Both the position numbers and the translations under genes were made by a program. Source: Rhodococcus pseudokoreensis (GTDB lineage Bacteria > Actinomycetota > Actinomycetes > Mycobacteriales > Mycobacteriaceae). Taken from it: a stretch of 64,000 nucleotides of DNA. Where the stretch lies: the NCBI RefSeq assembly GCF_017068395.1, contig NZ_CP070619.1, forward strand, positions 7,006,001 to 7,070,000. Reading direction: 5' to 3'. Each line of letters begins with the position of its first letter. Position 1 is the first letter of the stretch. The notes beneath the pieces were generated by a model. It ran no database searches. It was not told where the DNA came from and was given only the letters and a program-made list of their open reading frames with translations. Shown one piece after another: positions 1 to 64,000 of the stretch.

Positions 1-903
1 GGTGATGCCGCCGTAGACGATCTCGAAGCGGACGCCGTGCCCGCCGGCATCGGAGAGGACGTCGCCGATGCGGCTGCCGTCCCGCACGTCGGCGGTGACG
101 ATCCGGCCGCCGAAGCGTGCGCGGAGCCGGTCCAGGTCGGCGGCGTCGGGGCGGTTGCGCAGGATCGTGCTGACGAAACTCTTCGACGCCGGCGTCTGCG
201 GTTCCGAGAAGACGTCGAACACGGTGCCGAGTTCCACGACGCGGCCCTCCGCGAGGACGGCGACGCGATCGGCGACGGCCCGCACGACGTCCATTTCGTG
301 TGTGATCACCACGATGGTGACGCCGAGTTCCCGGTTGACCTTGCGGAGCAGGCGGAGGACGTCCTGCGTGGTCTCCGGGTCCAGGGCGCTGGTGGACTCG
401 TCGGCGAGCAGCAGGTCCGGCGACGTCGCCAGCGCCCGGGCGATCCCGACCCGCTGCTTCTGCCCGCCGGACAGCTGGTCGGGGTAGGCCCGCGCCTTGT
501 CGGACAGGCCGACGAACGCGAGCAGTTCGGCGACGCGTTCGCGGCGCTTCTGCCGCGGCCAGCCCGCCACGACGAGGGGGTAGGCCACGTTCCCGGCGAC
601 GGTGCGGGAGCGGAACAGGTTGAACTGCTGGAAGATCATGCCGATCTCCGCGCGCACGTGCCGGAGTTTCGATTCCGGCAGCGCGGTGATGTCGACGTCG
701 TCGACGACGATGCGCCCACCGGTGGGTCGTTCCAGGCCGTTGATCAGCCGGACCAGTGTGCTCTTCCCGGCGCCCGAGTAGCCGATGACGCCGAAGATCT
801 CACCTCGTTCGATGGTGAGATCGACGTCGTCGACGGCGGTGAGAGTCTGCTTTCCGGCCTGAAAGGTCTTGGTGACGGATTCGAATCGGACGATCGGTGC
901 CAT
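1..903 (-). CDS. metN: Methionine/organosulfur ABC transporter ATP-binding protein, MetN family (3' end outside window)
   Basis: This is the ATPase of a MetNIQ-type importer at the inner face of the membrane. Reading from 903, the protein begins MAPIVRFESVTKTF and shows Walker A (GYSGAGKST), the ABC signature (LSGGQKQR) and Walker B followed by the catalytic Glu (LLLADES). It then enters a C-terminal NIL-type regulatory region that is cut by the window edge. Its ATG directly abuts the stop codon of the upstream metQ, so the two are one operon. No permease lies between them, so metI should follow outside the window. The exact substrate (methionine, sulfonate or another organosulfur compound) cannot be read from the sequence. 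Confidence 0.9.
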   Translation of the reverse strand, partial: MAPIVRFESVTKTFQAGKQTLTAVDDVDLTIERGEIFGVIGYSGAGKSTLVRLINGLERPTGGRIVVDDVDITALPESKLRHVRAEIGMIFQQFNLFRSRTVAGNVAYPLVVAGWPRQKRRERVAELLAFVGLSDKARAYPDQLSGGQKQRVGIARALATSPDLLLADESTSALDPETTQDVLRLLRKVNRELGVTIVVITHEMDVVRAVADRVAVLAEGRVVELGTVFDVFSEPQTPASKSFVSTILRNRPDAADLDRLRARFGGRIVTADVRDGSRIGDVLSDAGGHGVRFEIVYGGIT

Positions 904-1776
904 CTACTTCGCCGAACGAATTCCCTTTTCGACCCGCGACAGGATCTGCTGGAGCTGGGCACCGTCGCGCTCGACCTCGACGGACGTTCCCTTCGACTCC
1001 TCCCGCACGGCGGCCTGGATTTCGGGGTCGTGCCAGATCTTCACGAGTTCGAGGTACGTCGCGTTGTCCTTGTCCTCCGAGCGGGTGACGAACGTGTTGA
1101 TGTACGGCTCGGCGGCGGGGCTCGACGGGTCGTCCTTGTAGAGAGCCGATGCGGGGTCGATGCCCGAACGCTCGAGGAACGTGTTGTTGACGATCGCGCC
1201 GTCGACGGAGGCGAGTGACAGCGCCGTCTGGGCGGCGTCGACGGGGGTCACCTTCACCTTGGACGCGTTCGCGTCGATGTCGGCCGGGGTGGGGGACGGG
1301 TTGTCGCCGGTCAGCGTGAGCAGGCCTGCGCCCTTCAGCACGAACAGGGCCCGGGCCTGGTTGCTGGGGTCGTTGGGGATCGCGATCTCCTCGCCCCGGG
1401 GAATGTCGGCCAGGCTCTGGTGCTTCTGCGAGTACAGGCCGAGTGGCACGATCTGGGTGGCGCCGATCGGGGTGAGGTCGTCGTCGGCGCCGGTGTTGTA
1501 CTCGCCGAGGAACTGCAGGTGCTGGAAGAGGTTGGCGTCGATCTGCCCCTGCGACAGGGCGATGTTCGGCTGCGAGTAGTCGGAGAAGTTCACGACGTCG
1601 AGCGTGATGCCCGCGTCCTTCGCCTTGTCCTCGAAGATCTCCCACGAACGGTCGCTGGCCTCGGTGGTGCCGATCCGGACCGTGTCGCCGCCGGCGTCGC
1701 CGGATCCACCGGAGCACGCTGTCAGTGCCGCCATGAGGGGAACGGCGGCGAGGGCGAGGGTACGGCTGAACTTCAC
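904..1776 (-). CDS. metQ: MetQ/NlpA-family substrate-binding lipoprotein
   Basis: This is the extracytoplasmic binding lipoprotein for the adjacent MetN importer. I chose the GTG at 1776 because it puts a short basic n-region, a hydrophobic stretch and a lipobox (LTAC) at the N-terminus; an upstream ATG at 1827 would add an unlikely hydrophilic leader. The mature part has NlpA-family features, including the segments EIAIPNDPSNQAR and DGAIVNNTF. About 290 residues is normal for the family. It is first in the operon and metN follows without a gap. The ligand is uncertain, since the surrounding sulfur-monooxygenase genes make an organosulfur compound as plausible as methionine. Confidence 0.88.
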   Translation of the reverse strand: MKFSRTLALAAVPLMAALTACSGGSGDAGGDTVRIGTTEASDRSWEIFEDKAKDAGITLDVVNFSDYSQPNIALSQGQIDANLFQHLQFLGEYNTGADDDLTPIGATQIVPLGLYSQKHQSLADIPRGEEIAIPNDPSNQARALFVLKGAGLLTLTGDNPSPTPADIDANASKVKVTPVDAAQTALSLASVDGAIVNNTFLERSGIDPASALYKDDPSSPAAEPYINTFVTRSEDKDNATYLELVKIWHDPEIQAAVREESKGTSVEVERDGAQLQQILSRVEKGIRSAK

Positions 1777-1972
1777 GCGACAATCCCAACGATCGATCGG
1801 ACGGCCACGGAGTGCGGCCACAGGCAACCTAGCCCGTTCCGTCGTCGCGGGGAATGGTTTCGATCGGTGTGATTCGAAGACGGCGCTACCGACTTGTGTT
1901 CCTGCCCTGCATTATTCGACCGCAACCGCGGAGTGCTCTAGGGTGGCGGGGTACGCATGCGAGAGGTGATGA

Positions 1973-2983
<1,011 letters not shown>

Positions 2984-2992
2984 CCGAGTGCG

Positions 2993-3703
2993 ATGACCAC
3001 GGAACTGGCGGCCCCGGCCGAGACGGACGTCCATCCTCTGGACGACGCGATTCGTGAATCCCTGCGCGGCGAGCACGCGCACTTCGCCCGGTGGTCGGGC
3101 CGGGTGGCGCGGTATCACCCGGACGTCGCGCCGCACGTCGGCCACCCGGACGCCCTGGTGGACGAGGACTGGACGGACCTGGCGGCACTGCTCGGCCCGT
3201 CCGCGACGGCCGCGCTCCGTGGATTCGGTCACACGCCGCCGCCGGGCTGGGAGGTCCTGGACACGTTCGGTCTGGTCCAGATGGACGGCACCGCGCTGGA
3301 CGTCGAGCCGGACCCGGACGCCGAAGTCCTCGGCGCAGAAGATGTTCCGGAGATCCTCGATCTGATCGGCCGCACCCGGCCCGGACCCTACCTGCCGCGG
3401 ACCATCGAAATGGGGACCTACCTCGGGTTCCGGGTCGACGGCGAACTCGTCGCGATGGCGGGAGAGCGGCTGCATCCGCCCGGCTGGACCGAGATCAGCG
3501 CGGTCTGCACCGACGAGCGTTTCCGGGGCCGCGGATTCGGTGCCCGGCTCGTCCGCGCCGTCGGGGCCGGTATCCGCGCCCGCGGGGAGACGCCGTTCCT
3601 GCACGCCGCGCAGTCGAACACGACGGCGATCCGGCTGTACGAGAGCCTGGGCTTCACCCTCCGCAGGCAGTCCGCCCTCACCGTCGTCCGGACACCCGCG
3701 TAG
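2993..3703 (+). CDS. GNAT-family N-acetyltransferase
   Basis: This 236-residue protein has a C-terminal GNAT domain. The acetyl-CoA binding loop reads RFRGRGFGARLVRAV (about residues 178-192) and the terminal motif is NTTAIRLYESLGF. The N-terminal half is a less conserved extension. It lies 9 nt after the flavin reductase and probably belongs to the same transcript. Acetylation of an amine or sulfonamide-like substrate, or detoxification, is possible, but no substrate can be deduced. Its TAG stop forms the first bases of a palindromic repeat element that separates it from the convergent LLM gene. Confidence 0.82.
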   Translation: MTTELAAPAETDVHPLDDAIRESLRGEHAHFARWSGRVARYHPDVAPHVGHPDALVDEDWTDLAALLGPSATAALRGFGHTPPPGWEVLDTFGLVQMDGTALDVEPDPDAEVLGAEDVPEILDLIGRTRPGPYLPRTIEMGTYLGFRVDGELVAMAGERLHPPGWTEISAVCTDERFRGRGFGARLVRAVGAGIRARGETPFLHAAQSNTTAIRLYESLGFTLRRQSALTVVRTPA

Positions 3704-3774
3704 GCGGCTCCGCCGCCCGTGCGTGGTTAACGAGTCTCTGGACTCACTAACCACTCACGGGGCGCGAAGCGCCC
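3703..3774. repeat. Three-hairpin 3'-end repeat, copy 1 (family A)
   Basis: The element starts with a GGCGG-ctc-CGCC hairpin, continues with a long imperfect inverted repeat (CGTGCGTGGTTAACGAGT opposed by ACTCACTAACCACTCACG) and ends with GGCGCGAAGCGCC. Near-identical copies occur at 20062 and 21777. It sits between convergent genes, contains the TAG stop of the upstream GNAT gene and encodes the last residues and the TAA stop of the opposite-strand LLM gene. It probably acts as a bidirectional transcription terminator or 3'-end stabiliser, although no T-tract is present. Confidence 0.85.
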
Positions 3775-5010
3775 TCGCAGCGTGGACTCCGCGTACTCGT
3801 GCCGGAAGATCCCCTTCTCGCGGAGCAGCGGCACGACGTGGTCGACGAAATCGGTGAGGCCGGAGGGAAATCCGTCCGGCATCAGATTGAATCCGTCCGC
3901 CGCGCCCGCCACGAACCACTCTTCGATGGTGTCGGCGATCTGTTCGGGGGAGCCGACGACGAGCCGGTGGCCGAAGCCGCCTGCTCTGCGCAGCAGTTCG
4001 GACACCGAGTACCGGCTCTCCAGTGCCAGCCGCACGACGGCTTCCCGGAACCCGAGGGAACCGGAGAACGACGGGTCGACGGGCGCCAGCAGCAGGTCCT
4101 CCGGAATCGGCCGGTCCGGGTCGAGCGAGCTCAGATCGACGCCGAGCATCCCGCCGAGCCGCTCGGCGGAGAAACCGCCGGCGGCCTTGGACTCCCAGTC
4201 CTCGTAGCGCGCGACGGCCTCGGCCTCCGTGCTGCCCACCACCGTGACGAGGCCGGGAAGGATCTTCACCGACCGGGGGTCGCGACCGGCCGCGCGCGCG
4301 ACGTCCTTCACCTCCCGGTAGTGCTGCCGCCCGGCGTCGAGCGTGAGCTCTGCCGAGAACACCGCGTCGGCGCTTCGTCCGGCCAGCGCGCGGCCCTGCG
4401 GTGAACCGCCGGCCTGCACGAGCAGCGGGTGACCCTGCGGCGACGGCGGTACGGGCAGCACGCCGTGCACGTGGAAGTACTCCCCGTCGTGGTGCACCGG
4501 GTCACCGGTGGCCGCCGATTCCCACAGCGCCGTGACGACGTCCACGAACTCGGTGGCCCGGCGGTACCGCGACTCGCGGTCGGGAATCCGGGAGAGACCG
4601 AAGTTGTGGGCCGTCCCGGCGTGGAACGTGGTCACCACATTCCACGCCACCCGCCCGCCGGACACGACGTCGAGGGACAGGAACCGGTCCGCGAGGTCGA
4701 ATGGGTCGTTGAACGTCGTCGACGCCGTGCCGATCAGCCCGAGGTGCTCCGTCGCGCTCGCCACCACCCCGAGAACGGTGGTGGGTTCGAGCGCCCTGGT
4801 CGGCTTGACGGCCGGATCCTCGCGGAGCGCGGGACCGTCCGCGAGGAACAGCGCGTCCAGCGTGCCGCGTTCCGCGATCTTCGCGACCTCGGTGTAGTAG
4901 TCCGGGTCGATGAACGACGTCGGGTGCAGATCGGGGGCCCGCCACGCGGACGGGTGGAACCCCACGTCGAGCACGTTGACGTTGAGGATGACCTCTCGTT
5001 GCGCGGGCAT
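3727..5010 (-). CDS. LLM-class FMNH2-dependent monooxygenase (NtaA/SnaA/DszA type)
   Basis: This 427-residue luciferase-like TIM-barrel oxygenase belongs to the NtaA/SnaA/DszA group, which uses FMNH2 and O2 on organosulfur or amino-polycarboxylate substrates. Typical segments are ILNVNVLDVGFH at the N-terminus, ASTTFNDPFDLADRFLSLD, GGRVAWNVVTT and LLVQAGGSPQGR. It is closely similar along its length to the protein at 16944. Its ATG overlaps the stop of the upstream metQ-type gene (TGATG), placing it in the metN-metI-metQ operon. The last roughly 15 residues, after STLRGR, are read from the palindromic repeat and differ from the tail of the 16944 paralogue, so the original C-terminus appears to have been replaced. 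The true substrate is not known. Confidence 0.88.
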   Translation of the reverse strand: MPAQREVILNVNVLDVGFHPSAWRAPDLHPTSFIDPDYYTEVAKIAERGTLDALFLADGPALREDPAVKPTRALEPTTVLGVVASATEHLGLIGTASTTFNDPFDLADRFLSLDVVSGGRVAWNVVTTFHAGTAHNFGLSRIPDRESRYRRATEFVDVVTALWESAATGDPVHHDGEYFHVHGVLPVPPSPQGHPLLVQAGGSPQGRALAGRSADAVFSAELTLDAGRQHYREVKDVARAAGRDPRSVKILPGLVTVVGSTEAEAVARYEDWESKAAGGFSAERLGGMLGVDLSSLDPDRPIPEDLLLAPVDPSFSGSLGFREAVVRLALESRYSVSELLRRAGGFGHRLVVGSPEQIADTIEEWFVAGAADGFNLMPDGFPSGLTDFVDHVVPLLREKGIFRHEYAESTLRGRFAPREWLVSPETR

Positions 5011-5936
5011 CAGCCGGCGGGCTTCGCGGCGGCGCCGTCGACGTTCGTCTGGGTCCGGTCGGTGGCCCGCGCCGATTCGATGCTCTGCGCCACCCGGGAG
5101 AAGAACGGGTCGCTGTCGATCAACTGGCCGATCCGTGGGTCGTGGTACGTGTCGAGGAGCGGCGCGAAATCGGGGTTGTCCTTGTTCTTCTCGTTGATGA
5201 CGACCTCGATCCAATACAGCTCGTAGGCGGGGGCGTTGAAGACGATCTTGTCGTCCGGCACGTCGGCGAGGTCGAAGTTGGACCGCCAGCCCAGCGCCAG
5301 GTCGACGTCGGGAAGCGTACGCGGCAACTGCGCCAGCGCGGCCTCGGTGAACTCGAACGACTTCGGATTGTCCTTCACGTCGCGGATGGTCACGCGGGAC
5401 GGATCGACACCGTCCTTCAGGGTCAACTGGCCGAGGTCCTGCAGCGTCTGCAGGGCTTGCGCCTGGTTCGACGGGTCGTCGGGAATCGCGACCTTCGCGC
5501 CCTTGGGGAGATCCTCGAGCTTGTCGTACTTCTCGGAATAGCCCGAGAATTTCAGGACGTACCAGTCGCCGGCCGCATACAGTCCGAGGTTGCCGTCCTC
5601 GTTCTGCACCCGCATCCACTCCTGGTGCTGGCTGTGGTTGGCGTCGATGTCGCCCTGGGAGACCGCGAGGTTCTTCAGCTTCGAATCCTCGATCTGCACC
5701 GGTTCGACGGTGATGCCGTGGTCGGGGGCGAGTTTCGCGACCTCCTTGGCGAGTTTCTCGTCCAGGATCGATCCGGCGGTGTACCCGATCTTGAACGTGG
5801 TCTGCGGGCCGTCGCCCTCGGTGCGGTCATTGCCGCCGCCCGCGCCGCACGCGGTCAGGAGGAGCAGCAGGGTGGCCGTCAGTCCGCCTGCCGCGACAGC
5901 GCGGGCGCGCGTCACCGAGCGGGGTCGAGTCGTCAT
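5010..5936 (-). CDS. metQ: MetQ/NlpA-family substrate-binding lipoprotein (second set)
   Basis: This 308-residue lipoprotein has an arginine-rich n-region, a hydrophobic segment and the lipobox LTAC followed by GAGGG. The mature protein shares NlpA-family blocks with the copy at 904, for example KVAIPDDPSNQAQ, and has SFEFTEAALAQLPRTLPDVD near the hinge region. It is the third gene of a metN-metI-metQ-LLM operon and overlaps the LLM start by one base. The coupling of binding protein and monooxygenase suggests that the imported ligand is the monooxygenase substrate, probably an organosulfur compound rather than free methionine. Confidence 0.88.
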   Translation of the reverse strand: MTTRPRSVTRARAVAAGGLTATLLLLLTACGAGGGNDRTEGDGPQTTFKIGYTAGSILDEKLAKEVAKLAPDHGITVEPVQIEDSKLKNLAVSQGDIDANHSQHQEWMRVQNEDGNLGLYAAGDWYVLKFSGYSEKYDKLEDLPKGAKVAIPDDPSNQAQALQTLQDLGQLTLKDGVDPSRVTIRDVKDNPKSFEFTEAALAQLPRTLPDVDLALGWRSNFDLADVPDDKIVFNAPAYELYWIEVVINEKNKDNPDFAPLLDTYHDPRIGQLIDSDPFFSRVAQSIESARATDRTQTNVDGAAAKPAG

Positions 5937-5972
5937 GGGTGTAGTCCTCTGATCTGGGTGGGAGTGAAAGGC

Positions 5973-6662
5973 TCAGCGCCGGTTGGTGAGGCGGGCGGCC
6001 AGATCGCCGACGAGTTGGATGACCTGGACCAGCACCACGAGCGCGATGACCGTCGTGATCATCACGGTGTTGTCGAAACGGTTGTAGCCGTAGGCGATGG
6101 CGAGGTTGCCGATGCCGCCGGCTCCCACCGCGCCTGCGATCGCCGACATGTCGAGGATGCCGATCAACGCGATCGTCAGGGCGCCGATGATGGTCGGGAC
6201 CGCCTCGTGGAGTTGCACTTTGCGGATGATCTGGAAGTTGGAGCCGGCCGATGCGCGGCCCACTTCCACGACCTCGGGTGGAACGTCCCGCAGCGAATTC
6301 TCGATCAGACGCGCGACATACGGGGTGGCGGCCAGCGTCATCGGCACGGCCGCCGCCTGCACCCCGAGCGACGTGCCGACGACGAAGCGGGTGAACGGGA
6401 TGATGGCGGCCATCAGCACCAGGAACGGCAGCGATCGGCCGAGATTGACCACCCAGCCGGCGACCGCGTTGATCGCGGGGTTGGGAAACAGTCCGCGGGG
6501 AGCGGTGTTGTGCAGGACGACCGCCAGCGGAGTGCCCAGCAGGATGGCCAGGATCACCGTGATCCCGACCATCTGCACGGTCTGTTGCAGGGCGGGCAGG
6601 AACAATTCGGGAAGTTCCTCGACCGGGGTCGAGATGGCCAGGACGGCACTGCCGGCGCTCAT
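5973..6662 (-). CDS. metI: MetI-family ABC transporter permease
   Basis: This 229-residue inner-membrane permease pairs with the MetN and MetQ genes on either side. It has about five hydrophobic segments and the permease signature region EVVEVGRASAGSNFQIIRKV, followed by GAVGAGGIGNLAIAYGY, which is characteristic of MetI proteins. I placed the start at the ATG at 6662, which overlaps the metN stop as ATGA; a longer in-frame start would add an arginine-rich leader that merely reads metN sequence. The length fits the family. Substrate specificity is set by the binding protein and is not known. Confidence 0.9.
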   Translation of the reverse strand: MSAGSAVLAISTPVEELPELFLPALQQTVQMVGITVILAILLGTPLAVVLHNTAPRGLFPNPAINAVAGWVVNLGRSLPFLVLMAAIIPFTRFVVGTSLGVQAAAVPMTLAATPYVARLIENSLRDVPPEVVEVGRASAGSNFQIIRKVQLHEAVPTIIGALTIALIGILDMSAIAGAVGAGGIGNLAIAYGYNRFDNTVMITTVIALVVLVQVIQLVGDLAARLTNRR

Positions 6663-7675
6663 GCCGCCGCCTCCTCGGTGGCCAGGACGGTGGCGTTGTC
6701 GTCGACTCGTGTTCCGTGCAGGCCCCACGAGGACAGGAACTCCCCGACGGACGGATGGTCACCGGCGACCGAGATGGTGACGCGGCCCGCCGGGCGTCCG
6801 CCGACCGACTCCACGGTCCCGGACAGCATCCCGATCGACCGGCCGGTGGCCGTGCCGAGAAGTTCGATCCAGTTGGTGGGGACGGTGTCGGAGCCGTAGG
6901 TGACGTGCCACAGCACGTCCCGGTCTTCCGCGGTGATGTGGGAACGGTCCGGGAGCAGCCCGACGCCGAGTTCGGAACGGGGGTCGCGGAGGAGGTCGAT
7001 CACCGGGCCCGATTCGACGACCCGTCCCGCGTCGAGGACGGTGACCACGTCGGCGACCTGGCGGACGACGTCCATTTCGTGGGTGATCAGCACGATCGTC
7101 AGCCCGAGGTCGTCGCGCAGTTCGCGCAGCAACGCGAGGATGGATCGGGTGGTGGCTGGGTCCAGTCCGGACGTCGCCTCGTCCGACACCAGGACCTTGG
7201 GGGCCAGTGCCAGCGAGCGGGCGATGCCCACGCGTTGCCGCTGCCCGCCGGACAGTTGCCGGGGGTAGAGGTCGGCCTTTTCGGACAGGCCCACCCGCTC
7301 GAGGAGTTCCGCGACCCGTGCCCGTCGCTCGGCGCGGCCGACGCCGGCGAATTCCAGCGGCAGCGCCACGTTCTCGGCGGCGGTGCGCCGGGCGAGGAGG
7401 CTCGACGCCTGGAAGATCGTGCCGATCGCGCGGCGCTGATCCCGCAACCGCCGTTCGGACAGCCCGGAGACGTCCGTCCCGTCGAGGAGGATGCGCCCTT
7501 CGGACGGACGCTCGAGCAGGCTGATGATCCGCGACAGCGTGGTCTTGCCCGCCCCGCTCTGGCCGATCACCGCCGCGATCTGCCCGGTGCCGACGGAGAA
7601 GTCGATGTCGTGGAGCACCTCGACGGAGCGGGTTCTCTTCCCGAATCGTTTCGTGACGGAACGGACTTCGATCAT
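6659..7675 (-). CDS. metN: MetN-family ABC transporter ATP-binding protein (second set)
   Basis: This 338-residue ATPase is the first gene of the metN-metI-metQ-LLM operon. Motifs are Walker A GQSGAGKTT (about residue 38), signature LSGGQRQRVGIARSLA, Walker B VLVSDEATSGLDP and the switch histidine ITHEMDVV. The C-terminal 90 residues form a NIL-type domain (VTYGSDTVPTNW, PAGRVTISVAG), as in MetN proteins, where that domain senses the transported amino acid. It resembles the metN at the window start, so the island holds two parallel importers. Upstream lie an inverted repeat and no recognisable SAM riboswitch. Confidence 0.92.
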   Translation of the reverse strand: MIEVRSVTKRFGKRTRSVEVLHDIDFSVGTGQIAAVIGQSGAGKTTLSRIISLLERPSEGRILLDGTDVSGLSERRLRDQRRAIGTIFQASSLLARRTAAENVALPLEFAGVGRAERRARVAELLERVGLSEKADLYPRQLSGGQRQRVGIARSLALAPKVLVSDEATSGLDPATTRSILALLRELRDDLGLTIVLITHEMDVVRQVADVVTVLDAGRVVESGPVIDLLRDPRSELGVGLLPDRSHITAEDRDVLWHVTYGSDTVPTNWIELLGTATGRSIGMLSGTVESVGGRPAGRVTISVAGDHPSVGEFLSSWGLHGTRVDDNATVLATEEAAA

Positions 7676-7730
7676 GCTGCACCACCTGTATCGGATGACG
7701 GCACCGCGGGTCGGCCGCCGGGAGGGAGTC

Positions 7731-7750
7731 CTGGCCTGTGGGTAGGCCAG
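7731..7750. promoter_or_regulatory. Perfect 7-bp inverted repeat upstream of the metNIQ-LLM operon
   Basis: CTGGCCT and AGGCCAG flank a 6-bp spacer about 55 bp ahead of the metN start at 7675. It could be an operator for the operon or a small hairpin in the leader. No regulator gene sits beside it. The 150-bp gap (7676-7825) shows nothing else that I recognise. Confidence 0.35.
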
Positions 7751-7825
7751 TGGGCTTCCGAAACGATAGGCGTGGGTAAACGGAAAGTCATGTCTAAGAA
7801 TCGACTTGATCAGAACGTGCGCTCA

Positions 7826-8743
7826 CTATCCGGGATATACCGGGCGGCGGTGGGCCGGGGCCGGTGCCGGATCGGGCAGCCGCAGCGTCGCCCGGAGCGA
7901 CCGCTGCCGGTACCCGCGGGGCTTGGACGGCTTCGGCCATGCGGAGAAGCCGGCGTCGAGGTCGGTGACGGTCGCGATGTGGCCGTCCACCCCGGTGGCG
8001 TCGGGATCGTCGACGACGAACAGCAGGGCGCGCTCACGCACGGCGGGGCCGTGCCGGTCGATGTCGCTGCCTGCCAGTACGACGATGTCGGAAACCTCGG
8101 CGGCGGAGACGATGTCGTCACCCTCCTGCGCCCACCACGCGACGGGGATCTTCTGCTGCGGCGGTGTGGGGACGTTGAGCGGGCCGGCGATGTCGAAGAT
8201 CCCCTGGTGGTCGGCGTAGACGATGCGGTCGGAGTCGGCGAAGCGCACGTCGCCCGGGCGTCCACGGATCGTGTCGGCCGGCCAGCTTTCCCACAGTGTG
8301 CGGGAGGCGTGGATCGCGTCGGTCGTCACCGCGGAACTCGGTCCGGGCTCGATCCAGACCCCTTCCCGGGCCAGGTTGCCCGGCGCCGTCCGGTCCTCGA
8401 CGCCGGTGAGCCAGCCGACGCGGCCGCGGCTGGTGTGATCGAGCGAGGCCAGGCGGCGGGCCAGGTTGTACGGGTGGTCGAGGTGGGGGACGGCGGTGAC
8501 GAACACGCCGACGTCGGCCGTTGCTGCGATCAGCGCCGCGGCGGACACACTGGGGGACAGGGCCGCGGTGGGCCGGGGAGCGCTCCGCGACACCCGTTCG
8601 GCGCCGACGAGGACGAAGTCCGCCCCGGTTCGGTCGACGAATGCGGCGAGTTCGTCGACCCGGCCGCGGCGGATGGCGTCGACGAGCACGTGCTCACCGA
8701 GCGCGAGTCCGTAGAAGGTCCTGCTCCGCTGGATCACACTCAT
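7826..8743 (-). CDS. Short luciferase-like (LLM) monooxygenase-family protein
   Basis: This 305-residue protein is a divergent, short member of the luciferase-like fold, closely related to the one at 14740. Both share HP(Y/F)NLARRL(A/G)SLDH, RTLWESWP/RKLWESWP and a GPLNVP-PPQ block. ATG 8743 is preferred because the sequence upstream of it reads as non-coding leader. Compared with canonical LLM oxygenases (350-450 residues) it lacks part of the C-terminal barrel, so it may be a partner subunit, like the non-FMN-binding subunits seen in luciferase systems, rather than an independent enzyme. It is transcribed toward the metNIQ operon and lies next to the Dpp transporter. Confidence 0.72.
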   Translation of the reverse strand: MSVIQRSRTFYGLALGEHVLVDAIRRGRVDELAAFVDRTGADFVLVGAERVSRSAPRPTAALSPSVSAAALIAATADVGVFVTAVPHLDHPYNLARRLASLDHTSRGRVGWLTGVEDRTAPGNLAREGVWIEPGPSSAVTTDAIHASRTLWESWPADTIRGRPGDVRFADSDRIVYADHQGIFDIAGPLNVPTPPQQKIPVAWWAQEGDDIVSAAEVSDIVVLAGSDIDRHGPAVRERALLFVVDDPDATGVDGHIATVTDLDAGFSAWPKPSKPRGYRQRSLRATLRLPDPAPAPAHRRPVYPG

Positions 8744-8786
8744 CGGGGGTCTCCCGTTCTCGATTCGAGGGTCGGCTGTCGTGGTG

Positions 8787-9254
8787 TCAAGGGGTATCTC
8801 CTGAGAAGAGGGGGACGATCGCGAGGGCGAGGGAGGTGAGTCCCAGCGCGACCAGGAGCATCGATACGGACGCACTGCGCCGAAGGACGCTGGCCCGAGG
8901 ATCCTGTGGGTCGTACCACAGCCAGAGGACCTGTCCGGCAACGAATTCGTTCCTGCCGGCGTCGGGCAGGGCGGCGCCGAGTGCCGGTCCGGGATCGAAT
9001 GTCTTTCGCCGGCCCGTGAACTCGTCGCCCCCGACCCGGTACGCGTACGTGACCGCGGGTCGTACGTCGACGACCGAGCATTCGGACCCGGTCCACGACC
9101 GGGACCGCCACAGCGCGACGACGCCCGGAATCCCACGGAACAGGAGGAACGCACCCGCGATGATCCAGACGGTGACCACACGGGCGACGTTACGGCCGCG
9201 GCGGTGGGGTCGTACAGCCTTCCCCGCAGCGTGAGCGGAACACCGTTTCCGCAT
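8787..9254 (-). CDS. DUF3592-type membrane protein
   Basis: The predicted protein of up to 155 residues has an N-terminal membrane segment (VVTVWIIAGAFLLF), a soluble middle with TYAYRVGGDEFTG and VLWLWYDPQDPRAS, and a C-terminal membrane segment (SMLLVALGLTSLALAIVPLF). This order matches the DUF3592 family, whose function is unknown. No good ribosome binding site distinguishes the ATG at 9254 from a GTG at 9179, which would trim 25 hydrophilic residues. It is divergent from the Dpp-type operon and 43 nt upstream of the short LLM gene. Confidence 0.62.
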   Translation of the reverse strand: MRKRCSAHAAGKAVRPHRRGRNVARVVTVWIIAGAFLLFRGIPGVVALWRSRSWTGSECSVVDVRPAVTYAYRVGGDEFTGRRKTFDPGPALGAALPDAGRNEFVAGQVLWLWYDPQDPRASVLRRSASVSMLLVALGLTSLALAIVPLFSGDTP

Positions 9255-9425
9255 GTGCACTCGTCGGCCGTGCACGAATGGTGTTGGACACCAGAGATTT
9301 AGGCTGTGCGTTGAAATCAGGACGAGTGGAAGACTCGGATAACCGGTGGTCCACGGCCTACGGTGGCCGTGCGAGAAACTTCGCAGAACTCCCACATCCG
9401 GCAGCATGTCCCGAAGGTGCGCGCA

Positions 9426-10391
9426 ATGAGACCGAACTACTGGTACCTGGCGCGACGGGTGGGGCAGGCGTTCGTCGTGATCGCCCTGTCTTACACCCAC
9501 GTGTTCTTCGTACTCAACGTTCTTCCCGGCAACCCGATCGAATCGCAGATCAACAGTCCCGAGAACCCGATTTCGGCGGAGGACGCCGAAACGCTGATCG
9601 CCTACTACAACCTCGACAAGTCGGCATTCGAGCAGTTCGCGATCTCCGTGCAACGACTGTTCGTGCACGGCGACCTCGGCTACTCGCTGACGTCGGGCAA
9701 ATCTGTCGAACTCCTGTTGTTCTCGGCGCTTCCCTCGACGCTGAAACTGGCGTCCACGGCGCTGCTGCTCGCCATCGTGTTCGCGTTCGCCATCGCGCTG
9801 ACCGCGGTGTTCGCGAAGGCGGCACGCATCCGGGAGGCCGCGCGTGCCATTCCGGCGGCGTTTCTGTCGACACCCTCGTTCATCGTCGGCCTTCTGCTGC
9901 TGCAGTTCTTCGCGTTCGAACTCGGGCTGGTCTCCGCCATCAGGGACGAAGGGGTGCGCTCGGTGATCCTGCCGGCGATCGCGCTGGCGATTCCCGTGTC
10001 CGCGCCCATCGCGCAGGTGCTCATCCAGGGGTTGCACAACGCGTCGGGTCAACCGTATGTCGACGTATTGCGGTCGAAGGGGCTGACGGAGAACCGGATC
10101 ATCTTCCGGCACGTCCTCAAGAACGGGTCGATCCCGACCATCACGATCGTCGCCATCACGGTGGGGGAGCTGCTCGCGGGGTCCGTGATCACCGAAACGG
10201 TGTTCTCCCGCACCGGAATCGGATATCTCACCGAACAGGCTGTCCGCAATCAGGACACCCCTGTCATTCAGGCGGTGGTGATTCTGGTGTCGGTCATCTT
10301 CGTGGTCGCGAACCTGCTTGCCGATCTCGCGTACCCGCTGATCGACACGAGGATCTCCTTCGCGCCGGACAAGAAAGTGGTCACAGCATGA
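9426..10391 (+). CDS. Dipeptide/oligopeptide-type ABC transporter permease (DppB family)
   Basis: This 321-residue permease has six predicted membrane spans. The DppB-type start is MRPNYWYLARRVGQAFVV, the early loop has LPGNPIESQ, and the EAA region is ASGQPYVDVLRSKGLTENRI. ATG 9426 has GAAGGTG upstream; the longer in-frame start at 9363 lacks one. It is the first gene of a four-gene transporter operon and overlaps the next permease by 4 nt. In the setting of desulfurisation genes it may import a peptide-like or other organosulfur compound, but Dpp/Opp family membership does not specify the substrate. Confidence 0.9.
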   Translation: MRPNYWYLARRVGQAFVVIALSYTHVFFVLNVLPGNPIESQINSPENPISAEDAETLIAYYNLDKSAFEQFAISVQRLFVHGDLGYSLTSGKSVELLLFSALPSTLKLASTALLLAIVFAFAIALTAVFAKAARIREAARAIPAAFLSTPSFIVGLLLLQFFAFELGLVSAIRDEGVRSVILPAIALAIPVSAPIAQVLIQGLHNASGQPYVDVLRSKGLTENRIIFRHVLKNGSIPTITIVAITVGELLAGSVITETVFSRTGIGYLTEQAVRNQDTPVIQAVVILVSVIFVVANLLADLAYPLIDTRISFAPDKKVVTA

Positions 10392-11254
10392 GTGTTGACG
10401 CGCCTGTGCGGCGCTCACCGGTCGGTCCTGCCGCGCCGCGACTGTCGTGGATGCGCAGGCACGGGCTGAGCGTCGGCGACGTCCTGTCCGTGGTGTTTCT
10501 GCTCCTGGTGCTGCTGTGCATTCTGCTGCCGGGAGTGCTGGCGCCGTTCGATCCGCTCGCCGAGTCGCCGGAGCATCCGCTGGAGGGGCCGAGCCTCGGC
10601 CACCCGTTCGGTACCGACTACATCGGCCGCGACGTGCTCAGCCGCGTCATCCACGGTGCGGCGACCACCATCAGCGGGTCGGTCATCGCGGTGATCCTCG
10701 GACTGGTGGTCGGCAGTGTGCTCGGGTTGACCTCGGCGTACTTCGGCCGCGCCTACGACACGGTGGTCAGCCGCGTCGTCGACGTCCTGCTGTCCATTCC
10801 GGCTCTGCTGCTGGCGATCACGATCATCGTCGCGCTGGGCTTCGGAACGGTCAACGCCGCCATCGCCGTCGGGGTCTCCTCCGTAGCGGTGTTCTGCCGG
10901 TTGATGCGGTCGGAGGTCCTTACGATCAAGCATCAGCCGTTCGTCGAGGCCAGTGAACATCTCGGTGCCAACAGGATCTGGCTGCTGGGACGGCACATCC
11001 TGCCCAACGCGTACTCCTCGGTGCTGTCGCTGGCGGCGCTGCAGTTCGGTTCCGCGATCCTCTCCATCGCGGCGCTGAGTTTCCTCGGGTACGGCGCCCA
11101 GCCGCCGAACCCGGAATGGGGCCTTCTCATCGCGGAGGGCCGCAACTACATCGCCACCGCGCCGTGGCTGGTGGCGTTCCCGAGCGTGGTCATCATCCTG
11201 ACCGTGCTCAGTGTCGGCAAGTTGAGTCAGATCGTCCGGAAGCAGGTGGGTTGA
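10388..11254 (+). CDS. Dipeptide/oligopeptide-type ABC transporter permease (DppC family)
   Basis: This 288-residue permease has an N-terminal membrane anchor, the DppC-type extracellular motif HPFGTDYIGRDVLSRVIHGA, and the EAA loop VEASEHLGANRIWLLGRHILPN. It is coupled to the upstream permease (ATGA) and to the downstream ATPase (TGATG). Together the two permeases form the membrane channel of the importer. Length and motif order are typical of the family. Confidence 0.92.
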   Translation: MSVDAPVRRSPVGPAAPRLSWMRRHGLSVGDVLSVVFLLLVLLCILLPGVLAPFDPLAESPEHPLEGPSLGHPFGTDYIGRDVLSRVIHGAATTISGSVIAVILGLVVGSVLGLTSAYFGRAYDTVVSRVVDVLLSIPALLLAITIIVALGFGTVNAAIAVGVSSVAVFCRLMRSEVLTIKHQPFVEASEHLGANRIWLLGRHILPNAYSSVLSLAALQFGSAILSIAALSFLGYGAQPPNPEWGLLIAEGRNYIATAPWLVAFPSVVIILTVLSVGKLSQIVRKQVG

Positions 11255-12936
11255 TGACAGCGATCGCGGAAGCACCGGTCACGAGTTCGGCCGGGCAGCG
11301 GGACGGCGGGCCCTTGATCGTCGCCCGGTCCCTGCACATCGAGTACGCGCCCGACTCCCCGCACCTGCCCGCCGCGCAGGTGGTGAACGACGTGAGCTTC
11401 CAACTCGAGCGCGGACAGACGCTCGCCGTGGTCGGCCAGTCGGGTTCGGGGAAGACGACCATTGCGCGGGCCGCCATCGGACTCCTGCCGGGAAACGGCC
11501 GGATCTCGTCCGGCAGCGTGCACATTCTGGGCCGGGACGTGACCGGGTACGGGCAGAAGCAGTGGCGTGAGCTGCGCGGCGGCACCATCGGATTCGTGCC
11601 GCAGGATCCGCTCGGTTCACTCGACCCCCTGCAACGCGTCGGCGACCAGGTGGCGGAGACCCTCCTCGTGCACGGGCGGGCCACCCGCCGGGACGTCTGG
11701 ACGAAGGTGACGCGCCTGCTCGACCGGGTGGGGATCCGCAATCCCGCCGAACGCGCACGCGCGTACCCGCACCAGCTGTCCGGTGGCCAGCTGCAGCGGG
11801 TGCTCATCGCCATCGCGATCGCGGTCGAGCCTGCGGTGCTCGTCGCGGACGAACCGACGTCGGCGCTCGACGTCACCGTGCAGAAACGCATTCTCGACCT
11901 CCTCGCCGACCTGCAGGACGAACTCGGTCTCGGCATCCTGTTCATCACCCACGACCTGGCACTGGTGCGCGACCACAGCGATTCGGTGCTGGTCCTCAAC
12001 GACGGCCGCGTCCGCGAGGCCGGACCCGCCGGCGAGGTCCTCGACCACCCGAAGGACCCTTACACCGTCAGACTGATGAGCGATGCGCCTGCGCTCTCAC
12101 CCGGCAAGTACGCCGGCCGACGCCCCAGCGCGGACCCGTCGGCGGCACCGCTGCTCGAGGTCCGGAACCTGACGAAGACGTTCCCGACGGGCCGGCGCGG
12201 CAAGGGCGGGCCGGCGACGGTGGCCGCACTCGACTCGGTGTCGTTCTCCGTCGCCCGCGGCAGCACGCACGCGCTGGTCGGCGAATCGGGCTCCGGCAAG
12301 ACCACCACCGCGCGAATCATCGCCGGACTCAGCACGTTCGACTCCGGTGAGGTGCTCGTCGACGGCCGCCCGCTGAAGTCCGACCCACGGTCGTACCGCC
12401 GGAACTCGCGGGTGCTGCAGACGGTGCAGCAGAATCCGCTGGCCGCGATGGACCCGCGCTACACCATCGCCGACGTGATCGAGGAGCCACTGCGGATCGT
12501 CGGATCGGGTGACCGGGCGAGCCGGGTCGCCGCGGTGCGCGACGTTCTGGACAGGGTCGCGCTGCCGTCCGATGTCCTCGGCCGGCGGCCGCTCGAGATC
12601 TCGGGAGGTCAACGTCAACGGGTGGTGCTGGCGCGCGCACTCGTCCTGGCCCCGGAGATCCTGGTGCTGGACGAGCCGACGTCGGCGCTGGACGTCACCG
12701 TGCAGGCACAGATCGTCGACCTCCTGGTGGATCTGCAGGCCCAGCTGGGTTTGACGTACCTGTTCATCTCGCACGACCTCAGCCTGGTCCGTCAGATCTC
12801 GGACACGGTGACCGTGCTCGAGCACGGCCGCCTCGTCGAGTCCGGTTCGGTCGCCGAGGTTTTCGGCAACCCCGCCGACCCGTACACGGCGCGCCTGATC
12901 GACGCGGTCCCGGGCAGGATTCCGCTCACCGTCTGA
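11254..12936 (+). CDS. Fused double-ATPase of Dpp/Opp-type ABC transporter (DppD-DppF fusion)
   Basis: This 560-residue protein joins two complete ABC ATPase domains. The first has Walker A GQSGSGKTT, signature LSGGQLQRV and Walker B VLVADEPTSALD. The second has GESGSGKTT, ISGGQRQRV and LVLDEPTSALD. Each is followed by the switch histidine (ITHDLALV, ISHDLSLV) and an oligopeptide-transporter C-terminal tail (PKDPYTVRLM, PADPYTARLI). Fusion of the DppD and DppF equivalents is common in Actinobacteria. It energises the two permeases encoded immediately upstream, from which it is separated by a one-base overlap. Confidence 0.93.
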   Translation: MTAIAEAPVTSSAGQRDGGPLIVARSLHIEYAPDSPHLPAAQVVNDVSFQLERGQTLAVVGQSGSGKTTIARAAIGLLPGNGRISSGSVHILGRDVTGYGQKQWRELRGGTIGFVPQDPLGSLDPLQRVGDQVAETLLVHGRATRRDVWTKVTRLLDRVGIRNPAERARAYPHQLSGGQLQRVLIAIAIAVEPAVLVADEPTSALDVTVQKRILDLLADLQDELGLGILFITHDLALVRDHSDSVLVLNDGRVREAGPAGEVLDHPKDPYTVRLMSDAPALSPGKYAGRRPSADPSAAPLLEVRNLTKTFPTGRRGKGGPATVAALDSVSFSVARGSTHALVGESGSGKTTTARIIAGLSTFDSGEVLVDGRPLKSDPRSYRRNSRVLQTVQQNPLAAMDPRYTIADVIEEPLRIVGSGDRASRVAAVRDVLDRVALPSDVLGRRPLEISGGQRQRVVLARALVLAPEILVLDEPTSALDVTVQAQIVDLLVDLQAQLGLTYLFISHDLSLVRQISDTVTVLEHGRLVESGSVAEVFGNPADPYTARLIDAVPGRIPLTV

Positions 12937-12994
12937 CATGCCTGCCACCCACAGCATTCCGACACACTTCACCCGACCCGGAGGTTCACGGCTC

Positions 12995-14620
12995 ATGGCA
13001 CGCAGGTTCGGACGCTACCGGCTGGCGGCGTTCATCGCGGCGACGACGATGGTGGTGGCGTCGTGCAGTCAGGCGCACGGCGCCACCGAAACGGGATCGC
13101 AGGTCAAGCCGGGCGGCGACCTGGTGTACCTCGACGCCGAGGTGACGGCGTCCATGCAGATCCAGGTGTCGTACTGGCAGAACAGTCTGGTCAAGGATCA
13201 GCTCCTCGACCGACTCGTGTACCAGGACCCGGACACGTTCGAGTTCGTGCCGTGGATCGCGCAGAGCTGGACAGTCGACGAGCCGGGAACCACCTATCAG
13301 TTCGTCATCCGGGACGGCGTCACCTACAGCGACGGCAGTGCCCTCGACGTGGCCAGCGTGAAACGCAACATCGAGTGGCTGGCCGAGGGGGACAAGCCGA
13401 AGGGGATCCCCCGCAACGCGTGGTTCCCGAAGGTGACGGCGGTCGACACGGACGCGGCCGCCCGCACGGTCACCGTGCATCTGGCGGAACCGAACGCCCC
13501 GTTCCTGGCGGCGTTGTCGATGAACACCGCCGGCCTCGTCGCGGACGCCACCATCGACGCGAGCAAGGAAGATCAGTCGGTGGTGACCAATCTGATCGGC
13601 AGCGGTCCCTTCGTGGCGGAGTCGGAAATCCCGAACAAGGAGATCAAACTCGTCAAGCGCCGCGGGTACGACTGGGCGCCCGCCACCGCGAAGCACCAGG
13701 GTGAGGCGTACCTGGAGTCGGTCACGGTGGTGCCGATCGAGGAGGACAGCATCCGCGTGGGTGCGTTGCGCTCCGGGGAAGGCGACGCTCTCCGGTACAC
13801 CCAGCCCCCGGACGAGGCCCTGCTGCAGAAGGAGGGTTTCACCGTTCTGGGTCTGCGCACGCCGGGTCTGGCCAACGTCCTCGACGTGCGGCAGACCGCC
13901 GATTTCGTCGACGACGTCAATGTCCGGAAGGCGCTGATGTACGGGATCGACCGCGACCAGATCGTGTCCACGCTGTACTCCGACAACTGGAAACCCGCGA
14001 ACAGCATCATCACCGAGGGCGCGCTGGGGTGGAAGGACCGCTCCGACGAGGTGCGGTTCGACCCGGATGAGGCGAATCGTCGACTCGACGCATCGGGATG
14101 GACCACGCGGGACGCCGACGGGATCCGGCAGAAGGACGGCAGGCCGCTCGAACTGAGCCTGTACATCGATGTCTACGACCACACGTCGAAGCCGCTGTAC
14201 GAACTGGTCCAGCGCCAGCTGCGTGCAGTGGGGATCTCGCTGCAGCTGAAGCAGACCGACTTCGCGAACTACCCGAAGGCGACCGCGGATCCGAAACTGA
14301 GCCTGCGCCGGAACGGGTGGCCCACCGCCGACACGTTCCGGCTGACCCAGAACTACGACAGCGACCAGGGCGATCTGTTCCAGCTCGAGGGCAACGACCC
14401 GTACCTCGACGGCCTGCTCCGATCGCAGGTCACCGAGACGGACCGGACCAAGCGGATCGCGTTGATCGAAGAGATTCAGGATCACGTCATCGACAACGCC
14501 TACACGATCCCCCTTCTGCTGGACACCCAGATCTTCGCCGTCGCCCCGCACATCCACGATTTCCGCAACGCGGCGAACTCCGTGCCCTGGTTCTACGACA
14601 CGTGGACCGAACACAAGTGA
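12995..14620 (+). CDS. Family 5 solute-binding lipoprotein of the Dpp-type transporter
   Basis: This 541-residue binding protein begins MARRFGRYRLAAFIAATTMV and has the lipobox VASC, so it should be a membrane-anchored lipoprotein. Family 5 features include FVPWIAQSWTVDEPGTTYQF, YSDGSALDVASVKRNIEW and VRKALMYGIDRDQIV. I prefer ATG 12995 over an in-frame ATG at 12938 because GGAGG precedes it and the signal peptide then starts properly. It is the last gene of the transporter operon. The ligand pocket cannot be interpreted by eye, but the neighbours suggest an organosulfur compound. Confidence 0.9.
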   Translation: MARRFGRYRLAAFIAATTMVVASCSQAHGATETGSQVKPGGDLVYLDAEVTASMQIQVSYWQNSLVKDQLLDRLVYQDPDTFEFVPWIAQSWTVDEPGTTYQFVIRDGVTYSDGSALDVASVKRNIEWLAEGDKPKGIPRNAWFPKVTAVDTDAAARTVTVHLAEPNAPFLAALSMNTAGLVADATIDASKEDQSVVTNLIGSGPFVAESEIPNKEIKLVKRRGYDWAPATAKHQGEAYLESVTVVPIEEDSIRVGALRSGEGDALRYTQPPDEALLQKEGFTVLGLRTPGLANVLDVRQTADFVDDVNVRKALMYGIDRDQIVSTLYSDNWKPANSIITEGALGWKDRSDEVRFDPDEANRRLDASGWTTRDADGIRQKDGRPLELSLYIDVYDHTSKPLYELVQRQLRAVGISLQLKQTDFANYPKATADPKLSLRRNGWPTADTFRLTQNYDSDQGDLFQLEGNDPYLDGLLRSQVTETDRTKRIALIEEIQDHVIDNAYTIPLLLDTQIFAVAPHIHDFRNAANSVPWFYDTWTEHK

Positions 14621-14671
14621 GTGCCACTGTGGGGCAAACTGTTTCACCCGATCTCGCCTCACAATCAGACT

Positions 14672-14702
14672 GAGCGCAATGCTCGTCCCGGGCGCAACGC
14701 TC
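14672..14702. promoter_or_regulatory. Direct repeat upstream of the LLM/DszC-like/LLM operon
   Basis: GAGCGCAATGCTC (14672-14684) and GGGCGCAACGCTC (14690-14702) are two related 13-mers 18 bp apart, ending 37 bp before the ATG at 14740. Each is weakly palindromic. They are placed where an activator or repressor of this operon would bind, and the IclR gene at the operon's end is an obvious candidate protein. This is a pattern observation only. Confidence 0.35.
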
Positions 14703-14739
14703 TGGGAAGGTAAAGGCAATCGCGGAGAGGGGAACCGTC

Positions 14740-15669
14740 ATGAGTCGTCATTCCGTCGTCGGGCTGCACCTCGACGCAGCCGTCGTCACGCACGTGCTCG
14801 ACCCGAGGCAGCGGGCGCGGCGAGAAGAGTTCGGGCGCAGCATAGACGAGTCGGGAATCGATTTCCTCGTTCTCGGCGGTGCCCGCCCGGATGCGGGGGA
14901 ATCGAGCCACGCGGCGATCGATGCGACGGCGGCCGCCACAATCCTGGCCCGGCACACCAGCGCGGTGGGACTGGTGGTGGCCGGCGCCGTCGTCCGTGAT
15001 CACCCGTTCAATCTCGCGCGCCGGCTCGGCTCCCTCGACCACGGATCGCACGGCAGGGCCGGATGGCTGGTCGAGACGCCCGACCGTTCCGCCGGAAGCT
15101 GGGCGACCGCGGACCCGGTGGACGCCGCGGCCGATGCCGTGTCGGTGGTCCGGAAGTTGTGGGAGAGCTGGCCCGGCGACAGCATCGTCGACGACGCCGA
15201 GCGCGGCATCTTCGCGGACTCCGAACGAATCGTCCACATCGATCACTCGGAGATCTTCTCCGTCTCCGGCCCGCTCAACGTTCCCGAGCCGCCGCAACGC
15301 AAGCCGCCCGTCTTCTGGCGCCCCGCGACCGCGGCCGAACAGATCGCGGCGCGGCGCACCGCCGACGCGGTGATCCTTCCGGACGAGAACGCGGTGCGCC
15401 GGTACCGGGCGCACTTCGACCCGGACGCCGCCCGGGACCAGGTGTTACTGATCGATCGGCAGTGGACACACGGCAGCGCCCTGCCCGCGACGGAGGCCGA
15501 CGGCGTGATCATCCGCGGGTTCACCGCACCCGATCTGCCCGCCCTGCTCGACGCGGTGCGCCGCGAGCCGATCCTCCACGACCCGCGGCGCACCCTGCGT
15601 GACCGTCTGGGTCTGCAGGCGGCGGAGGCCGTGCTGTCCGGCGGCCGCAGCGCGTTCCCGGTCAGCTGA
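14740..15669 (+). CDS. Short luciferase-like (LLM) monooxygenase-family protein
   Basis: This 309-residue protein is the second short LLM-fold paralogue in the island, similar to the one at 7826. It contains HPFNLARRLGSLDHGS, RKLWESWPGDSIV and SGPLNVPEPPQRKPPVFW. GGAGAGGGGAA lies just ahead of the ATG. It is first in an operon with an SfnB/DszC-like flavoprotein, a full-length LLM oxygenase and an IclR regulator. It may be a non-catalytic partner of the long LLM enzyme, by analogy with heterodimeric luciferases, or act on its own; sequence alone does not decide. Confidence 0.75.
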   Translation: MSRHSVVGLHLDAAVVTHVLDPRQRARREEFGRSIDESGIDFLVLGGARPDAGESSHAAIDATAAATILARHTSAVGLVVAGAVVRDHPFNLARRLGSLDHGSHGRAGWLVETPDRSAGSWATADPVDAAADAVSVVRKLWESWPGDSIVDDAERGIFADSERIVHIDHSEIFSVSGPLNVPEPPQRKPPVFWRPATAAEQIAARRTADAVILPDENAVRRYRAHFDPDAARDQVLLIDRQWTHGSALPATEADGVIIRGFTAPDLPALLDAVRREPILHDPRRTLRDRLGLQAAEAVLSGGRSAFPVS

Positions 15670-15697
15670 CCATTTCACCGAAGACAGGAGAATCACG

Positions 15698-16927
15698 ATG
15701 ACAGCGGTATCCGAGGCCCCCGCACCGGAGGCGGTGCGCCCGCCCGCACGCGGCTCCGCCGAACTGGCGGCCGTGATCGCCGAGATCGCCGACGACGCCG
15801 CGCGGCGGCGTGCCGGTGGCGGCACCGAAGGACCGCACCGGGCCGTCGAGTTAATCCGCGAGCACCGCCTCGGGGCCGTCCGCGCGCCCCGCGAGCAGGG
15901 CGGCGGCGGGTACACCCTGCAGGACCTGTTCGACCTGGTGATCGACCTCGCCGAGGCCGATCCCGACGTTCCGCACATCATCCGCGTCCACTACGCCTTT
16001 GTCGAGGAACTGCTGCGGGTGCCGCGCACCGAGCGCAAGGACGCATGGTTGCCGGACATCCTGTCGGGCAGGCTGTTCGGCGGCGCGTCCTCGGAACTGA
16101 GCACCCGCGCCGTCGGCTCCTACAGTTTCGAATCCACGCTGACTCCGCAGTCCGGTGGGTACCGCCTCGACGGTGTGAAGTTCTACAGCACCGGGTCGCT
16201 GTACTCCGATTTCGTCCGGGTCTCCGCCAACGTCCCGGACGGAAAGGCGCTCAGCGCCATCGTGCCCGCCGACCGCGCGGGGATCGTCCACGAGGACGAC
16301 TGGGACGGAATCGGCCAGCGGCACACGGGCAGCGGGACGACGGTGTTCGAGAACGTCGCCGTCGCCGAGTCCGAGACCCTGCCGTTCCGGGGTGGCGACG
16401 AGGAGACCCGGCCGCGTCAGGCGCTTCCTCAGCTGTACCTGCACGCGATCGCGGCGGGCATCCTCCGCACCGTCACGACCGAGGCGGCCGCGCTGATCCG
16501 GGGCCGCAAGCGCAGCTTCGTGTTCGCTGTGGCCGAGGAACCACGGCACGACCCGCAGTTGCTCGAGGTCGTCGGAACGCTGTCGGCGGCGGCCTTCGCG
16601 GCGGAGTCGGTGGTCCGCGCGGCCGCCGCAGCCCAGGATGTGGCCGCGAACGCCGCCCGCACGTCCGGCGTCGACGCCCGGCTCGAGCAGGACGCCGCGG
16701 TCCTGGCCGCCAAGGTGAAGGTGTCCATCGAGGACATCGCGCTCCGGGCCGCCACCCGGTTGTTCGAGGTGGGCGGCGCCTCGGCCACCCGGGAGTCTGC
16801 ACACCTGGACCGGCACTGGCGGAACCTGCGAACCCTGTTCTCCCACAACCCGACGGTGTACAAGGCGCGGGTGATCGGCGACCTCGTGGTCAACGAGACA
16901 CCGCTCCCCGACACCGGATTCTTCTGA
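15698..16927 (+). CDS. Acyl-CoA dehydrogenase-fold flavin monooxygenase (SfnB/DszC-like)
   Basis: This 409-residue protein has the acyl-CoA dehydrogenase fold used by DszC and SfnB, which hydroxylate or S-oxygenate substrates with FMNH2. Family segments are HRLGAVRAPREQGGGGYTLQ, LFGGASSELSTRAVGSY, the SGTTVFENVAV strand and a C-terminal HLDRHWRNLRTLFSHNP, which resembles the DszC-type terminus more than true acyl-CoA dehydrogenases. AGGAG precedes ATG 15698. Sitting between two LLM genes, it suggests sequential oxygenation of a sulfur compound, as with DszC then DszA in dibenzothiophene metabolism. The actual substrate is unknown. Confidence 0.83.
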   Translation: MTAVSEAPAPEAVRPPARGSAELAAVIAEIADDAARRRAGGGTEGPHRAVELIREHRLGAVRAPREQGGGGYTLQDLFDLVIDLAEADPDVPHIIRVHYAFVEELLRVPRTERKDAWLPDILSGRLFGGASSELSTRAVGSYSFESTLTPQSGGYRLDGVKFYSTGSLYSDFVRVSANVPDGKALSAIVPADRAGIVHEDDWDGIGQRHTGSGTTVFENVAVAESETLPFRGGDEETRPRQALPQLYLHAIAAGILRTVTTEAAALIRGRKRSFVFAVAEEPRHDPQLLEVVGTLSAAAFAAESVVRAAAAAQDVAANAARTSGVDARLEQDAAVLAAKVKVSIEDIALRAATRLFEVGGASATRESAHLDRHWRNLRTLFSHNPTVYKARVIGDLVVNETPLPDTGFF

Positions 16928-16943
16928 TTCGGAAGGCGAAGCC

Positions 16944-18239
16944 GTGAGTAGCTCCCGACGCCAACTGGTGCTCAACGTGAACGTGCTCGACGTGGGCATC
17001 GCCCCCGGGGCGTGGACGCTCGACGACGTGCACTCCCACTCGTTCGTCGATCTCGACCACTTCACCGCGGTCGCGCGGATCGCCGAGCGCGGCACCCTCG
17101 ACGCGTTCTTCCTCGCCGACGGTCCCGGCTTCTGGGAGAACCCCCGGGTGAAGCCGACCCGGGCGCTGGAACCGTCGGTGATCCTGGCCGCCGTGGCGAC
17201 GGCCACCGAGAACCTGGGGCTGATCGGGACCGCCTCCACCACGTTCAACGACCCGCGCGATCTCGCCGAACGCTTCCTCTCCCTCGACTACCTCAGCGGT
17301 GGCCGGGTGGGGTGGAACGTCGTCACCACGTATTCGTCAACGGCCGCAGCCAATTTCGGCTTCGACCAGATCCCGGACCGCGACTACCGCTATCGCCGTG
17401 CCGAGGCGTTCGTCGGCGTGGTCACCGCGTTGTGGGAGAGCGCCCGCAGCGGTGTCCCGGTGTCGCACCACAGCGAGTTCTTCGACGTCGACGGCGTGCC
17501 GCGGGCGCCGGCGTCGGAGCAGGGGCAGCCGCCGCTCGTGCAGGCGGGAGGGTCGCCCGCCGGGCGTGAGCTCGCCGGACGCACCGCGCACGGCGTGTTC
17601 TCCGCAGAACTGACGCTCGACTCCGCGCGCAGGCACTACAAGCACGTCAAGAACGTGGCGCGGGCGGCAGGCCGCAACCCGGACGACGTGAAGATCCTGC
17701 CCGGGCTGATCACCGTCATCGGCTCGACGGAAGCGGAGGCCGTCGCACGACACGAGCAGCTCCGCGAACACGTCCCTGCCCGGTTCGGCTGGGACCGGCT
17801 GAGTCTGACGCTCGGTGTCCCGCTCGCGGAACTCGACCTCGACCGGCCGATCCCGCAGTCGCTGCTGGACGGGCCGCCCGACCCGGCGACGTTCTCGGGT
17901 TCCCTCGGGTTCCGCGAATCGGTGGTCGGGCTGGCGCGTGAGCGGAACCTGACCGTGTCTCAGCTCCTGCGCGAGCTGAACGGCGGCGGTGGGCACCGAG
18001 CCGTCATCGGGACCCCGGAACAGGTGGCCGACACCATCGAGGCGTGGTTCCGTGCCGAGGCGGCCGACGGATTCAACCTCATGCCCGACGCGTTCCCGTC
18101 CGGCCTCGACACCTTCGTCGACGAAGTGGTGCCCCTGCTCCGCAAGCGGGGACTGTTCCGCCACGACTACGCGGAGAAGACCCTGCGCGACCGCTTCGCG
18201 GTGCCGCTCCCCGAGTACGGCGCCGCACGGTCGGCCTGA
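16944..18239 (+). CDS. LLM-class FMNH2-dependent monooxygenase (NtaA/SnaA/DszA type)
   Basis: This 431-residue enzyme starts at a GTG preceded by GGAAGGCGAAG. It is a full-length NtaA/SnaA/DszA-type oxygenase, with LVLNVNVLDVGIAPGAW, ASTTFNDPRDLAERFLSLD, GGRVGWNVVTTYS and LVQAGGSPAGRELAG. It closely resembles the protein at 3727 except at the extreme C-terminus, which here is DRFAVPLPEYGAARSA. It should use FMNH2 from the reductases at 1977-2983. It lies 16 nt after the DszC-like gene and 26 nt before the IclR gene, so all are probably co-transcribed. Confidence 0.9.
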   Translation: MSSSRRQLVLNVNVLDVGIAPGAWTLDDVHSHSFVDLDHFTAVARIAERGTLDAFFLADGPGFWENPRVKPTRALEPSVILAAVATATENLGLIGTASTTFNDPRDLAERFLSLDYLSGGRVGWNVVTTYSSTAAANFGFDQIPDRDYRYRRAEAFVGVVTALWESARSGVPVSHHSEFFDVDGVPRAPASEQGQPPLVQAGGSPAGRELAGRTAHGVFSAELTLDSARRHYKHVKNVARAAGRNPDDVKILPGLITVIGSTEAEAVARHEQLREHVPARFGWDRLSLTLGVPLAELDLDRPIPQSLLDGPPDPATFSGSLGFRESVVGLARERNLTVSQLLRELNGGGGHRAVIGTPEQVADTIEAWFRAEAADGFNLMPDAFPSGLDTFVDEVVPLLRKRGLFRHDYAEKTLRDRFAVPLPEYGAARSA

Positions 18240-18265
18240 CGGAGTCCAGACGGTAAGGAGGCCTG

Positions 18266-18991
18266 GTGAATTCACCGCGGTCGGGGTCGCAGGCGGTCGA
18301 ACGGGCGATCGCGGTTCTCGCCTGCTTCGAGGGCGGCGCCACCGACCTGACGGTCAGCGCGCTCGCCGCCCGTACCGGATTGGCCGTCAGCACCGCGTAC
18401 CGCATCGTGCAGGCCCTCGCCCGCGGCGGATTGCTCGAACGCGACGAGCACACCGACTGCTATCGGGTGGGGCCGAGCCTGATCTCCCTCGCCGTGCCGT
18501 CGCTGGGGCGGCACGACGCCGAAGCGTTCGCCCCGCACCTGTATTCGCTCGCCGCGCGAGTGAAGCTGACCGCCAGCCTCTCCGTCGCGAAGGACGATGT
18601 CGCGGTGACGGTGTTCTCCGCGCGCCCACCCGAACGGTTCTGCACGCATCAGCTGCCCGGCGCGCGCCAGCCACTGCAGACCAGCGCGATGGGCATGGCG
18701 ATTCTGGCTTTCGGTTCGGCGTCCGCGCGGCGGGGCCGTCCGGCGTCCCCGGAGCTTGAACGGGTCCGGCGGCTGGGGTACGCCGCGGCCTTGTCCTCCG
18801 AGAACCGGGACGTGCTCGCCGTCGCGGTTCCCGTTCTCGACGCCGACGGACGGCCCCGCGGCGCGCTGGGGGTCCAGGCGCTCCGCCGTCGACTCACCGA
18901 CGATCTGGTGCGGGAGATCGTGCCGCCGATGCGGGGCGTCGCGGCGCGGATCGGTGCCGGCGCCGGAACCGCATTTCCCGCATTCCGGTAG
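18266..18991 (+). CDS. IclR-family transcriptional regulator
   Basis: This 241-residue regulator starts at a GTG with a strong AAGGAGG. The N-terminal winged helix reads AVERAIAVLACFEGGATDLTVSALAARTGLAVSTAYRIVQAL, given here only to mark residues about 8-50; the rest is the IclR effector domain, ending with a conserved DDLVREIVPPMR. It closes the LLM/DszC-like operon and is followed by an operator-like palindrome and the TauD gene. It is likely the local regulator, responding to a sulfur metabolite, though this is inferred from position. Confidence 0.88.
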   Translation: MNSPRSGSQAVERAIAVLACFEGGATDLTVSALAARTGLAVSTAYRIVQALARGGLLERDEHTDCYRVGPSLISLAVPSLGRHDAEAFAPHLYSLAARVKLTASLSVAKDDVAVTVFSARPPERFCTHQLPGARQPLQTSAMGMAILAFGSASARRGRPASPELERVRRLGYAAALSSENRDVLAVAVPVLDADGRPRGALGVQALRRRLTDDLVREIVPPMRGVAARIGAGAGTAFPAFR

Positions 18992-19011
18992 GGAAAAACT
19001 CAGGGTGAACC

Positions 19012-19030
19012 TTTTTCGCATTGTGAAAAA
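19012..19030. promoter_or_regulatory. Operator-like palindrome between iclR and tauD
   Basis: TTTTTC and GAAAAA arms surround a partly symmetric core (CA-T-TG), giving TTTC-n-CA-n-TG-n-GAAA centred on 19021. Size, A/T-rich ends and position 75 bp ahead of the TauD start suit an IclR-family operator. A downstream GTTGTAGCAAC (19034-19044) forms a second small inverted repeat. Confidence 0.5.
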
Positions 19031-19105
19031 AGCGTTGTAGCAACGCGGTTCGGGATTCGATGATGATCGCGACGTATCGATTCAGCCCGAAACTCAGGAG
19101 TACCC

Positions 19106-20062
19106 ATGACCCTCACCACCGCAGCGCCCACCGACTCGGATCGGTCCGCCGACACCGCGCTCGAGGTCCGTCCCGTCGCCGGGCACATCGGCGCCGAGAT
19201 CTCCGGGCTCGACCTCCGGAACGAACTGGCCGACAACGAGGTAACGCAGGTCCGCAACGCCCTGCATCGCTACAAGGTGCTGTTCTTCCGCGACCAGGAG
19301 ATCGGGCACGCCGAACAGATCGCGTTCTCCCGCAAGTTCGGTGACGTGACGCCGTCGCACCCCTACGACGACGAAGCGCCCGAGGGCTTCCCGCAGATCC
19401 TCGCCGTCGACAGCCGCAAGTACGAGAAGCGGTTCGGGCGCAAGAAGTACAGCTACGACAACAAGTGGCACACCGACGTCACCGCGCTGATCAACCCGCC
19501 GGCAGGCACGATCCTGCGCGCACACCTCGTCCCGGAGCAGGGCGGCGACACCCAGTGGACCAACCTCGTCGCCGCCTACGAGGGTCTGCCGGATTCGCTG
19601 AAGCGCCTCGTCGACGGCCTCCGCGCCGAACACCGGTTCGGCGGCAGGCACCCGCAGTGGGCCGAGGACAGCAGCTACGCCCAGAAGACGCGGGAGAACC
19701 CGCTGGTCACCGAACACCCGGTGGTCCGGGTTCACCCGGTGACGGGGGAGCGTGCCCTGTTCGTGACGCCCGGGTTCACCGCCCGGATCGTCGGGGTGTC
19801 GCCGTCCCAGAGCGACCGCCTGCTGGACCTCCTGTTCGCCGAGGTGACGAATCCCGCCTACACGGTGCGTTTCCGCTGGGCGCCGGGCAGCCTCGCGTTC
19901 TGGGACAACCGCGCCACCGCGCACCTCGCGCCCACCGACCTCGACCACCTCGACGTCACCCGGGTCCTGTACCGCACCACCCTCGAGGGCGACATTCCCG
20001 TCGGCCCCGACGGCAAGGAATCCACGTCCATCGCCGGTGCCGCGTTCCCCGGCGAGAAGTAG
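19106..20062 (+). CDS. TauD/TfdA-family Fe(II)/2-oxoglutarate-dependent dioxygenase
   Basis: This 318-residue dioxygenase should oxidise an alkylsulfonate, sulfate ester or similar compound with release of sulfite or sulfate. The iron ligands are visible: H122 and D124 in WHTDVTAL, and H273 in FWDNRATAH, with the 2-oxoglutarate-binding arginine shortly after (VTRVLYR). The N-terminal VRPVAGHIGAEISGLDL is typical of TauD. It follows the IclR gene and a palindromic operator-like site, so it probably belongs to the same regulon. Its TAG stop lies at the first base of the second family A repeat. Confidence 0.9.
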   Translation: MTLTTAAPTDSDRSADTALEVRPVAGHIGAEISGLDLRNELADNEVTQVRNALHRYKVLFFRDQEIGHAEQIAFSRKFGDVTPSHPYDDEAPEGFPQILAVDSRKYEKRFGRKKYSYDNKWHTDVTALINPPAGTILRAHLVPEQGGDTQWTNLVAAYEGLPDSLKRLVDGLRAEHRFGGRHPQWAEDSSYAQKTRENPLVTEHPVVRVHPVTGERALFVTPGFTARIVGVSPSQSDRLLDLLFAEVTNPAYTVRFRWAPGSLAFWDNRATAHLAPTDLDHLDVTRVLYRTTLEGDIPVGPDGKESTSIAGAAFPGEK

Positions 20063-20120
20063 GCGGCTCCGCCGCCCGTGCGTGGTTAGCGAGTCCCTAC
20101 ACTCGCCGGCCACTCACGGG
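20062..20120. repeat. Three-hairpin 3'-end repeat, copy 2 (family A, degenerate)
   Basis: It begins with the same GGCGGCTCCGCCGCCCGTGC as copy 1 and keeps the GTGGTTAGCGAGT arm, but the spacer, the opposite arm and the third hairpin have diverged. It contains the TAG of the TauD gene and the TGA of the convergent hydrolase gene. The likely role is termination between convergent genes. Confidence 0.8.
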
Positions 20121-20959
20121 CTGTGGAGTGCCCGGCGGACGGCGTCGGCGAACGCGGCGTGGTCGTGGATCAGCCAGCCGTGACCGCCGGTGACGGTGTG
20201 GACCGGCGGATTGCGCAGTGCGTGCCGCAGCGACTCGAAACTGGCGAGCGGGATCATCCGGTCGCCGCGGCCCCAGACGAGGGACACCGGTAGGCCGCGA
20301 TCGGCGAGGACGCCGAGTTCCCGGCGCAGGTCCGCCCGCCTGGCCAGGTGCGCGGTGCGCCAGACCGCACCCGGATCCCGCACCGTGTTGGGCAGGAAAC
20401 CGTTGACCAGCGACGCCGTCGTGTGGGCGATCGACCGGATCGACAGCGCCTCGCCCAGCATCGACGCGCCCCAGTCCCACAGCGGTCGCTCGCCGATGGG
20501 CCGGGTGTGCCAGCCGTCGGACGACCACGCGCCGCCGCCGACGGAATTGACCAGGACCAGGCGCGCGACCCGCTCCGGAAGGTCGTGAGCGGCCTGGATG
20601 GCGACGCCGCCGCCGAAGGAGTGTCCGACCAGGGTGACCGGTTCGCTGATTCCCGCGTCGTCGAGGAACCGTCCGAGCCAGGCCGCGTAACCGGCGAAGG
20701 TGCGGTCCTCGGGCGCGTGGTCGGGGGTGCCGCCGAAGCCGGGGAGGGTCGGCGTGACGATGCGATGCCCCTGCTGGGCGAGCGTCGCGAGGCTGCGGCC
20801 GTACACCTGCGGGGTGAGTCCCCATCCGTGCAGGAAGACGACGGGCGCGCCTGCACCCACGACGGTGAGGGTCGTGGTGTCCGCACCTGCGGGTTCCCCG
20901 AAGATCTCGGGTTCTGAGTTCTGGGTCAGTGACACGCACACAGCGTGGACGAGGGGCAT
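20114..20959 (-). CDS. Alpha/beta-hydrolase
   Basis: This 281-residue protein has the oxyanion-hole segment FLHGWG (about residue 42-47), the nucleophile elbow GHSFGG with S114, and the catalytic His at 260 (TGGHGWL); an acid in WGRGDRMIP fits the third member. It is probably a cytoplasmic esterase, C-C hydrolase or haloperoxidase-fold enzyme. The substrate is unknown. The C-terminus (ALHSP) and stop lie within the family A repeat. Several in-frame GTGs within the first ten codons make the exact start uncertain. Confidence 0.82.
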   Translation of the reverse strand: MPLVHAVCVSLTQNSEPEIFGEPAGADTTTLTVVGAGAPVVFLHGWGLTPQVYGRSLATLAQQGHRIVTPTLPGFGGTPDHAPEDRTFAGYAAWLGRFLDDAGISEPVTLVGHSFGGGVAIQAAHDLPERVARLVLVNSVGGGAWSSDGWHTRPIGERPLWDWGASMLGEALSIRSIAHTTASLVNGFLPNTVRDPGAVWRTAHLARRADLRRELGVLADRGLPVSLVWGRGDRMIPLASFESLRHALRNPPVHTVTGGHGWLIHDHAAFADAVRRALHSP

Positions 20960-20990
20960 GCCGTCGGTAACGGGCCGATTTACCCGAACG

Positions 20991-21072
20991 CATACCTGTT
21001 TCCGGGGTTTCGTGCCGGACCGGTCGGTTCGATATAGAATCGTTATCTACCTGTATTGCAAAAACAGGTATG
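20991..21072. promoter_or_regulatory. Repeated TACCTG inverted-repeat region upstream of the NlpC/P60 gene
   Basis: CATACCTGTTT (20991-21001) is the exact reverse complement of AAACAGGTATG (21062-21072). A third TACCTG (21048-21053) pairs with the same right-hand copy over 11 bp. The region 20960-21183 otherwise contains no gene. It may be a regulator-binding array or an RNA structure in the leader of the peptidase gene; it does not match any riboswitch that I know. Confidence 0.4.
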
Positions 21073-21183
21073 TGTATGGGCCATTCGGCCGTTGCCCGCT
21101 GAGTTCGTGACCGGGATGTTATCTAACGTCTCGTCCGAACGGCACGGATGCCGCCGGACTCTCAAATTGAAGGACTCAGCTCA

Positions 21184-21777
21184 ATGGCCAAGCATAGATT
21201 GCGTCGGGGCAATCGTCTGCAGTTTTCGACCGGCGGTCTTCTGATCGCCGCCGGTGTGGGAGTGGGAGCGTTCCTGCTTCCCATCGCTCCCGCTGCAGCG
21301 GAGCCGATCACCATCCCAGGAATTGGGACGTTCGAGGTCCCGGGTGTACCGCCCGTGCCTCCGGTTCCATCCGCACCGGCTCCGAACCCCGGGCCCCTGC
21401 CGGGACCGGTCCCGGCCCCGCCGGCGATGCCGTCCACCCACGGTGCGCAGGCTCTCGCCGCCGCCGAGTCGAAGATCGGCTCGCCGTACGTCTGGGGTGC
21501 CACCGGGCCGAACTCCTTCGATTGCTCCGGCCTCGTGCAGTGGGCGTACAAGCAGGCGGGCATCTCGGTGCCCCGTACCACCTACGACCAGTTGAACGGG
21601 GGATCGCCCGTCGGCAAGGGCAGCCTGCAGCCGGGTGATCTGGTCCTGTTCAACGGGGCGGAGCACGTCGGGCTCTACGCCGGGAACGGCACGGTCGTCC
21701 ACGCGCCCACCGCCGGGCAGCCCGTCAAGCAGTCGCCCCTCGATTCGATGCCGTTCTACGCGGCGCGCCGCTACTAG
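21184..21777 (+). CDS. Secreted NlpC/P60-family cell-wall peptidase
   Basis: This 197-residue protein has a signal peptide (residues 1-39, ending APAAA), a proline-rich linker (about 45-85) and an NlpC/P60 domain. The catalytic residues are visible: C114 (FDCSGLV), H161 (EHVGLYAGN) and H173 (VVHAPT). It should cleave peptidoglycan stem peptides outside the membrane, like small mycobacterial Rip proteins. GAAGGA precedes ATG 21184, which gives a better signal peptide than the upstream in-frame start. It is monocistronic and ends at the third family A repeat. Confidence 0.9.
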   Translation: MAKHRLRRGNRLQFSTGGLLIAAGVGVGAFLLPIAPAAAEPITIPGIGTFEVPGVPPVPPVPSAPAPNPGPLPGPVPAPPAMPSTHGAQALAAAESKIGSPYVWGATGPNSFDCSGLVQWAYKQAGISVPRTTYDQLNGGSPVGKGSLQPGDLVLFNGAEHVGLYAGNGTVVHAPTAGQPVKQSPLDSMPFYAARRY

Positions 21778-21849
21778 GCGGCTCCGCCACCCGTGCGTGG
21801 TTAACGAGTCTCTGGACTCGCAAACCACGCACGGGGCGCGAAGCGCCCT
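21777..21849. repeat. Three-hairpin 3'-end repeat, copy 3 (family A)
   Basis: This copy is nearly identical to copy 1: GGCGGCTCCGCCACCCGTGC, then GTGGTTAACGAGTCTCTGGACTC, its opposite arm AACCACGCACG, and GGCGCGAAGCGCC. It contains the G of the NlpC gene's TAG stop and adjoins the TAG of the convergent GMC oxidoreductase gene. Placement matches the other copies. Confidence 0.85.
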
Positions 21850-23437
21850 ACGAGTTGCGGATCAGATCCGACGCCCGCTCACCGATGAGGACCGACGGTG
21901 CGTGGGTGTGCCCGCGGATGATGGCGGGCATGATCGACGCGTCCGCGACCCGCAGTTTGTCGATCCCGCGAACCCGCAGGTCGGGTGTGACGACGCTCGC
22001 GTCGTCGTTGCCCATGCGGCACGTCCCGACCGGGTGGTAGAGCGTGTGCGCGTTCTCCTGCAGTGCCCGTTCGAGGATCTCGTCGATCGGGGTGCTCGGC
22101 TCCACGGCCGGGCGAATCAGATTGCCCAGCCGCGACTTCAGCGCCGGAGCCGACGCGAGGGCGTCGCACAGGCGCAGTCCCTCGAGCATCGCCCGCCGGT
22201 CGACTCCGCCGCTGTCGCTGAGGTAGCGGGGATCGATGATCGGTTTGGCGAGGGGATCCGCCGACTTCAGCGAAATCTCGCCGCGACTCTCGGGTTTGAC
22301 GAGGATGGCGCCGATCACCGCGGCGTGCCCGGTCGCCGGGATGAGGCCCTCGTCGAAGAACGGCGCCGGCCCGAAGATCATCTCGAGGTCGGGCAGTGCC
22401 AGGTCGTCCCGGCTGCGCGTGAAACCGTACGCCTCGGCCACATTCGACGTCAGCATGCCGCGGCGGCGGGTCAGGTAGTTGAGCAGTTCCGGGATCTTCT
22501 CCGCGGCGAACAGCGAATCGGAGTCGACGCTGTAGCCGAGGAACGACACCAGGTGGTCGAGCAGGTTCTTCCCGACCTCCGGCAGGTGCTGTTGCACCGC
22601 GATGCCGTGCGCCCGCAATTGCGCCTCGTCGCCGATGCCCGACAGCATGAGGAGTTGCGGGGAGTTGATCGCCCCACCGGCGAGGATCACTTCCTTCGCG
22701 GCGCGGACGGTGCGCCGCACCCCGTCCTTCTCGTATTCGACGCCGACGGCCGCGGAGCCCTCGAACAGCACCCGGGTGGCCTGGGCGCCGGTGAGGACGG
22801 TCAGGTTCTTCCGCTTCAGCGCCGGCCGCAGGTAGGCGTCGGCCGTGCTCCACCGCGCGCCCCGCTTCTGCGTGACCATGGTCTGTGAGAAACCTTCGGG
22901 CCGAGTGGTGTTCGCCCGTTCGACGGGGTACCCGGTCTCCTCGGCGGCCGCGAGGAACGACCCGGTGAGGGCGCGGGGGCTCCGCTGGTGCGAGACGACG
23001 ATCGGCCCGCCGATGCCGCTGTCGGCGTCCGACGCGTCCTGCACGTTCTCGATGCGGCGGAAGTATTTGACCACTTCCCGGAACGACCACGTGTCGTCGG
23101 TGAGTTCGGCCCACTCGTCGTAGTCGGCGGCGAACCCACGCACCCACATCATCGCGTTCATCGACGACGAGCCGCCGAGCATCTTGCCGCGCGGCCAGTA
23201 GATGGTGCGCCCACCGAGCCCGGGTTGCGGCTCCGTCAGGTAGTCCCAATCCAGCTCACTGCGAAACAGTTTCGAGAAGGCGGCGGGGATGTGCGCGAAC
23301 TTGTCCTTGTCCTCACCGCCGGCCTCGAGGACCACGACCTCGCTGCCGGAGTCGGCGCTGAGTCGGTCGGCGAGCACCGCACCTGCCGAACCCGACCCCA
23401 CGATCACGTAGTCGGCCACAGACAGTTCCTGATTCAT
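21848..23437 (-). CDS. GMC-family FAD-dependent oxidoreductase (choline dehydrogenase-like)
   Basis: This 529-residue flavoprotein has the N-terminal dinucleotide-binding motif DYVIVGSGSAGAVLADRLS, the GMC signature around YWPRGKMLGGSSSMN, and the C-terminal active-site regions LYHPVGTCRMG and IIRGHTHAPSVLIGERA. It should oxidise an alcohol to an aldehyde. The aldehyde dehydrogenase gene lies directly upstream in the same direction, so the pair probably carries out a two-step alcohol-to-acid oxidation. Choline cannot be assumed as the substrate; PEG-like or aliphatic alcohols are alternatives. Confidence 0.9.
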   Translation of the reverse strand: MNQELSVADYVIVGSGSAGAVLADRLSADSGSEVVVLEAGGEDKDKFAHIPAAFSKLFRSELDWDYLTEPQPGLGGRTIYWPRGKMLGGSSSMNAMMWVRGFAADYDEWAELTDDTWSFREVVKYFRRIENVQDASDADSGIGGPIVVSHQRSPRALTGSFLAAAEETGYPVERANTTRPEGFSQTMVTQKRGARWSTADAYLRPALKRKNLTVLTGAQATRVLFEGSAAVGVEYEKDGVRRTVRAAKEVILAGGAINSPQLLMLSGIGDEAQLRAHGIAVQQHLPEVGKNLLDHLVSFLGYSVDSDSLFAAEKIPELLNYLTRRRGMLTSNVAEAYGFTRSRDDLALPDLEMIFGPAPFFDEGLIPATGHAAVIGAILVKPESRGEISLKSADPLAKPIIDPRYLSDSGGVDRRAMLEGLRLCDALASAPALKSRLGNLIRPAVEPSTPIDEILERALQENAHTLYHPVGTCRMGNDDASVVTPDLRVRGIDKLRVADASIMPAIIRGHTHAPSVLIGERASDLIRNS

Positions 23438-23484
23438 CGTTCATCTCCACTTCGACGGGGGTGACGGGACGAGGACACGCAGCC

Positions 23485-25209
23485 TCACCCGCGCAGCGCG
23501 GACGCGAAGATCGCCGGCAGCCGGGTCCATGAGGGTGCACCGGCAAATCCTGTCAGTAATCGGCCCGTCGTGGCGGCGGTTCGGTTGGTGACGAACCACG
23601 GCGGCTTGGGCGAGATGGACATCTCGCGGCTCAGGATCGACCGCGGCGACGGCCGGAACGGGCCGCGGACGACGGTGCGTTCCGGCCGGTCGATGAGCAG
23701 CGCGTTGTGCACCACGCCGATGCCGCTCTGCACGTCGTTCAGGGTGTGGCCGGGGAAGGCTCCCCAGGTGGCGGTGGCGGTCAGGTAGCCGACGCCGGTC
23801 CACGCGTTGACGGCGATGGTCCCGTAGCGGAGGCTCTCGAGCAGCGAGTCGAACTCCGCACCCAGCTCGCGGATGGTCTGCGGCGCCGCGACGATGTTGA
23901 TGCCGAGGGTGCCTACGAAGTCCGCGTTGACGAGGTCGGCAGCGTGGGCCGCGAACTCGGCACCGCCGTGGGGAAGGTCGATCACGCCGAGCACCGGCGC
24001 GAAGTACTCGGTCTGCAGCAGCGGGGCGTAGGCGCCGGGCTCGAGATCGGTGACGAGGACGCGTCCGCCGTTCTCGCCGAGGCGGGCCGCGGTGGGGAAC
24101 GACGCGACGGCGCCGGCGACCCGGGCGTCGCTGCCGGGGTAGTACGCGGCGCGTTCGGGTGCCGTGTCGAGCGCGTCCTTCAGGGCGGCCACGAACTCGT
24201 CGCGCTGCTTCCACTCGGACGACACGACCACCGCCTGCGCCGCGACGCAGTTGTAGCCGCCGTTGTGCAGCCGTTGCGTCGCAATGTGTTCGGCCTGGAA
24301 CTTGATGTCGGCGCGGCTCCATTCGCCGGGCAGCACGATGGTGGGGGACACGCCGCCGAGTTCACTGGAGATGGCCTTGCCGAGGAGGGGGTCGTTCGCC
24401 GCCTTGCGTCGCGCACCGTCCTTGCCGGTCCCGAACACGATCGCGTCGTGGGTCAGCGCGCTCCCGGTCATGTGCACGTGGTCGACCAGGTCGTGGTGCA
24501 CCAGATACGTTCCGACGTCCGCGCCGCCGGTCAGCAACCGGACCGCGCCGATCGAGATGAGCGGTTCGAGGACCCGCGTCAGCACCGGCAGCAGTCGATC
24601 GGTGACGGGGTTGAGCTTGAGGGCGACGACGCGGTTGTGCGCGATCAGTTCGTACAGGGTGTCGAGCGGGGCGATCGAGGTGATGTTGCCGGCGCCCAGG
24701 ACCACGCCGATGCCCTGCGTCCGCGACGGGTCCCGCTGGGCGAGTCCGGCGTCGCGCTGTGCCGTCGCACGATCGATTCCCGGCTGCAGCCACACGTCCG
24801 CGCTGAATCCGCTGAGCAGCAACTTGTCGAAGATGTTCAGTGGCAACGCCTTGACGGTGGTGCGGCCGCCCGGCGCGGTGCCGAACGTGGCGCCGTCCAG
24901 CGGGCTGGTGCCGGCGTCGAGTTTCGCCAGGCTCGCGGACAGTGCCGCGGTGCCGGTGGCCAGCGGGTACGGTCCGGACATCCATTCCTCGCCGACCAGC
25001 GGCGACTTCGGGTCCAGGCCCTTGATCGCGACCGCGGCGTCCACCCAGTCGGCGGCATGCTGCACGGTGAGGTCGTGCACCTTGTCGAGGAGTGTCCTGC
25101 GGTCGGTGAGGGTGAGGTCGGCCCAGGTCTTCTCGCCCTCGGCGAGGTCGGCGAGGGCCGCGTCGACCTCCGGGTGCGGCGAGGTGGCCTCGGGTTCTGA
25201 AGTGCTCAC
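23485..25209 (-). CDS. Aldehyde dehydrogenase-superfamily protein
   Basis: This 574-residue protein keeps aldehyde dehydrogenase landmarks: the ELGGVSPTIVLPGEW segment, a catalytic-cysteine region in GGYNCVAAQAVVV, and LQTEYFAPVLGV. It is longer than classical family members (about 480-500 residues) and divergent from them. I placed the start at a GTG with GGAG nine bases upstream; ATG 25239 is possible. With the GMC oxidoreductase 47 nt downstream it forms an alcohol/aldehyde oxidation operon, divergent from the PucR regulator. The aldehyde substrate is not known. Confidence 0.82.
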   Translation of the reverse strand: MSTSEPEATSPHPEVDAALADLAEGEKTWADLTLTDRRTLLDKVHDLTVQHAADWVDAAVAIKGLDPKSPLVGEEWMSGPYPLATGTAALSASLAKLDAGTSPLDGATFGTAPGGRTTVKALPLNIFDKLLLSGFSADVWLQPGIDRATAQRDAGLAQRDPSRTQGIGVVLGAGNITSIAPLDTLYELIAHNRVVALKLNPVTDRLLPVLTRVLEPLISIGAVRLLTGGADVGTYLVHHDLVDHVHMTGSALTHDAIVFGTGKDGARRKAANDPLLGKAISSELGGVSPTIVLPGEWSRADIKFQAEHIATQRLHNGGYNCVAAQAVVVSSEWKQRDEFVAALKDALDTAPERAAYYPGSDARVAGAVASFPTAARLGENGGRVLVTDLEPGAYAPLLQTEYFAPVLGVIDLPHGGAEFAAHAADLVNADFVGTLGINIVAAPQTIRELGAEFDSLLESLRYGTIAVNAWTGVGYLTATATWGAFPGHTLNDVQSGIGVVHNALLIDRPERTVVRGPFRPSPRSILSREMSISPKPPWFVTNRTAATTGRLLTGFAGAPSWTRLPAIFASALRG

Positions 25210-25250
25210 GGTGGACAGCTCCGCTCGGGTCGAGTACATGGTGGACCGCA

Positions 25251-25264
25251 CCACAAAACTGTGG
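25251..25264. promoter_or_regulatory. Inverted repeat CCACA-N4-TGTGG in the ALDH/PucR divergent region
   Basis: The perfect 5-bp arms lie 42 bp upstream of the chosen ALDH start and 134 bp from the PucR start. It is a reasonable candidate operator for the PucR protein or another regulator of the alcohol/aldehyde operon. No other copy was noticed in the window. Confidence 0.35.
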
Positions 25265-25397
25265 CGTAGAACACCGATTCTCGTCCCCGATTCGGGCGCC
25301 GCGCCATAGGCAGCGGCTGTGAATGTGGCCCACCGGGGCTATGCCGTCGCACAAAAGGGGGATGGCGCCGAGTACGTGCGGTCGATAGTCTTGCCCG

Positions 25398-26579
25398 ATG
25401 ACTGTCAGCCCGGATGTCGCGCCGTCGCCCACCGATCTCCTGGGCTCGATGCTGGAGTCGGTGGACCAGTTGTCCGAGGAACTCGTCTCGCGCATCCTGT
25501 CGGCCGAGCACGGCTACGTGGAGGCGACCCTCCTCACCCCGGAGCAGTTGTACGCGGCGTGCGTCGACAACCTGACGGCGATGCTGGGCAACCTCGCGGG
25601 CAGTGCGCCGATCCGGCTGGAGGCAGCGCGTGCGGCCGGACAGCTGAAGGCCGAACAGGGGGTGCCGCTCGCGGCGCTGCTCCACGCGTTCCGGCTCGGG
25701 GGCCGTCTGATCTGGGACGAACTGATGAACCGCTCGGAGGGCCGCGCCACCAACGCGCTGCTCGACATGGCCGCCCAGGTGTGGGCGCTGGTCGACGTCT
25801 ACTCGGACAGCGCCGCGGAGGCCTACCGGGAGACCGCCGACCTGCGTGCCCGCGAGGACGCCGAGTCGCGGGGCCGGCTGATCCGCACCCTCTTCGGTGA
25901 CCATGCCGCCAACCCGGCAGGCGCCGCCGACGCACTCCGCACGTTCCGGATCCCGGAGAACAGCACGTTCCTCGTCGTGTCCGTCGAGGCGGCGGCGGCC
26001 CCGTCCGCAGCGGACGTCGTCCAGTCGGAGCTTCGCGGTGCGGGGGTCGACTCGGTGTGGGACTCGGAGGTCGACGGCCGGGTCGGGCTGCTGTGGGCCG
26101 CTACCGCCGAGGTCCTCGATTCGGCGCTGGTCGTCCTCGGCCGCACCGGTCACGGACGGATCGGCGTCAGCTCGGCGTTCGGACGTCCGGGTGGGACGAG
26201 CCGGGCCGTGGAGCAGGCGCGGATCGCCCGCCGCTGCGCGAGTCACGGCGGGGGTACCGTCACCCGCTACGAGTCGGTGCCGGTGTCGCTGCTGCTGGTC
26301 AGTGTTCCCGACGCCGGGAAGCTCGCGTCGAACCAGATCCTCGGACCGGTGCTGGCCCTGCCCTCGGAGGAACAGGAAAGCCTGCTCGCCACCCTCGACG
26401 CCTGGTTCTCCTGCCGCGGCTCCACGACGGCGGCGGCCACCCAGTTGCACTACCACCGCAACACCGTCCTGTACCGGCTGCGCCGAATCCACACCCTCAC
26501 GGGACGCGACTTCTCCGACCCCATCGACGCCGCCGAACTGTACGTCGGACTGCGGGCGCACCAGTTGCTCGGTTCGTAG
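25398..26579 (+). CDS. PucR/CdaR-family transcriptional regulator
   Basis: This 393-residue regulator has an N-terminal RsbR-like helical segment, a GGDEF-like middle region and the C-terminal PucR helix-turn-helix: [21 protein letters not shown] followed by [11 protein letters not shown]. It lies divergent from the ALDH-GMC operon with a 190-bp spacer and is probably its regulator. Such regulators often respond to a pathway substrate or aldehyde. The start is the ATG at the first predicted helix. Confidence 0.88.
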
Positions 26580-26606
26580 ACGCCGTCTGGCTGCGGCGAG
26601 CGGACT

Positions 26607-27404
26607 TCAGAATTGCCGGTTGGCGAGGACGGGCAGTGTCTCGCGGACACGCGTCACCAGGGTGCTGTCGATATCGACGGTCAGTAGTCCGGGTCCGGAA
26701 TCGAGTTGTCCGAGAATGGTTCCCGTGGGGGAGCTGACGATGCTGTGGCCGACGCCGAGCGGCGTGGTTCCCTGGACGGTTTCGCCGAACGCTGCAGGGT
26801 CTGCCTGGTCGCACGCGGCGACGAAGGTGGTCGAGTCCAGTGCCCGGGCGCGGGCGAGGAGCGTCCACTGGTCGATCTTGCCTTGCCCTGCACCCCAGGA
26901 CGCGGCGACAACGGTCAGCGCCGCCCCGCGGTCGGCGAGCGTCTGGAACAGGCCGGGAAATCGGATGTCGTAGCAGGTGGCGAAGCCGACGCCGACTCCG
27001 TCCACGGAGACCACCAGCGGGTCGGCGCCCGGTGCCACGGTGTCGGATTCGGCAAAGCCGAAGGCGTCGTAGAGGTGGATCTTGTCGTAGTGGGTGTCGA
27101 CGCCGCCTCCGGTGACGAGGAGTGTGTTCCGCACCCGCCCGTCGCCGGACGGTGTGAACATCCCGGCGACGACGGTGATTCCGGCCCGGGCGGCGCACCG
27201 GCGGACGGCGTCGGCCCACGGGCCGTCGAGCGGTTGCGCGACGCTTGCGAGCGGTCCGCCGAACCGCTGCATGGTTGCCTCCGGGAACACGACGAGCCGG
27301 GCGCCCGCGTCGACGGCCGCTGACACCTGCTTCTCGACGGATTCGAGGTTGGCCTCGGGGTCCATGGAACTGGTGATCTGGGCAAGGCTGAGGCGGAGCA
27401 TCAT
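26607..27404 (-). CDS. Carbon-nitrogen hydrolase (nitrilase superfamily amidohydrolase)
   Basis: This 265-residue cytoplasmic enzyme hydrolyses a C-N bond, most likely an amide. The Glu-Lys-Cys triad is visible at E42 (VVFPEAT), K108 (YDKIHLYD) and C144 (FATCYDIRFP). It resembles the omega-amidase / deaminated-glutathione amidase branch more than true nitrilases. AGGAGAAATAAT precedes the double ATG at 27404/27401. It is divergent from a GntR regulator and shares its operator-like region, so it is probably induced by the same compound. Confidence 0.88.
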   Translation of the reverse strand: MMLRLSLAQITSSMDPEANLESVEKQVSAAVDAGARLVVFPEATMQRFGGPLASVAQPLDGPWADAVRRCAARAGITVVAGMFTPSGDGRVRNTLLVTGGGVDTHYDKIHLYDAFGFAESDTVAPGADPLVVSVDGVGVGFATCYDIRFPGLFQTLADRGAALTVVAASWGAGQGKIDQWTLLARARALDSTTFVAACDQADPAAFGETVQGTTPLGVGHSIVSSPTGTILGQLDSGPGLLTVDIDSTLVTRVRETLPVLANRQF

Positions 27405-27433
27405 ATTATTTCTCCTAGCTGCGAGAACATTGG

Positions 27434-27451
27434 TGTATACATACTGTATGC
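27434..27451. promoter_or_regulatory. GntR-type operator copy 1 (TGTATACA-N4-GTATGC)
   Basis: The octamer TGTATACA fits the general GntR-family operator core (GTMTAKAC), and the whole TGTATACA-N4-GTATGC string recurs at 29554. This copy lies 30 bp from the hydrolase start and overlaps the annotated ATG of the regulator itself, consistent with autoregulation. Confidence 0.65.
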
Positions 27452-28119
27452 AACAAATGGATGGGGTCGACGGTCCAACTGCCGAGTTGTCGGGTCGGGA
27501 GAAGGCGTACCTGTATGTCCGGGACCAGGTGCTGACGTCACCGGCGGCGACGGGTTCGTTCCTCAGCGAGCAGGATCTCGCGACGAAGGTCGGGGTCTCC
27601 CGCACTCCGGTCCGCGAAGCCCTGCTGATGCTGCAGGCCGAGGGCCTCGTCGAGATGGTGCCCAAGCGGGGCGCGCACGTACCCGCGATGTCGGGCCGTC
27701 AGATCACGGAGTTGATGGAGCTGCGCGGCGTCCTCGAACGACATGCCGCGAGTCGGGCACTGACCTCCGGGCGAGTTCCCCTCGAATCGATGCGCGCCGC
27801 GCTCGCCGAGCAGGAAACCTTCGCGACCGGCGCGAGCGTCGATGCTGCTCGCGCGTTCATCGACTGGGACGGCCGTTTTCATCAGGTCCTCATCGATTCG
27901 GCAGGCAGTGAGTTGCTGTCCACCACCTATGCCGGACTGCGTGCGCGTCAGCTCCGCATCGGTCTGACGGCCCTGTTCAGTGCCTCGGACCGTCAGCACA
28001 ATGTGTGCGCCGAGCACCAGGCGATCATCGACGCACTCGAGGTCGGCGACGAAGGCCTGGTGCACGAGAAGATCAACAGTCATCTCGAGGTTACTCTGCA
28101 GATCCTGTTGCGCGCCTAG
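27448..28119 (+). CDS. GntR-family regulator, FadR/FCD subfamily
   Basis: This regulator of about 223 residues has an N-terminal winged helix with LSEQDLATKVGVSRTPVREAL (about residues 39-59, shown in part) and an all-helical FCD ligand domain containing ELMELRGVLERHAASRAL and WDGRFHQVLIDSAGS. The ATG at 27448 falls inside the operator and lacks a Shine-Dalgarno; a leaderless transcript or the ATG at 27457 are both possible. It is central to the hydrolase/MHS-transporter/DUF2848 unit. The 3' end overlaps the convergent transporter gene by 29 nt. Confidence 0.88.
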   Translation: MQQMDGVDGPTAELSGREKAYLYVRDQVLTSPAATGSFLSEQDLATKVGVSRTPVREALLMLQAEGLVEMVPKRGAHVPAMSGRQITELMELRGVLERHAASRALTSGRVPLESMRAALAEQETFATGASVDAARAFIDWDGRFHQVLIDSAGSELLSTTYAGLRARQLRIGLTALFSASDRQHNVCAEHQAIIDALEVGDEGLVHEKINSHLEVTLQILLRA

Positions 28120-29461
28120 CATTCTCGGTCGACAGCAACGCGTAGTGCTCGTCTTCGGTGGGGTCGGGGTTGCGGCCGAGTGCGAGGCCGAGCAGGGTCA
28201 GCGCTCCGACGATCAGCACGTAGATCGCGATCGGCACCCAGCTGTCCGTCTTACTCAACAGATACGTGAAGATCAGCGGTGCCATGGCGCCGCCGAACAC
28301 GCCGGCGATGGTGTAGGCGAGCGAGCTGCCGGTCGAGCGCAACGGGACCGTGAACTGTTCGGTCACGAATGCCGCCTGGGGTCCGTACATGAACGAATGG
28401 AATCCGAGTCCGACGACGACACCGAGGATGAGCAGCGGAAACGAGCTGCCGCCGATGACGACGAAGAACAGGGCGCTCCAGGCGACGCCGCCGACGGCGG
28501 CGATTGCGTAGACCAGGCGCCGGTTGATGCGGTCCGAGATTGCGCCGGCGAGCGGGATCAGGCCGAGTTGGAACGCCGAGCCGATCAGGATGGCCGCGAG
28601 AACTTCGCCGCGGTCGAAGCCGAGTTTCCTGGTGCCGTAGGTGATCGCGAAGACGGTGAACAGGGCGTAGATCACGTCCGGGGCGATGCGAGACAGGATG
28701 GCGGCGATCAACGGTCTGGCCTGCGTCTTGAACACGTCGCTGATGGGCGCCTCGGCGCGCTCGCCGGATTCTTGCAGCGCCTTGAAGACGGGGGTGTCTT
28801 CGAGCTTCAGCCGAATCCAGAGGCCGAAGCCGACCAGGAGGGCCGACATCAGGAAGGCGAGACGCCATCCCCAGGATTCGAACTGGGCCTCGGTCATCGA
28901 GATCGTGAGGAGGGCGAGCACGCCGTTGGCCATCAAGTTGCCTGCAGGAGGGCCGATCTGGGCCGCTGAGGACCAGAAGCCGCGTTGGCGTGGGTTGCCG
29001 TACTCGCTCGACAGCAGTACCGCACCACCCCACTCGCCGCCGACGGCCACGCCCTGTGCGAATCGGAGCACGACGAGAATGGCGGGCGCCGCGATGCCGA
29101 TGCGGTCGTAGCCGGGCAGCAACCCGATCGCGAATGTGGTCACGCCGATCAGGAGCAGGGTGATGACGAGCAGTTGTTTGCGTCCGATGACGTCCCCGAG
29201 TCGTCCGAAGACGAAGCCGCCGATCGGTCTCGCCACGTAGCCGACCGCGTAGGTGGAGAACGCGAGCAGGGTTCCCGTCAGGGGATCACTGTCCGGGAAG
29301 AAGATCTGCGGGAAGATCAGTGCGGCCGCCGCCGAGTAGACCGCGAAGTCGTACCACTCCAGCGCGGTGCCGGTGAGGCTGGCGGCAAACGCTTTCGCCA
29401 GTCCCTTCTTGTCGACGGGTGCGGATCTGTCGGCATCGACGGAGGTGGACTCTCCGATCAT
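28091..29461 (-). CDS. MHS-family (MFS) metabolite:H+ symporter
   Basis: This 456-residue transporter has twelve predicted membrane spans. MHS-family features are GTALEWYDFAVY near the N-terminus, GRLGDVIGRKQ in the loop between spans 2 and 3, and RFAQGVAVGGEWGGAVLL. Members import organic acids, betaines and similar compounds with protons. AAGGAG precedes ATG 29461. It lies between the two copies of the GntR operator, with the second 90 bp upstream, and probably imports the substrate of the neighbouring hydrolase pathway. Confidence 0.9.
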   Translation of the reverse strand: MIGESTSVDADRSAPVDKKGLAKAFAASLTGTALEWYDFAVYSAAAALIFPQIFFPDSDPLTGTLLAFSTYAVGYVARPIGGFVFGRLGDVIGRKQLLVITLLLIGVTTFAIGLLPGYDRIGIAAPAILVVLRFAQGVAVGGEWGGAVLLSSEYGNPRQRGFWSSAAQIGPPAGNLMANGVLALLTISMTEAQFESWGWRLAFLMSALLVGFGLWIRLKLEDTPVFKALQESGERAEAPISDVFKTQARPLIAAILSRIAPDVIYALFTVFAITYGTRKLGFDRGEVLAAILIGSAFQLGLIPLAGAISDRINRRLVYAIAAVGGVAWSALFFVVIGGSSFPLLILGVVVGLGFHSFMYGPQAAFVTEQFTVPLRSTGSSLAYTIAGVFGGAMAPLIFTYLLSKTDSWVPIAIYVLIVGALTLLGLALGRNPDPTEDEHYALLSTENARRATGSAE

Positions 29462-29553
29462 GGCAACTCCTTGTGGGTTGAATTCTTGTCCCGCGCGGCG
29501 CGGATGTCCCGTGTTCCAGGTCACCGTCGCCGTTGTACGCAACATATACTTGC

Positions 29554-29571
29554 TGTATACAAGACGTATGC
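29554..29571. promoter_or_regulatory. GntR-type operator copy 2 (TGTATACA-N4-GTATGC)
   Basis: This is the second copy of the string seen at 27434, in the divergent gap between the MHS transporter (start 29461) and the DUF2848 gene (start 29663). It is extended on its left by ATAC, giving two overlapping ATAC-N5-GTAT palindromes (29546-29558 and 29557-29569). Confidence 0.65.
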
Positions 29572-29662
29572 GCAACCCCTCGAGCGCAGAAAGAACGAGA
29601 AAGTAACAATCTGCCCTGATCGTCAGACGGGATCAGGGCCCGGAATACAGGAGTTTCCTCCC

Positions 29663-30352
29663 ATGTCGCAGCTCACGTTCACCCTGCCGGACGGCACTGT
29701 CGAAAACGTCGCGGTCACCACCCTCCTCAACGCCGGGTATGCCGGACGGAACCAGGAAGAGGTCGCGTCCCACATCGCCGAGCTCGCAGAACTGGGCGTA
29801 CCGGCACCGACCACGATCCCGGCGTTGTACCCCATCTCGCCCTACCTCGCACAGCAGGCGACGACGGTGTCCGTTCAACACGGACGAACCTCGGGCGAAG
29901 CCGAGTGGGCGCTGGTCATCACCGACGACGACGTGCTGCTGACCGTCGCATGCGACCACACCGACCGCGACCTCGAGGTGCACAGTGTGGCGTGGAGCAA
30001 GAATGCGGCACCCGACGTTCTCGGGTCACGCGCATGGCGGCTGTCCGAGATCGCCGACCGCCTCGACGACATCACCCTCTCGGCATGGGTCGGCCAGGGC
30101 GACGGCGAACCCTCCACCCTCATCCAGAGCGGAACCCTGGCCGACCTGCTCGCCCCGAAGTACTGGCTCGACGTCCTTCGCGAGCGGGGCTTGCACAAGG
30201 CGGGCACCGTCCTCGTGTCGGGGACGATCTCGATGCGGCACGGTGTGGATCAATTCGCCGACGCATGGAAGGTCGAAATGCGGGACCCGTCCACCGGAGA
30301 CGCACTGACCTGCAGCTACCGCACCGTGCGGATGCCTGCGCCGATCGGCTGA
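29663..30352 (+). CDS. DUF2848 family protein
   Basis: This 229-residue protein matches the DUF2848 pattern: LTFTLPDGTVENVAVTTLLNAGYAG at the N-terminus (residues about 4-28, given in part), LGVPAPTTIPALYPISPYL, TSGEAEWAL and CDHTDRDLEVHSVAWSKN. The family often sits next to amidohydrolases and MFS transporters and may share the fold of fumarylacetoacetate hydrolase-like enzymes, but its reaction is not established. ACAGGAG precedes ATG 29663. The GntR operator upstream places it in the local regulon. Confidence 0.82.
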   Translation: MSQLTFTLPDGTVENVAVTTLLNAGYAGRNQEEVASHIAELAELGVPAPTTIPALYPISPYLAQQATTVSVQHGRTSGEAEWALVITDDDVLLTVACDHTDRDLEVHSVAWSKNAAPDVLGSRAWRLSEIADRLDDITLSAWVGQGDGEPSTLIQSGTLADLLAPKYWLDVLRERGLHKAGTVLVSGTISMRHGVDQFADAWKVEMRDPSTGDALTCSYRTVRMPAPIG

Positions 30353-30433
30353 TCCGCGCCTACCTTCGGGGAATCAGCACGCCGGGCCCGCCCGAGGACC
30401 GACAATATGGTGAGTCGAGCAGGGGGCAGTGCC

Positions 30434-31738
30434 ATGGAGTTCGTCGTAGGGAACGACTTCGGCCCCACCGACCGCATCGTCGGCTCGATCGTCGACATGG
30501 CCGGGATCTCGCGGGCGAAGGTGCTGCCCGCCCCGAGGCTGTCCACATTCGTCGACGCCGGTGCGGGCGCCTCCCCGAGCTGGAGTGTGTTCTGCGTCGA
30601 CGACCACCTCGCGTTCACGCCGTCCTTCTCCGTGGTGGGCGACCTTCGACTGCGGATCGACGCCGGCGACGTGAGAAATCTGGGCGACGGCACGTACTGG
30701 GCGCCGGCGTGCCTCACCGAGCAGGACGGGACGCCGTCGCTCGCGTGCACCCGGGATGCGCTGCGGCGGGTGACGACGCGGCTGGCGGAGTCCGGGTTGA
30801 GCGCGCGGATCGGCCACGAGATCGAGTTCACGTTGTTCGACGCGGCGACGGCCGAGGAATGGTCCGCGTACGGCCTGAATGCCGTTCTCGCGCACGATGA
30901 ATTCTTCGCACGACTGCTCGCCGCGGCGGCGACGGCCGAGCTGCCGATCGAACAGGTTCACGCCGAGGCCGGGCTCAACCAGTTCGAGGTGTCGCTCGCC
31001 CCCGCCGATCCGGTCACGGCGGCCGACGACGCGGTGCTGGCCCGCGCACTGATCAGCCGGACCGCGCGGGCCCAGGGGCTGCGGGCGTCGTTCTCACCCA
31101 TGCCCGTCGCGGGCGGTGCGGGAAACGGCGCCCACCAGCACGTGTCCTTCGCCGAGGGCGACCGGCCGATCCTGTCCGGAGGCCCGGGCCCACACGGGCT
31201 GGCGGATGCCGGTGGAGCCGCGGTCGCCGGGATCCTGCGGGCGCTACCCGAGTTCACGGCGGTTCTCGCCGGGTCGGCGCTGTCGCATCTGCGCTTGCGC
31301 CCGGGGATGTGGTCCGGGGTGGCGCGCTGCTGGGGGCTGGAGAACCGCGAGGCCGCGGTCCGCCTGTGCACGGACACCGCCGGGAACCCACACGGCGCGA
31401 ACCTCGAGATCAAACCCGTCGACCCCTCCGCGAACCCGTACCTGAGCGGCGCCGCCATCCTCGGCGCCGCCCACGACGGCATCGCCGGCGAGCTTCCCCT
31501 CCCGGACGAGGTGTCGGTCGACCCGGCGAACCTGGCCGGCGCGCACGCCGTCGACCTCCTCCCGACCCTGCCGTCCGACGTGCTCGGAGCATTCGAGTCC
31601 TCGGCGCTGGCGCGGGACCTGTTCGGTCCGCTGATCGTGGAAGCCCTGACGGCGGTCAAGCGTTACGAGCACGCCGAATACCGGGACAAACCGGTCGACG
31701 AGGTCGCGCAACGCTTCCGGTACGCCTGGACGTCCTAG
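30434..31738 (+). CDS. Glutamine synthetase-family ligase (GlnA-like, probably not nitrogen-assimilating)
   Basis: This 434-residue protein has glutamine synthetase-fold motifs: the catalytic GHEIEFTLFD, the NQFEVSLAP strand, the NGAHQHVSF ATP/ammonia region, and NREAAVRLC. It is shorter and more divergent than housekeeping GlnA and lacks the adenylylation-site context, resembling gamma-glutamyl ligases of amine catabolism. AGGGGG precedes the chosen ATG; an ATG at 30407 preceded by GAGGA would add nine residues. It follows the DUF2848 gene by 81 nt and may ligate glutamate to an amine made or used by the hydrolase pathway. Confidence 0.83.
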   Translation: MEFVVGNDFGPTDRIVGSIVDMAGISRAKVLPAPRLSTFVDAGAGASPSWSVFCVDDHLAFTPSFSVVGDLRLRIDAGDVRNLGDGTYWAPACLTEQDGTPSLACTRDALRRVTTRLAESGLSARIGHEIEFTLFDAATAEEWSAYGLNAVLAHDEFFARLLAAAATAELPIEQVHAEAGLNQFEVSLAPADPVTAADDAVLARALISRTARAQGLRASFSPMPVAGGAGNGAHQHVSFAEGDRPILSGGPGPHGLADAGGAAVAGILRALPEFTAVLAGSALSHLRLRPGMWSGVARCWGLENREAAVRLCTDTAGNPHGANLEIKPVDPSANPYLSGAAILGAAHDGIAGELPLPDEVSVDPANLAGAHAVDLLPTLPSDVLGAFESSALARDLFGPLIVEALTAVKRYEHAEYRDKPVDEVAQRFRYAWTS

Positions 31739-31746
31739 CTCGAGCG

Positions 31747-33177
31747 CTACAGCGCCTTCAGTTCTTCGGTGACTTCGGCGACCGACTTCTTGGCATCACC
31801 GAAGAGCATCGAGGTGCCCTCGGCGAAGAAGAGCGGGTTGTCGATGCCGGCGAACCCGGAGTTCATCGACCGCTTCAGGACGACGACGGACTTCGACTGG
31901 TCGACGTTGAGGATCGGCATCCCGTGAATCGGTGAGCTCGGATCGTTCCGCGCCGCCGGGTTGGTGACGTCGTTCGCGCCGATCACCAGGGTGACATCGG
32001 TGCGAGCGAACTCGTCGTTGATGTCGTCCATTTCCTTCATCGCGTCGTAGGAGACATCCGCCTCGGCGAGAAGGACGTTCATGTGACCGGGCATCCGCCC
32101 GGCGACGGGGTGAATGGCGTATTTGACCTCCACGCCCTTCGTCTCGAGCAGCTTCGCCATGTCCTTGACGGCGTGCTGGGCCTGCGCGACGGCCAGTCCG
32201 TATCCGGGGACGACGATGACCTGGTTGGCGTAGGCCATCTGGATCGCGGCGTCGGCGGCCGACGTCGCCTTGGCCGTGCGCACGACGCCGTCCGATGCTG
32301 CGACGTCACCGCCGCCGCCACCGAATCCACCGGCGACGATGGCAGGGATGGACCGGTTCATGGCCTTGGCCATGAGGTTGGTCAGGATGGTGCCCGAGGC
32401 GCCGACGATCATGCCGGCGACGATCATCGCCTGGTTGTTCAGTGCCAAACCTGCTGCAGCAGCGGATAACCCGGTCAGAGCGTTGAGAAGTGAGATGACA
32501 ACGGGCATGTCGGCGCCGCCGATGGGAAGGACGACCATCAGACCGAGGATCCCCGACAGCACCAGAACGCCGACAATCCACAGCGGGCCGGTCGGGCCGT
32601 CCGGTGAGATCGCCCTGATACCGATGACCACCGAGAACGCTAACGCGGTGACGAGCAGCAGAGCGTTGAGCGGCTGCTGGAGCCTTCCGATTCCGATCGG
32701 ACGACCGGGCAGGGTCTCCTGCAGCTTCAGGAACGCGATCACACTGCCCCAGAAGGAGATCGATCCGATCACCGCGGCGAAGAGCGATGCGACGACGATG
32801 TGGACCGTCGGCGATTCCCCGTGCTGGAATGCGGTGAACCCGTCCGAGTCCAGGAATTCTGCGTACGCGATCAACGCGACCGTGCCGCCGCCGACACCGT
32901 TGAACAGTGCGACCAACTGCGGCATTGCCGTCATCTTCGTGCGCAGCGCCGGCGGAACACCCAACGCGACACCGATCACGAGGCCGGAGACGATCAGGAT
33001 CCAGTTCCCCATCTGCGCGCCGCGAATGGAGATCAGCGTCGCGACGACGGCGACAATCATGCCGACGGCGGCGATCTGGTTTCCGCGGACCGCGGTCTTC
33101 GGGCCCGTCAGTCCCATCAGACCGTAGATGAACATCGCGAACGCGACTATGTACAAGCCATTGACCAGGTATTCCAT
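31747..33177 (-). CDS. pntB: NAD(P) transhydrogenase subunit beta
   Basis: This 476-residue membrane protein has about nine transmembrane spans and a C-terminal NADP(H)-binding domain with VIVVPGYGLAVAQAQHAV and HPVAGRMPGHMNVLLAEA. Together with PntAa and PntAb it couples proton entry to NADPH formation. Its ATG overlaps the pntAb stop (TAATG). Eight bases separate its stop from the convergent ligase gene, with a small GCGCT-ac-AGCGC hairpin across the junction. Confidence 0.96.
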   Translation of the reverse strand: MEYLVNGLYIVAFAMFIYGLMGLTGPKTAVRGNQIAAVGMIVAVVATLISIRGAQMGNWILIVSGLVIGVALGVPPALRTKMTAMPQLVALFNGVGGGTVALIAYAEFLDSDGFTAFQHGESPTVHIVVASLFAAVIGSISFWGSVIAFLKLQETLPGRPIGIGRLQQPLNALLLVTALAFSVVIGIRAISPDGPTGPLWIVGVLVLSGILGLMVVLPIGGADMPVVISLLNALTGLSAAAAGLALNNQAMIVAGMIVGASGTILTNLMAKAMNRSIPAIVAGGFGGGGGDVAASDGVVRTAKATSAADAAIQMAYANQVIVVPGYGLAVAQAQHAVKDMAKLLETKGVEVKYAIHPVAGRMPGHMNVLLAEADVSYDAMKEMDDINDEFARTDVTLVIGANDVTNPAARNDPSSPIHGMPILNVDQSKSVVVLKRSMNSGFAGIDNPLFFAEGTSMLFGDAKKSVAEVTEELKAL

Positions 33178-33500
33178 TACCGGTCACCATCCTTCGACAC
33201 AGATGCGGCGGCCGGCTTGGCCTTGAACATCGCCAACATTCGGTCGGTGACCACGAAGCCACCGACCACGTTCACGGTTCCGAAGACGAGCGCGACGAAC
33301 AAGATGATCTGCAACCCGAGCGACGGTTCGTGCACTTTGCCCAGGACGACCAACGCGCCCAGCACGACGATCCCGTGGATGGCGTTCGTACCCGACATCA
33401 ACGGAGTGTGCAGGGTGTTCGGAACCTTGGAGATCACGGCGAAACCGACGAACCCGGACAGCACCAGGATCGCGATGTTCGCCAGAAGCGATGTGTACAT
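33177..33500 (-). CDS. pntAb: NAD(P) transhydrogenase subunit alpha, membrane part
   Basis: This 107-residue protein has three membrane segments (ILVLSGFVGFAVI, AIHGIVVLGALVVLG and LQIILFVALVFGTVNVVGGF) and the typical VPNTLHTPLMSGTNAIHG loop. It is the separate membrane part of the alpha subunit, as in the three-subunit actinobacterial and Rhodospirillum-type enzymes. It overlaps its neighbours on both sides by one or a few bases. Confidence 0.95.
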   Translation of the reverse strand: MYTSLLANIAILVLSGFVGFAVISKVPNTLHTPLMSGTNAIHGIVVLGALVVLGKVHEPSLGLQIILFVALVFGTVNVVGGFVVTDRMLAMFKAKPAAASVSKDGDR

Positions 33501-34618
33501 CAGGCGCCCTTCTCTTCACGGGTGACGCACGCGCCGGCCAGAACCTCGTCGGAGAAATCGGGCGCGAGAGCACCATCTACGAGCATCAGTTCGATCAGCG
33601 CGGAAATGTTCTTCGAGTACAACTCCGACCCGTGCTCGGGCATGGACGCCGGCAAATTCAGCGGCGAGCAGATGGTCACGCCGTGCTTGACGACGGTCTG
33701 ACCCGGTTCGGTGAGCTCGCAGTTGCCACCGGTTTCACCCGCGAGGTCGACGACGACACTGCCGGGCTTCATTCCTTCGACGGCGGCAGCGGTCACCAGA
33801 CGAGGGGCGGGACGACCGGGCACCAAGGCCGTGGTGATCACGACATCGAAGCCTTTGATCGCCTCTTCGAGAGCCCGTTGCTGCTTCGCGCGCTCGTCCT
33901 CGGTCAGCTCGCGGGCGTAGCCGCCCTCACCGGCCGCGTCGATTCCGAGGTCGAGCCATTGCGCACCGACCGACCGCACCTGGTCGGCGACCTCGGGGCG
34001 CACGTCGTATCCGGTTGCGCGGCCACCGAGACGCTTCGCCGTCGCCAACGCCTGCAGACCGGCGACGCCGACACCGAGGACCAGCACCGTCGCAGGCTTC
34101 ACCGTGCCCGCGGCCGTGGTGAGCATCGGGAAGAACCGGGTCGACTCCGACGCCGCCAGCAGAACAGCCTTGTATCCCGACACGTTCGCCTGCGAGGACA
34201 GCGCATCCATCACCTGGGCGCGCGAAATACGGGGAATCGCCTCCATGGCGTATCCCTCGATGCCGGCAGCTTCGAGCTCGGCAATCCGATTGTCCGCATT
34301 GCGCGGATTCAAGAAGCCGATCAATCTCGTCCCCGCGCTGATCCGGCTGATCTCGTCGGTGGACGGCGGCGCAACCTTCACCACCACATCGGCAGACCAC
34401 GGATCGCCGATCTTCGCCCCGGCAGCGGTGTACAGGTCGTCGGGAATCAACGCCCCCAGACCGGCCCCGGACTCGACTACCACATCGACGCCCTTGCCGA
34501 TCAGCGCGGACACAATTTTCGGCACCAGGGCCACCCGGCGCTCACCGGCACTCGATTCTCGAGGGACACCGACCAGACACCTCCGACTACTGCCGCTCGA
34601 AACTTGACTCGAGTTCAC
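33500..34618 (-). CDS. pntAa: NAD(P) transhydrogenase subunit alpha, NAD-binding part
   Basis: This 372-residue soluble subunit binds NAD(H). It shows VGVPRESSAGERRVALVP at the N-terminus, LVLGVGVAGLQALATAKRLG as the nucleotide-binding motif, and TTALVPGRPAPRLVT. I chose the GTG at 34618, which has GAGGTG eight bases upstream; longer in-frame reading gives an arginine-rich leader unlike the family. It is the first gene of the pnt operon and overlaps pntAb by TGATG. Confidence 0.94.
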   Translation of the reverse strand: MNSSQVSSGSSRRCLVGVPRESSAGERRVALVPKIVSALIGKGVDVVVESGAGLGALIPDDLYTAAGAKIGDPWSADVVVKVAPPSTDEISRISAGTRLIGFLNPRNADNRIAELEAAGIEGYAMEAIPRISRAQVMDALSSQANVSGYKAVLLAASESTRFFPMLTTAAGTVKPATVLVLGVGVAGLQALATAKRLGGRATGYDVRPEVADQVRSVGAQWLDLGIDAAGEGGYARELTEDERAKQQRALEEAIKGFDVVITTALVPGRPAPRLVTAAAVEGMKPGSVVVDLAGETGGNCELTEPGQTVVKHGVTICSPLNLPASMPEHGSELYSKNISALIELMLVDGALAPDFSDEVLAGACVTREEKGA

Positions 34619-34763
34619 ATCTGCACCTCGAAATGTCTGGAAGATTGGCTTGGGGAATTGGATTCGCGTGGCCTCGGTCGAGGCAGCGGAACAGGGTGCA
34701 CCGTCGCCGACGTGACGTCGACGACGGTGCACTCAGTTTGAAGTGGTTATGCTGCTGTCGATT

Positions 34764-35594
34764 TCAGTCGCGACGAGCGAATCCGAGCGGGTCTCGGGAC
34801 GTCGCGCCGCCCTCGACCGGGATCAGGCTGCCAGTGATGTAGCCGGCCGCCGGTGACAGCAGGAATCCGATGGTGCCTGCCACCTCGTACGCCTGCCCCA
34901 ATCGCTCGAGCAGGGCCTGGTTGTAGATCGATTCTGCTGCTGTCCGGCCGATCCGGCCGAGCGTCTCCACCATGCGGGCGGTCAGGAAGAACCCCGGGGC
35001 AACGCCGTTGACTCGCACGCCGGCCGGACCGTATTCGGCCGCGAGTTGCTTGATCCACGTGTTCAGCGCCGCTTTTGCGGGACCGTAACCGGGGGCGGAC
35101 GGGCTGGCGTACTGGGACCACGAGCTGGAGACGAAGACGATGGAACCACCGCCGCTACGGGCAATCAGCGGACACAGCGCTTGCCCGAGAAGGAACGCGT
35201 GCCGGGTGTTGACACGGAAGTCGTCTTCCCAGTCGGCCAAGGTGAACTCCGCCAACGGCTTCGGAGTCGTCCTGCCGACGACGTCGACAAACCCGTGAAC
35301 CTCCCCGACCTCGTCTTCGATGAACTTCACGAGATCCGCGACGCCGGACTCGGACGTCACGTCGACGCAGAGCGAAGGGCAGTTCAGGATTCGGCTGATC
35401 GACTCCGCGCCCGCGGGGTCGACGTCGACGCCGACCAATTCGGCGCCCATGGAGGCCAGCATGCGGCTTGTGTGCTCCCCGATGCCACTACCTGCCCCGA
35501 GTACGACGATCCGTTGTCCGTCCAACCGGAGAAGTCGGCCGTACTCGACATCGGCGGCGGCGACAGGCACATTGGATCTCACTGCTTGGTGCAT
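34764..35594 (-). CDS. Short-chain dehydrogenase/reductase
   Basis: This 276-residue SDR has the cofactor motif VLGAGSGIGE (G33, G37, G39) and the catalytic Y170 and K174 in YGPAK, with a Ser-rich strand FVSSSWS before it. An acidic residue after the second strand (VDVDP) points to NAD(H). It is divergent from the binding-protein/SDR pair at 35971, sharing a 376-bp control region, and probably acts on the same pathway as that pair and the P450. The alcohol or ketone substrate is unknown. Confidence 0.87.
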   Translation of the reverse strand: MHQAVRSNVPVAAADVEYGRLLRLDGQRIVVLGAGSGIGEHTSRMLASMGAELVGVDVDPAGAESISRILNCPSLCVDVTSESGVADLVKFIEDEVGEVHGFVDVVGRTTPKPLAEFTLADWEDDFRVNTRHAFLLGQALCPLIARSGGGSIVFVSSSWSQYASPSAPGYGPAKAALNTWIKQLAAEYGPAGVRVNGVAPGFFLTARMVETLGRIGRTAAESIYNQALLERLGQAYEVAGTIGFLLSPAAGYITGSLIPVEGGATSRDPLGFARRD

Positions 35595-35760
35595 TGTCAG
35601 TTCCTTTACGGATCAGTTCGGGGGAGCGGAGGCAACTGTGCGCGAACTATCGGATTCGACGAGGAAGGCGCGTAGAAGTCCGAGTTGGATGCCGTTGCAA
35701 CACACAATCACTCATGGGGTGAGGATCGCATCCCCGGGGTATACGAGCAACCGAAAATGT

Positions 35761-35775
35761 CTATCGGGGTGATAG
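35761..35775. promoter_or_regulatory. CTATC-N5-GATAG palindrome, copy 1
   Basis: It lies in the 376-bp divergent gap (35595-35970) between the SDR and the binding-protein gene. The same CTATC-N5-GATAG arrangement is at the centre of a longer palindrome upstream of the P450 gene at 40557. The gap also contains a GGGTATAC/GGGTATG pair either side of this site; no small gene is evident. Confidence 0.5.
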
Positions 35776-35970
35776 TTCCCGGGTATGTCGGTCGACCTTG
35801 ACACCTCGGTGCGCTGCTGGTCGACTGATGGCCAGCCGATTGGGTGAGTGAACGTCCTGTGATATCGCGTGCGGGAACTTTTCTGGCTTGCACGATTCGG
35901 GATCGGCTGTCCACTTTCAGGCGAAACGATCGATTTTGCCTGCCCTGATGTTGTGAGCTTAGGGAGAGCG

Positions 35971-37122
35971 ATGAGCAAGGATTTCAACCGCGTCGAATCC
36001 ACCGGGCGAATTCGCGGCGCGGCGCCCGGGTCTGCAATCAGCCGGCGCAATGTGTTCAAGTTCGCCGGCGCTGGAGCGCTGGCCGTCGGTGTCGGTTCCC
36101 TCCTCGCCGCATGCGGGGGAGGCGGCGGAGCAGCCGGCACGCAGGGACCGAAAGCCGCTGGTGCGCTCGCCAGGCCGACTCCGTTCGTCGTCGGATCGTC
36201 CTCCGGTGACAACTTCCTGATCGATGCGATCAATGTCGCTCAAAACCAGTTCTCCCTTTTCAACCTGGAAGTTCCGAAGCTCATATACCCCCAGAGCGGC
36301 GTACAAGGTTTGCAGATGGTCAGTGCGGGCGCGATCGATGGCGCTGCGATGGACACGATGGGCGCGATGCTCGCCTTCGCCAAGAGCCAGACCGGCAAAC
36401 GGCCGGTGATCGTCGGCATGCGCATGCCCGTCAACACCTACAACCTGATCGTGGGACCGGGTGACTGGCCCGGTGAGAACGCCACTTTCGCCGAAAAGAT
36501 GGCTTCCTTGAAGGGGAAGACGATCGGTGTCACCGCCATCGGTGCAGGTACCGACAACATTTTGAATCTGGCGCTCGAGGCGGCAGGGATGAAGCGCGAT
36601 GACATTACTGTCCTCGGGGTGGGGCAGCTGTCGGCCGCAATCGCCCAGATGAAGAACGACCGGCTCGACGCCTATGTGGGATTCACGTACGGCGCGGGTC
36701 TGTCCGTTGCCACGCAAGCCGGTGGCCGGATGCTGATCGACTTCAGTGCCGCCGGTACCCCGCAGCTGCTGAGTGATCTGCAGGTGTGTCCCCTGGTCAT
36801 GCGTGAAGACAAGGTCGATGCGAGTCAGGACACTGCCGACGCGTGGCTTGCTGCCCAGTGGGAGGCCAAGACGTGGATCACCGACAATCGCGCTGCTGCG
36901 GCACAACTCCTCAACGAGGGAACCTTCAACAACGAGGCACCGGACGACGCGGTCAAGACAATCGATTTCATGGTCGATCGTGTCTTCCCGAAGGTCAGTC
37001 CGAACTGGAAGGTCACTCGTAGCGGGATCGAGCATGCTGCCGAGGTCATGGATCGGCTGGGCATGCTCGAGAAGGGCGCGGTGCACTACGAAGACATCGT
37101 CCCGCCCTTCGCGCGCGTCTGA
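35971..37122 (+). CDS. Tat-exported substrate-binding lipoprotein (NMT1/SsuA-like), orphan
   Basis: This 383-residue protein has a twin-arginine signal, SRRNVFKFAGAGALAVG, ending in a lipobox (LAAC followed by GGGGG), so it should be exported folded and lipid-anchored. The mature part resembles NitT/TauT-type binding proteins: QSGVQGLQMVSAGAIDGAAM and LKGKTIGVTAIGAGTDNILN. AGGGAG precedes ATG 35971. No permease or ATPase lies nearby, which is unusual. An SDR follows by 25 nt. It may deliver the ligand to a transporter encoded elsewhere or serve as a sensor. Confidence 0.85.
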   Translation: MSKDFNRVESTGRIRGAAPGSAISRRNVFKFAGAGALAVGVGSLLAACGGGGGAAGTQGPKAAGALARPTPFVVGSSSGDNFLIDAINVAQNQFSLFNLEVPKLIYPQSGVQGLQMVSAGAIDGAAMDTMGAMLAFAKSQTGKRPVIVGMRMPVNTYNLIVGPGDWPGENATFAEKMASLKGKTIGVTAIGAGTDNILNLALEAAGMKRDDITVLGVGQLSAAIAQMKNDRLDAYVGFTYGAGLSVATQAGGRMLIDFSAAGTPQLLSDLQVCPLVMREDKVDASQDTADAWLAAQWEAKTWITDNRAAAAQLLNEGTFNNEAPDDAVKTIDFMVDRVFPKVSPNWKVTRSGIEHAAEVMDRLGMLEKGAVHYEDIVPPFARV

Positions 37123-37147
37123 TACGAGATAGCAGAGGAATTCCCAC

Positions 37148-37912
37148 ATGATCAGTCAGATAGCAGGTAAGAGTGACGCATTCGACTTGTCGAACAAGGT
37201 CGCGGTCGTCACCGGGGCAGGACGAGGGATCGGCCGTGCTTGCGCGCTCCACCTCGCCGGCGCGGGTGCCAACATCGTTCTGGCTTCTCGAACGGCAACG
37301 GAGCTGGACGCTGTCGCAAGTGAGGTGGAGGCGCTCGGCTCGAAGGCGCTGGTCGTACCATGCGATGTCTCCGACTTCGACGCGTGCGATGCCGCGGTCC
37401 GTCAAGCAGTCGATGTGTTCGGTGACGTCGATGTTCTCGTCAACAGTGCCGGTGCGGGGGCTCCCTGCGCGGTGATCGACGCCGATCCCGCCGACTGGGC
37501 CCGTGTGGTCACACCGAATTTGATAGGCACGTTCAACATTGCGCGAGCGGTTCTCCCCTTCATGATCGAGGCCGGCGGTGGCCGGATCATCCTGATCGGG
37601 TCGGGTCACGGGCATTCGACGACGGCTGGATTCTCGGCCTACGGTGCGTCCAAGGCGGGGGTCAGTCATCTCACGAAGACCTTGGCCGAAGAAGTCTGGG
37701 AGCACGGTATCGACGTGAACGAAGTGATTCCCGGGCCCGTGGCCACACAGCTCACTCGAGGTCTGGTCGCAGTGGGTGAAGCCCCTGACGGTTTGCCGAG
37801 TGAGCGTGTGAAGTTGCCGCACGAAGTCGCGGAACTGGTCGGGTGGCTGGCCCGGCAGCGCGTCGGCGGTCCCACCGGGCAGGTCTTCAGCCTGGCGCGT
37901 CGAGCGTTGTAG
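37148..37912 (+). CDS. Short-chain dehydrogenase/reductase
   Basis: This 254-residue SDR has TGAGRGIGR at residues 22-30 and the catalytic Y165 and K169 (AYGASKAG), with SRT after the second strand, which favours NADP(H). It is co-transcribed with the binding lipoprotein (25-nt gap) and ends before a strong terminator. With the divergent SDR and the P450 system it probably forms a degradation or modification pathway for a small hydrophobic alcohol or terpenoid-like compound, but that is only inferred from the enzyme types. Confidence 0.87.
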   Translation: MISQIAGKSDAFDLSNKVAVVTGAGRGIGRACALHLAGAGANIVLASRTATELDAVASEVEALGSKALVVPCDVSDFDACDAAVRQAVDVFGDVDVLVNSAGAGAPCAVIDADPADWARVVTPNLIGTFNIARAVLPFMIEAGGGRIILIGSGHGHSTTAGFSAYGASKAGVSHLTKTLAEEVWEHGIDVNEVIPGPVATQLTRGLVAVGEAPDGLPSERVKLPHEVAELVGWLARQRVGGPTGQVFSLARRAL

Positions 37913-37937
37913 ATCGTCGTGGCCTGGCCGAAAAGGT

Positions 37938-37968
37938 AGAGCCCTTGCCCCGTGGGGGCAAGGGCTCT
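37938..37968. terminator. Bidirectional terminator between SDR and PDR reductase genes
   Basis: AGAGCCCTTGCCCC pairs perfectly with GGGGCAAGGGCTCT over 14 bp around a 3-nt loop. It lies between convergent stop codons at 37912 and 37974. There is no long T-run on either side, as is usual in Actinobacteria. Confidence 0.85.
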
Positions 37969-37973
37969 GTCGG

Positions 37974-38939
37974 TCAGAGGTCGATGGCGAGACGTGTACT
38001 CGTGGCACGCGAGACGCAGATCATCATCGTCTTGCCGGTCTCGCGTTCACGCTCGTCGAGAACGGAATCCCGGTGGTCCGGGACGCCGTCCAGAACAGCG
38101 ACCTCACACGAGGCACACGTACCCTCCATGCACGACGAGAGGACCGGAACACCCGACTGTTCGACGGCATCGAGAATGCTCTGACCGGGATTCACGGTGA
38201 TTGTCTTCCCAGACTGCACCAGTTCTACTTCGAACGCAGTCTCGGCTGCGTGCTCGTCGATGGCTCGCGGGGAGAATCGTTCCACACACAGAGAATCCGA
38301 AGGCCAGGTCGGCCGGCACCGGTCCTCGACCGCGGAGAGAAGCGGTTCGGGTCCACAACAGTAGACCAAGGTCTCGGGATCGGGATCTGCCAGTGCTGAA
38401 TCGAGATCGATGAACCCGACCTCGTCCTGCGGGTAGAGATGAACTCCGGCGTGGTCGACTTCCAGCAGCTGATCGACGAAAGCCATCGACTGGCGTGAGC
38501 GGCCACCGTAGTGAATCGCCCATCGGGCGCCCGATTTCGCCGCAGCGGAAATCATCGGCAGCATCGGAGTGATACCGATCCCGCCCGCAATGAAGACGTA
38601 GTTACGTGACGGCCGGAGTGGGAACAGGTTGCGTGGCCCCCGTGCCGTCACGAATGACTTCTCCTGCAGTTCATCGTGAATTCGCTGCGACCCGCCCCGG
38701 CCCGAGACGTCCCGGAGCACCGCGATTTTCCAACAGCTACGGTCGGCGGGATCTCCGCACAGCGAATACTGGCGAACCATGGATTCCGACAGGATCAACT
38801 CGATGTGCGATCCGGGTTCCCACGCCGGAAGATCCGATCCGTCTTCGTTTCGCAACTCGAGTTGGATGATTTCCTCGGTGAGGGCCGTCCGTCGTTCGAC
38901 CACGAGTCTCACTTCGGTTTCGTTGAACGAATTGCGCAC
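37974..38939 (-). CDS. PDR/VanB-family oxidoreductase (FMN, NAD(P)H, C-terminal [2Fe-2S])
   Basis: This 321-residue reductase has an FMN-binding N-terminal barrel (RQYSLCGDP), an NAD-binding domain (FIAGGIGITPML, YCCGPEPLL) and a C-terminal plant-type ferredoxin with CMEGTCASC and a last Cys about 29 residues later. This order is that of phthalate dioxygenase reductase and VanB, which usually feed Rieske oxygenases. Here it lies downstream of a ferredoxin and a P450 in one operon, with no Rieske oxygenase, so it probably passes electrons to the ferredoxin or directly to the P450. Confidence 0.9.
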   Translation of the reverse strand: MRNSFNETEVRLVVERRTALTEEIIQLELRNEDGSDLPAWEPGSHIELILSESMVRQYSLCGDPADRSCWKIAVLRDVSGRGGSQRIHDELQEKSFVTARGPRNLFPLRPSRNYVFIAGGIGITPMLPMISAAAKSGARWAIHYGGRSRQSMAFVDQLLEVDHAGVHLYPQDEVGFIDLDSALADPDPETLVYCCGPEPLLSAVEDRCRPTWPSDSLCVERFSPRAIDEHAAETAFEVELVQSGKTITVNPGQSILDAVEQSGVPVLSSCMEGTCASCEVAVLDGVPDHRDSVLDERERETGKTMMICVSRATSTRLAIDL

Positions 38940-38978
38940 TGTGAAGCCTGCCTTCCTCGAATCGATCGGACACCGTGA

Positions 38979-39179
38979 TCAATCCGTGTGCACCACAATG
39001 GCTCCGGATGGACAGATGCGTTCCGATTCGATCACCCCCTCTTGCTCGCCGGGGAGTACATTCTCCCGATGAACGAACACCAGACCGTCGTCGTCGTTCT
39101 GATCGAAGATGCCCGGCTCACGCCCGACGCAGAGTCCCGCCGCAATACACTTCGTGTTATCTACCGACACCCGAATCAC
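38979..39179 (-). CDS. P450-type [3Fe-4S]/[4Fe-4S] ferredoxin
   Basis: This 66-residue ferredoxin has C11, C17 and C56 (followed by P) in the pattern Cx5C...CP expected for small [3Fe-4S] ferredoxins that reduce actinobacterial P450s. The GTG start has AAGGAG eight bases upstream. It sits between the P450 (83 nt upstream) and the PDR-type reductase, so it is the likely immediate electron donor. A [4Fe-4S] form cannot be excluded by eye. Confidence 0.92.
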   Translation of the reverse strand: MIRVSVDNTKCIAAGLCVGREPGIFDQNDDDGLVFVHRENVLPGEQEGVIESERICPSGAIVVHTD

Positions 39180-39262
39180 AACCGCTCCTTGCCATCGAAC
39201 TACCTCACGGGCTCACCCGGCAGGTGAAGCCCGCACCATGAGTTGTCTGTTTGATTCGCTCG

Positions 39263-40465
39263 TTACCAGGTCACCGGGAATTCGTGGACCCCGTAGAACG
39301 CTGAATCGTCCTTGAATCTGAGCTGTTCGATCGGCTGTGCCGACCGGAGACCGGGAAGGACGTCGAACACGGCCTCGAGCACAACTTCCAGTTCCATACG
39401 CGCGAGAGCCTGTCCGAGGCACTGATGAACTCCGTACCCGAAGGCCATGTGCTGGCGGGCTTCCGGTCGGCCGACATCGAGTACTTCCGGATTCGGGAAG
39501 ACGGACTCGTCCCAGTTCGCCGCGGACACCGCCGCAATGAAGCCGTCGCCCGCCGGAATCGTTCGACCACCGACCTCGATGTCTTCGAGCGCCAGGCGCA
39601 TCGCATTGCTGTGCGTGACCGACGTGATGCGGAGAAGTTCCTCGATGGCGTTGGTGACGGTGACCTCTCCGGACGTGATTCGCGCCAACTGGTCCGGATT
39701 CTCGAGGAGTGCCATCGTTCCCAGGGTGATCACGTTGGCGGTGGTTTCATGGCCGCCGAGAAGGAGGAGATTTGCGTCCATCAACGCATCTTCGCGGGTC
39801 AGATCACCATTGGTCACATGGTCCGCCAAGAAGGTCATCACGTCGTCGCGGGGGTCGGCCGTGCGCGCGTCGAGCAGTCCGCCCAGGTAGTCGAGCAGTT
39901 GGTCGGTAGCCTCCGTGATTTCGGTGGGGGTCGCTGTTCGCGAGATCCGTACCGCACTCTTCTCCTGGAAGAATTCGTGATCCCGGTAGGGGACGCCGAG
40001 TAGTTCGCATGCGACTGTCGACGGCACGACCAGGGAGAACTCGGCGAAGAAGTCGACAGGCGGAGTCTTGGTGACCAGGTTCTCCAGGAGTTCCCGTACC
40101 AACTTCGTCACCGTCGGCCGCAGCGCCTCGATCCGATGAACGGTGAAGAAGGGGATCAGGAGTCGGCGTCGTCGGCTGTGCTCTGGTCCGTCCATCCGTT
40201 GCAGGGATTCGTCCTGCAATTTGGCTGCCTGATCGGACGCGGACAGGAAGGGAAAGTTGGGTCTCCTCGTCTGCGAACTGATCGAGGACGACCGCAGGAT
40301 CGAACGGATGTCGTCGTAGCGCGTCAACAACCAGGCGGAACGGCCATCCCAAAGGCTCACCGGCGCAACCGGTTGGGTATCTCGCAGTTCGCGGTACTCG
40401 GCCGGCGCGGAGAACGGGCAAGTCCTGCGCATGGGGAAGTCGGGAGCAGGAACAGGTGACGCCAT
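39263..40465 (-). CDS. Cytochrome P450 (CYP105-like)
   Basis: This 400-residue soluble P450 has the oxygen-binding I-helix motif GGHETT (residues 237-242), ExxR-region helices, and the heme loop FGYGVHQCLG with C349 as the iron ligand. GGAGGTAAC precedes the ATG. Overall pattern resembles the CYP105 group, which is commonly paired with small ferredoxins and has broad substrate range. It is the first gene of a P450-ferredoxin-reductase operon; a 21-bp palindrome lies 92 bp upstream. The substrate is not known. Confidence 0.93.
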   Translation of the reverse strand: MASPVPAPDFPMRRTCPFSAPAEYRELRDTQPVAPVSLWDGRSAWLLTRYDDIRSILRSSSISSQTRRPNFPFLSASDQAAKLQDESLQRMDGPEHSRRRRLLIPFFTVHRIEALRPTVTKLVRELLENLVTKTPPVDFFAEFSLVVPSTVACELLGVPYRDHEFFQEKSAVRISRTATPTEITEATDQLLDYLGGLLDARTADPRDDVMTFLADHVTNGDLTREDALMDANLLLLGGHETTANVITLGTMALLENPDQLARITSGEVTVTNAIEELLRITSVTHSNAMRLALEDIEVGGRTIPAGDGFIAAVSAANWDESVFPNPEVLDVGRPEARQHMAFGYGVHQCLGQALARMELEVVLEAVFDVLPGLRSAQPIEQLRFKDDSAFYGVHEFPVTW

Positions 40466-40556
40466 GGGTTACCTCCACAGATCAGGGGTTTGTGACGACG
40501 GTCTCACTGATCCTGGTGTCGGCGCCGGGCAGCGTCAAGGAACTTCTCCGGCCCAG

Positions 40557-40577
40557 CGGCTATCGCCGCGATAGCCG
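40557..40577. promoter_or_regulatory. 21-bp perfect palindrome upstream of the P450 operon (CTATC-N5-GATAG, copy 2)
   Basis: Ten-base arms (CGGCTATCGC and its complement) flank a single central base, 92 bp before the P450 ATG. The core matches the CTATC-N5-GATAG at 35761. The site has the size and symmetry of a TetR- or similar dimer operator. The rest of the 210-bp gap (40466-40675) holds a GC-rich hairpin-like segment at 40592-40619 and nothing else recognisable. Confidence 0.6.
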
Positions 40578-40675
40578 TTTCTTGCTTGCGTGGCGGCGGT
40601 GGGAACCGCTGCCGCCCAAATGATCCTGTTCGACAAGGTCCCGCGTAGCCCTGTCGGTTCGCGTGGACGCCCTGG

Positions 40676-41896
40676 TCAGTTGCGGATCATGGCCAGCGCC
40701 GTGCGCAGCCCGCGCCGCTTACCGGTCGCAGGGTCGACTCCGAACACTTCCTTCATCCCACCCCGGATGCGGAAGCGCAGTTCGGACGCCGTCTCCGGTG
40801 CGTCGTCCGCGGACGCCGACAGGAAGCGGTTGGGCAGGGCGAGCTTGAGGATGGTGCGCAGGGTGAGTCCGTACTGGTGGGGGAGGGAACCCGTCGTATA
40901 CGGGAGGTCGTACTTGTCGCACAGTGCCCGCATTTTCACGCCGATCTCGGCGTAGCGGTTGCTGGGGAGATCCGGGAACGCGTGATGCTCGATCTGGTAG
41001 CAGAGGTTGCCGCTCATGAACGCGAGCACCGGGCCCGCGTGGAAGTTCGCCGAGCCCAGCATCTGGCGCAGATACCACTCGGCCTTGGTCTCCTGGTCGA
41101 ACTCCTCCTCGGTGAACTTCTCGGCGCCGTCCGGGAAGTGGCCGCAGAAAATGACACCGTAGGCCCACAGATTCCGGATCACGTTGGCGGTGATGTTCGA
41201 CGTCAGCGTGCTCTTCCATGCCGGGCCGGTGAGCGCCGGGAACACCACGTAGTCCTTGCCGACCTGCCGCGCGATCTTCCGTCCCACCTCCTTCGCGTTG
41301 CGGAGGGTTTCGGCGCGGTCGTAATCGCCGCGCCGGATACTCTCCACGTCCAGGTGGTGCAGCGCGACACCCCACTCGAACAGCAACGCCAGCAGGACGT
41401 TGTAGAACGGCTGCGCCAGGTACACCGGCGACCACTTCTGGTCGCGGGTCATCCGCAGAATCCCGTAGCCGACGTCGCTGTCGAGTCCCACGATGTTGGT
41501 GAACTTGTGGTGCACGTAGTTGTGCGAGTGCTTCCACCCCGAGGACGGGCACGTGTTGTCCCACTCCCAGTTCGACGAGTGGATCTCGGGATCGTTCATC
41601 CAATCCCACTGGCCGTGAATGACATTGTGGCCGAGTTCCATGTTCTCGATGATCTTCGCCGCACCCAACAGGGCGGTCCCCAGGAGCCACGCCGGTCTCT
41701 TCCGGCTGCCGAACAGGACGACCCGGCCCGCAATCGCCAGCGACCGCTGCAGCTTGATCGCCCGGTCGATGTACCGCGCGTCGCGGGCGCCGCGGGACTC
41801 CTCGATGTCGGCCCGGATCGCATCGAGTTCCGCGCCCAGCGCCTCCACGTCCGCCTCGGTGAGGTGGCTGTACTCCTTGATATCGGTGATGGCCAT
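40676..41896 (-). CDS. Membrane acyl-CoA desaturase (DesA3-like stearoyl-CoA delta-9 desaturase)
   Basis: This 406-residue membrane di-iron desaturase has the three histidine boxes: GHNVIHGQW, HSHNYVHHKF and QIEHHAFPDLPS. It resembles the mycobacterial DesA3 type that makes oleoyl-CoA from stearoyl-CoA. The reductase that accompanies DesA3 in mycobacteria is not adjacent here. The gene is monocistronic, divergent from the EspC-like operon and separate from the P450 operon by 210 bp. Confidence 0.9.
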   Translation of the reverse strand: MAITDIKEYSHLTEADVEALGAELDAIRADIEESRGARDARYIDRAIKLQRSLAIAGRVVLFGSRKRPAWLLGTALLGAAKIIENMELGHNVIHGQWDWMNDPEIHSSNWEWDNTCPSSGWKHSHNYVHHKFTNIVGLDSDVGYGILRMTRDQKWSPVYLAQPFYNVLLALLFEWGVALHHLDVESIRRGDYDRAETLRNAKEVGRKIARQVGKDYVVFPALTGPAWKSTLTSNITANVIRNLWAYGVIFCGHFPDGAEKFTEEEFDQETKAEWYLRQMLGSANFHAGPVLAFMSGNLCYQIEHHAFPDLPSNRYAEIGVKMRALCDKYDLPYTTGSLPHQYGLTLRTILKLALPNRFLSASADDAPETASELRFRIRGGMKEVFGVDPATGKRRGLRTALAMIRN

Positions 41897-42073
41897 CTCG
41901 TCTCGATACCCGGTTCATGCCATTCCCAATCCGCGTATCCGCCGAACCGATGCACAACCGTGTTGTGGTCATGCGTCCGTGTCGAGGCGTCCGCTATTCT
42001 CACCACGGTCGCCGAGCGTTTCGGTGGCCCGGGTCCAGGGGTGGCCTCGATGCAGACAACAGGGGGAAAGTCG

Positions 42074-42493
42074 ATGTCAGAGGGCGATATGACGTGGCCG
42101 GACAGTGTCATCGGTTCACTGGACGGGACCGGTGTGCCGCGACCTCCGCTGGCGAGCGTCCCAGGATTGCCGCCGCTGCTCGGCGGACCGGACGTCACGG
42201 TCGTCAAGGTCGACCCCGACATGCTCCGTGCGATGTCCGGTTCGCTCGCCGCCATCGCCCGTGAGGTCGAGGCGCTGGGCGGCCGGCGGAGCTTCGACGA
42301 CGCCGGCCGGGCTGTCGAGGGATCCGACACCGCCGCCGCGTGCCGGGACGCCGGCGACATCCTCGCGTCCGCGCTCGGAGTCGCAGCCAGTCGCATCGAC
42401 GAGATGGCGTTCATCGCGGGCGACGGGGCCGAGAACTACGACGTCACCGACACGACGTTCGCTTCGCAGCTGTCGGCGATGGGAGAGCTGTGA
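42074..42493 (+). CDS. EspC-like type VII secretion-associated protein
   Basis: This 139-residue protein resembles the EspC/DUF2580 group of ESX-secreted proteins: VKVDPDMLRAMSGSLAAIA, a helical hairpin, and a C-terminal ENYDVTD. Y122-x3-D126 is the YxxxD/E type VII secretion signal. AGGGGGAAAG precedes ATG 42074; another ATG at 42050 is possible. Its stop overlaps the GTG of the large downstream protein, so the two are translationally coupled and may be secreted as partners. No ESX core component lies in the window. Confidence 0.78.
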   Translation: MSEGDMTWPDSVIGSLDGTGVPRPPLASVPGLPPLLGGPDVTVVKVDPDMLRAMSGSLAAIAREVEALGGRRSFDDAGRAVEGSDTAAACRDAGDILASALGVAASRIDEMAFIAGDGAENYDVTDTTFASQLSAMGEL

Positions 42494-44838
42494 TTCCGCG
42501 TCGGTCGCAATTGCACGTCTGGAACCCACGGGACCTGACGTTGGCAGGTGAGGAAATCGGTCGGACCGCCGAAGACACGCGAAGCCGGGCCGAGGACGTC
42601 TATCGGGTGGTTGCGGATCTGGGCCTCCACGACGACTGGCGCGGTCCGTCGCAGGCCGCCGCCGAGCAGCGGGCGAACACCGAGCGGACGGAATTCCGTC
42701 GGCTCGCAGACGATCTGGAAGATCTGTCGACTGCGCTGGTGGGAGGGGCCGATCGTCTCGGTCATGCGCGGGACTACGTCGCCACCGTCATCGACAAGGC
42801 CGCGACCGACGGATTCACCGTCTCCGACGACTGGCAGATCGTCAGTCAGCCGAGGACGATGAGTGACGCCGAAGCCGCCGAGCACGCCGACCTGATGGAG
42901 TACTGGCGCAGCCAGCTCGATGGTGCACTGACGGAACTCGACAACGCCGATCGGGACATGGCGACGGCGATCCGGGACGCCCTCGGGGCCGTCGCGGCGA
43001 GTGCCCCCGCGTCGGCGGGCCTGTCGGGGCACGAGGGCACCGCACTGGGCGAGCAGGTCGCGCGGGGCGGCCCTGACATTCCGCAGGACGTCCGTGACCG
43101 CGTTGCCCGGGAGATCGCGGCCGCCGGGCTCACCCCCGAACAGGTGAGGACGCTGGCCGACGGCGGCAAGGTCACCGACGTTCCGCAGGGAACGATGGAT
43201 TTCCTCCAGCAGTTCTACACCGCAGCCGGCAAGGACGGCTTCCTTGCACTGTCCGAGCAGTACAGCGAGAACGGTCGCACCGAGGCCGCGAGCGCGCTGT
43301 CCAACGGCCTCGCCGTCGTGTCGAACTACAACGTCGGCAGCGCAGCCGGTGACGTCGGCGGACAGAGTCACATCCCGGAAAGCCTTCGTGGGCTGTTCGA
43401 GGGGCCGGTGACGTCGACCGGCAACCTCACGAAGGGCGCGCACGACGCCCCGCAGCCGTCGACGGTCGTGAACAACGGCCACGACCTGGCACGATTCACC
43501 AAGGCGTTCGGACTGGCGGATCCTGCTGTCCAGCAGGGCAGCGAGCTGAGCGAGAATCTCCTCTCCCGTGCCGGCGAGATCGCGTCGGCCACCAACGACA
43601 AGAGTCTGCTGATCGGCGACTCCTTCGACCACAACGTTCTGGGCCGCGACGGCGTCGACACACTCCTGCAGGACATGGTCGGGGTCGGTGGCCGCGACCA
43701 CGTCGCCGTCCACAACATCCTGTCCGGTGAAGGCATGCCGACCGATTACAACCGCGACGACGTCGTCATGCCGCTGCTCCAGCGCGATTGGGCCGAGGGC
43801 GGCGAACAGAACGTCGCCGGGATGTTCGACTGGATCGCCGACGACGCCAGACCCGCCGACCCGTCGGACCCCGGAGAGATATACCGGTCGCAACAAGCCG
43901 GTGAATCGGCCTTCGGGCTGGCACAGATCCTCGCGGCCAAAGACGCCGAACTGCTCGACATCCCCGGGATGAAAGGCCAGGCCATCGGCGAGGTGAACCC
44001 CGAAATCACACAGGCTCTGGGCACATCACTCGCACCCTACATCGGCAATATGGTGGGCGTGCCCGGAGACTTCGCAGGCACTTCCGGCTTCGCCAGCCCG
44101 ACCGGCGGAGAGTTCGGGCTCGAAAACGCTCCCCGCCTGTTTTCGGTGATCGACTCCAACGCCGACGCGGCGGGCTACTTCAACGCACAGGCATTCGGTA
44201 TGTCGGCTCAGCTCGAGCAAGCGTGGGCGTTGGAAGGTCGCACTCTGCAGATGCCGCACTACGAGTACGGTTCTTGGGCAGGCAGTATTCAAGGTGTGGT
44301 CGACAAGGGGTTCGATCTCGAATTCGCGGACCGCGCAGGGGACGAATCATCGAATAACACAGCCGGTTTCGAGAGCAAGGGTATCGCATACGACACGATC
44401 AGAACTGTGGTCAGCAAGGGTGTTGAATTCATCCCTGGTGCCGGGCCGATCATTTCGAGCGGAATCGATCTCGGTGATCCGGCTTTCAAGAGTGCGGTTA
44501 TGGGTGCTGTGCCCGACGGGACAGTCCAGCCGAACACGCAGTTCGGAGAGGATTCGCTACTTGCAAAGCAGTACTACCAGATTGCACTCGGTCTTCAAGC
44601 GGCGAATGGCGGCTCGCTTGAGCCCTATATTGGTCTCGAGGACTTTCGGGATGGTGTGAACGGCCCCCTGCTGCCGTATGACGAGATTGTCTCTGACCGT
44701 CCCAGTTTTACAACCCCGCTGCTTTCTTCGAGCTTGGCGGGATACATCACTGAAGCAGGCTTCACCGGAGTTGGTGAGTTTGTCGACGCAATGAACGCAG
44801 GACGTGAGCAAGTGCAGGGCATGGAGTTCGGGCGATGA
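42490..44838 (+). CDS. Large WXG-headed putative type VII-secreted protein with divergent C-terminus
   Basis: The 782-residue product starts at a GTG in a 4-nt overlap. Residues about 1-100 form a WXG100-like helical hairpin, with DDWRG at the turn and LADDLEDLSTALVGGADRL after it. The middle (about 130-600) is a large helical region of the type annotated in rhodococci as TPR-repeat-region proteins. From about 44280 the base composition drops and the protein changes character (GVEFIPGAGPIISSGIDLG, QYYQIALGLQAANGG). This looks like an exchanged C-terminal module, as in secreted polymorphic proteins. No catalytic motif is recognisable. It overlaps the lipoprotein gene downstream. Confidence 0.75.
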   Translation: MIPRRSQLHVWNPRDLTLAGEEIGRTAEDTRSRAEDVYRVVADLGLHDDWRGPSQAAAEQRANTERTEFRRLADDLEDLSTALVGGADRLGHARDYVATVIDKAATDGFTVSDDWQIVSQPRTMSDAEAAEHADLMEYWRSQLDGALTELDNADRDMATAIRDALGAVAASAPASAGLSGHEGTALGEQVARGGPDIPQDVRDRVAREIAAAGLTPEQVRTLADGGKVTDVPQGTMDFLQQFYTAAGKDGFLALSEQYSENGRTEAASALSNGLAVVSNYNVGSAAGDVGGQSHIPESLRGLFEGPVTSTGNLTKGAHDAPQPSTVVNNGHDLARFTKAFGLADPAVQQGSELSENLLSRAGEIASATNDKSLLIGDSFDHNVLGRDGVDTLLQDMVGVGGRDHVAVHNILSGEGMPTDYNRDDVVMPLLQRDWAEGGEQNVAGMFDWIADDARPADPSDPGEIYRSQQAGESAFGLAQILAAKDAELLDIPGMKGQAIGEVNPEITQALGTSLAPYIGNMVGVPGDFAGTSGFASPTGGEFGLENAPRLFSVIDSNADAAGYFNAQAFGMSAQLEQAWALEGRTLQMPHYEYGSWAGSIQGVVDKGFDLEFADRAGDESSNNTAGFESKGIAYDTIRTVVSKGVEFIPGAGPIISSGIDLGDPAFKSAVMGAVPDGTVQPNTQFGEDSLLAKQYYQIALGLQAANGGSLEPYIGLEDFRDGVNGPLLPYDEIVSDRPSFTTPLLSSSLAGYITEAGFTGVGEFVDAMNAGREQVQGMEFGR

Positions 44839-45596
44839 GGGCTCAGATGGCGACCGTCTGTGCCGCTGCAGTGGTCTTATCGGTTACTGCTTGTGGGACC
44901 GATGAAGCGACAACGCCGATCGATCCCACGGTAAGAGTTGTCAAGGAATACAGCGTTCCCGAGAACGTCGACTACAACGTTCGATGGTCGGCGGATCCAG
45001 GAATCGACCTATTGAGCAGTCCTGCGGTGGCGGTCCGGGCGTATATGGAGTCGTATTATCTCGCGATTCATGGGCATGCACTGGCGGCCGGCTACCCAGG
45101 TTTCGCCGACGCGACGTCGCAGCAGCGCGACCGCGTCGACTTCGACTATTGGAATGGTTCGGACCTGGAACGACTCGTCGGTACCCAGTTCGAGCACGTG
45201 CTGGCGCTGGCACCGACCGAGGACGGGTGGGCCGCCACGGTGTGTTCGGGCAACTACGCCGTAATGGCCGAGAAGGAGGGTCGATTCTTCAATCTGACGG
45301 GCCCGTCCCCGCAGGCAGAAACAGTGAGGATCGTGGCGCCTGAGCAAACGCTGTCGGTCAGTTCTGAGTCGCTTGCTGCGGAGGGCGCAGAGCGTGCTCC
45401 GTCGGCGGATGTATTCGCTGGTTGGAAGATTGCTGAGCACGAGCAGGCCGCGCGCGACCAGAACGCATATACCGAGTGCGACTCGCGGATGCCCGATGCC
45501 AGGGAAGCGCGTCCGCAGAAGGCGAACCTCCCACACGACGCCCCGTATCCGACGCTTGCTCCGTTTCCGGGTTGGCCGAGGTACGACGAGAACTGA
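44835..45596 (+). CDS. Lipoprotein of unknown function, coupled to the WXG protein
   Basis: This 253-residue protein has a short signal peptide with lipobox VTAC, so it should be anchored outside the membrane. A conserved fold is not recognised; the middle has AVRAYMESYYLAIHGHALAAGY and a YWNGSDLERLVGT segment typical of secreted mycobacterial-type lipoproteins. The 4-nt ATGA overlap with the WXG-headed gene and the shared AT-richer start suggest co-inheritance. It might protect the producer from the secreted protein, or help its export or assembly; both are guesses. A terminator follows. Confidence 0.75.
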   Translation: MRAQMATVCAAAVVLSVTACGTDEATTPIDPTVRVVKEYSVPENVDYNVRWSADPGIDLLSSPAVAVRAYMESYYLAIHGHALAAGYPGFADATSQQRDRVDFDYWNGSDLERLVGTQFEHVLALAPTEDGWAATVCSGNYAVMAEKEGRFFNLTGPSPQAETVRIVAPEQTLSVSSESLAAEGAERAPSADVFAGWKIAEHEQAARDQNAYTECDSRMPDAREARPQKANLPHDAPYPTLAPFPGWPRYDEN

Positions 45597-45598
45597 GG

Positions 45599-45630
45599 AG
45601 CGCCCTTCCTGCTGCTGGCGGAAGGGCGCT
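45599..45630 (+). terminator. Terminator of the EspC-like/WXG/lipoprotein operon
   Basis: AGCGCCCTTCC pairs with GGAAGGGCGCT over 11 bp around a 10-nt loop, starting two bases after the lipoprotein stop. Confidence 0.85.
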
Positions 45631-45695
45631 GTCGCCGCAGCGGGCGTGCGGTCATATCCTCGACGGAGTCTCCGTGTTCGTGGAGGCGCGAGCGA

Positions 45696-46175
45696 ATGAT
45701 CGGACGGTTTGTGGTGGACAGCAAGTGTGACGTCGTTTATGCGGACGACCTCGGGGTCGGCGAGAAGTTCGAGCTGGGCTCGTACACGGTGACCGAGGAG
45801 GAGGTGCTCGAGTTCGCGGGGCAGTGGGATCCGCAGTCGTTCCACATCGACCGTGAATCCGCAGATGAGGGCTATTTCGGTGGGCTCATTGCGAGTGGTG
45901 TGCACACGATCGCGGTGTGTCAGCGACTGTCCGCGACCACTCTCTACGCCCGCTGGAGCGTCATCGCGGGGAGCCGGATGCGTGACGTCAACTTCCTCCG
46001 GCCGGTGCGGCCGGGTGACGTGCTGACCGGAAACCTGCTGATCGAGGACGTGAAGCGCGACGATCGTGGGCGGGCGTTGGTGACCGTCGCGACGGAGATT
46101 GTCAACGGGTCGGGCAAGCAGGTGTTGACGTCGGTCACCGAGATGTACGTGCGCTGCCGCCCCGCAACCGACTGA
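45696..46175 (+). CDS. MaoC-like (hotdog) dehydratase
   Basis: This 159-residue protein has the MaoC hydratase-2 pattern: EEVLEFAGQWDPQSFHIDRESA, with the catalytic Asp and His, then FGGLIASGVHT and FLRPVRPGDVL. It should hydrate or dehydrate an enoyl thioester. GGAGG lies ahead of ATG 45696. It appears to be monocistronic and unrelated to the flanking secretion and small-protein genes. The chain length of its substrate is unknown. Confidence 0.88.
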   Translation: MIGRFVVDSKCDVVYADDLGVGEKFELGSYTVTEEEVLEFAGQWDPQSFHIDRESADEGYFGGLIASGVHTIAVCQRLSATTLYARWSVIAGSRMRDVNFLRPVRPGDVLTGNLLIEDVKRDDRGRALVTVATEIVNGSGKQVLTSVTEMYVRCRPATD

Positions 46176-46205
46176 TCGTCGAATTTTCTGGACGAAACAC
46201 CCTCG

Positions 46206-46235
46206 TCGAGGATTGTTTTCCGGGTTTCTGGGTAC
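46206..46235 (+). promoter_or_regulatory. Shared promoter-like block, copy 1 (TCGAGGATTGTTT-N11-GGGTAC)
   Basis: The block lies 37 bp ahead of the small secreted protein gene at 46272 and is repeated with the same spacing ahead of its paralogue at 46762. GTTT and GGGTA resemble SigF/SigB-type elements, but the spacing of 11 is shorter than usual, so the sigma factor is uncertain. Confidence 0.5.
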
Positions 46236-46271
46236 CGCACCCGGGAGGCCATGAAACCAACGGAGGCAATC

Positions 46272-46595
46272 ATGAGAATGGGTAGGAGGGTGGCCGCGGT
46301 GGCAGTGTTCGCGGCTTCGATCGGATTGGGAGCATCCGGTGTCGCCTGGGGAAGCAGTCTCGACTCGGCGGTGCCGGTGCGTCGGCCGGATGTCATTCAG
46401 CCGATGCCGCCCGGGTTCCCGCAGAACGGTCCGATCGGATGCGACGACTGGGCGGAACCGTACGAGAACAATGTCCCGGCGTGGGGCACCGATCCGTACA
46501 ACCAGTTCGACAATTGGTGCGACGGTCCCGATGACGGGCTTTCCGCGCAGCAGCCGCCGGTCAATGACGACCAGGGCCGGACGGTCAATCCCTGA
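46272..46595 (+). CDS. Small secreted protein, tandem copy 1
   Basis: This 107-residue protein has a signal peptide ending near ASGVAWG and a mature part with CDDWAEPYENNVPAWG and PYNQFDNWCDGPDDG, two cysteines that could form one disulfide. GGAGG precedes ATG 46272. The protein at 46762 shares the signal peptide and this core almost exactly, so the pair arose by tandem duplication. No family or function is recognised; it may be a cell-envelope or extracellular stress protein. Confidence 0.8.
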   Translation: MRMGRRVAAVAVFAASIGLGASGVAWGSSLDSAVPVRRPDVIQPMPPGFPQNGPIGCDDWAEPYENNVPAWGTDPYNQFDNWCDGPDDGLSAQQPPVNDDQGRTVNP

Positions 46596-46693
46596 TTCGA
46601 CGGAATCGTTCACACGAGGCACTGTGCCGTCGTGTAGCTCGGTCGTGAACTGAAACCGACCGTCCGTCAAATTTCATCCGCGAAATTCTCGCT

Positions 46694-46723
46694 TCGAGGA
46701 TTGTTTACGTTGTCTTTGGGTAC
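46694..46723 (+). promoter_or_regulatory. Shared promoter-like block, copy 2 (TCGAGGATTGTTT-N11-GGGTAC)
   Basis: The same two elements with identical spacing as at 46206, 39 bp ahead of the second small secreted protein gene. Conservation of the block, while the sequence around it has diverged, supports a functional promoter. Confidence 0.5.
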
Positions 46724-46761
46724 AGCCCTTAGGCAGCGTCATTCACCTATGGGAGGCAACG

Positions 46762-47094
46762 ATGAAGGTCGGCATGAGATTGGCTGCGGTCGCTGTGTTC
46801 GCGGCCTCGATCGGTTTGGGAGCATCCGGTGTCGCCTGGGGTGACGCGTTCGACTCGGCAGCCGTACCCGTGCGGGCGCCCAATAATGTTGCGCCTCTGC
46901 CTCCCGGCGTTCCGCCGTACGGTCCGGCGGGTTGTGACGACTGGGCGGAACCGTACGAGAACAATGTCCCGGCGTGGGGTGCCGAACCGTACAACCAGTA
47001 CGACAATTGGTGCGACGGCCCGGACGACGGGCTTCCGCAACCGGCCACGTACAGCGGTGACGAGGGCGGTGGCGACTCGCCGAACGAGCCGTAA
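46762..47094 (+). CDS. Small secreted protein, tandem copy 2
   Basis: This 110-residue paralogue of the 46272 product has the signal peptide VAVFAASIGLGASGVAWG and the same CDDWAEPYENNVPAWG...NWCDGPDDG core, with a different glycine-rich tail (DEGGGDSPNEP). GGGAGG precedes the ATG. It has its own copy of the promoter-like block and a strong terminator behind it, so it is expressed separately from copy 1. Confidence 0.8.
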   Translation: MKVGMRLAAVAVFAASIGLGASGVAWGDAFDSAAVPVRAPNNVAPLPPGVPPYGPAGCDDWAEPYENNVPAWGAEPYNQYDNWCDGPDDGLPQPATYSGDEGGGDSPNEP

Positions 47095-47105
47095 GCGATC
47101 GATCC

Positions 47106-47148
47106 GAATCAGCGCGCCCGGGAATCTTCGTTCCGGGCGCGCTGATTC
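47106..47148. terminator. Bidirectional terminator between small secreted protein and VOC genes
   Basis: GAATCAGCGCGCCCGGGAA pairs with TTCCGGGCGCGCTGATTC with one bulged G and a 6-nt loop. It separates two convergent genes and overlaps the last codon of the VOC gene. Confidence 0.85.
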
Positions 47149-47509
47149 AGCTGCCGGAGGGTGGTTCGTGTAGACCGAAGGCGGACCCCTGGTCGTCGTG
47201 GCACAGCTTGAATCGTCCGAATTTCGCCGCCGATTCCGGATCCTCGCCGAGATCCACCGCGTCGATTGTGCCGCCGAGTGCCAGCACGTGCTCGACCGCG
47301 GCGTCGAGGTCCGGCACCCGGAAGAAGACGTACGGGCCGGCGCCCTCGTCGCCGCCGTGGATCCCGCCCGGCACGTTCGGGGTGGTGATCGAATAGCCCG
47401 ATCCGCCGGGTCCGGATTCGAATTCCCAGCCGAACAACGCCGAGTAGAACTTTCGGCCCTGCTCCGTGTTGGCCACACCCAATTCGAAGAACGACAATTC
47501 GCCCGACAT
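47147..47509 (-). CDS. VOC (glyoxalase/bleomycin-resistance fold) family protein
   Basis: This 120-residue protein has a two-repeat VOC fold: LSFFELGVANTEQGRKFYSALFGWEF, given here to mark residues about 5-30 in part, and the second half FFRVPDLDAAVEHVLALGG. A possible metal site includes HDDQG and LHEPP. GGAGGAG precedes ATG 47509. Members bind or isomerise small molecules; the reaction is unknown. It is divergent from the ADP-ribosylglycohydrolase gene. Confidence 0.82.
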   Translation of the reverse strand: MSGELSFFELGVANTEQGRKFYSALFGWEFESGPGGSGYSITTPNVPGGIHGGDEGAGPYVFFRVPDLDAAVEHVLALGGTIDAVDLGEDPESAAKFGRFKLCHDDQGSAFGLHEPPSGS

Positions 47510-47578
47510 GAGCACTCCTCCGTCGACAGTGTTTACGTGACGCTACGCCGACCTGCCGACACGTAGAAGTCTTGCGCA

Positions 47579-47598
47579 TTAGATCGATAGTGATCTAA
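47579..47598. promoter_or_regulatory. Perfect inverted repeat TTAGATC-N6-GATCTAA
   Basis: The 7-bp arms lie 32 bp ahead of the GTG start of the ADP-ribosylglycohydrolase gene, and 70 bp from the divergent VOC gene. The position suits a repressor site. The regulator is not encoded beside it. Confidence 0.5.
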
Positions 47599-47629
47599 CC
47601 TTGGAGCGAATTCGATTCAAGGGGGATCT

Positions 47630-48586
47630 GTGGAGTTGACCGAACGTCAGACCGACCGGGCTGCAGGCGTATTGATCGCCACCGCCGCGGGCGATGCGCT
47701 CGGGGCGGGATACGAGTTCACCGTCCCGGCGGCCGATGCGGTGATCGACATGGTCGGGGGCGGCATGTTCGAGTGGGCGCCGGGGGAGTGGACCGACGAC
47801 ACGTCGATGGCTGTCGCCATCGCGGAGGTGGCAGCGTCTGGAGTGGACATCGGCCGGGGTGACGGACTGGATGCCGTTGCTGCACAGTTCGTTCGGTGGA
47901 TCGATTCGAACCCGCCCGACGTCGGCAATCAGACGCGCGCCGTGCTGTCGGCCCGCGACGGCTCGGCCACGGCCATGCAGGAGCGGGCGCGCAGCATCAC
48001 GGGGAGGAAGGGCGGCAACGGTTCGCTGATGCGGACCGCCCCGGTCGCGCTGGCGTATCTCGACGACGCCGACGCGTGTGCCGAGGCCGCGTACCAGATC
48101 GGCGCCCTCACCCACGACGATCAGCGTGCCGGGGAGGCGTGCCGGTTGTGGTCCCACGCGATCCGGCACGCGGTGCTGTTCGGGACGTTCGACGGGGTGC
48201 GGGGATACCTGCAGGGGGCGCCCGCCGAGGTCGGCGAGTACTGGGGACCGCTGCTCGACCAGGCCGAACGCGGCACACCCGCGGACTTCCCGAAGAACGG
48301 CTGGGTGGTTCACGCCCTCCAGACGGCGTGGTGGGCGATCAGCGGCGCCGACGATTCGGGGCCGCATCACCTTCGGCTGGCGCTCGAGCGGGCCGTCCGG
48401 GCGGGAAACGACACCGACACCACCGCGGCGATCGCGGGTGGGTTGCTCGGTGCCCGATGGGGTGCGTCGGCGGTCCCTGACGGGTGGCGCCGGATCCTGC
48501 ACGGCTGGCCGGGATATTCCGCGGACGACCTCGAGCGGCTGGCGATAGCGGCCGTGCGGAGGGGTGCACCGGCCGACCGACGCTGA
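47630..48586 (+). CDS. ADP-ribosylglycohydrolase (DraG-family)
   Basis: This 318-residue enzyme should remove ADP-ribose from a protein or small molecule using two metal ions. Family motifs are GDALGAGYEF, WTDDTSMAVAIAE (metal-binding aspartates) and the C-terminal AGNDTDTTAAIAGGLLGA. The GTG start has AAGGGGG nearby. There is no ADP-ribosyltransferase in the window, so its target is unknown. The inverted repeat ahead of it suggests regulated expression. Confidence 0.9.
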   Translation: MELTERQTDRAAGVLIATAAGDALGAGYEFTVPAADAVIDMVGGGMFEWAPGEWTDDTSMAVAIAEVAASGVDIGRGDGLDAVAAQFVRWIDSNPPDVGNQTRAVLSARDGSATAMQERARSITGRKGGNGSLMRTAPVALAYLDDADACAEAAYQIGALTHDDQRAGEACRLWSHAIRHAVLFGTFDGVRGYLQGAPAEVGEYWGPLLDQAERGTPADFPKNGWVVHALQTAWWAISGADDSGPHHLRLALERAVRAGNDTDTTAAIAGGLLGARWGASAVPDGWRRILHGWPGYSADDLERLAIAAVRRGAPADRR

Positions 48587-48600
48587 GCATGAACGCGATT

Positions 48601-48650
48601 CGTACGTGAGCGGCGCGGTGTGCCGGGGAGCGCGGCGCCACTCACGTACG
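48601..48650. repeat. GTGAG-family palindromic repeat, copy 1 (family B, divergent)
   Basis: CGTACGTGAG and CTCACGTACG form perfect 10-bp ends, with GCGGCGC and GCGGCGCCA continuing the symmetry inward. It follows the ADP-ribosylglycohydrolase stop and relates to the copies at 48845, 49647 and 63915 by the outer ACGTGAG(T/C)GGC. Confidence 0.65.
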
Positions 48651-48660
48651 GGGAACTGCG

Positions 48661-48738
48661 TCAGGCCGCCAACTCGTCGGCGATCTCGATGTCGATTTCC
48701 TGTTCGGTCATTCCGCCGAAGAGATGGTTGGTAAACAT
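48661..48738 (-). CDS. Possible 25-residue small protein
   Basis: ATG at 48738 opens a frame reading MFTNHLFGGMTEQEIDIEIA and ending DELAA at a TGA. Most codons end in G or C, as expected for coding DNA here, and the charged, regular C-terminus (alternating I/E/D) looks like a real helix. No good Shine-Dalgarno is visible, and no family is recognised. It could be a small regulatory or leader peptide. It is the only coding signal in the 350-bp gap 48587-48940. Confidence 0.35.
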   Translation of the reverse strand: MFTNHLFGGMTEQEIDIEIADELAA

Positions 48739-48777
48739 GTCAGCTCGGTTCTCGTCGTGTGTGGTCGTTCCCGGCAC

Positions 48778-48799
48778 GATCGGAGCGACTCGTCCGATC
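48778..48799. promoter_or_regulatory. Inverted repeat GATCGGA-N8-TCCGATC
   Basis: The perfect 7-bp arms lie 40 bp upstream of the possible small gene at 48738. It is an operator-like site and raises the chance that this small frame is transcribed. Confidence 0.4.
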
Positions 48800-48844
48800 T
48801 ATGGTGTGTATCGCCGCCGGCGGCGCTGCCGTTTCACCCCCACA

Positions 48845-48887
48845 GGTGAGTGACAAAGTGTCCTCGGACGCGCATTCCCGCTCACGT
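48845..48887. repeat. GTGAG-family palindromic repeat, copy 2 (family B)
   Basis: GGTGAGTGACAAAGTGT, spacer, then GACGCGCATTCCCGCTCACGT. It has the same outline as the copies at 49647 and 63915 but with more mismatches. It lies in the spacer before the alpha/beta-hydrolase gene. Confidence 0.7.
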
Positions 48888-48940
48888 AGCGCTTAGGCTC
48901 GACTCGACCGATCGTGTCCCGGAACAGGAGATGAGTCGAC

Positions 48941-49642
48941 ATGCCCGCAACCTTCGTTCTGCTGCCCGGCGCTGGCTCCGACTCGTGGTACTGGCACCGC
49001 GTCGCCCCGATCCTGGAGGGGAGCGGGCACTCGGTGATCGCCGTCGACCTCCCGTACGGGGACGACGACGCCGGCCAGTACGAGTTCGCCGACGTCGTCG
49101 TCGATGCGGTCGAGGACGTCGAGGGGACGATCGTGCTGGTCGCGCAGTCCATGTCCGCGTTCACGGCGGCGATCGTCTGTCAGCGCGGCGAGGTCGACGT
49201 CGACCTGCTGGTGCTGGTGGCGCCGATGCTGCCCGCGCCGGGCGAGGCGCCCGGGCGGTGGTGGGAGACCACCGGTCAACCGGAGGCCAAGCGGGCGTTC
49301 GACCTACTGGAGGGCCGCGACCCGGACGCACCCGACGACCTGCGGGCGCTGTTCTTCCACGACGTGCCCGACGACGTCACCGAGGAGGCGTTCAGCCAGG
49401 AGGAGCCGGTCATGTCGGACACTCCGTTCGGGACGGTGTGGCAGGCGGAGGCGTGGCCGTTCGTGAAGACGCGGGTCGTCGCAGGCAGCCGCGATCGGCT
49501 GTTTCCGCTCGACTTCATGCAGCGGATCGTCCGGGAGCGGCTGGGCATAGTGCCGGAGGTCATCGACTCGGGCCATCTCGCGGCACTCGCGCGCCCCGGC
49601 GAACTTGCTGCCATGCTGGAGCGCTACGCGTCCGAACTGTAG
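48941..49642 (+). CDS. Alpha/beta-hydrolase (MenH/salicylate-esterase-like)
   Basis: This 233-residue hydrolase begins MPATFVLLPGAGSDSWYWHR, with the oxyanion loop LPGAG. The nucleophile is S70 in AQSMSAF, the acid lies in SRDRLFP and the base is H212 (SGHLAAL). This pattern (GxSx replaced by QSMS) is common in the plant-type esterase-like branch of the fold. ACAGGAGATG precedes the start at 48941. The substrate is unknown. Confidence 0.82.
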   Translation: MPATFVLLPGAGSDSWYWHRVAPILEGSGHSVIAVDLPYGDDDAGQYEFADVVVDAVEDVEGTIVLVAQSMSAFTAAIVCQRGEVDVDLLVLVAPMLPAPGEAPGRWWETTGQPEAKRAFDLLEGRDPDAPDDLRALFFHDVPDDVTEEAFSQEEPVMSDTPFGTVWQAEAWPFVKTRVVAGSRDRLFPLDFMQRIVRERLGIVPEVIDSGHLAALARPGELAAMLERYASEL

Positions 49643-49646
49643 GCCA

Positions 49647-49689
49647 GGTGAGTGGCAAAGCGTGCTGGAGGACGCAATGCCACTCACGT
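49647..49689. repeat. GTGAG-family palindromic repeat, copy 3 (family B)
   Basis: GGTGAGTGGCAAAGCGT, spacer GCTGGAGG, then ACGCAATGCCACTCACGT. It starts five bases after the hydrolase stop and precedes the SRPBCC gene. The match to the copy at 63915 is close. Confidence 0.8.
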
Positions 49690-49724
49690 GGGCGCACCGG
49701 GAAACGAGTAAGGAGAAGCACCAG

Positions 49725-50165
49725 ATGGCGTTGTCGGTATCAGGCGAGTTCGAGATCGAGGCGAGCCCCGAACAGGTCATGGCTGCGCTGGTGGACGTCG
49801 AACGCATTCCCGAGTGGTCGGCGGTGCACAAGAAGGTGGTCGTCGAGTCCCGGTTCGACGACGGACGCCCCCGCACCGTGCGGATGACGCTCGCCGTTCT
49901 CGGCGTCTCGGACACTCAGCTGGCCGAGCACAAGTGGGTCGACGACGAGCACATGTCGTGGACGCTCCTCGAGAGCGAGAAGCAGAAATGCCAGGAGGGG
50001 GAGTACCGACTGGTCCCCACCCCGCGCGGGACGTCGGTTCAGCTCACGATGGCGGTCGAGCCGAAGGTGTGGGTGCCGAAGTCCGTGCTGCGTCAGGGAC
50101 AGAAGCAGGCAGTGCGCCTGATCCGCAAGGGATTCACCCAGTTCGTTCTCGAGAACTACGTCTGA
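49725..50165 (+). CDS. SRPBCC-fold (START/polyketide-cyclase-like) protein
   Basis: This 146-residue protein begins MALSVSGEFEIEASPEQVMAALVDVERIPEW, here cited only to mark residues 1-30, and has SWTLLESEKQKCQEGEYRL and the C-terminal helix KQAVRLIRKGFTQFVLENYV in part. The fold binds hydrophobic ligands. AAGGAG precedes ATG 49725. Similar proteins are frequent in mycobacteria and rhodococci with no known role. A strong terminator follows. Confidence 0.8.
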   Translation: MALSVSGEFEIEASPEQVMAALVDVERIPEWSAVHKKVVVESRFDDGRPRTVRMTLAVLGVSDTQLAEHKWVDDEHMSWTLLESEKQKCQEGEYRLVPTPRGTSVQLTMAVEPKVWVPKSVLRQGQKQAVRLIRKGFTQFVLENYV

Positions 50166-50202
50166 GTCGGTGTTCGCGCATCACGCGCGGACACCGACTC
50201 AG
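50162..50202. terminator. Bidirectional terminator between SRPBCC and pRiA4b ORF-3-like genes
   Basis: CTGAGTCGGTGTTCGCGC pairs with GCGCGGACACCGACTCAG with one mismatch and a 5-nt loop, beginning at the SRPBCC stop codon. Confidence 0.88.
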
Positions 50203-50209
50203 ACGCTCT

Positions 50210-51967
50210 CTACGCGAACAACGTCTCGAAGGCCTCGTTGACTCGGTCGCGATCGAACGATGTCGCATCGAGTTGCTGACCGGGGCGAAGGCCGAGCCAT
50301 TCCCGGATCTCGGCGTGTTCCTCGTGATGCGGGTCTGCGCTGGCTTCGATCTTGTTCGCCCAGCCCCACGGCCCGCCGGAATCTTCGTAGGGCGCCATGT
50401 TGTGTCCGTCGAGGCAGAGCGCGGCAGGGGAGTCGGGTGCAGGGTTGTCGACCGATTCGACCTCGATGTGGTGGATCCAGTCGTCGCCGAAGTCGTACAG
50501 GTAGGTGAGACGGTCGCCGACCGAGCCGAGCAACAACCCGACCGCGACCTCCTCCTCCGGGACGGCAGTCCCCACGACGTCGCGGTGCGCGAAGTCTTCG
50601 GCGGGGATGAAGACTTTGCCGCCCGAGTACGCGGGTCCGACGGAGAACTCATGGAGATGAGAATCTTCCCACCCGAACGCGGACTGGATGACGTCGTGGA
50701 GAGCGGCGAGCGGAAGTGCGGCATCGAGTCGAATGCGACGCCACACAGGAATGTGTGTGCCTTCCAGTGAGATCCGCAAAGTGATGTGTGAATCCACCAC
50801 TTCGGAAGACACAAACTCGTTTACCGGGCTCGCGAGTTCGACGGCGCGAAGGACGGCAGGCCGGAGCGCGGCAGGAACTCGGTACGCGTCATCCCTGGTC
50901 AGCAACTTCTGTTTCACCAGCGTGTCCAACCGGTCGTAGACGAAGCCGTCCATCAGCGATTGCTCGTCGTCGAACCGCTCGTCCTCCGAACTGGCAGTGG
51001 GCTCCTCTGTCATCCCCGCCAAGATCACCTGAATCACCACGACATCGGTCAGGTGTGTGGGGTCGAGTGGATGACGTTGTCCCGATACGAGTTGGCTGCG
51101 GACGTATTCGGTGACAGCTGCACGGATCAGCGGCAGCGCGTGGGTCGTGCGGTCGGTGATCAGCCCCGCGTTCGGTCCGGGGACCGCCCGCGTGGAGTTG
51201 ACGGTGATGAGACCGATCTCTTCCGCGGTTTCCCAATACTCCAACATTTCGGGTACGTCGCGCATCGAGCGGATCTTCCGCGCACGCGGAAATCCGTCGG
51301 AGTCGACGGCGAGATCGATACCCAGTGCCTGAGCGAGATCGGGAAGCGAGACGGGTTTGGGCACCTTGGTGGAGGTGACGGGCACACCCGCGCCGACCCA
51401 CTCGACGAGTGCGGCGAGGGTCGTGATCACCGGGAGCGAGACGAGTGCGCGAACTTCGTCCTCTTCATTCACGGCGGGAAGTGCGATGTCTTCCGGAAGG
51501 AGGATGGGTGATTGCGGCTCGAGGAACTGTACGAGGTCCTCGATGCAATGGATGAGGTCCTCCTCGGTCCCGGTCCACAGCCGGTTGTCGTCGAGATAGT
51601 TGAGGAAAGTCAGTGCCGAGGCGACGATCGCCATTGCGATGTCCTCCATGTCGTCGGAAGGCTCTGCGGCCACTTCATCGGCGACATCGAGCAGGGCATG
51701 AGCGTCCGCGGGGAGCCAGCCGGTGGCGCGGAAACCGCGGCGGCCGCGGGCGAGATTGGTGAGTGTCGACTCGACGAGGTGCGGGAAGAGATCCGCGTCC
51801 ACGGGGAAATCGCGCGTGCGTAGCCACTGAACGAAGTCGTCGATGAGCGCCGGGTCGACGGCGGGAGTGGGAAACAGCGGCACAACGGTGGAGCGGTTCC
51901 TTCGTTGGCGTGCCTGCTGTTTTGCCGCACGTTTCTGGCCCGGATTCTTACCCCGCTTCGATCCCAT
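50210..51967 (-). CDS. Plasmid pRiA4b ORF-3-like domain protein (C-terminal domain)
   Basis: This 585-residue protein has a basic N-terminus (GSKRGKNPGQKRAAKQQ), a long region of unknown fold, and a C-terminal pRiA4b ORF-3-like domain from about residue 390: LRISLEGTHIPVWRRIRLD, AFGWEDSHLHEF and YLYDFGDDWIHHIEVE. The domain was named from a plasmid gene and is often found near mobile elements; its function is not known. A related domain is N-terminal in the protein at 56545. The composition does not stand out from the surroundings. Confidence 0.8.
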   Translation of the reverse strand: MGSKRGKNPGQKRAAKQQARQRRNRSTVVPLFPTPAVDPALIDDFVQWLRTRDFPVDADLFPHLVESTLTNLARGRRGFRATGWLPADAHALLDVADEVAAEPSDDMEDIAMAIVASALTFLNYLDDNRLWTGTEEDLIHCIEDLVQFLEPQSPILLPEDIALPAVNEEDEVRALVSLPVITTLAALVEWVGAGVPVTSTKVPKPVSLPDLAQALGIDLAVDSDGFPRARKIRSMRDVPEMLEYWETAEEIGLITVNSTRAVPGPNAGLITDRTTHALPLIRAAVTEYVRSQLVSGQRHPLDPTHLTDVVVIQVILAGMTEEPTASSEDERFDDEQSLMDGFVYDRLDTLVKQKLLTRDDAYRVPAALRPAVLRAVELASPVNEFVSSEVVDSHITLRISLEGTHIPVWRRIRLDAALPLAALHDVIQSAFGWEDSHLHEFSVGPAYSGGKVFIPAEDFAHRDVVGTAVPEEEVAVGLLLGSVGDRLTYLYDFGDDWIHHIEVESVDNPAPDSPAALCLDGHNMAPYEDSGGPWGWANKIEASADPHHEEHAEIREWLGLRPGQQLDATSFDRDRVNEAFETLFA

Positions 51968-52072
51968 GGCGGGATGATATCGCGGCCGGATCCGAGTTTG
52001 ATCGGACGGCCGGGCGACGCGAGCCGAGCGGCGTTAGGCTGACCAGCGGCCGAGAATGTGAGTGAGGACCAG

Positions 52073-53941
52073 ATGACGGTCGAGCAGAGCAGCCCCACCA
52101 CACTTCGACGATTGTCGGCGCGGTTGGCCCTGATTCGCGACGACACCGACGACGACAAGTTGTCGGCCGGCTTCCTCCTCGTCGCCACGATTCTCGCGCT
52201 GGTGTGGGCGAACATCGGTGATTCGTACGAGTCGTTCTGGCACACCCCGGTGACCATTCAGATCGGCGACTACAGCATCGGCCTCGACCTGAAGCACTGG
52301 GTCAACGACGGGCTGATGACGCTGTTCTTCTTCGTCGTCGGGCTGGAGGTGAAACGTGAGCTGACGATCGGCGAGCTCACCGACCGCGCCCGCGCCGCCG
52401 TCCCGCTGCTCGCCGCGATCGCGGGGCTGGCGCTGCCCGCCGTCCTGTTCCTGCTCCTCAACCCCACCGGGGACGAGGCCAGTGCGTGGGGCGTCGTCGT
52501 CTCCACCGACACCGCGTTCGTGCTCGGTGCACTCGCCCTCGTCGGACCGCGGTGCCCCGCCCGGCTGCGCGTGTTCATCCTGACCCTGGCGGTCGCCGAC
52601 GACATCGGCGCCCTGGCCATCATCGCCTTCTTCTACACCGACAACCTGCGGCTGGGGCCGCTGCTCCTCGGGTGCGTCGGGCTGCTGCTGATCGTCCAGT
52701 TGCGCAAGCTCGAGGTGTGGCGCGGCGTCGCCTACTTCGTCGTCGCGGCGGGCACGTGGGTCGCGTTCTACGAGTCCGGCGTCCACCCGACCCTCGTCGG
52801 CGTGCTCATCGCGCTGATCCTGCCGGTGTATCCGCCGCGGCGCAGCGAGGTGGAGCGGGCGGGTGAGCTCACACGGGCGTTCCGGCAGTCACCGAACTCC
52901 GACTACGCCCGCGCCGCCCAGCTCGGGGTGCTGCGCGCGGTGTCCGTCAACGAGCGGCTGCTCCGCTTCTACCAGCCCTACACCGCGTTCCTCGTGGTCC
53001 CGATCTTCGCGCTCGCCAACGCCGGCGTGGTCATCACCGGGCAGACGCTCGCGGACGCGGCCCGGTCTCCGCTGGCGTGGGGCATCGTGCTCGGCCTGGT
53101 GGTCGGCAAACTCGTCGGCATCACCGCGGCCACCGCATTGTTCTCGAAGCTGCGGCCGGGAAGCCTGCCACCCGGGCTGAGTCTGTCGCAGATCGCCGGT
53201 GGCAGCGCGCTGGCCGGCATCGGCTTCACGATCTCGCTGTTCATCGTCGACCTGGCCATCGACTCGCCCGAACTCGCCAACGACGCCCGGGTCGGCGTCC
53301 TGACGGCGGCCGTCATCGCCACCGTCCTCGGGTGGGCGCTGTTCCGGATCTCGGACTGGGTGCACCCGCCGACGGAGGTTGCCGGACGCACCCTGCTCCG
53401 GCCCGTCGATCCCCGCCGCGATCACGTGCGAGGACCGGTGGATGCGCCGCTCACCCTCGTCGAGTACGGCGATTTCGAATGCCCGTTCTGCAGCAAGGCC
53501 ACCGGCAGCATCCGGGACGTGCGAGCGCAGTTCGGGGACGAACTCCGCTACGTGTTCCGGCATCTCCCGCTGGACGCCGTCCATCCGCACGCCCGGTTCG
53601 CCGCCCAGGCGAGCGAGGCGGCCGCCGCCCAGGGCCGGTTCTGGGAGATGCACGACCACCTGTTCGCCAACAGCGACGCCCTCGCCGAGGACGAGATCTT
53701 CGGATACGCCGCCGAGTTGGGGCTCGACATGGACCGGTTCGAGGAAGACATCCGCAAAGGCACGTACGGTCACCGCATCGACGACGACGAACTCGACGCC
53801 GAGTCGAGCGACTTCCGGGGGACCCCCACGTTCTACCTCGGCGCGACGGGCACCGACCTCACCCGGCACAGCGGACCGTACGACGCCGCAACCCTCATCC
53901 GGCAGCTCGACGAGGCTCGCGGCGCCGACGGCGCACCCTGA
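52073..53941 (+). CDS. nhaA: Na+/H+ antiporter NhaA fused to a DsbA-like thioredoxin domain
   Basis: The first 430 or so residues of this 622-residue protein form a complete NhaA antiporter, with the transport-site pair in [12 protein letters not shown] and the membrane motif [16 protein letters not shown]. It continues into a DsbA-type thioredoxin fold with C470-P-F-C473 (GDFECPFC) and the cis-proline loop RGTPTFY. GAGGA precedes ATG 52073. The fusion occurs in other Actinobacteria and may link redox state to ion exchange. The thioredoxin side of the membrane has not been worked out here. Confidence 0.93.
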
Positions 53942-54289
53942 TCACCGCTGTCGGTGCCGCACCGCCTCGATCGCGTCCGGGGTGACGGCGTCGACGTCGT
54001 CGGCGAAGTCGTCGTGCTTCTCGAGGAAGCGGGCGACGAACGGGCAGATCGGCACGATCCGCTTGCCACCGCCGACGGTCTCCGTCAGCGCCTTGCGGAT
54101 CAGAGTGCTGGCCAGGCCGCGGCCCGCGAACTGCTCGCCGATCTCGGTGTGGAAGAAGATCCGCTGATTCTCGTGGTCCAGGTATTCGGTGAACCCGGCC
54201 AGCTCGTCGTCGACACGGATTTCGAAGCGGTGGTGTTCGGGCGCGTCCCGGACGTCGGGTGCGGGAGCGTCTTTCGCGTCGTCTGTCAT
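53942..54289 (-). CDS. Small GNAT-family acetyltransferase (YjdJ/GNAT_2 type)
   Basis: This 115-residue protein matches the short GNAT subgroup: HRFEIRVDDELAGFTEYLDH, then IFFHTEIGEQFAGRGLASTLIRKAL and ICPFVARFLEKH. The acetyl-CoA loop is EQFAGRGLA. The group is thought to acetylate small molecules or protein N-termini; the substrate is unknown. Its stop abuts the convergent NhaA stop with no intervening base. Confidence 0.87.
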   Translation of the reverse strand: MTDDAKDAPAPDVRDAPEHHRFEIRVDDELAGFTEYLDHENQRIFFHTEIGEQFAGRGLASTLIRKALTETVGGGKRIVPICPFVARFLEKHDDFADDVDAVTPDAIEAVRHRQR

Positions 54290-54384
54290 GAACCCACTAT
54301 GCCGGGCGACGAGCCGGGTGTTCCCGGCGGCCGCGGTGTTGGATGATCGAGGGGGAGTGCAGCGATCCGAGAAGGGACGCGACC

Positions 54385-55281
54385 ATGACCGATTACGGCA
54401 GGACCCCGCAGTTCGGGGTGTTCGTCACCCCGACGGTGGAGTTACTGGCCAACACGTTCGAACTCGCCGCGCTCGCCGACGAGACCGGACTCGACCTGAT
54501 CGGCGTTCAGGATCACCCGTACCAGGCGAAATTCCTCGACTGCTGGTCGCTGATGGGCACGCTGCTGGCCCGGACCGAACGGGTGCGGGTGTTTCCCGAC
54601 GTCGCGTGCCTGCCGCTGCGCCCGCCGGCGGTGATGGCGAAGGCCGCGGCCAGCCTCGATGTGATGTCGGGCGGCCGGTTCGAACTGGCGCTGGGTGCGG
54701 GTGCGTTCTGGGAGGCGATCGGGGCGATGGGTGGTGACGTCCGCACGCCCGGGCAGGCCGCGACCGCGTTGGAGGAGGCCGTTCAGGTCATCCGCCTGAT
54801 GTGGTCGGGTGAGCGGGCCGTCCGATCGGAGGGCACGCACTACCGCGTCGACGGCGTGCATCCCGGGCCGGTCCCGGCGCATCCGATGGGGATCTGGCTC
54901 GGCGTGGGTGGCCCACGGATGCTTCGTGCGCTGGGACGCTCCGCCGACGGGTGGGTGCCGTCGAGTTCGTACTTCCCGCCGGAGGTCCTGCCGGGCATGC
55001 ACGCGAAGATCGACGCGGGTGCCGCGGACGCCGGCCGGGATCCGGGTTCGATCGCCCGCGTCTACAACGTGTTCGGCCGGGTGAGCGACAGCAGGTCGGA
55101 CACGCTGTTCCACGGCACCGCCGAGCAGTGGGTGAGCCAACTGACGGACCTCGTGGTGGAGACCGGCATGGACACGTTCGTCTTCGGCACCGACGGCGAC
55201 GACCTCGACCAGATCAGGAAGTTTGCGACCGACGTCGCGCCCGCGGTCCGGGCCGCGGTGGAGGCCCGCCGCGGCTCCTGA
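54385..55281 (+). CDS. LLM-class flavin-dependent oxidoreductase, F420-type
   Basis: This 298-residue luciferase-fold protein has the short F420-dependent pattern: QFGVFVTPTVELLANTFELA, LASLDVMSGGRFELALGAGAF (in part) and GVGGPRMLRALGRSADGWVP. It is distinct from the FMNH2-dependent enzymes in the first part of the window. GAAGGGACG precedes ATG 54385. It probably reduces or oxidises a small molecule with coenzyme F420; no substrate is suggested by the neighbours. Confidence 0.83.
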   Translation: MTDYGRTPQFGVFVTPTVELLANTFELAALADETGLDLIGVQDHPYQAKFLDCWSLMGTLLARTERVRVFPDVACLPLRPPAVMAKAAASLDVMSGGRFELALGAGAFWEAIGAMGGDVRTPGQAATALEEAVQVIRLMWSGERAVRSEGTHYRVDGVHPGPVPAHPMGIWLGVGGPRMLRALGRSADGWVPSSSYFPPEVLPGMHAKIDAGAADAGRDPGSIARVYNVFGRVSDSRSDTLFHGTAEQWVSQLTDLVVETGMDTFVFGTDGDDLDQIRKFATDVAPAVRAAVEARRGS

Positions 55282-55316
55282 CGGGCGTCCGACCCGACCG
55301 CGACAGCCCGATCAGG

Positions 55317-56483
55317 TCAGTTGCCGTCCTTGTCTTTGTCCTTGTCCTTGGTCTTGCCGTTCCCGTTGCTGCCGTTGCCATTTCCCGGGCCCGTCTTCGG
55401 GGCGTCGGCCGGCGGGGCCGGTGCGACGGTTTTGCCGTCGACGGTGCTGCTCGGGGGCGGCACGGGCGCCGGGGGCGGTGCGACGGCGGTGGTGCTCGCG
55501 CCGGGACCGACGGTGCTGTCGTGATTCTGCGACGCGAGGGCCAGTGCCGCCACGGCGGCGGCCACCAGCAGTGCGACGACGGCGGCGATGATCACGCCGG
55601 TCCTCCGGGGTCGCCGAGGCTGGGGTGCCGGCGGGGGAACGGGTGTGGTGGGCGTGAATGCCCTCGTCGGGGGACCGGGCGTTCCGAGGACGGCGGCCCG
55701 CATCGACGGGGCGTCGGCGTGCCGCTGCCGCGGATCGCGGGCCATCGCCCGATCGATCGTCTGCACGAGGCTCGGGTCGGCGTCCGGGCGCACCACGGAG
55801 AGGGGTCGGGCCGCCCCGTCGGTGATGGCCCGCGCGAGGGACAGGATGTTGTCGCCGGTGAACGGACGGTGCCCGGCGAGGGCCTCGTAGCCGACGACGC
55901 CGACCGCGTAGAGGTCGTCGGCGGTGGTGGCGGGTGTGCCCAGGATGCGATCCGGACTAAGGTAGGCCACGGTGCCCAGTACCTGTCCCGTCGCGGTGTG
56001 GTCGGACGCGGCGCTCTTCGCGATGCCGAAGTCGGCGACCTTCACCGCGCCCGTCTCGGTGAACAGCACGTTCCCCGGTTTGATGTCGCGGTGCAGAATG
56101 CCGGCACCGTGAGCGGCGCCGACGGCGGCCAGCACGTCGGCGAGGATCGACCGCACCCGCGCGTCGGGTAAGGGTCCGGCGGCGATCTCGTCGGCGAGGG
56201 TCCGCCCGGGCAGTCGTTCCATCACGATGTACGCCACTTCGGCGTCCTCGCCGCAGTCGTGGACCGCGACCACGTTCGGATGGTTCAACGTGGCGGCGAG
56301 CCGGGCCTCGGCCTCGAACCGCCGGCGGGTGTCGGGGACGGACGCGAGTTCGGGGCGCAGCACCTTGACCGCGACCGCGCGCTCGAGGCGCAGGTCCCAC
56401 CCGTCGTGGACGTCGGCCATCCCGCCTCGGCCCAGCACTCCCCGCAGCTGGTATCGACCTGCGAGAAGTGCGGACACAGACAT
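55317..56483 (-). CDS. Membrane Ser/Thr protein kinase (PknB-type)
   Basis: This 388-residue kinase has an N-terminal catalytic domain with the glycine loop LGRGGMADV, K40 (VAVK), H131-R-D133 in HRDIKPGN, and D151-F-G. A proline-rich linker, one membrane span (about 296-318) and an extracellular tail follow. The tail is low complexity, ending GNGNGSNGNGKTKDKDKDKD. No PASTA repeat is present, so the external part is not a standard ligand sensor. It is divergent from the pRiA4b ORF-3-like gene at 56545. Confidence 0.92.
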   Translation of the reverse strand: MSVSALLAGRYQLRGVLGRGGMADVHDGWDLRLERAVAVKVLRPELASVPDTRRRFEAEARLAATLNHPNVVAVHDCGEDAEVAYIVMERLPGRTLADEIAAGPLPDARVRSILADVLAAVGAAHGAGILHRDIKPGNVLFTETGAVKVADFGIAKSAASDHTATGQVLGTVAYLSPDRILGTPATTADDLYAVGVVGYEALAGHRPFTGDNILSLARAITDGAARPLSVVRPDADPSLVQTIDRAMARDPRQRHADAPSMRAAVLGTPGPPTRAFTPTTPVPPPAPQPRRPRRTGVIIAAVVALLVAAAVAALALASQNHDSTVGPGASTTAVAPPPAPVPPPSSTVDGKTVAPAPPADAPKTGPGNGNGSNGNGKTKDKDKDKDGN

Positions 56484-56544
56484 GCGTTCACGCTATCGTC
56501 ACCACTTGTGCCGGACACTTCTGCCTCCCGCCTACCATGACGCC

Positions 56545-57942
56545 ATGACCGCTTCGGGTAAACGCCGACACCTGTCCGTCGTTCCTGACGTGCCGGTGAT
56601 CGTTCGGCCGTCCGAACGGCGGGGCCGTCGCCGCGTCGCGGGCTACCACCTGCGCATCGAACTCGACGACGTGTCGCCGCCGATCTGGCGCCAGTTCGTG
56701 GTGCCGTCGAACCTGCGTCTGCACGAACTGCACCCGATCGTGCAGACGATCATGGGCTGGCAGGACAGCCACCTGCATTCGTGGGTCGGCGGTGAGCCGC
56801 CCGCGTCGGAGCGCTACGACATGCGCGAGAGCATCGACGAGGGCTTCGCCGACGAGGACGACGAGGTGTGCGAAGACGCGGTGCGGCTCGATCAGGTTCT
56901 GGCCGAACCGGGGGAGCAGCTGTCCTACCTGTACGACTTCGGCGACGGCTGGGAGCACACGATCGTGCTCGAACGGATCGACGCCGACGCCTCGGAGCCG
57001 ACCGTCACCTGCCTCGCCGGCGCCCGCGCGTGCCCGCCCGAGGACTGTGGCGGACCGGGCGGATACGACGATCTGCTGAAGGTCCTGGCGACGCCGTCGC
57101 ACCCCGGTCATCACGACGCCGGGGCGTGGGTCGGGCCGGGCTTCGCACCCGAATCGTTCGGCGTCGACACCGTGAACCGTGGCCTGCGACTCGAAGCCGT
57201 CATTCGTGACCACCCACCGGTGTCGGATTCGAAGTTCGCCGCACTGCTACGCCGGATCCCTCATCAGGCTGCCCCGCACGTCTTTTCGCTTCTCGAGCAC
57301 GCCCACCTCACCGACCGGCTGGGCGACATCCGCGAGGCGCAGGAAGCGGCGACGTTCCACCTGCGGTGGTTCCTGAACCGCATCGGACCCGACGGCATCA
57401 CACTGACCCAGGCGGGCTACCTCCCGCCGGCCGTTGTGGCGGAGATGCGGCAGGAACTACCGGGCTTCGACGACTGGCCCGCCACCAGCAACCGCGAGTC
57501 GGATCAGCGGCCGGTCCACCTGCTCCGTGAATACGCCAAAGCCCTCGGACTGGCGCGCAAATACAAGGGCAAATTGATTCGGACCAAACTCGGCTCCGCG
57601 ACGGCGAGCGATGCGGGCCGGCTGTGGGCACACCTTCTCGACCGGCTGCCCCTGGCGGACGAGCCCATCGAGCGGGAGGCCGGATACCTCGTGCTCCTCA
57701 CCCTCGCCGCCGGCACCACGTCGGTCGAACGCCGAGACGTGATCGCCGAAGGACTCGCCGCCCTCGGCTGGCAGACGAGCGACGGCACCATCGTCGGCCG
57801 GGAAGAAGTCTTCTGGCTCGCCCGCCCCACGATCTCGTTCCTCGAACTCACCGGCGCAATGGTCAAGGGCTGGGTCCAGCGCGACCAGCCGATGGACCCC
57901 GCATGGGGCCGCCTCTTCGCAAAGATGGTGCTGTCGATGTAG
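56545..57942 (+). CDS. Plasmid pRiA4b ORF-3-like domain protein (N-terminal domain)
   Basis: This 465-residue protein has an N-terminal pRiA4b ORF-3-like domain (about residues 30-215): LRIELDDVSPPIWRQFVVPS, MGWQDSHLHSW, YLYDFGDGWEHTIVLERI and CPPEDCGGPGGYDDLL. The remaining half is helical and unassigned. It shares the YLYDFGD(D/G)W motif with the protein at 50210 but the domain is at the other end, so they are not tandem duplicates. ATG 56545 gives a natural start. Confidence 0.8.
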   Translation: MTASGKRRHLSVVPDVPVIVRPSERRGRRRVAGYHLRIELDDVSPPIWRQFVVPSNLRLHELHPIVQTIMGWQDSHLHSWVGGEPPASERYDMRESIDEGFADEDDEVCEDAVRLDQVLAEPGEQLSYLYDFGDGWEHTIVLERIDADASEPTVTCLAGARACPPEDCGGPGGYDDLLKVLATPSHPGHHDAGAWVGPGFAPESFGVDTVNRGLRLEAVIRDHPPVSDSKFAALLRRIPHQAAPHVFSLLEHAHLTDRLGDIREAQEAATFHLRWFLNRIGPDGITLTQAGYLPPAVVAEMRQELPGFDDWPATSNRESDQRPVHLLREYAKALGLARKYKGKLIRTKLGSATASDAGRLWAHLLDRLPLADEPIEREAGYLVLLTLAAGTTSVERRDVIAEGLAALGWQTSDGTIVGREEVFWLARPTISFLELTGAMVKGWVQRDQPMDPAWGRLFAKMVLSM

Positions 57943-57965
57943 GTGGGTTGTTCGTTCCGTCCGGG

Positions 57966-58442
57966 CTAACTGCCCGACGACCCTGCCATCAGCAGCACTC
58001 CGAGAATGGACGGCATCGCAGCGGATCCGACAGCGGCCGAACCGATTCCCGCTCCAAGTCCGAAGGTCGTCATGTTGCGGTAGTCGACGGCTTCGATGGG
58101 CGGAAGCCCGGGAATCGGGTTGGGAACAGGATCCGCTCGACGCCAGCCTCCGCATCGGTTGGTGGTGAATCTCGTGTCGCCCGGCTTGATCTCGATGGTC
58201 TGTGACCCCTCGCCGAAGGAGTTCTCGAGAATCGAACTGTCGGATGCGGTGCGCTCCCAGTAACAGGTGCTGCCGCCCGACGACGACCACAGGCCGGGTT
58301 GTAGGTCTTGCGGGTCGTACCCGACTCGGTACGTGCCGTCGCCGCTCAGGTAGGTGCCTGCGTTGGCCACACCGGCGCCGGACACCGCTATCGCGACCGC
58401 CGACGACGCACACAGCATCGCCCCGACGAACTTGTGCTTCAC
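57966..58442 (-). CDS. Secreted protein with CYWER motif, copy 1
   Basis: This 158-residue protein has a signal peptide ending near GVANA and a core GDGTYRVGYDPQDLQPGLW...CYWERTASD...TNRCGGW. The protein at 58475 has the same layout (GDGDYIVGVDIAPGTY...CYWERLSG...STDCGTW). Two conserved cysteines probably pair. It ends with a glycine/alanine-rich, mildly hydrophobic tail. The family appears limited to actinobacterial secreted proteins and has no known function. The two genes are probably co-transcribed, with a 32-nt gap. Confidence 0.8.
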   Translation of the reverse strand: MKHKFVGAMLCASSAVAIAVSGAGVANAGTYLSGDGTYRVGYDPQDLQPGLWSSSGGSTCYWERTASDSSILENSFGEGSQTIEIKPGDTRFTTNRCGGWRRADPVPNPIPGLPPIEAVDYRNMTTFGLGAGIGSAAVGSAAMPSILGVLLMAGSSGS

Positions 58443-58474
58443 TAGATCTCCCTTGCGATCTGCTCGGGTTGTGG

Positions 58475-58879
58475 TCAGGAACCGAAGATCGACGGTGCCG
58501 GTGCCGGTTCCGGTGCCGGTGCTGCGGGTGCCGGCCGGGCCTGGGGCCGGGCGGCGGGAGCGGGCGTCCAGGTTCCGCAGTCCGTGGAGGAGAAGACCAC
58601 GTCGGTCGGCTTGATGGTGACGATCACCTTGGGAGAGTGGGTGTAGTCCATCGCGATGATGTCTTCGTACTCACCGCTGGTGCCCGACAGGCGCTCCCAG
58701 TAGCAGCCCATGATGTCGTCGACGGTGCCGCTGCCGACGTAGGTGCCCGGGGCGATGTCTACGCCCACGATGTAATCGCCGTCGCCAAATGAGGTAGCGG
58801 GGGCAGCATTCGCGATCCCGGATCCGAGGCCGGCGATTGCGAGAGTGAGTGCAGCGGTGAGTGAAACCTTGCGAAACAT
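58475..58879 (-). CDS. Secreted protein with CYWER motif, copy 2
   Basis: This 134-residue paralogue of the 57966 product has a signal peptide ending NAAP, the GDGDYIVGVDIAPGTYVGSG and MGCYWERLSGTSG blocks, a second cysteine in STDCGTW, and an alanine/proline-rich tail. It lies upstream in the same direction, so it is first in the pair. The GTY..PG pattern suggests a small beta-sandwich binding domain; no ligand is known. Confidence 0.8.
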   Translation of the reverse strand: MFRKVSLTAALTLAIAGLGSGIANAAPATSFGDGDYIVGVDIAPGTYVGSGTVDDIMGCYWERLSGTSGEYEDIIAMDYTHSPKVIVTIKPTDVVFSSTDCGTWTPAPAARPQARPAPAAPAPEPAPAPSIFGS

Positions 58880-58946
58880 GTAGAGGATCAGCCTTTGCTC
58901 AGGATTTGCGAACCTGCGGTCGGTTCGTTGAAACGGAAAGTATCAG

Positions 58947-58976
58947 GCCCCTCCGACACGTGTGTCCGGGAGGGGG
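58947..58976 (-). terminator. Hairpin downstream of the DUF4352-like lipid-face protein gene
   Basis: CCCCTCC and GGAGGGG arms with a partly paired GACAC/GTGTC interior lie in the 227-bp gap between the genes at 58879 and 59107, on the 3' side of the latter. The rest of the gap (58880-59106) shows no gene and presumably holds the promoter of the CYWER pair. Confidence 0.6.
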
Positions 58977-59106
58977 TCTCGGACGCAGTTCCTGGGTCCC
59001 CATTGTCATTTGGATAGCGTATTGACTTGTCGGGGAATGAAATATGGGGACGGGGCACGAACGGCGGTATCGGGACCCCGCCCCCACACGTTTGCCGCTG
59101 CAGGAT

Positions 59107-59724
59107 CTACAGGGTGTTGATCCAGGCCAGGCGGTCGGTGGACAGTGAGAAGGTGTCCTCGAAGAGTACGACGTAGGTTCCGGGGCCGGAGCCCTGGCGG
59201 GCGTCGAAGCACACGCTGCCGGTGGCCTGACCGCCGGGCGCAATCTTCCCCGAGTTCAGCAGTTCGCGGTCCGGTGCGAACGTCGCGTCACGAATGGCGC
59301 CGCCGGCATCCTGAAGGCTCCAATCCACATATCCGTTGAAGTCGTTCTGCTTGTCACCGACGTTCTTGATGGTCACGGTGCTGCACAGGTACTCGCCGAT
59401 GACGCTGCTCACCGGTTCGAGCGTGGCCACGGTGTAGGCGAGCCCGTCGCGGGTGATCGTGTCGCCGCCGGCCGCGGAGGTGTCTTCGTCGAGCTTGCCG
59501 GGGAAAGCGGGTCCGCTGTCCGCCGGGGCGTCCCCGTCGCCGGAACCTGCTGTGACGGTGGTGCCCTCGTCGCTGCCGGTGCTCGATGCGATGGCGATCG
59601 AGCATGCGCCGAAGAGCAGGATCGGAACGCCGACGACGATCCACGGCCAGATGCGACGCTTCCTCTTCGGCGGCTGCGGGGCAGGGTAGGGCTGGCTCGG
59701 ATAGGGCTGACCGGGGTTCGTCAT
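59107..59724 (-). CDS. Membrane-anchored DUF4352 protein
   Basis: This 205-residue protein has a proline/tyrosine-rich cytoplasmic start (PGQPYPSQPYPAPQPPKRKRR), cited in part, one membrane span (IWPWIVVGVPILLFGACSIAIA) and an extracellular DUF4352 domain with STVTIKNVGDKQNDFNGYVD and APGGQATGSVCFDAR as landmarks. AGGAGGATCCG precedes ATG 59724. DUF4352 domains have an immunoglobulin-like fold of unknown ligand. It is divergent from the two-component system at 59920. Confidence 0.83.
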   Translation of the reverse strand: MTNPGQPYPSQPYPAPQPPKRKRRIWPWIVVGVPILLFGACSIAIASSTGSDEGTTVTAGSGDGDAPADSGPAFPGKLDEDTSAAGGDTITRDGLAYTVATLEPVSSVIGEYLCSTVTIKNVGDKQNDFNGYVDWSLQDAGGAIRDATFAPDRELLNSGKIAPGGQATGSVCFDARQGSGPGTYVVLFEDTFSLSTDRLAWINTL

Positions 59725-59843
59725 CGGATCCTCCTGTGAGTGGGTCATGCGGGTGAGGTGCGGGCCGCGGCTGCGATCGCGCTCGATGGAGAGTTCACCC
59801 GAAGGGGCACCGATCGCGGATCGCCCGAAGGGCCGGATCGGTT

Positions 59844-59887
59844 CCTACTTTCGGTCGGAAGTCTGTTCGGGCCCCTACTTTCGGCCG
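59844..59887. promoter_or_regulatory. Direct repeat CCTACTTTCGG(T/C)CG upstream of the two-component genes
   Basis: Two 14-mers, at 59844-59857 and 59874-59887, are 30 bp apart (about three helical turns) and end 33 bp before the kinase ATG. They could be binding sites for the response regulator encoded downstream. A shorter CCCGAAGGG repeat lies upstream of them. Confidence 0.5.
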
Positions 59888-59919
59888 ATCGCGAACTTGT
59901 CGGACCGCTGCGTAACCTC

Positions 59920-61140
59920 ATGGCCGTGACTGCAACATCCGCTGAAACCATCCGTCGCCGCGTCTGGACTACCGGCGCGGTGACGCTCAGCGTGTTCTGT
60001 TCGCTGATGACGGTGGGTCTGTCCGGCGATTCCGGGACCGTCGCGGTGTGGAACATCGCGATCGGACTGGTGTTGAATCTGGGTGCCGCGGTCGCGTTGG
60101 TGTGGCGGCACGAACGGCCGTGGCTGGTTCTGGGCGTGGCCCTCGTTGGTCCGCTGTTCTTCTCGACCGACGCCACTGCCGCGTTGATCGCGCTCTATGC
60201 ACTCGCCAGGACGGAGCGGGGGCAGCAGCTGGTCGCGGCAGCGACAGCCGTATTTCTGGCGTGTGGCGTCTCGCTCACCTACGATGCGTTCCGCACCCGC
60301 GACAATTCGGTTCTGACGATGGGCTCGACGCGACCGGAGGTCGGTGGGCCGAAGCCGGACTGGGATATCGCACTGTGGATTCCCTGGCTCGTTGCGGCGA
60401 CGCTGGTGGCGATCGTGGTCTCGGTCGCGGTGCTGAAGCACACCCGTACCGAACTCGCTCAGGCCGAGCGCAGTCGGGATCGTGCGACGGAGCAGACGCA
60501 TGTGATGCGGGACGAGATGATTCGCACCGAGGAACGCACTCGCATGGCAAGGGATATGCACGACACTCTCGCCGCGAGCCTGAGCCGAATTTCTCTGTTC
60601 GCCAGGGCCTTGCAGGTCAGCGGTGCGGGCAATCCGGAGAAGATCGCGAACACCGCGTCGATGATCCGCAGCACCGCGCACGAGGCGCTCGACGAACTCA
60701 AGAACATCGTCGGCGTGCTGCGGGGGTCCGGCGGGGCGAGTCGAGCGAGCGGTCACCAGGGCATCGACGGTGTCGCCGACCTGGTCCAGTCCGCCCGCGC
60801 GGCCGGCCTGCACGCCACCTTTTACGCAGACCTGCGGCCCGGCGACGTCGGTACCGTGTCCGGGCACGTCACCTACCGGGTGGTGCAGGAATCGCTCACC
60901 AACGCCCAGAAGTACGCGAGCGATCAAACGATCCGCATCTCGATCAGCGGTGCCAGTGAGAGCGGCATCCGCATCGACGTCCGCAACGGTCTCAGTTTCC
61001 AGCCCCCGAGTGTCCCGGGTGGTTCGCGCGCCGGTCTCCGCGGACTCGCCGAGCAGGCCCGCGACATCGGCGGAAAGCTCGAGGCGGGCAGGCTCGGTGA
61101 GGAGTTCGTCGTAGACTGCTGGCTCCCGTGGTTCGCCTGA
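59920..61140 (+). CDS. NarL-type sensor histidine kinase
   Basis: This 406-residue kinase has an N-terminal membrane sensor with about five spans, a short coiled coil, a HisKA_3 dimerisation domain with H214 in MARDMHDTLAASLSRI, and an ATPase domain with TNAQKYA (N box) and GLRGLAEQARDIGGKLE (in part) at the end. The sequence before ATG 59920 reads in frame back to 59740 but lacks a start signal; no clear Shine-Dalgarno supports either choice. It precedes its response regulator by 60 bp. Confidence 0.88.
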   Translation: MAVTATSAETIRRRVWTTGAVTLSVFCSLMTVGLSGDSGTVAVWNIAIGLVLNLGAAVALVWRHERPWLVLGVALVGPLFFSTDATAALIALYALARTERGQQLVAAATAVFLACGVSLTYDAFRTRDNSVLTMGSTRPEVGGPKPDWDIALWIPWLVAATLVAIVVSVAVLKHTRTELAQAERSRDRATEQTHVMRDEMIRTEERTRMARDMHDTLAASLSRISLFARALQVSGAGNPEKIANTASMIRSTAHEALDELKNIVGVLRGSGGASRASGHQGIDGVADLVQSARAAGLHATFYADLRPGDVGTVSGHVTYRVVQESLTNAQKYASDQTIRISISGASESGIRIDVRNGLSFQPPSVPGGSRAGLRGLAEQARDIGGKLEAGRLGEEFVVDCWLPWFA

Positions 61141-61200
61141 GCCGGATTACCGAGACCGTGAGACGGTGTTGTCGGTCCGGGGTAATACCCTGTGGCCACC

Positions 61201-61857
61201 ATGACCGGAACCAACGCCATCACCGTTCTGATCGCTGACGACGATCCCTTCGTCCGGCGAGGTGTCTCCGACATCTTCGCTGCCACCACGGATATCGCCG
61301 TGGTCGCCGATGTCGACGACGGGGACCGGGTGCCGGCCGCGGTCCACGCGTATCGACCGCACGTAGTGCTGATGGACCTGAAAATGCGCCGGGTCGGCGG
61401 ACTCGATGCCACCCGTCACCTGATGACACTGCAACACCCACCCCGGGTGATTGCGATGACGGCGATGGATGTCGACGACCTCGTGCTTCAGGCCGTTTCG
61501 GCCGGAGCCCACAGCTTCCTCAGCAAGGACGAGCCGCCGGAGACGTTCCACCAGTCCGTGCGCGCCGTCGCCGCCGGCAACACACTGTTCAGTCAGGAGT
61601 CGCTGCGTCGGATCGTCGCGGCCAACCGGGCGCCCGCTGCAGGTCCCGATCCGGCGGTCCTTGCCGCGCTCAGTGCGAGGGAACGTGACGTTCTGAAGTC
61701 TCTCGCGTCTGGCGCGTCGAATGCCGACATCGCCGGTGAGCTCTTCCTCAGCGAAACGACCGTCAAGACCCACATTTCGGCAGTCTTCACCAAGCTGGGC
61801 ACGCGTAACCGAGTCGAAGCGGCGCTCACTGCATTCCGTGCAGGTCTCGTCACCTGA
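61201..61857 (+). CDS. NarL/LuxR-type response regulator
   Basis: This 218-residue regulator has a receiver domain with the acidic pair ADDDPF, phosphoacceptor D59 (VVLMDLKM) and K-containing FLSKDEPP, then a LuxR-type helix-turn-helix: LSARERDVLKSLASGASN and LSETTVKTHISAVFTKLGTRNR. It is paired with the kinase upstream. An in-frame GTG at 61192 is an alternative start. A hairpin terminator follows. Confidence 0.92.
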   Translation: MTGTNAITVLIADDDPFVRRGVSDIFAATTDIAVVADVDDGDRVPAAVHAYRPHVVLMDLKMRRVGGLDATRHLMTLQHPPRVIAMTAMDVDDLVLQAVSAGAHSFLSKDEPPETFHQSVRAVAAGNTLFSQESLRRIVAANRAPAAGPDPAVLAALSARERDVLKSLASGASNADIAGELFLSETTVKTHISAVFTKLGTRNRVEAALTAFRAGLVT

Positions 61858-61875
61858 GGGTCCCGAGACGCGAGA

Positions 61876-61907
61876 ACCCTCACTCCGTCCGGGGACGAAG
61901 TGAGGGT
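61876..61907 (+). terminator. Terminator after the response regulator
   Basis: ACCCTCACTCCGTCC pairs with GGACGAAGTGAGGGT with one mismatch and a 2-nt loop, 18 bases after the response regulator stop. Confidence 0.8.
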
Positions 61908-61956
61908 GCGAGCAATTTCCCCTACCAAAAGGACCTACGCTCGCCGACCACGATAC

Positions 61957-62017
61957 ACATTCGTGGACGACCGCGAATGTATGGCGCACACACGTCATTC
62001 GCATGGACGACACGAAT
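61957..62017. promoter_or_regulatory. Two tandem ATTCG...CGAAT inverted repeats upstream of an unknown gene
   Basis: ACATTCG-N10-CGAATGT (61957-61980) and ATTCG-N11-CGAAT (61997-62017), with GGACGAC inside each, lie 38 bp apart centre to centre, ahead of the gene at 62129. They occupy the 220-bp gap 61908-62128, which shows nothing else recognisable. Confidence 0.5.
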
Positions 62018-62128
62018 CGGAGTCGCACGATTTCGCGCCACATGTGTCGCAACCTTCTGCTTGGATACGACACAGGGGGAGGCTCCCGAAGATCCCCTCT
62101 TGATCGCGAGCAGGGGAAGGTGATGGCG

Positions 62129-62581
62129 ATGGTCGATTCCACCGAGTTGCCCGAGGTTTCGTGGGCAGGAATGGTCGAGTGGTTGACAGGTTCGCTGGTC
62201 GATCAACCGGTCGCGCTCATCGTCGAGATCGGCCCGAACAGTTACGTCAGTGAGGACGACGACCAAGAAGTCGTCTGCGCGCAGATTCAGGTGCTGGCCG
62301 ACGGTGTGTTGATGCTCCGTAGATCACGCGTCGAACTCGGGCACCTGCTGCTTGCCGACTATTCCACCGAGAACCTGCCACTCGACATCTGGCAGTTCGA
62401 CGACCACTTCGAAGACTGTACGGACGGCTATCTGTTCAGCCGCGACGTCAACCTGATCGCGAACACCTGCGTGGCCTGGTTCCGGGACAATTGGGGCACC
62501 CGCTCCACCAGTGAACTCGGATGCTCGTATCGGTTCCCGGACGAATTGCTACCGCCGACCGACGGCACCGATGTATTCTGA
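62129..62581 (+). CDS. Hypothetical acidic protein
   Basis: This 150-residue acidic protein begins MVDSTELPEVSWAGMVEWL and has VALIVEIGPNSYVSEDDDQE, DIWQFDDHFEDCTDGYLFS and a C-terminal RSTSELGCSY. I recognise no family; a beta-rich fold resembling small ligand- or immunity-type proteins is possible. GGGGAAGG eight bases upstream favours ATG 62129 over ATG 62123. Two inverted repeats precede it and the small CxxC-containing gene follows after 37 nt. Confidence 0.65.
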   Translation: MVDSTELPEVSWAGMVEWLTGSLVDQPVALIVEIGPNSYVSEDDDQEVVCAQIQVLADGVLMLRRSRVELGHLLLADYSTENLPLDIWQFDDHFEDCTDGYLFSRDVNLIANTCVAWFRDNWGTRSTSELGCSYRFPDELLPPTDGTDVF

Positions 62582-62618
62582 AACCTTCGCTTCGCGCGGA
62601 GTCACCATCGGAGGCGGC

Positions 62619-62807
62619 ATGCCTACCCACCACCCCTCACGTACTTACCGCGGTTGCGCGCTGTGCTCTCCGCGCAAGCGGCGCGGCATCGGTGTCGCAG
62701 CCCGCGAGACCATCCCGACGCTTCGCAAGCTCGGCAAGTCACGCAGGCTCAACCGCCGCGACCTCGGTGATTACGTCGACGACCTGCGGGAACGCGACGA
62801 GCAGTGA
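62619..62807 (+). CDS. Small basic CxxC protein
   Basis: This 62-residue protein begins MPTHHPSRTYRGCALCSPRKRR and is strongly basic, with one CxxC (CALC) and a C-terminal helix RRDLGDYVDDLRERDEQ. GGAGG lies five bases before ATG 62619. The single CxxC could bind metal as a dimer, or with the nearby histidines (THH). No family is recognised. It lies 69 bp ahead of the DNA polymerase gene, so nucleic-acid binding is a fair guess, no more. Confidence 0.68.
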   Translation: MPTHHPSRTYRGCALCSPRKRRGIGVAARETIPTLRKLGKSRRLNRRDLGDYVDDLRERDEQ

Positions 62808-62876
62808 CCGTGGCACCGTCCGGGAACTCCACAGATTCCGAGGTTCTCGGACGGATGGTTCGGGCACACTGGTCCC

Positions 62877-63920
62877 ATGAGCACTCCGCCGCGTCGCCGG
62901 TGGGTGCTGCATGTCGATCTCGACCAGTTCATCGCCGCCGTCGAGGTGCTGCGCCACCCTGAACTGAGGGGACGTCCGGTCGTCGTAGGCGGTCGTGGGG
63001 ATCCTACGGAGCGTGCGGTGGTGTCGACGGCGTCGTACGAGGCGCGGGAATTCGGTGTCGGTTCCGGGATGCCGATGCGGATCGCGGCACGGAAGATTCC
63101 CGACGCCGTGTTCCTGCCCGTCGACGCCGACGCGTACTTGGAGGTATCCGGCGTCGTGATGGACACCCTGCGGAAGCTGGATGTCGTCGTCGAGGTCATG
63201 GGCTGGGACGAGGCGTTTCTCGGTGTCGATACCGATGATCCGGAGGCCTTCGCGCGAACCATCCACGACGCCGTCCTCGACGCGACGGGGCTGCACTGCT
63301 CGGTTGGCATCGGCGACAACAAGTTACGTGCCAAGATCGCGACGGACTTCGGCAAACCTCAGGGCATCTACCGGCTCACCGAGGAGAACTGGTTCGCCGT
63401 CATGGGGGAGCGCCCCACCGACGCGCTATGGGGGATCGGTAAGAAGACCTCGAAAAAGCTTGCCGCGCTCGGTATCAACACCGTGCAGGAACTGGCCGAC
63501 GCCTCGGATCAGGAGCTGGCCGCGACCCTCGGTCCGAACATGGGTCCGTGGTACGCCAGGATCGGTCGGGGAATCGATCTCTCCCCGGTGTCCGCGGAAC
63601 CGTGGGTGGCGCGGTCGCACAGCAGAGAGACGACGTTTCAGCAGAACCTCGCCGGTCGGGAGGCCGTCACCGAGGAAATCCGACGCCTCGCCGCCCGGGT
63701 CCGGGAGGACATCCTCGCGGAGAACCGCAAGGCGGTGCGAGTGGCATTGAAGGTGCGCTACGCCCCGTTCGACACCCACACGACGAGCAAGCCGCTACCC
63801 GAGCCGACGTTCGATCCGGACGTGATCGCCGACGCAGCAGCAGCATTGGTCGACCGACTCGACCACGAGCGGGAAGTCCGGCTCCTCGGCGTGCGGTTGG
63901 AGATGACACCACCGACGTGA
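62877..63920 (+). CDS. dinP: Y-family DNA polymerase, DinB2/DinP-like (no aromatic steric gate)
   Basis: This 347-residue polymerase has VDLDQFIAAVE at residues 13-23 (catalytic D14), the second catalytic pair in VMGWDEAFLG in place of the usual SIDE, and the helix-hairpin-helix LWGIGKKTSKKLAALGI. The position equivalent to the Tyr/Phe steric gate of Dpo4 and DinB is I19, as in the mycobacterial DinB2 type, which has Leu there and can insert ribonucleotides. No C-terminal beta-clamp-binding peptide is evident. The stop codon lies inside a family B repeat. It matches Rv3056-type DinP proteins best. Confidence 0.9.
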   Translation: MSTPPRRRWVLHVDLDQFIAAVEVLRHPELRGRPVVVGGRGDPTERAVVSTASYEAREFGVGSGMPMRIAARKIPDAVFLPVDADAYLEVSGVVMDTLRKLDVVVEVMGWDEAFLGVDTDDPEAFARTIHDAVLDATGLHCSVGIGDNKLRAKIATDFGKPQGIYRLTEENWFAVMGERPTDALWGIGKKTSKKLAALGINTVQELADASDQELAATLGPNMGPWYARIGRGIDLSPVSAEPWVARSHSRETTFQQNLAGREAVTEEIRRLAARVREDILAENRKAVRVALKVRYAPFDTHTTSKPLPEPTFDPDVIADAAAALVDRLDHEREVRLLGVRLEMTPPT

Positions 63921-63958
63921 GTGGCAAAGCGTGCCCGAGGACGCTTTGCCGCTCACGT
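63915..63958. repeat. GTGAG-family palindromic repeat, copy 4 (family B)
   Basis: ACGTGAGTGGCAAAGCGT, spacer GCCCGAGG, then ACGCTTTGCCGCTCACGT: 18-bp arms with one mismatch. It supplies the TGA stop of the polymerase gene and separates it from a convergent gene, so it may also terminate transcription. It is the best-preserved copy in the window. Confidence 0.85.
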
Positions 63959-63959
63959 G

Positions 63960-64000
63960 TCAGCGGCGGGCGAAGACGGCGGGTTCGCTGTCGGGGACCT
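63960..64000 (-). CDS. Probable 3' end of a convergent gene (5' part outside window)
   Basis: The reverse strand reads VPDSEPAVFARR and a TGA at 63962-63960. The GC-rich codon pattern and position directly after the palindromic repeat suggest the last codons of a real gene. Too little is present to assign a family. Confidence 0.4.
   Translation of the reverse strand, partial: VPDSEPAVFARR

What the first reader, a model, noticed from the sequence alone, without database searches (positions are those of the whole stretch)
42074..45630. Candidate type VII-secreted three-gene system with an exchanged C-terminal module
Seen: an EspC-like protein with a YxxxD signal, a 782-residue protein with a WXG-type head, and a lipoprotein are joined by GTGA and ATGA overlaps and closed by a terminator. 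The C-terminal part of the large protein (from about 44280) and the start of the lipoprotein gene are AT-richer than everything around them. Inference: the large protein is exported by an ESX system, its C-terminal part is a swapped effector module, and the lipoprotein is its partner or protector. The window contains no ESX core genes, so export would depend on machinery elsewhere.
Basis: partly seen in the sequence, partly recalled or inferred. Interest (0 to 1): 0.78.

Follow-up and report, generated by a model that had tools for sequence, protein, structure and literature searches.

The report
Swappable exported effector with surface lipoprotein partner
A soil Rhodococcus carries a three-gene unit that looks like an exported antibacterial-type effector plus the surface lipoprotein that would protect the producer, and related strains have exchanged the effector's tip together with the matching lipoprotein as one cassette.

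Summary
The three genes are real: a small EspC-like protein (42074-42493), a 782-aa protein with WXG head and EspA-like TPR_23 domain (42490-44838), and a lipoprotein (44835-45596). Against R. koreensis, 100-bp bins are 86-99% identical up to 44050, 39-79% from 44050 to 45550, and 86-99% beyond. In 16 paired loci, three classes of the large protein's last ~80 residues match three lipoprotein classes 16 of 16 times, while the heads follow another tree; one R. opacus is recombinant inside the cassette. A paralogous locus shows the same. In 28 genus genomes, 29 of 29 lipoprotein hits lie behind such a large protein.

The same unit sits in five mycobacterial phage/prophage records and an M. abscessus plasmid; one phage copy is annotated 'polymorphic toxin immunity protein'. 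Best reading: a chromosomal ESX polymorphic effector-immunity cassette whose immunity protein is a surface lipoprotein. Export, toxicity and binding are untested. Corrections: the cassette starts near 44050; its parts are old homologous alleles, not unrelated modules; the 'terminator' is not conserved. New variant of a known kind.

The parts
42074..42493 (+). Gene A: small EspC/WXG100-like partner, 139 aa, with C-terminal YDVTD (YxxxD) motif
   Evidence: PF10824 E 0.032, below cut-off; motif in 8 of 9 orthologues; relatives in L090 and L143 pass the EspC and WXG100 cut-offs
42490..44838 (+). Gene B: 782-aa exported-effector candidate; WXG/EspA-like head, TPR_23, variable C-terminal third
42490..42999 (+). 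Head of B (aa 1-170), related to the heads of other Rhodococcus proteins that carry Abhydrolase_8 or Tox-REase-5 behind it
43117..43833 (+). TPR_23 (PF23275) domain of B, aa 210-448
44050..45550 (+). Exchanged cassette: B from about aa 521 through most of C; sharp fall in identity on entry and exit
44050..44650 (+). First part of cassette (B about aa 521-720); in R. opacus G009 of the R. koreensis type while the rest is of the window type
44587..44835 (+). Tip of B (aa 700-782): three allele classes that match the C classes 16 of 16
44835..45596 (+). Gene C: lipoprotein, 253 aa, lipobox Cys20, Cys137 and Cys215; proposed cognate immunity lipoprotein
45600..45629 (+). 10-bp perfect inverted repeat behind C; perfect form not conserved, no terminator call

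Best explanation
A chromosomal polymorphic effector-immunity cassette of a type VII secretion system. Steps: (1) A and the head of B pair and carry B out through the genome's single ESX core (inferred). (2) The C-terminal third of B, above all its last ~80 aa, acts on or binds neighbouring cells of related strains outside the cytoplasmic membrane (inferred). (3) C, anchored outside the membrane, binds the matching tip and protects the producer (inferred from allele matching, gene order and position). (4) Strains replace B-tail and C together by homologous recombination (exchange shown by sequence comparison), using the conserved B stretch before ~44050 and the conserved C end plus downstream gene as arms (inferred). 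Old allele classes are thus kept and passed between species.
For: Bounded fall in identity 44050-45550. Fourfold-site synonymous divergence from the window is 0.03-0.53 in B columns 1-540, 0.46-0.84 in columns 601-780, 0.28-0.94 in most of C, then 0.14-0.57 (7 sites) at the end of C and 0.12-0.42 in the next gene; relaxed constraint alone does not give that. Tip and C classes agree 16 of 16; Mantel r with C is -0.09 to 0.20 for B 1-520 and 0.90 for 721-760. On the head tree the classes need 8 changes and each is rejected as a clade (p 3e-4, 5e-6, 3e-4); on tip and C trees 2 (the classes were named from tip and C). Repeated at the paralogue locus: L054/L047 heads 95%, tips 35%, C 32%; over 36 pairs r(C,tip) 0.93, r(C,head) 0.67. 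In 28 genus genomes 29 of 29 C hits lie behind a B, and all 25 B loci whose end is not cut by a contig end have C; 5 of the 25 carry an extra C or B fragment behind. Same three genes in 5 opened phage/prophage records (a sixth, Baudelaire, not opened) and plasmid pGD54, C with lipobox in 6 of 6; Aegeus gp34 is annotated as polymorphic toxin immunity protein. Related head on Tox-REase-5. One ESX core in the genome.
Against: No known toxin family in B, no strong hydrophobic segment, no usable model of B (pLDDT 50). Tip and C are neighbours, so linked inheritance explains part of the match; only 1 of 16 loci shows a break inside the cassette. Median dN/dS is below 0.2, no sign of an ongoing arms race. 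Twelve of 16 relatives' B loci in the wider order have no C-type lipoprotein or other lipoprotein array behind them (L089, L092-L094, L096-L103). In the phage/plasmid set the head also correlates with C (0.73 against 0.80 for the tip), and the simple YxxxD pattern is in only 1 of 6 of its A proteins.
Confidence: 0.6

Rival explanations
1. Self-identity (kin recognition) without killing: exported B and surface C mark the strain and gate contact-dependent behaviour such as DNA transfer, as the polymorphic Msmeg0070 in the esx1 mid locus does.
For: Matched allele classes exchanged across species; a polymorphic ESX-linked identity gene is published for M. smegmatis (PMC9040860: outline with abstract, passages and section 17 read); no toxin family in B.
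Against: Msmeg0070 is described as proline-rich with a transmembrane segment and lies in esx1; the window locus is about 6 Mb from the genome's EccB. I did not compare the sequences. Phage and plasmid copies and a head-related Tox-REase-5 protein fit a toxin system better.
Confidence: 0.2
2. Surface complex under outside pressure: C anchors exported B at the cell surface; phages or predators that touch the complex drive its diversity, and the two parts are exchanged together because they must fit.
For: C should lie outside the membrane by its lipobox; the exchanged stretch would be the exposed part (inference); dN/dS stays low, as for a fitted complex.
Against: Does not explain carriage on phages and a plasmid, or extra C copies and B remnants behind the pair in 5 of 25 loci.
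Confidence: 0.14
3. No exchange: a fast-evolving, weakly constrained tail and lipoprotein.
For: Tail and C are the least conserved parts.
Against: Synonymous divergence jumps too, trees conflict, identity returns to 86-99% after 45550, median dN/dS below 0.2.
Confidence: 0.03

Closest known systems
PT-Imm / PEST cassettes of M. abscessus-chelonae prophages (PMC10654092, PMC9434293)
   Same: Three genes: small WXG protein, large protein with WXG head and variable C-terminus, immunity gene; recombination within and between cassettes. The window's B and C are homologous (profile E 3e-44 to 2e-63 and 3e-25 to 3e-30) to the second MabR cassette (prophiFVLQ01-1, FSQJ01-1, FSAT01-1, also prophi79-1), for which PMC9434293 could name neither toxin nor immunity domain (passages).
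   Different: Chromosomal at a fixed place (MaoC-like neighbour in 9 of 9 orthologues, desaturase in 7 of 9), not shown to be phage-borne. Immunity candidate is a lipoprotein; the word does not occur in the main text of PMC10654092. Allele classes of one homologous tip rather than unrelated toxin domains.
TslA / TilA of Staphylococcus aureus (PMC10730906)
   Same: T7SS-exported antibacterial protein with an adjacent immunity lipoprotein outside the membrane, in variable copies (passages).
   Different: TslA is a phospholipase with reversed domain order; B has no lipase family match and its variable part is C-terminal.
EspA/EspC-type ESX substrates
   Same: B has the EspA-like TPR_23 domain; A resembles EspC below cut-off; a relative of B (L088) passes the EspA_EspE cut-off.
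   Different: B's C-terminal third and lipoprotein partner are not part of the EspA/EspC description known to me (recalled).
Msmeg0070 mid self-identity gene (PMC9040860)
   Same: ESX-linked, highly polymorphic, proposed kin recognition.
   Different: Described as proline-rich with a transmembrane segment, in esx1 (section 17); the word lipoprotein does not occur in the main text.

Membership tests
ESX polymorphic toxin-immunity (PT-Imm) cassette | Three co-oriented genes: small WXG/EspC protein, large WXG-head protein, immunity gene | tested here: met
   order and orientation; same order in 5 opened phage/prophage records and pGD54. That the third gene gives immunity is not tested.
ESX polymorphic toxin-immunity (PT-Imm) cassette | Conserved head, variable C-terminus that co-varies with the immunity gene | tested here: met
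ESX polymorphic toxin-immunity (PT-Imm) cassette | C-terminal toxicity, relieved by the immunity protein | not testable with these tools
   no experiment; no toxin family found in B
PEST cassette in the strict sense | Encoded by a prophage | tested here: not met
   fixed locus beside a conserved MaoC-like gene in 9 of 9 orthologues; no prophage finder was run; homologues do occur on phages
EspA-like TPR_23 (PF23275) | Pfam match above cut-off | tested here: met
   190 bits against cut-off 27
EspC (PF10824), gene A | Pfam match above cut-off | tested here: inconclusive
   15.1 bits against 23.5; relatives in L090 and L143 pass, those in L031, L144 and pGD54 do not
TslA/TilA lipase system | Lipase domain in the toxin | tested here: not met
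   no lipase family in B at E up to 1
TslA/TilA lipase system | Adjacent immunity lipoprotein | tested here: inconclusive
   adjacent lipoprotein present; immunity not tested
NTF2-like fold (gene C) | Clear structural match to NTF2-like proteins | tested here: inconclusive

The most novel reading that the evidence does not exclude
Actinobacteria have a class of ESX-exported polymorphic effectors policed from outside the membrane by surface lipoproteins, kept as old trans-species allele classes like self/non-self loci. In one lineage (genome G061) the partner is replaced by three tandem lipoproteins that are copies of the effector's own C-terminal half and lack about 70 residues in the stretch that holds the conserved P-G-G helix: immunity by a membrane-tethered, defective mimic that occupies the effector's receptor or poisons its assembly.
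Probability: 0.25. Interest if true: 0.82.

Novelty: new variant of a known kind. Interest (0 to 1): 0.66.

Why it matters
If right, a chromosomal ESX system of a non-pathogenic, tractable actinobacterium carries a kin-discrimination locus, with natural class-matched and class-mismatched strains (R. opacus, R. koreensis, R. jostii, R. wratislaviensis) ready for a direct test of whether mycobacterial-type ESX systems serve competition between bacteria. It would also give a function to a prophage cassette whose toxin and immunity parts were reported as unpredictable (PMC9434293, passages), and place immunity outside the membrane.

Tried and rejected

Pairing of the 6 rests on equal contig length and, where given, strain name. 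Some of the 16 are close kin (window and NCIMB 12038: heads 97%). Class cut-offs were set by me, a different one for each part. For one search I took the 26 rows that reach beyond the head and left out the front pieces of two broken copies, four small fragments and the head-only rows. Of 20 stretches fetched, 16 gave a B to examine; G060 (2 stretches) held fragments, G056 and G067 gave no match to my B profile. Of 16 head-only stretches fetched, one (L125) gave no head at E 1e-4.
Full report
What is there. Three genes on the + strand overlap by 4 bases each: A 42074-42493, B 42490-44838, C 44835-45596. B carries a WXG-type head (below cut-off), the EspA-like TPR_23 domain at 210-448 (E 6.6e-56) and no known domain in its last third; A is weakly EspC-like and ends in YDVTD; C has no family above cut-off but a lipobox and two further conserved cysteines. 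The window lies in a 9.87-Mb genome whose B is identical over residues 530-782 to a record named Rhodococcus opacus.

The exchange. Nine other genomes of the genus carry A, B and C in the same order, with a MaoC-like gene found in 9 of 9 and the desaturase in 7 of 9. B 1-500 is 82-100% identical in 50-residue windows; after that, identity falls. The nearest of the nine by desaturase and head, R. koreensis (L040; named), is 86-99% identical in 100-bp bins up to 44050 (32 of 34 bins at 91% or more), 39-79% in the 15 bins from 44050 to 45550, 86% in the next bin and 90-99% beyond. Synonymous differences from the window at fourfold sites are 0.03-0.53 in B columns 1-540, 0.27-0.77 in 541-600, 0.46-0.84 in 601-780 and 0.28-0.94 in most of C, then 0.14-0.57 (7 sites only) at the end of C and 0.12-0.42 in the MaoC-like gene; the lower values in the tail belong to loci of the window's own class. 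Median dS between classes is about 1.9 (tip) and 2.3 (C), near saturation, against 0.43 in the head, with median dN/dS below 0.2. So tail and lipoprotein are old, constrained allele classes that move as a block.

The match. In 16 paired loci the distance between C proteins does not follow B 1-520 (r -0.09 to 0.20), follows 521-720 partly (0.35-0.67) and 721-760 closely (0.90). Three tip classes and three C classes agree 16 of 16; the first part of the cassette disagrees in one, R. opacus G009, which is R. koreensis-like from 44050 to 44650 (86-97%) and window-like from there (81-90%). On the head tree the classes need 8 changes and are rejected as clades; on the tip and C trees, from which they were named, they need 2 (C class II has support 87/94, not starred); on the tree of the first part, 3. 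Tip-to-C correlation (0.89) exceeds first-part-to-tip correlation (0.66), but with one recombinant the separation of fit from linkage is weak.

A second case. The own genome holds a paralogous locus, found also in other genomes of the genus. There L054 and L047 share 95% of the head but only 58% of the first part, 35% of the tip and 32% of C; over 36 pairs r(C,tip) is 0.93, r(C,first part) 0.89, r(C,head) 0.67. In the 10 phage/plasmid pairs the contrast is weaker (0.80, 0.74, 0.73).

Distribution. C is found in 19 of 28 genus genomes. All 29 C hits lie within 2 kb behind a B; of 26 hits to B that reach beyond the head, 25 have C behind (24 within 400 bp, one broken copy at 420 bp) and the 26th ends at a contig end. 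Five of these 25 loci carry a further C or a B fragment behind the first pair. In the wider order 16 of 200 genomes have TPR_23; of 16 B loci that I could examine there, three have a C-type lipoprotein behind B, one (G061) has three other lipoproteins, and twelve have neither.

The head as a carrier. Many further hits in the genus match only about positions 1-170 of B. Of the 15 such proteins printed, ten were scanned: four are Abhydrolase_8 and one (L120) is Tox-REase-5, a known toxin domain; five have no C-terminal family, four of them with glycine-rich tails by eye. The head of L120 is 24% identical to that of B.

Mobile relatives. tblastn with C finds six phage/prophage records of mycobacteria and two records of a 31-kb M. 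abscessus plasmid. In the five phage records opened and in pGD54 the same three genes stand in a row, B has TPR_23 above cut-off, and C has a lipobox; YxxxD is seen in only one of the six A proteins. Aegeus gp34 is annotated as polymorphic toxin immunity protein. PMC9434293 (passages) reports that for the second MabR cassette neither toxin nor immunity domain could be predicted; PMC10654092 (section 8 in full) reports that two other cassettes of this plan are toxic without their immunity gene. I did not show those two to be homologues.

A mimic. In G061 (L088) B is followed by three tandem lipoproteins whose mature parts match B's own C-terminal half (for the first, 30% over B 376-554 and 40% over 654-718) and lack about 70 residues in between. 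This is a different partner behind the same kind of effector.

Export. The genome has one EccB and one EccC over the cut-offs, beside a T7SS_Rv3446c protein, about 6 Mb from the window and none in it. I take the core as ESX-4-like from recall of where Rv3446c lies. Export of B by it is not shown.

Judgement. Shown: gene structure, bounded exchange, class matching, co-occurrence in the genus, mobile homologues. Inferred: export, action on neighbours, protection by C. Against: no toxin domain, no sign of diversifying selection, relatives without C. I rate the effector-immunity reading 0.6, non-lethal self-identity 0.2, surface complex under outside pressure 0.14.

Noticed in passing
46251-46595 and 46762-47094 (+): Two adjacent small proteins with signal-like N-termini (by eye), 77% identical over 91 residues, no Pfam family at E up to 1; a tandem duplication of unknown role.
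   Followed up: partly
47630-48586 (+): ORF that by eye resembles an ADP-ribosylglycohydrolase (motifs recalled); not scanned.
   Followed up: no
L088 7440-10297 (-), genome G061: Three tandem lipoproteins that are copies of the C-terminal half of the effector before them, lacking about 70 residues.
   Followed up: yes
L132 1559-3307 and the 189-aa ORF overlapping its end (-): A head-sharing Abhydrolase_8 protein is also followed, with a 4-base overlap, by an ORF that looks like a lipoprotein by eye.
   Followed up: no
L120 2289-3392 (-), genome G020: Related WXG head joined to Tox-REase-5, while PMC3482391's table lists T2SS, T5SS, T6SS and PrsW, not T7SS, for that toxin (passage).
   Followed up: partly
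L109 (pGD54) 3447-6768 (+): Three-gene cassette on a 31-kb M. abscessus plasmid; its B head is 95% identical to the prophiFSAT01-1 copy, but the tip 76% and C 73%.
   Followed up: partly
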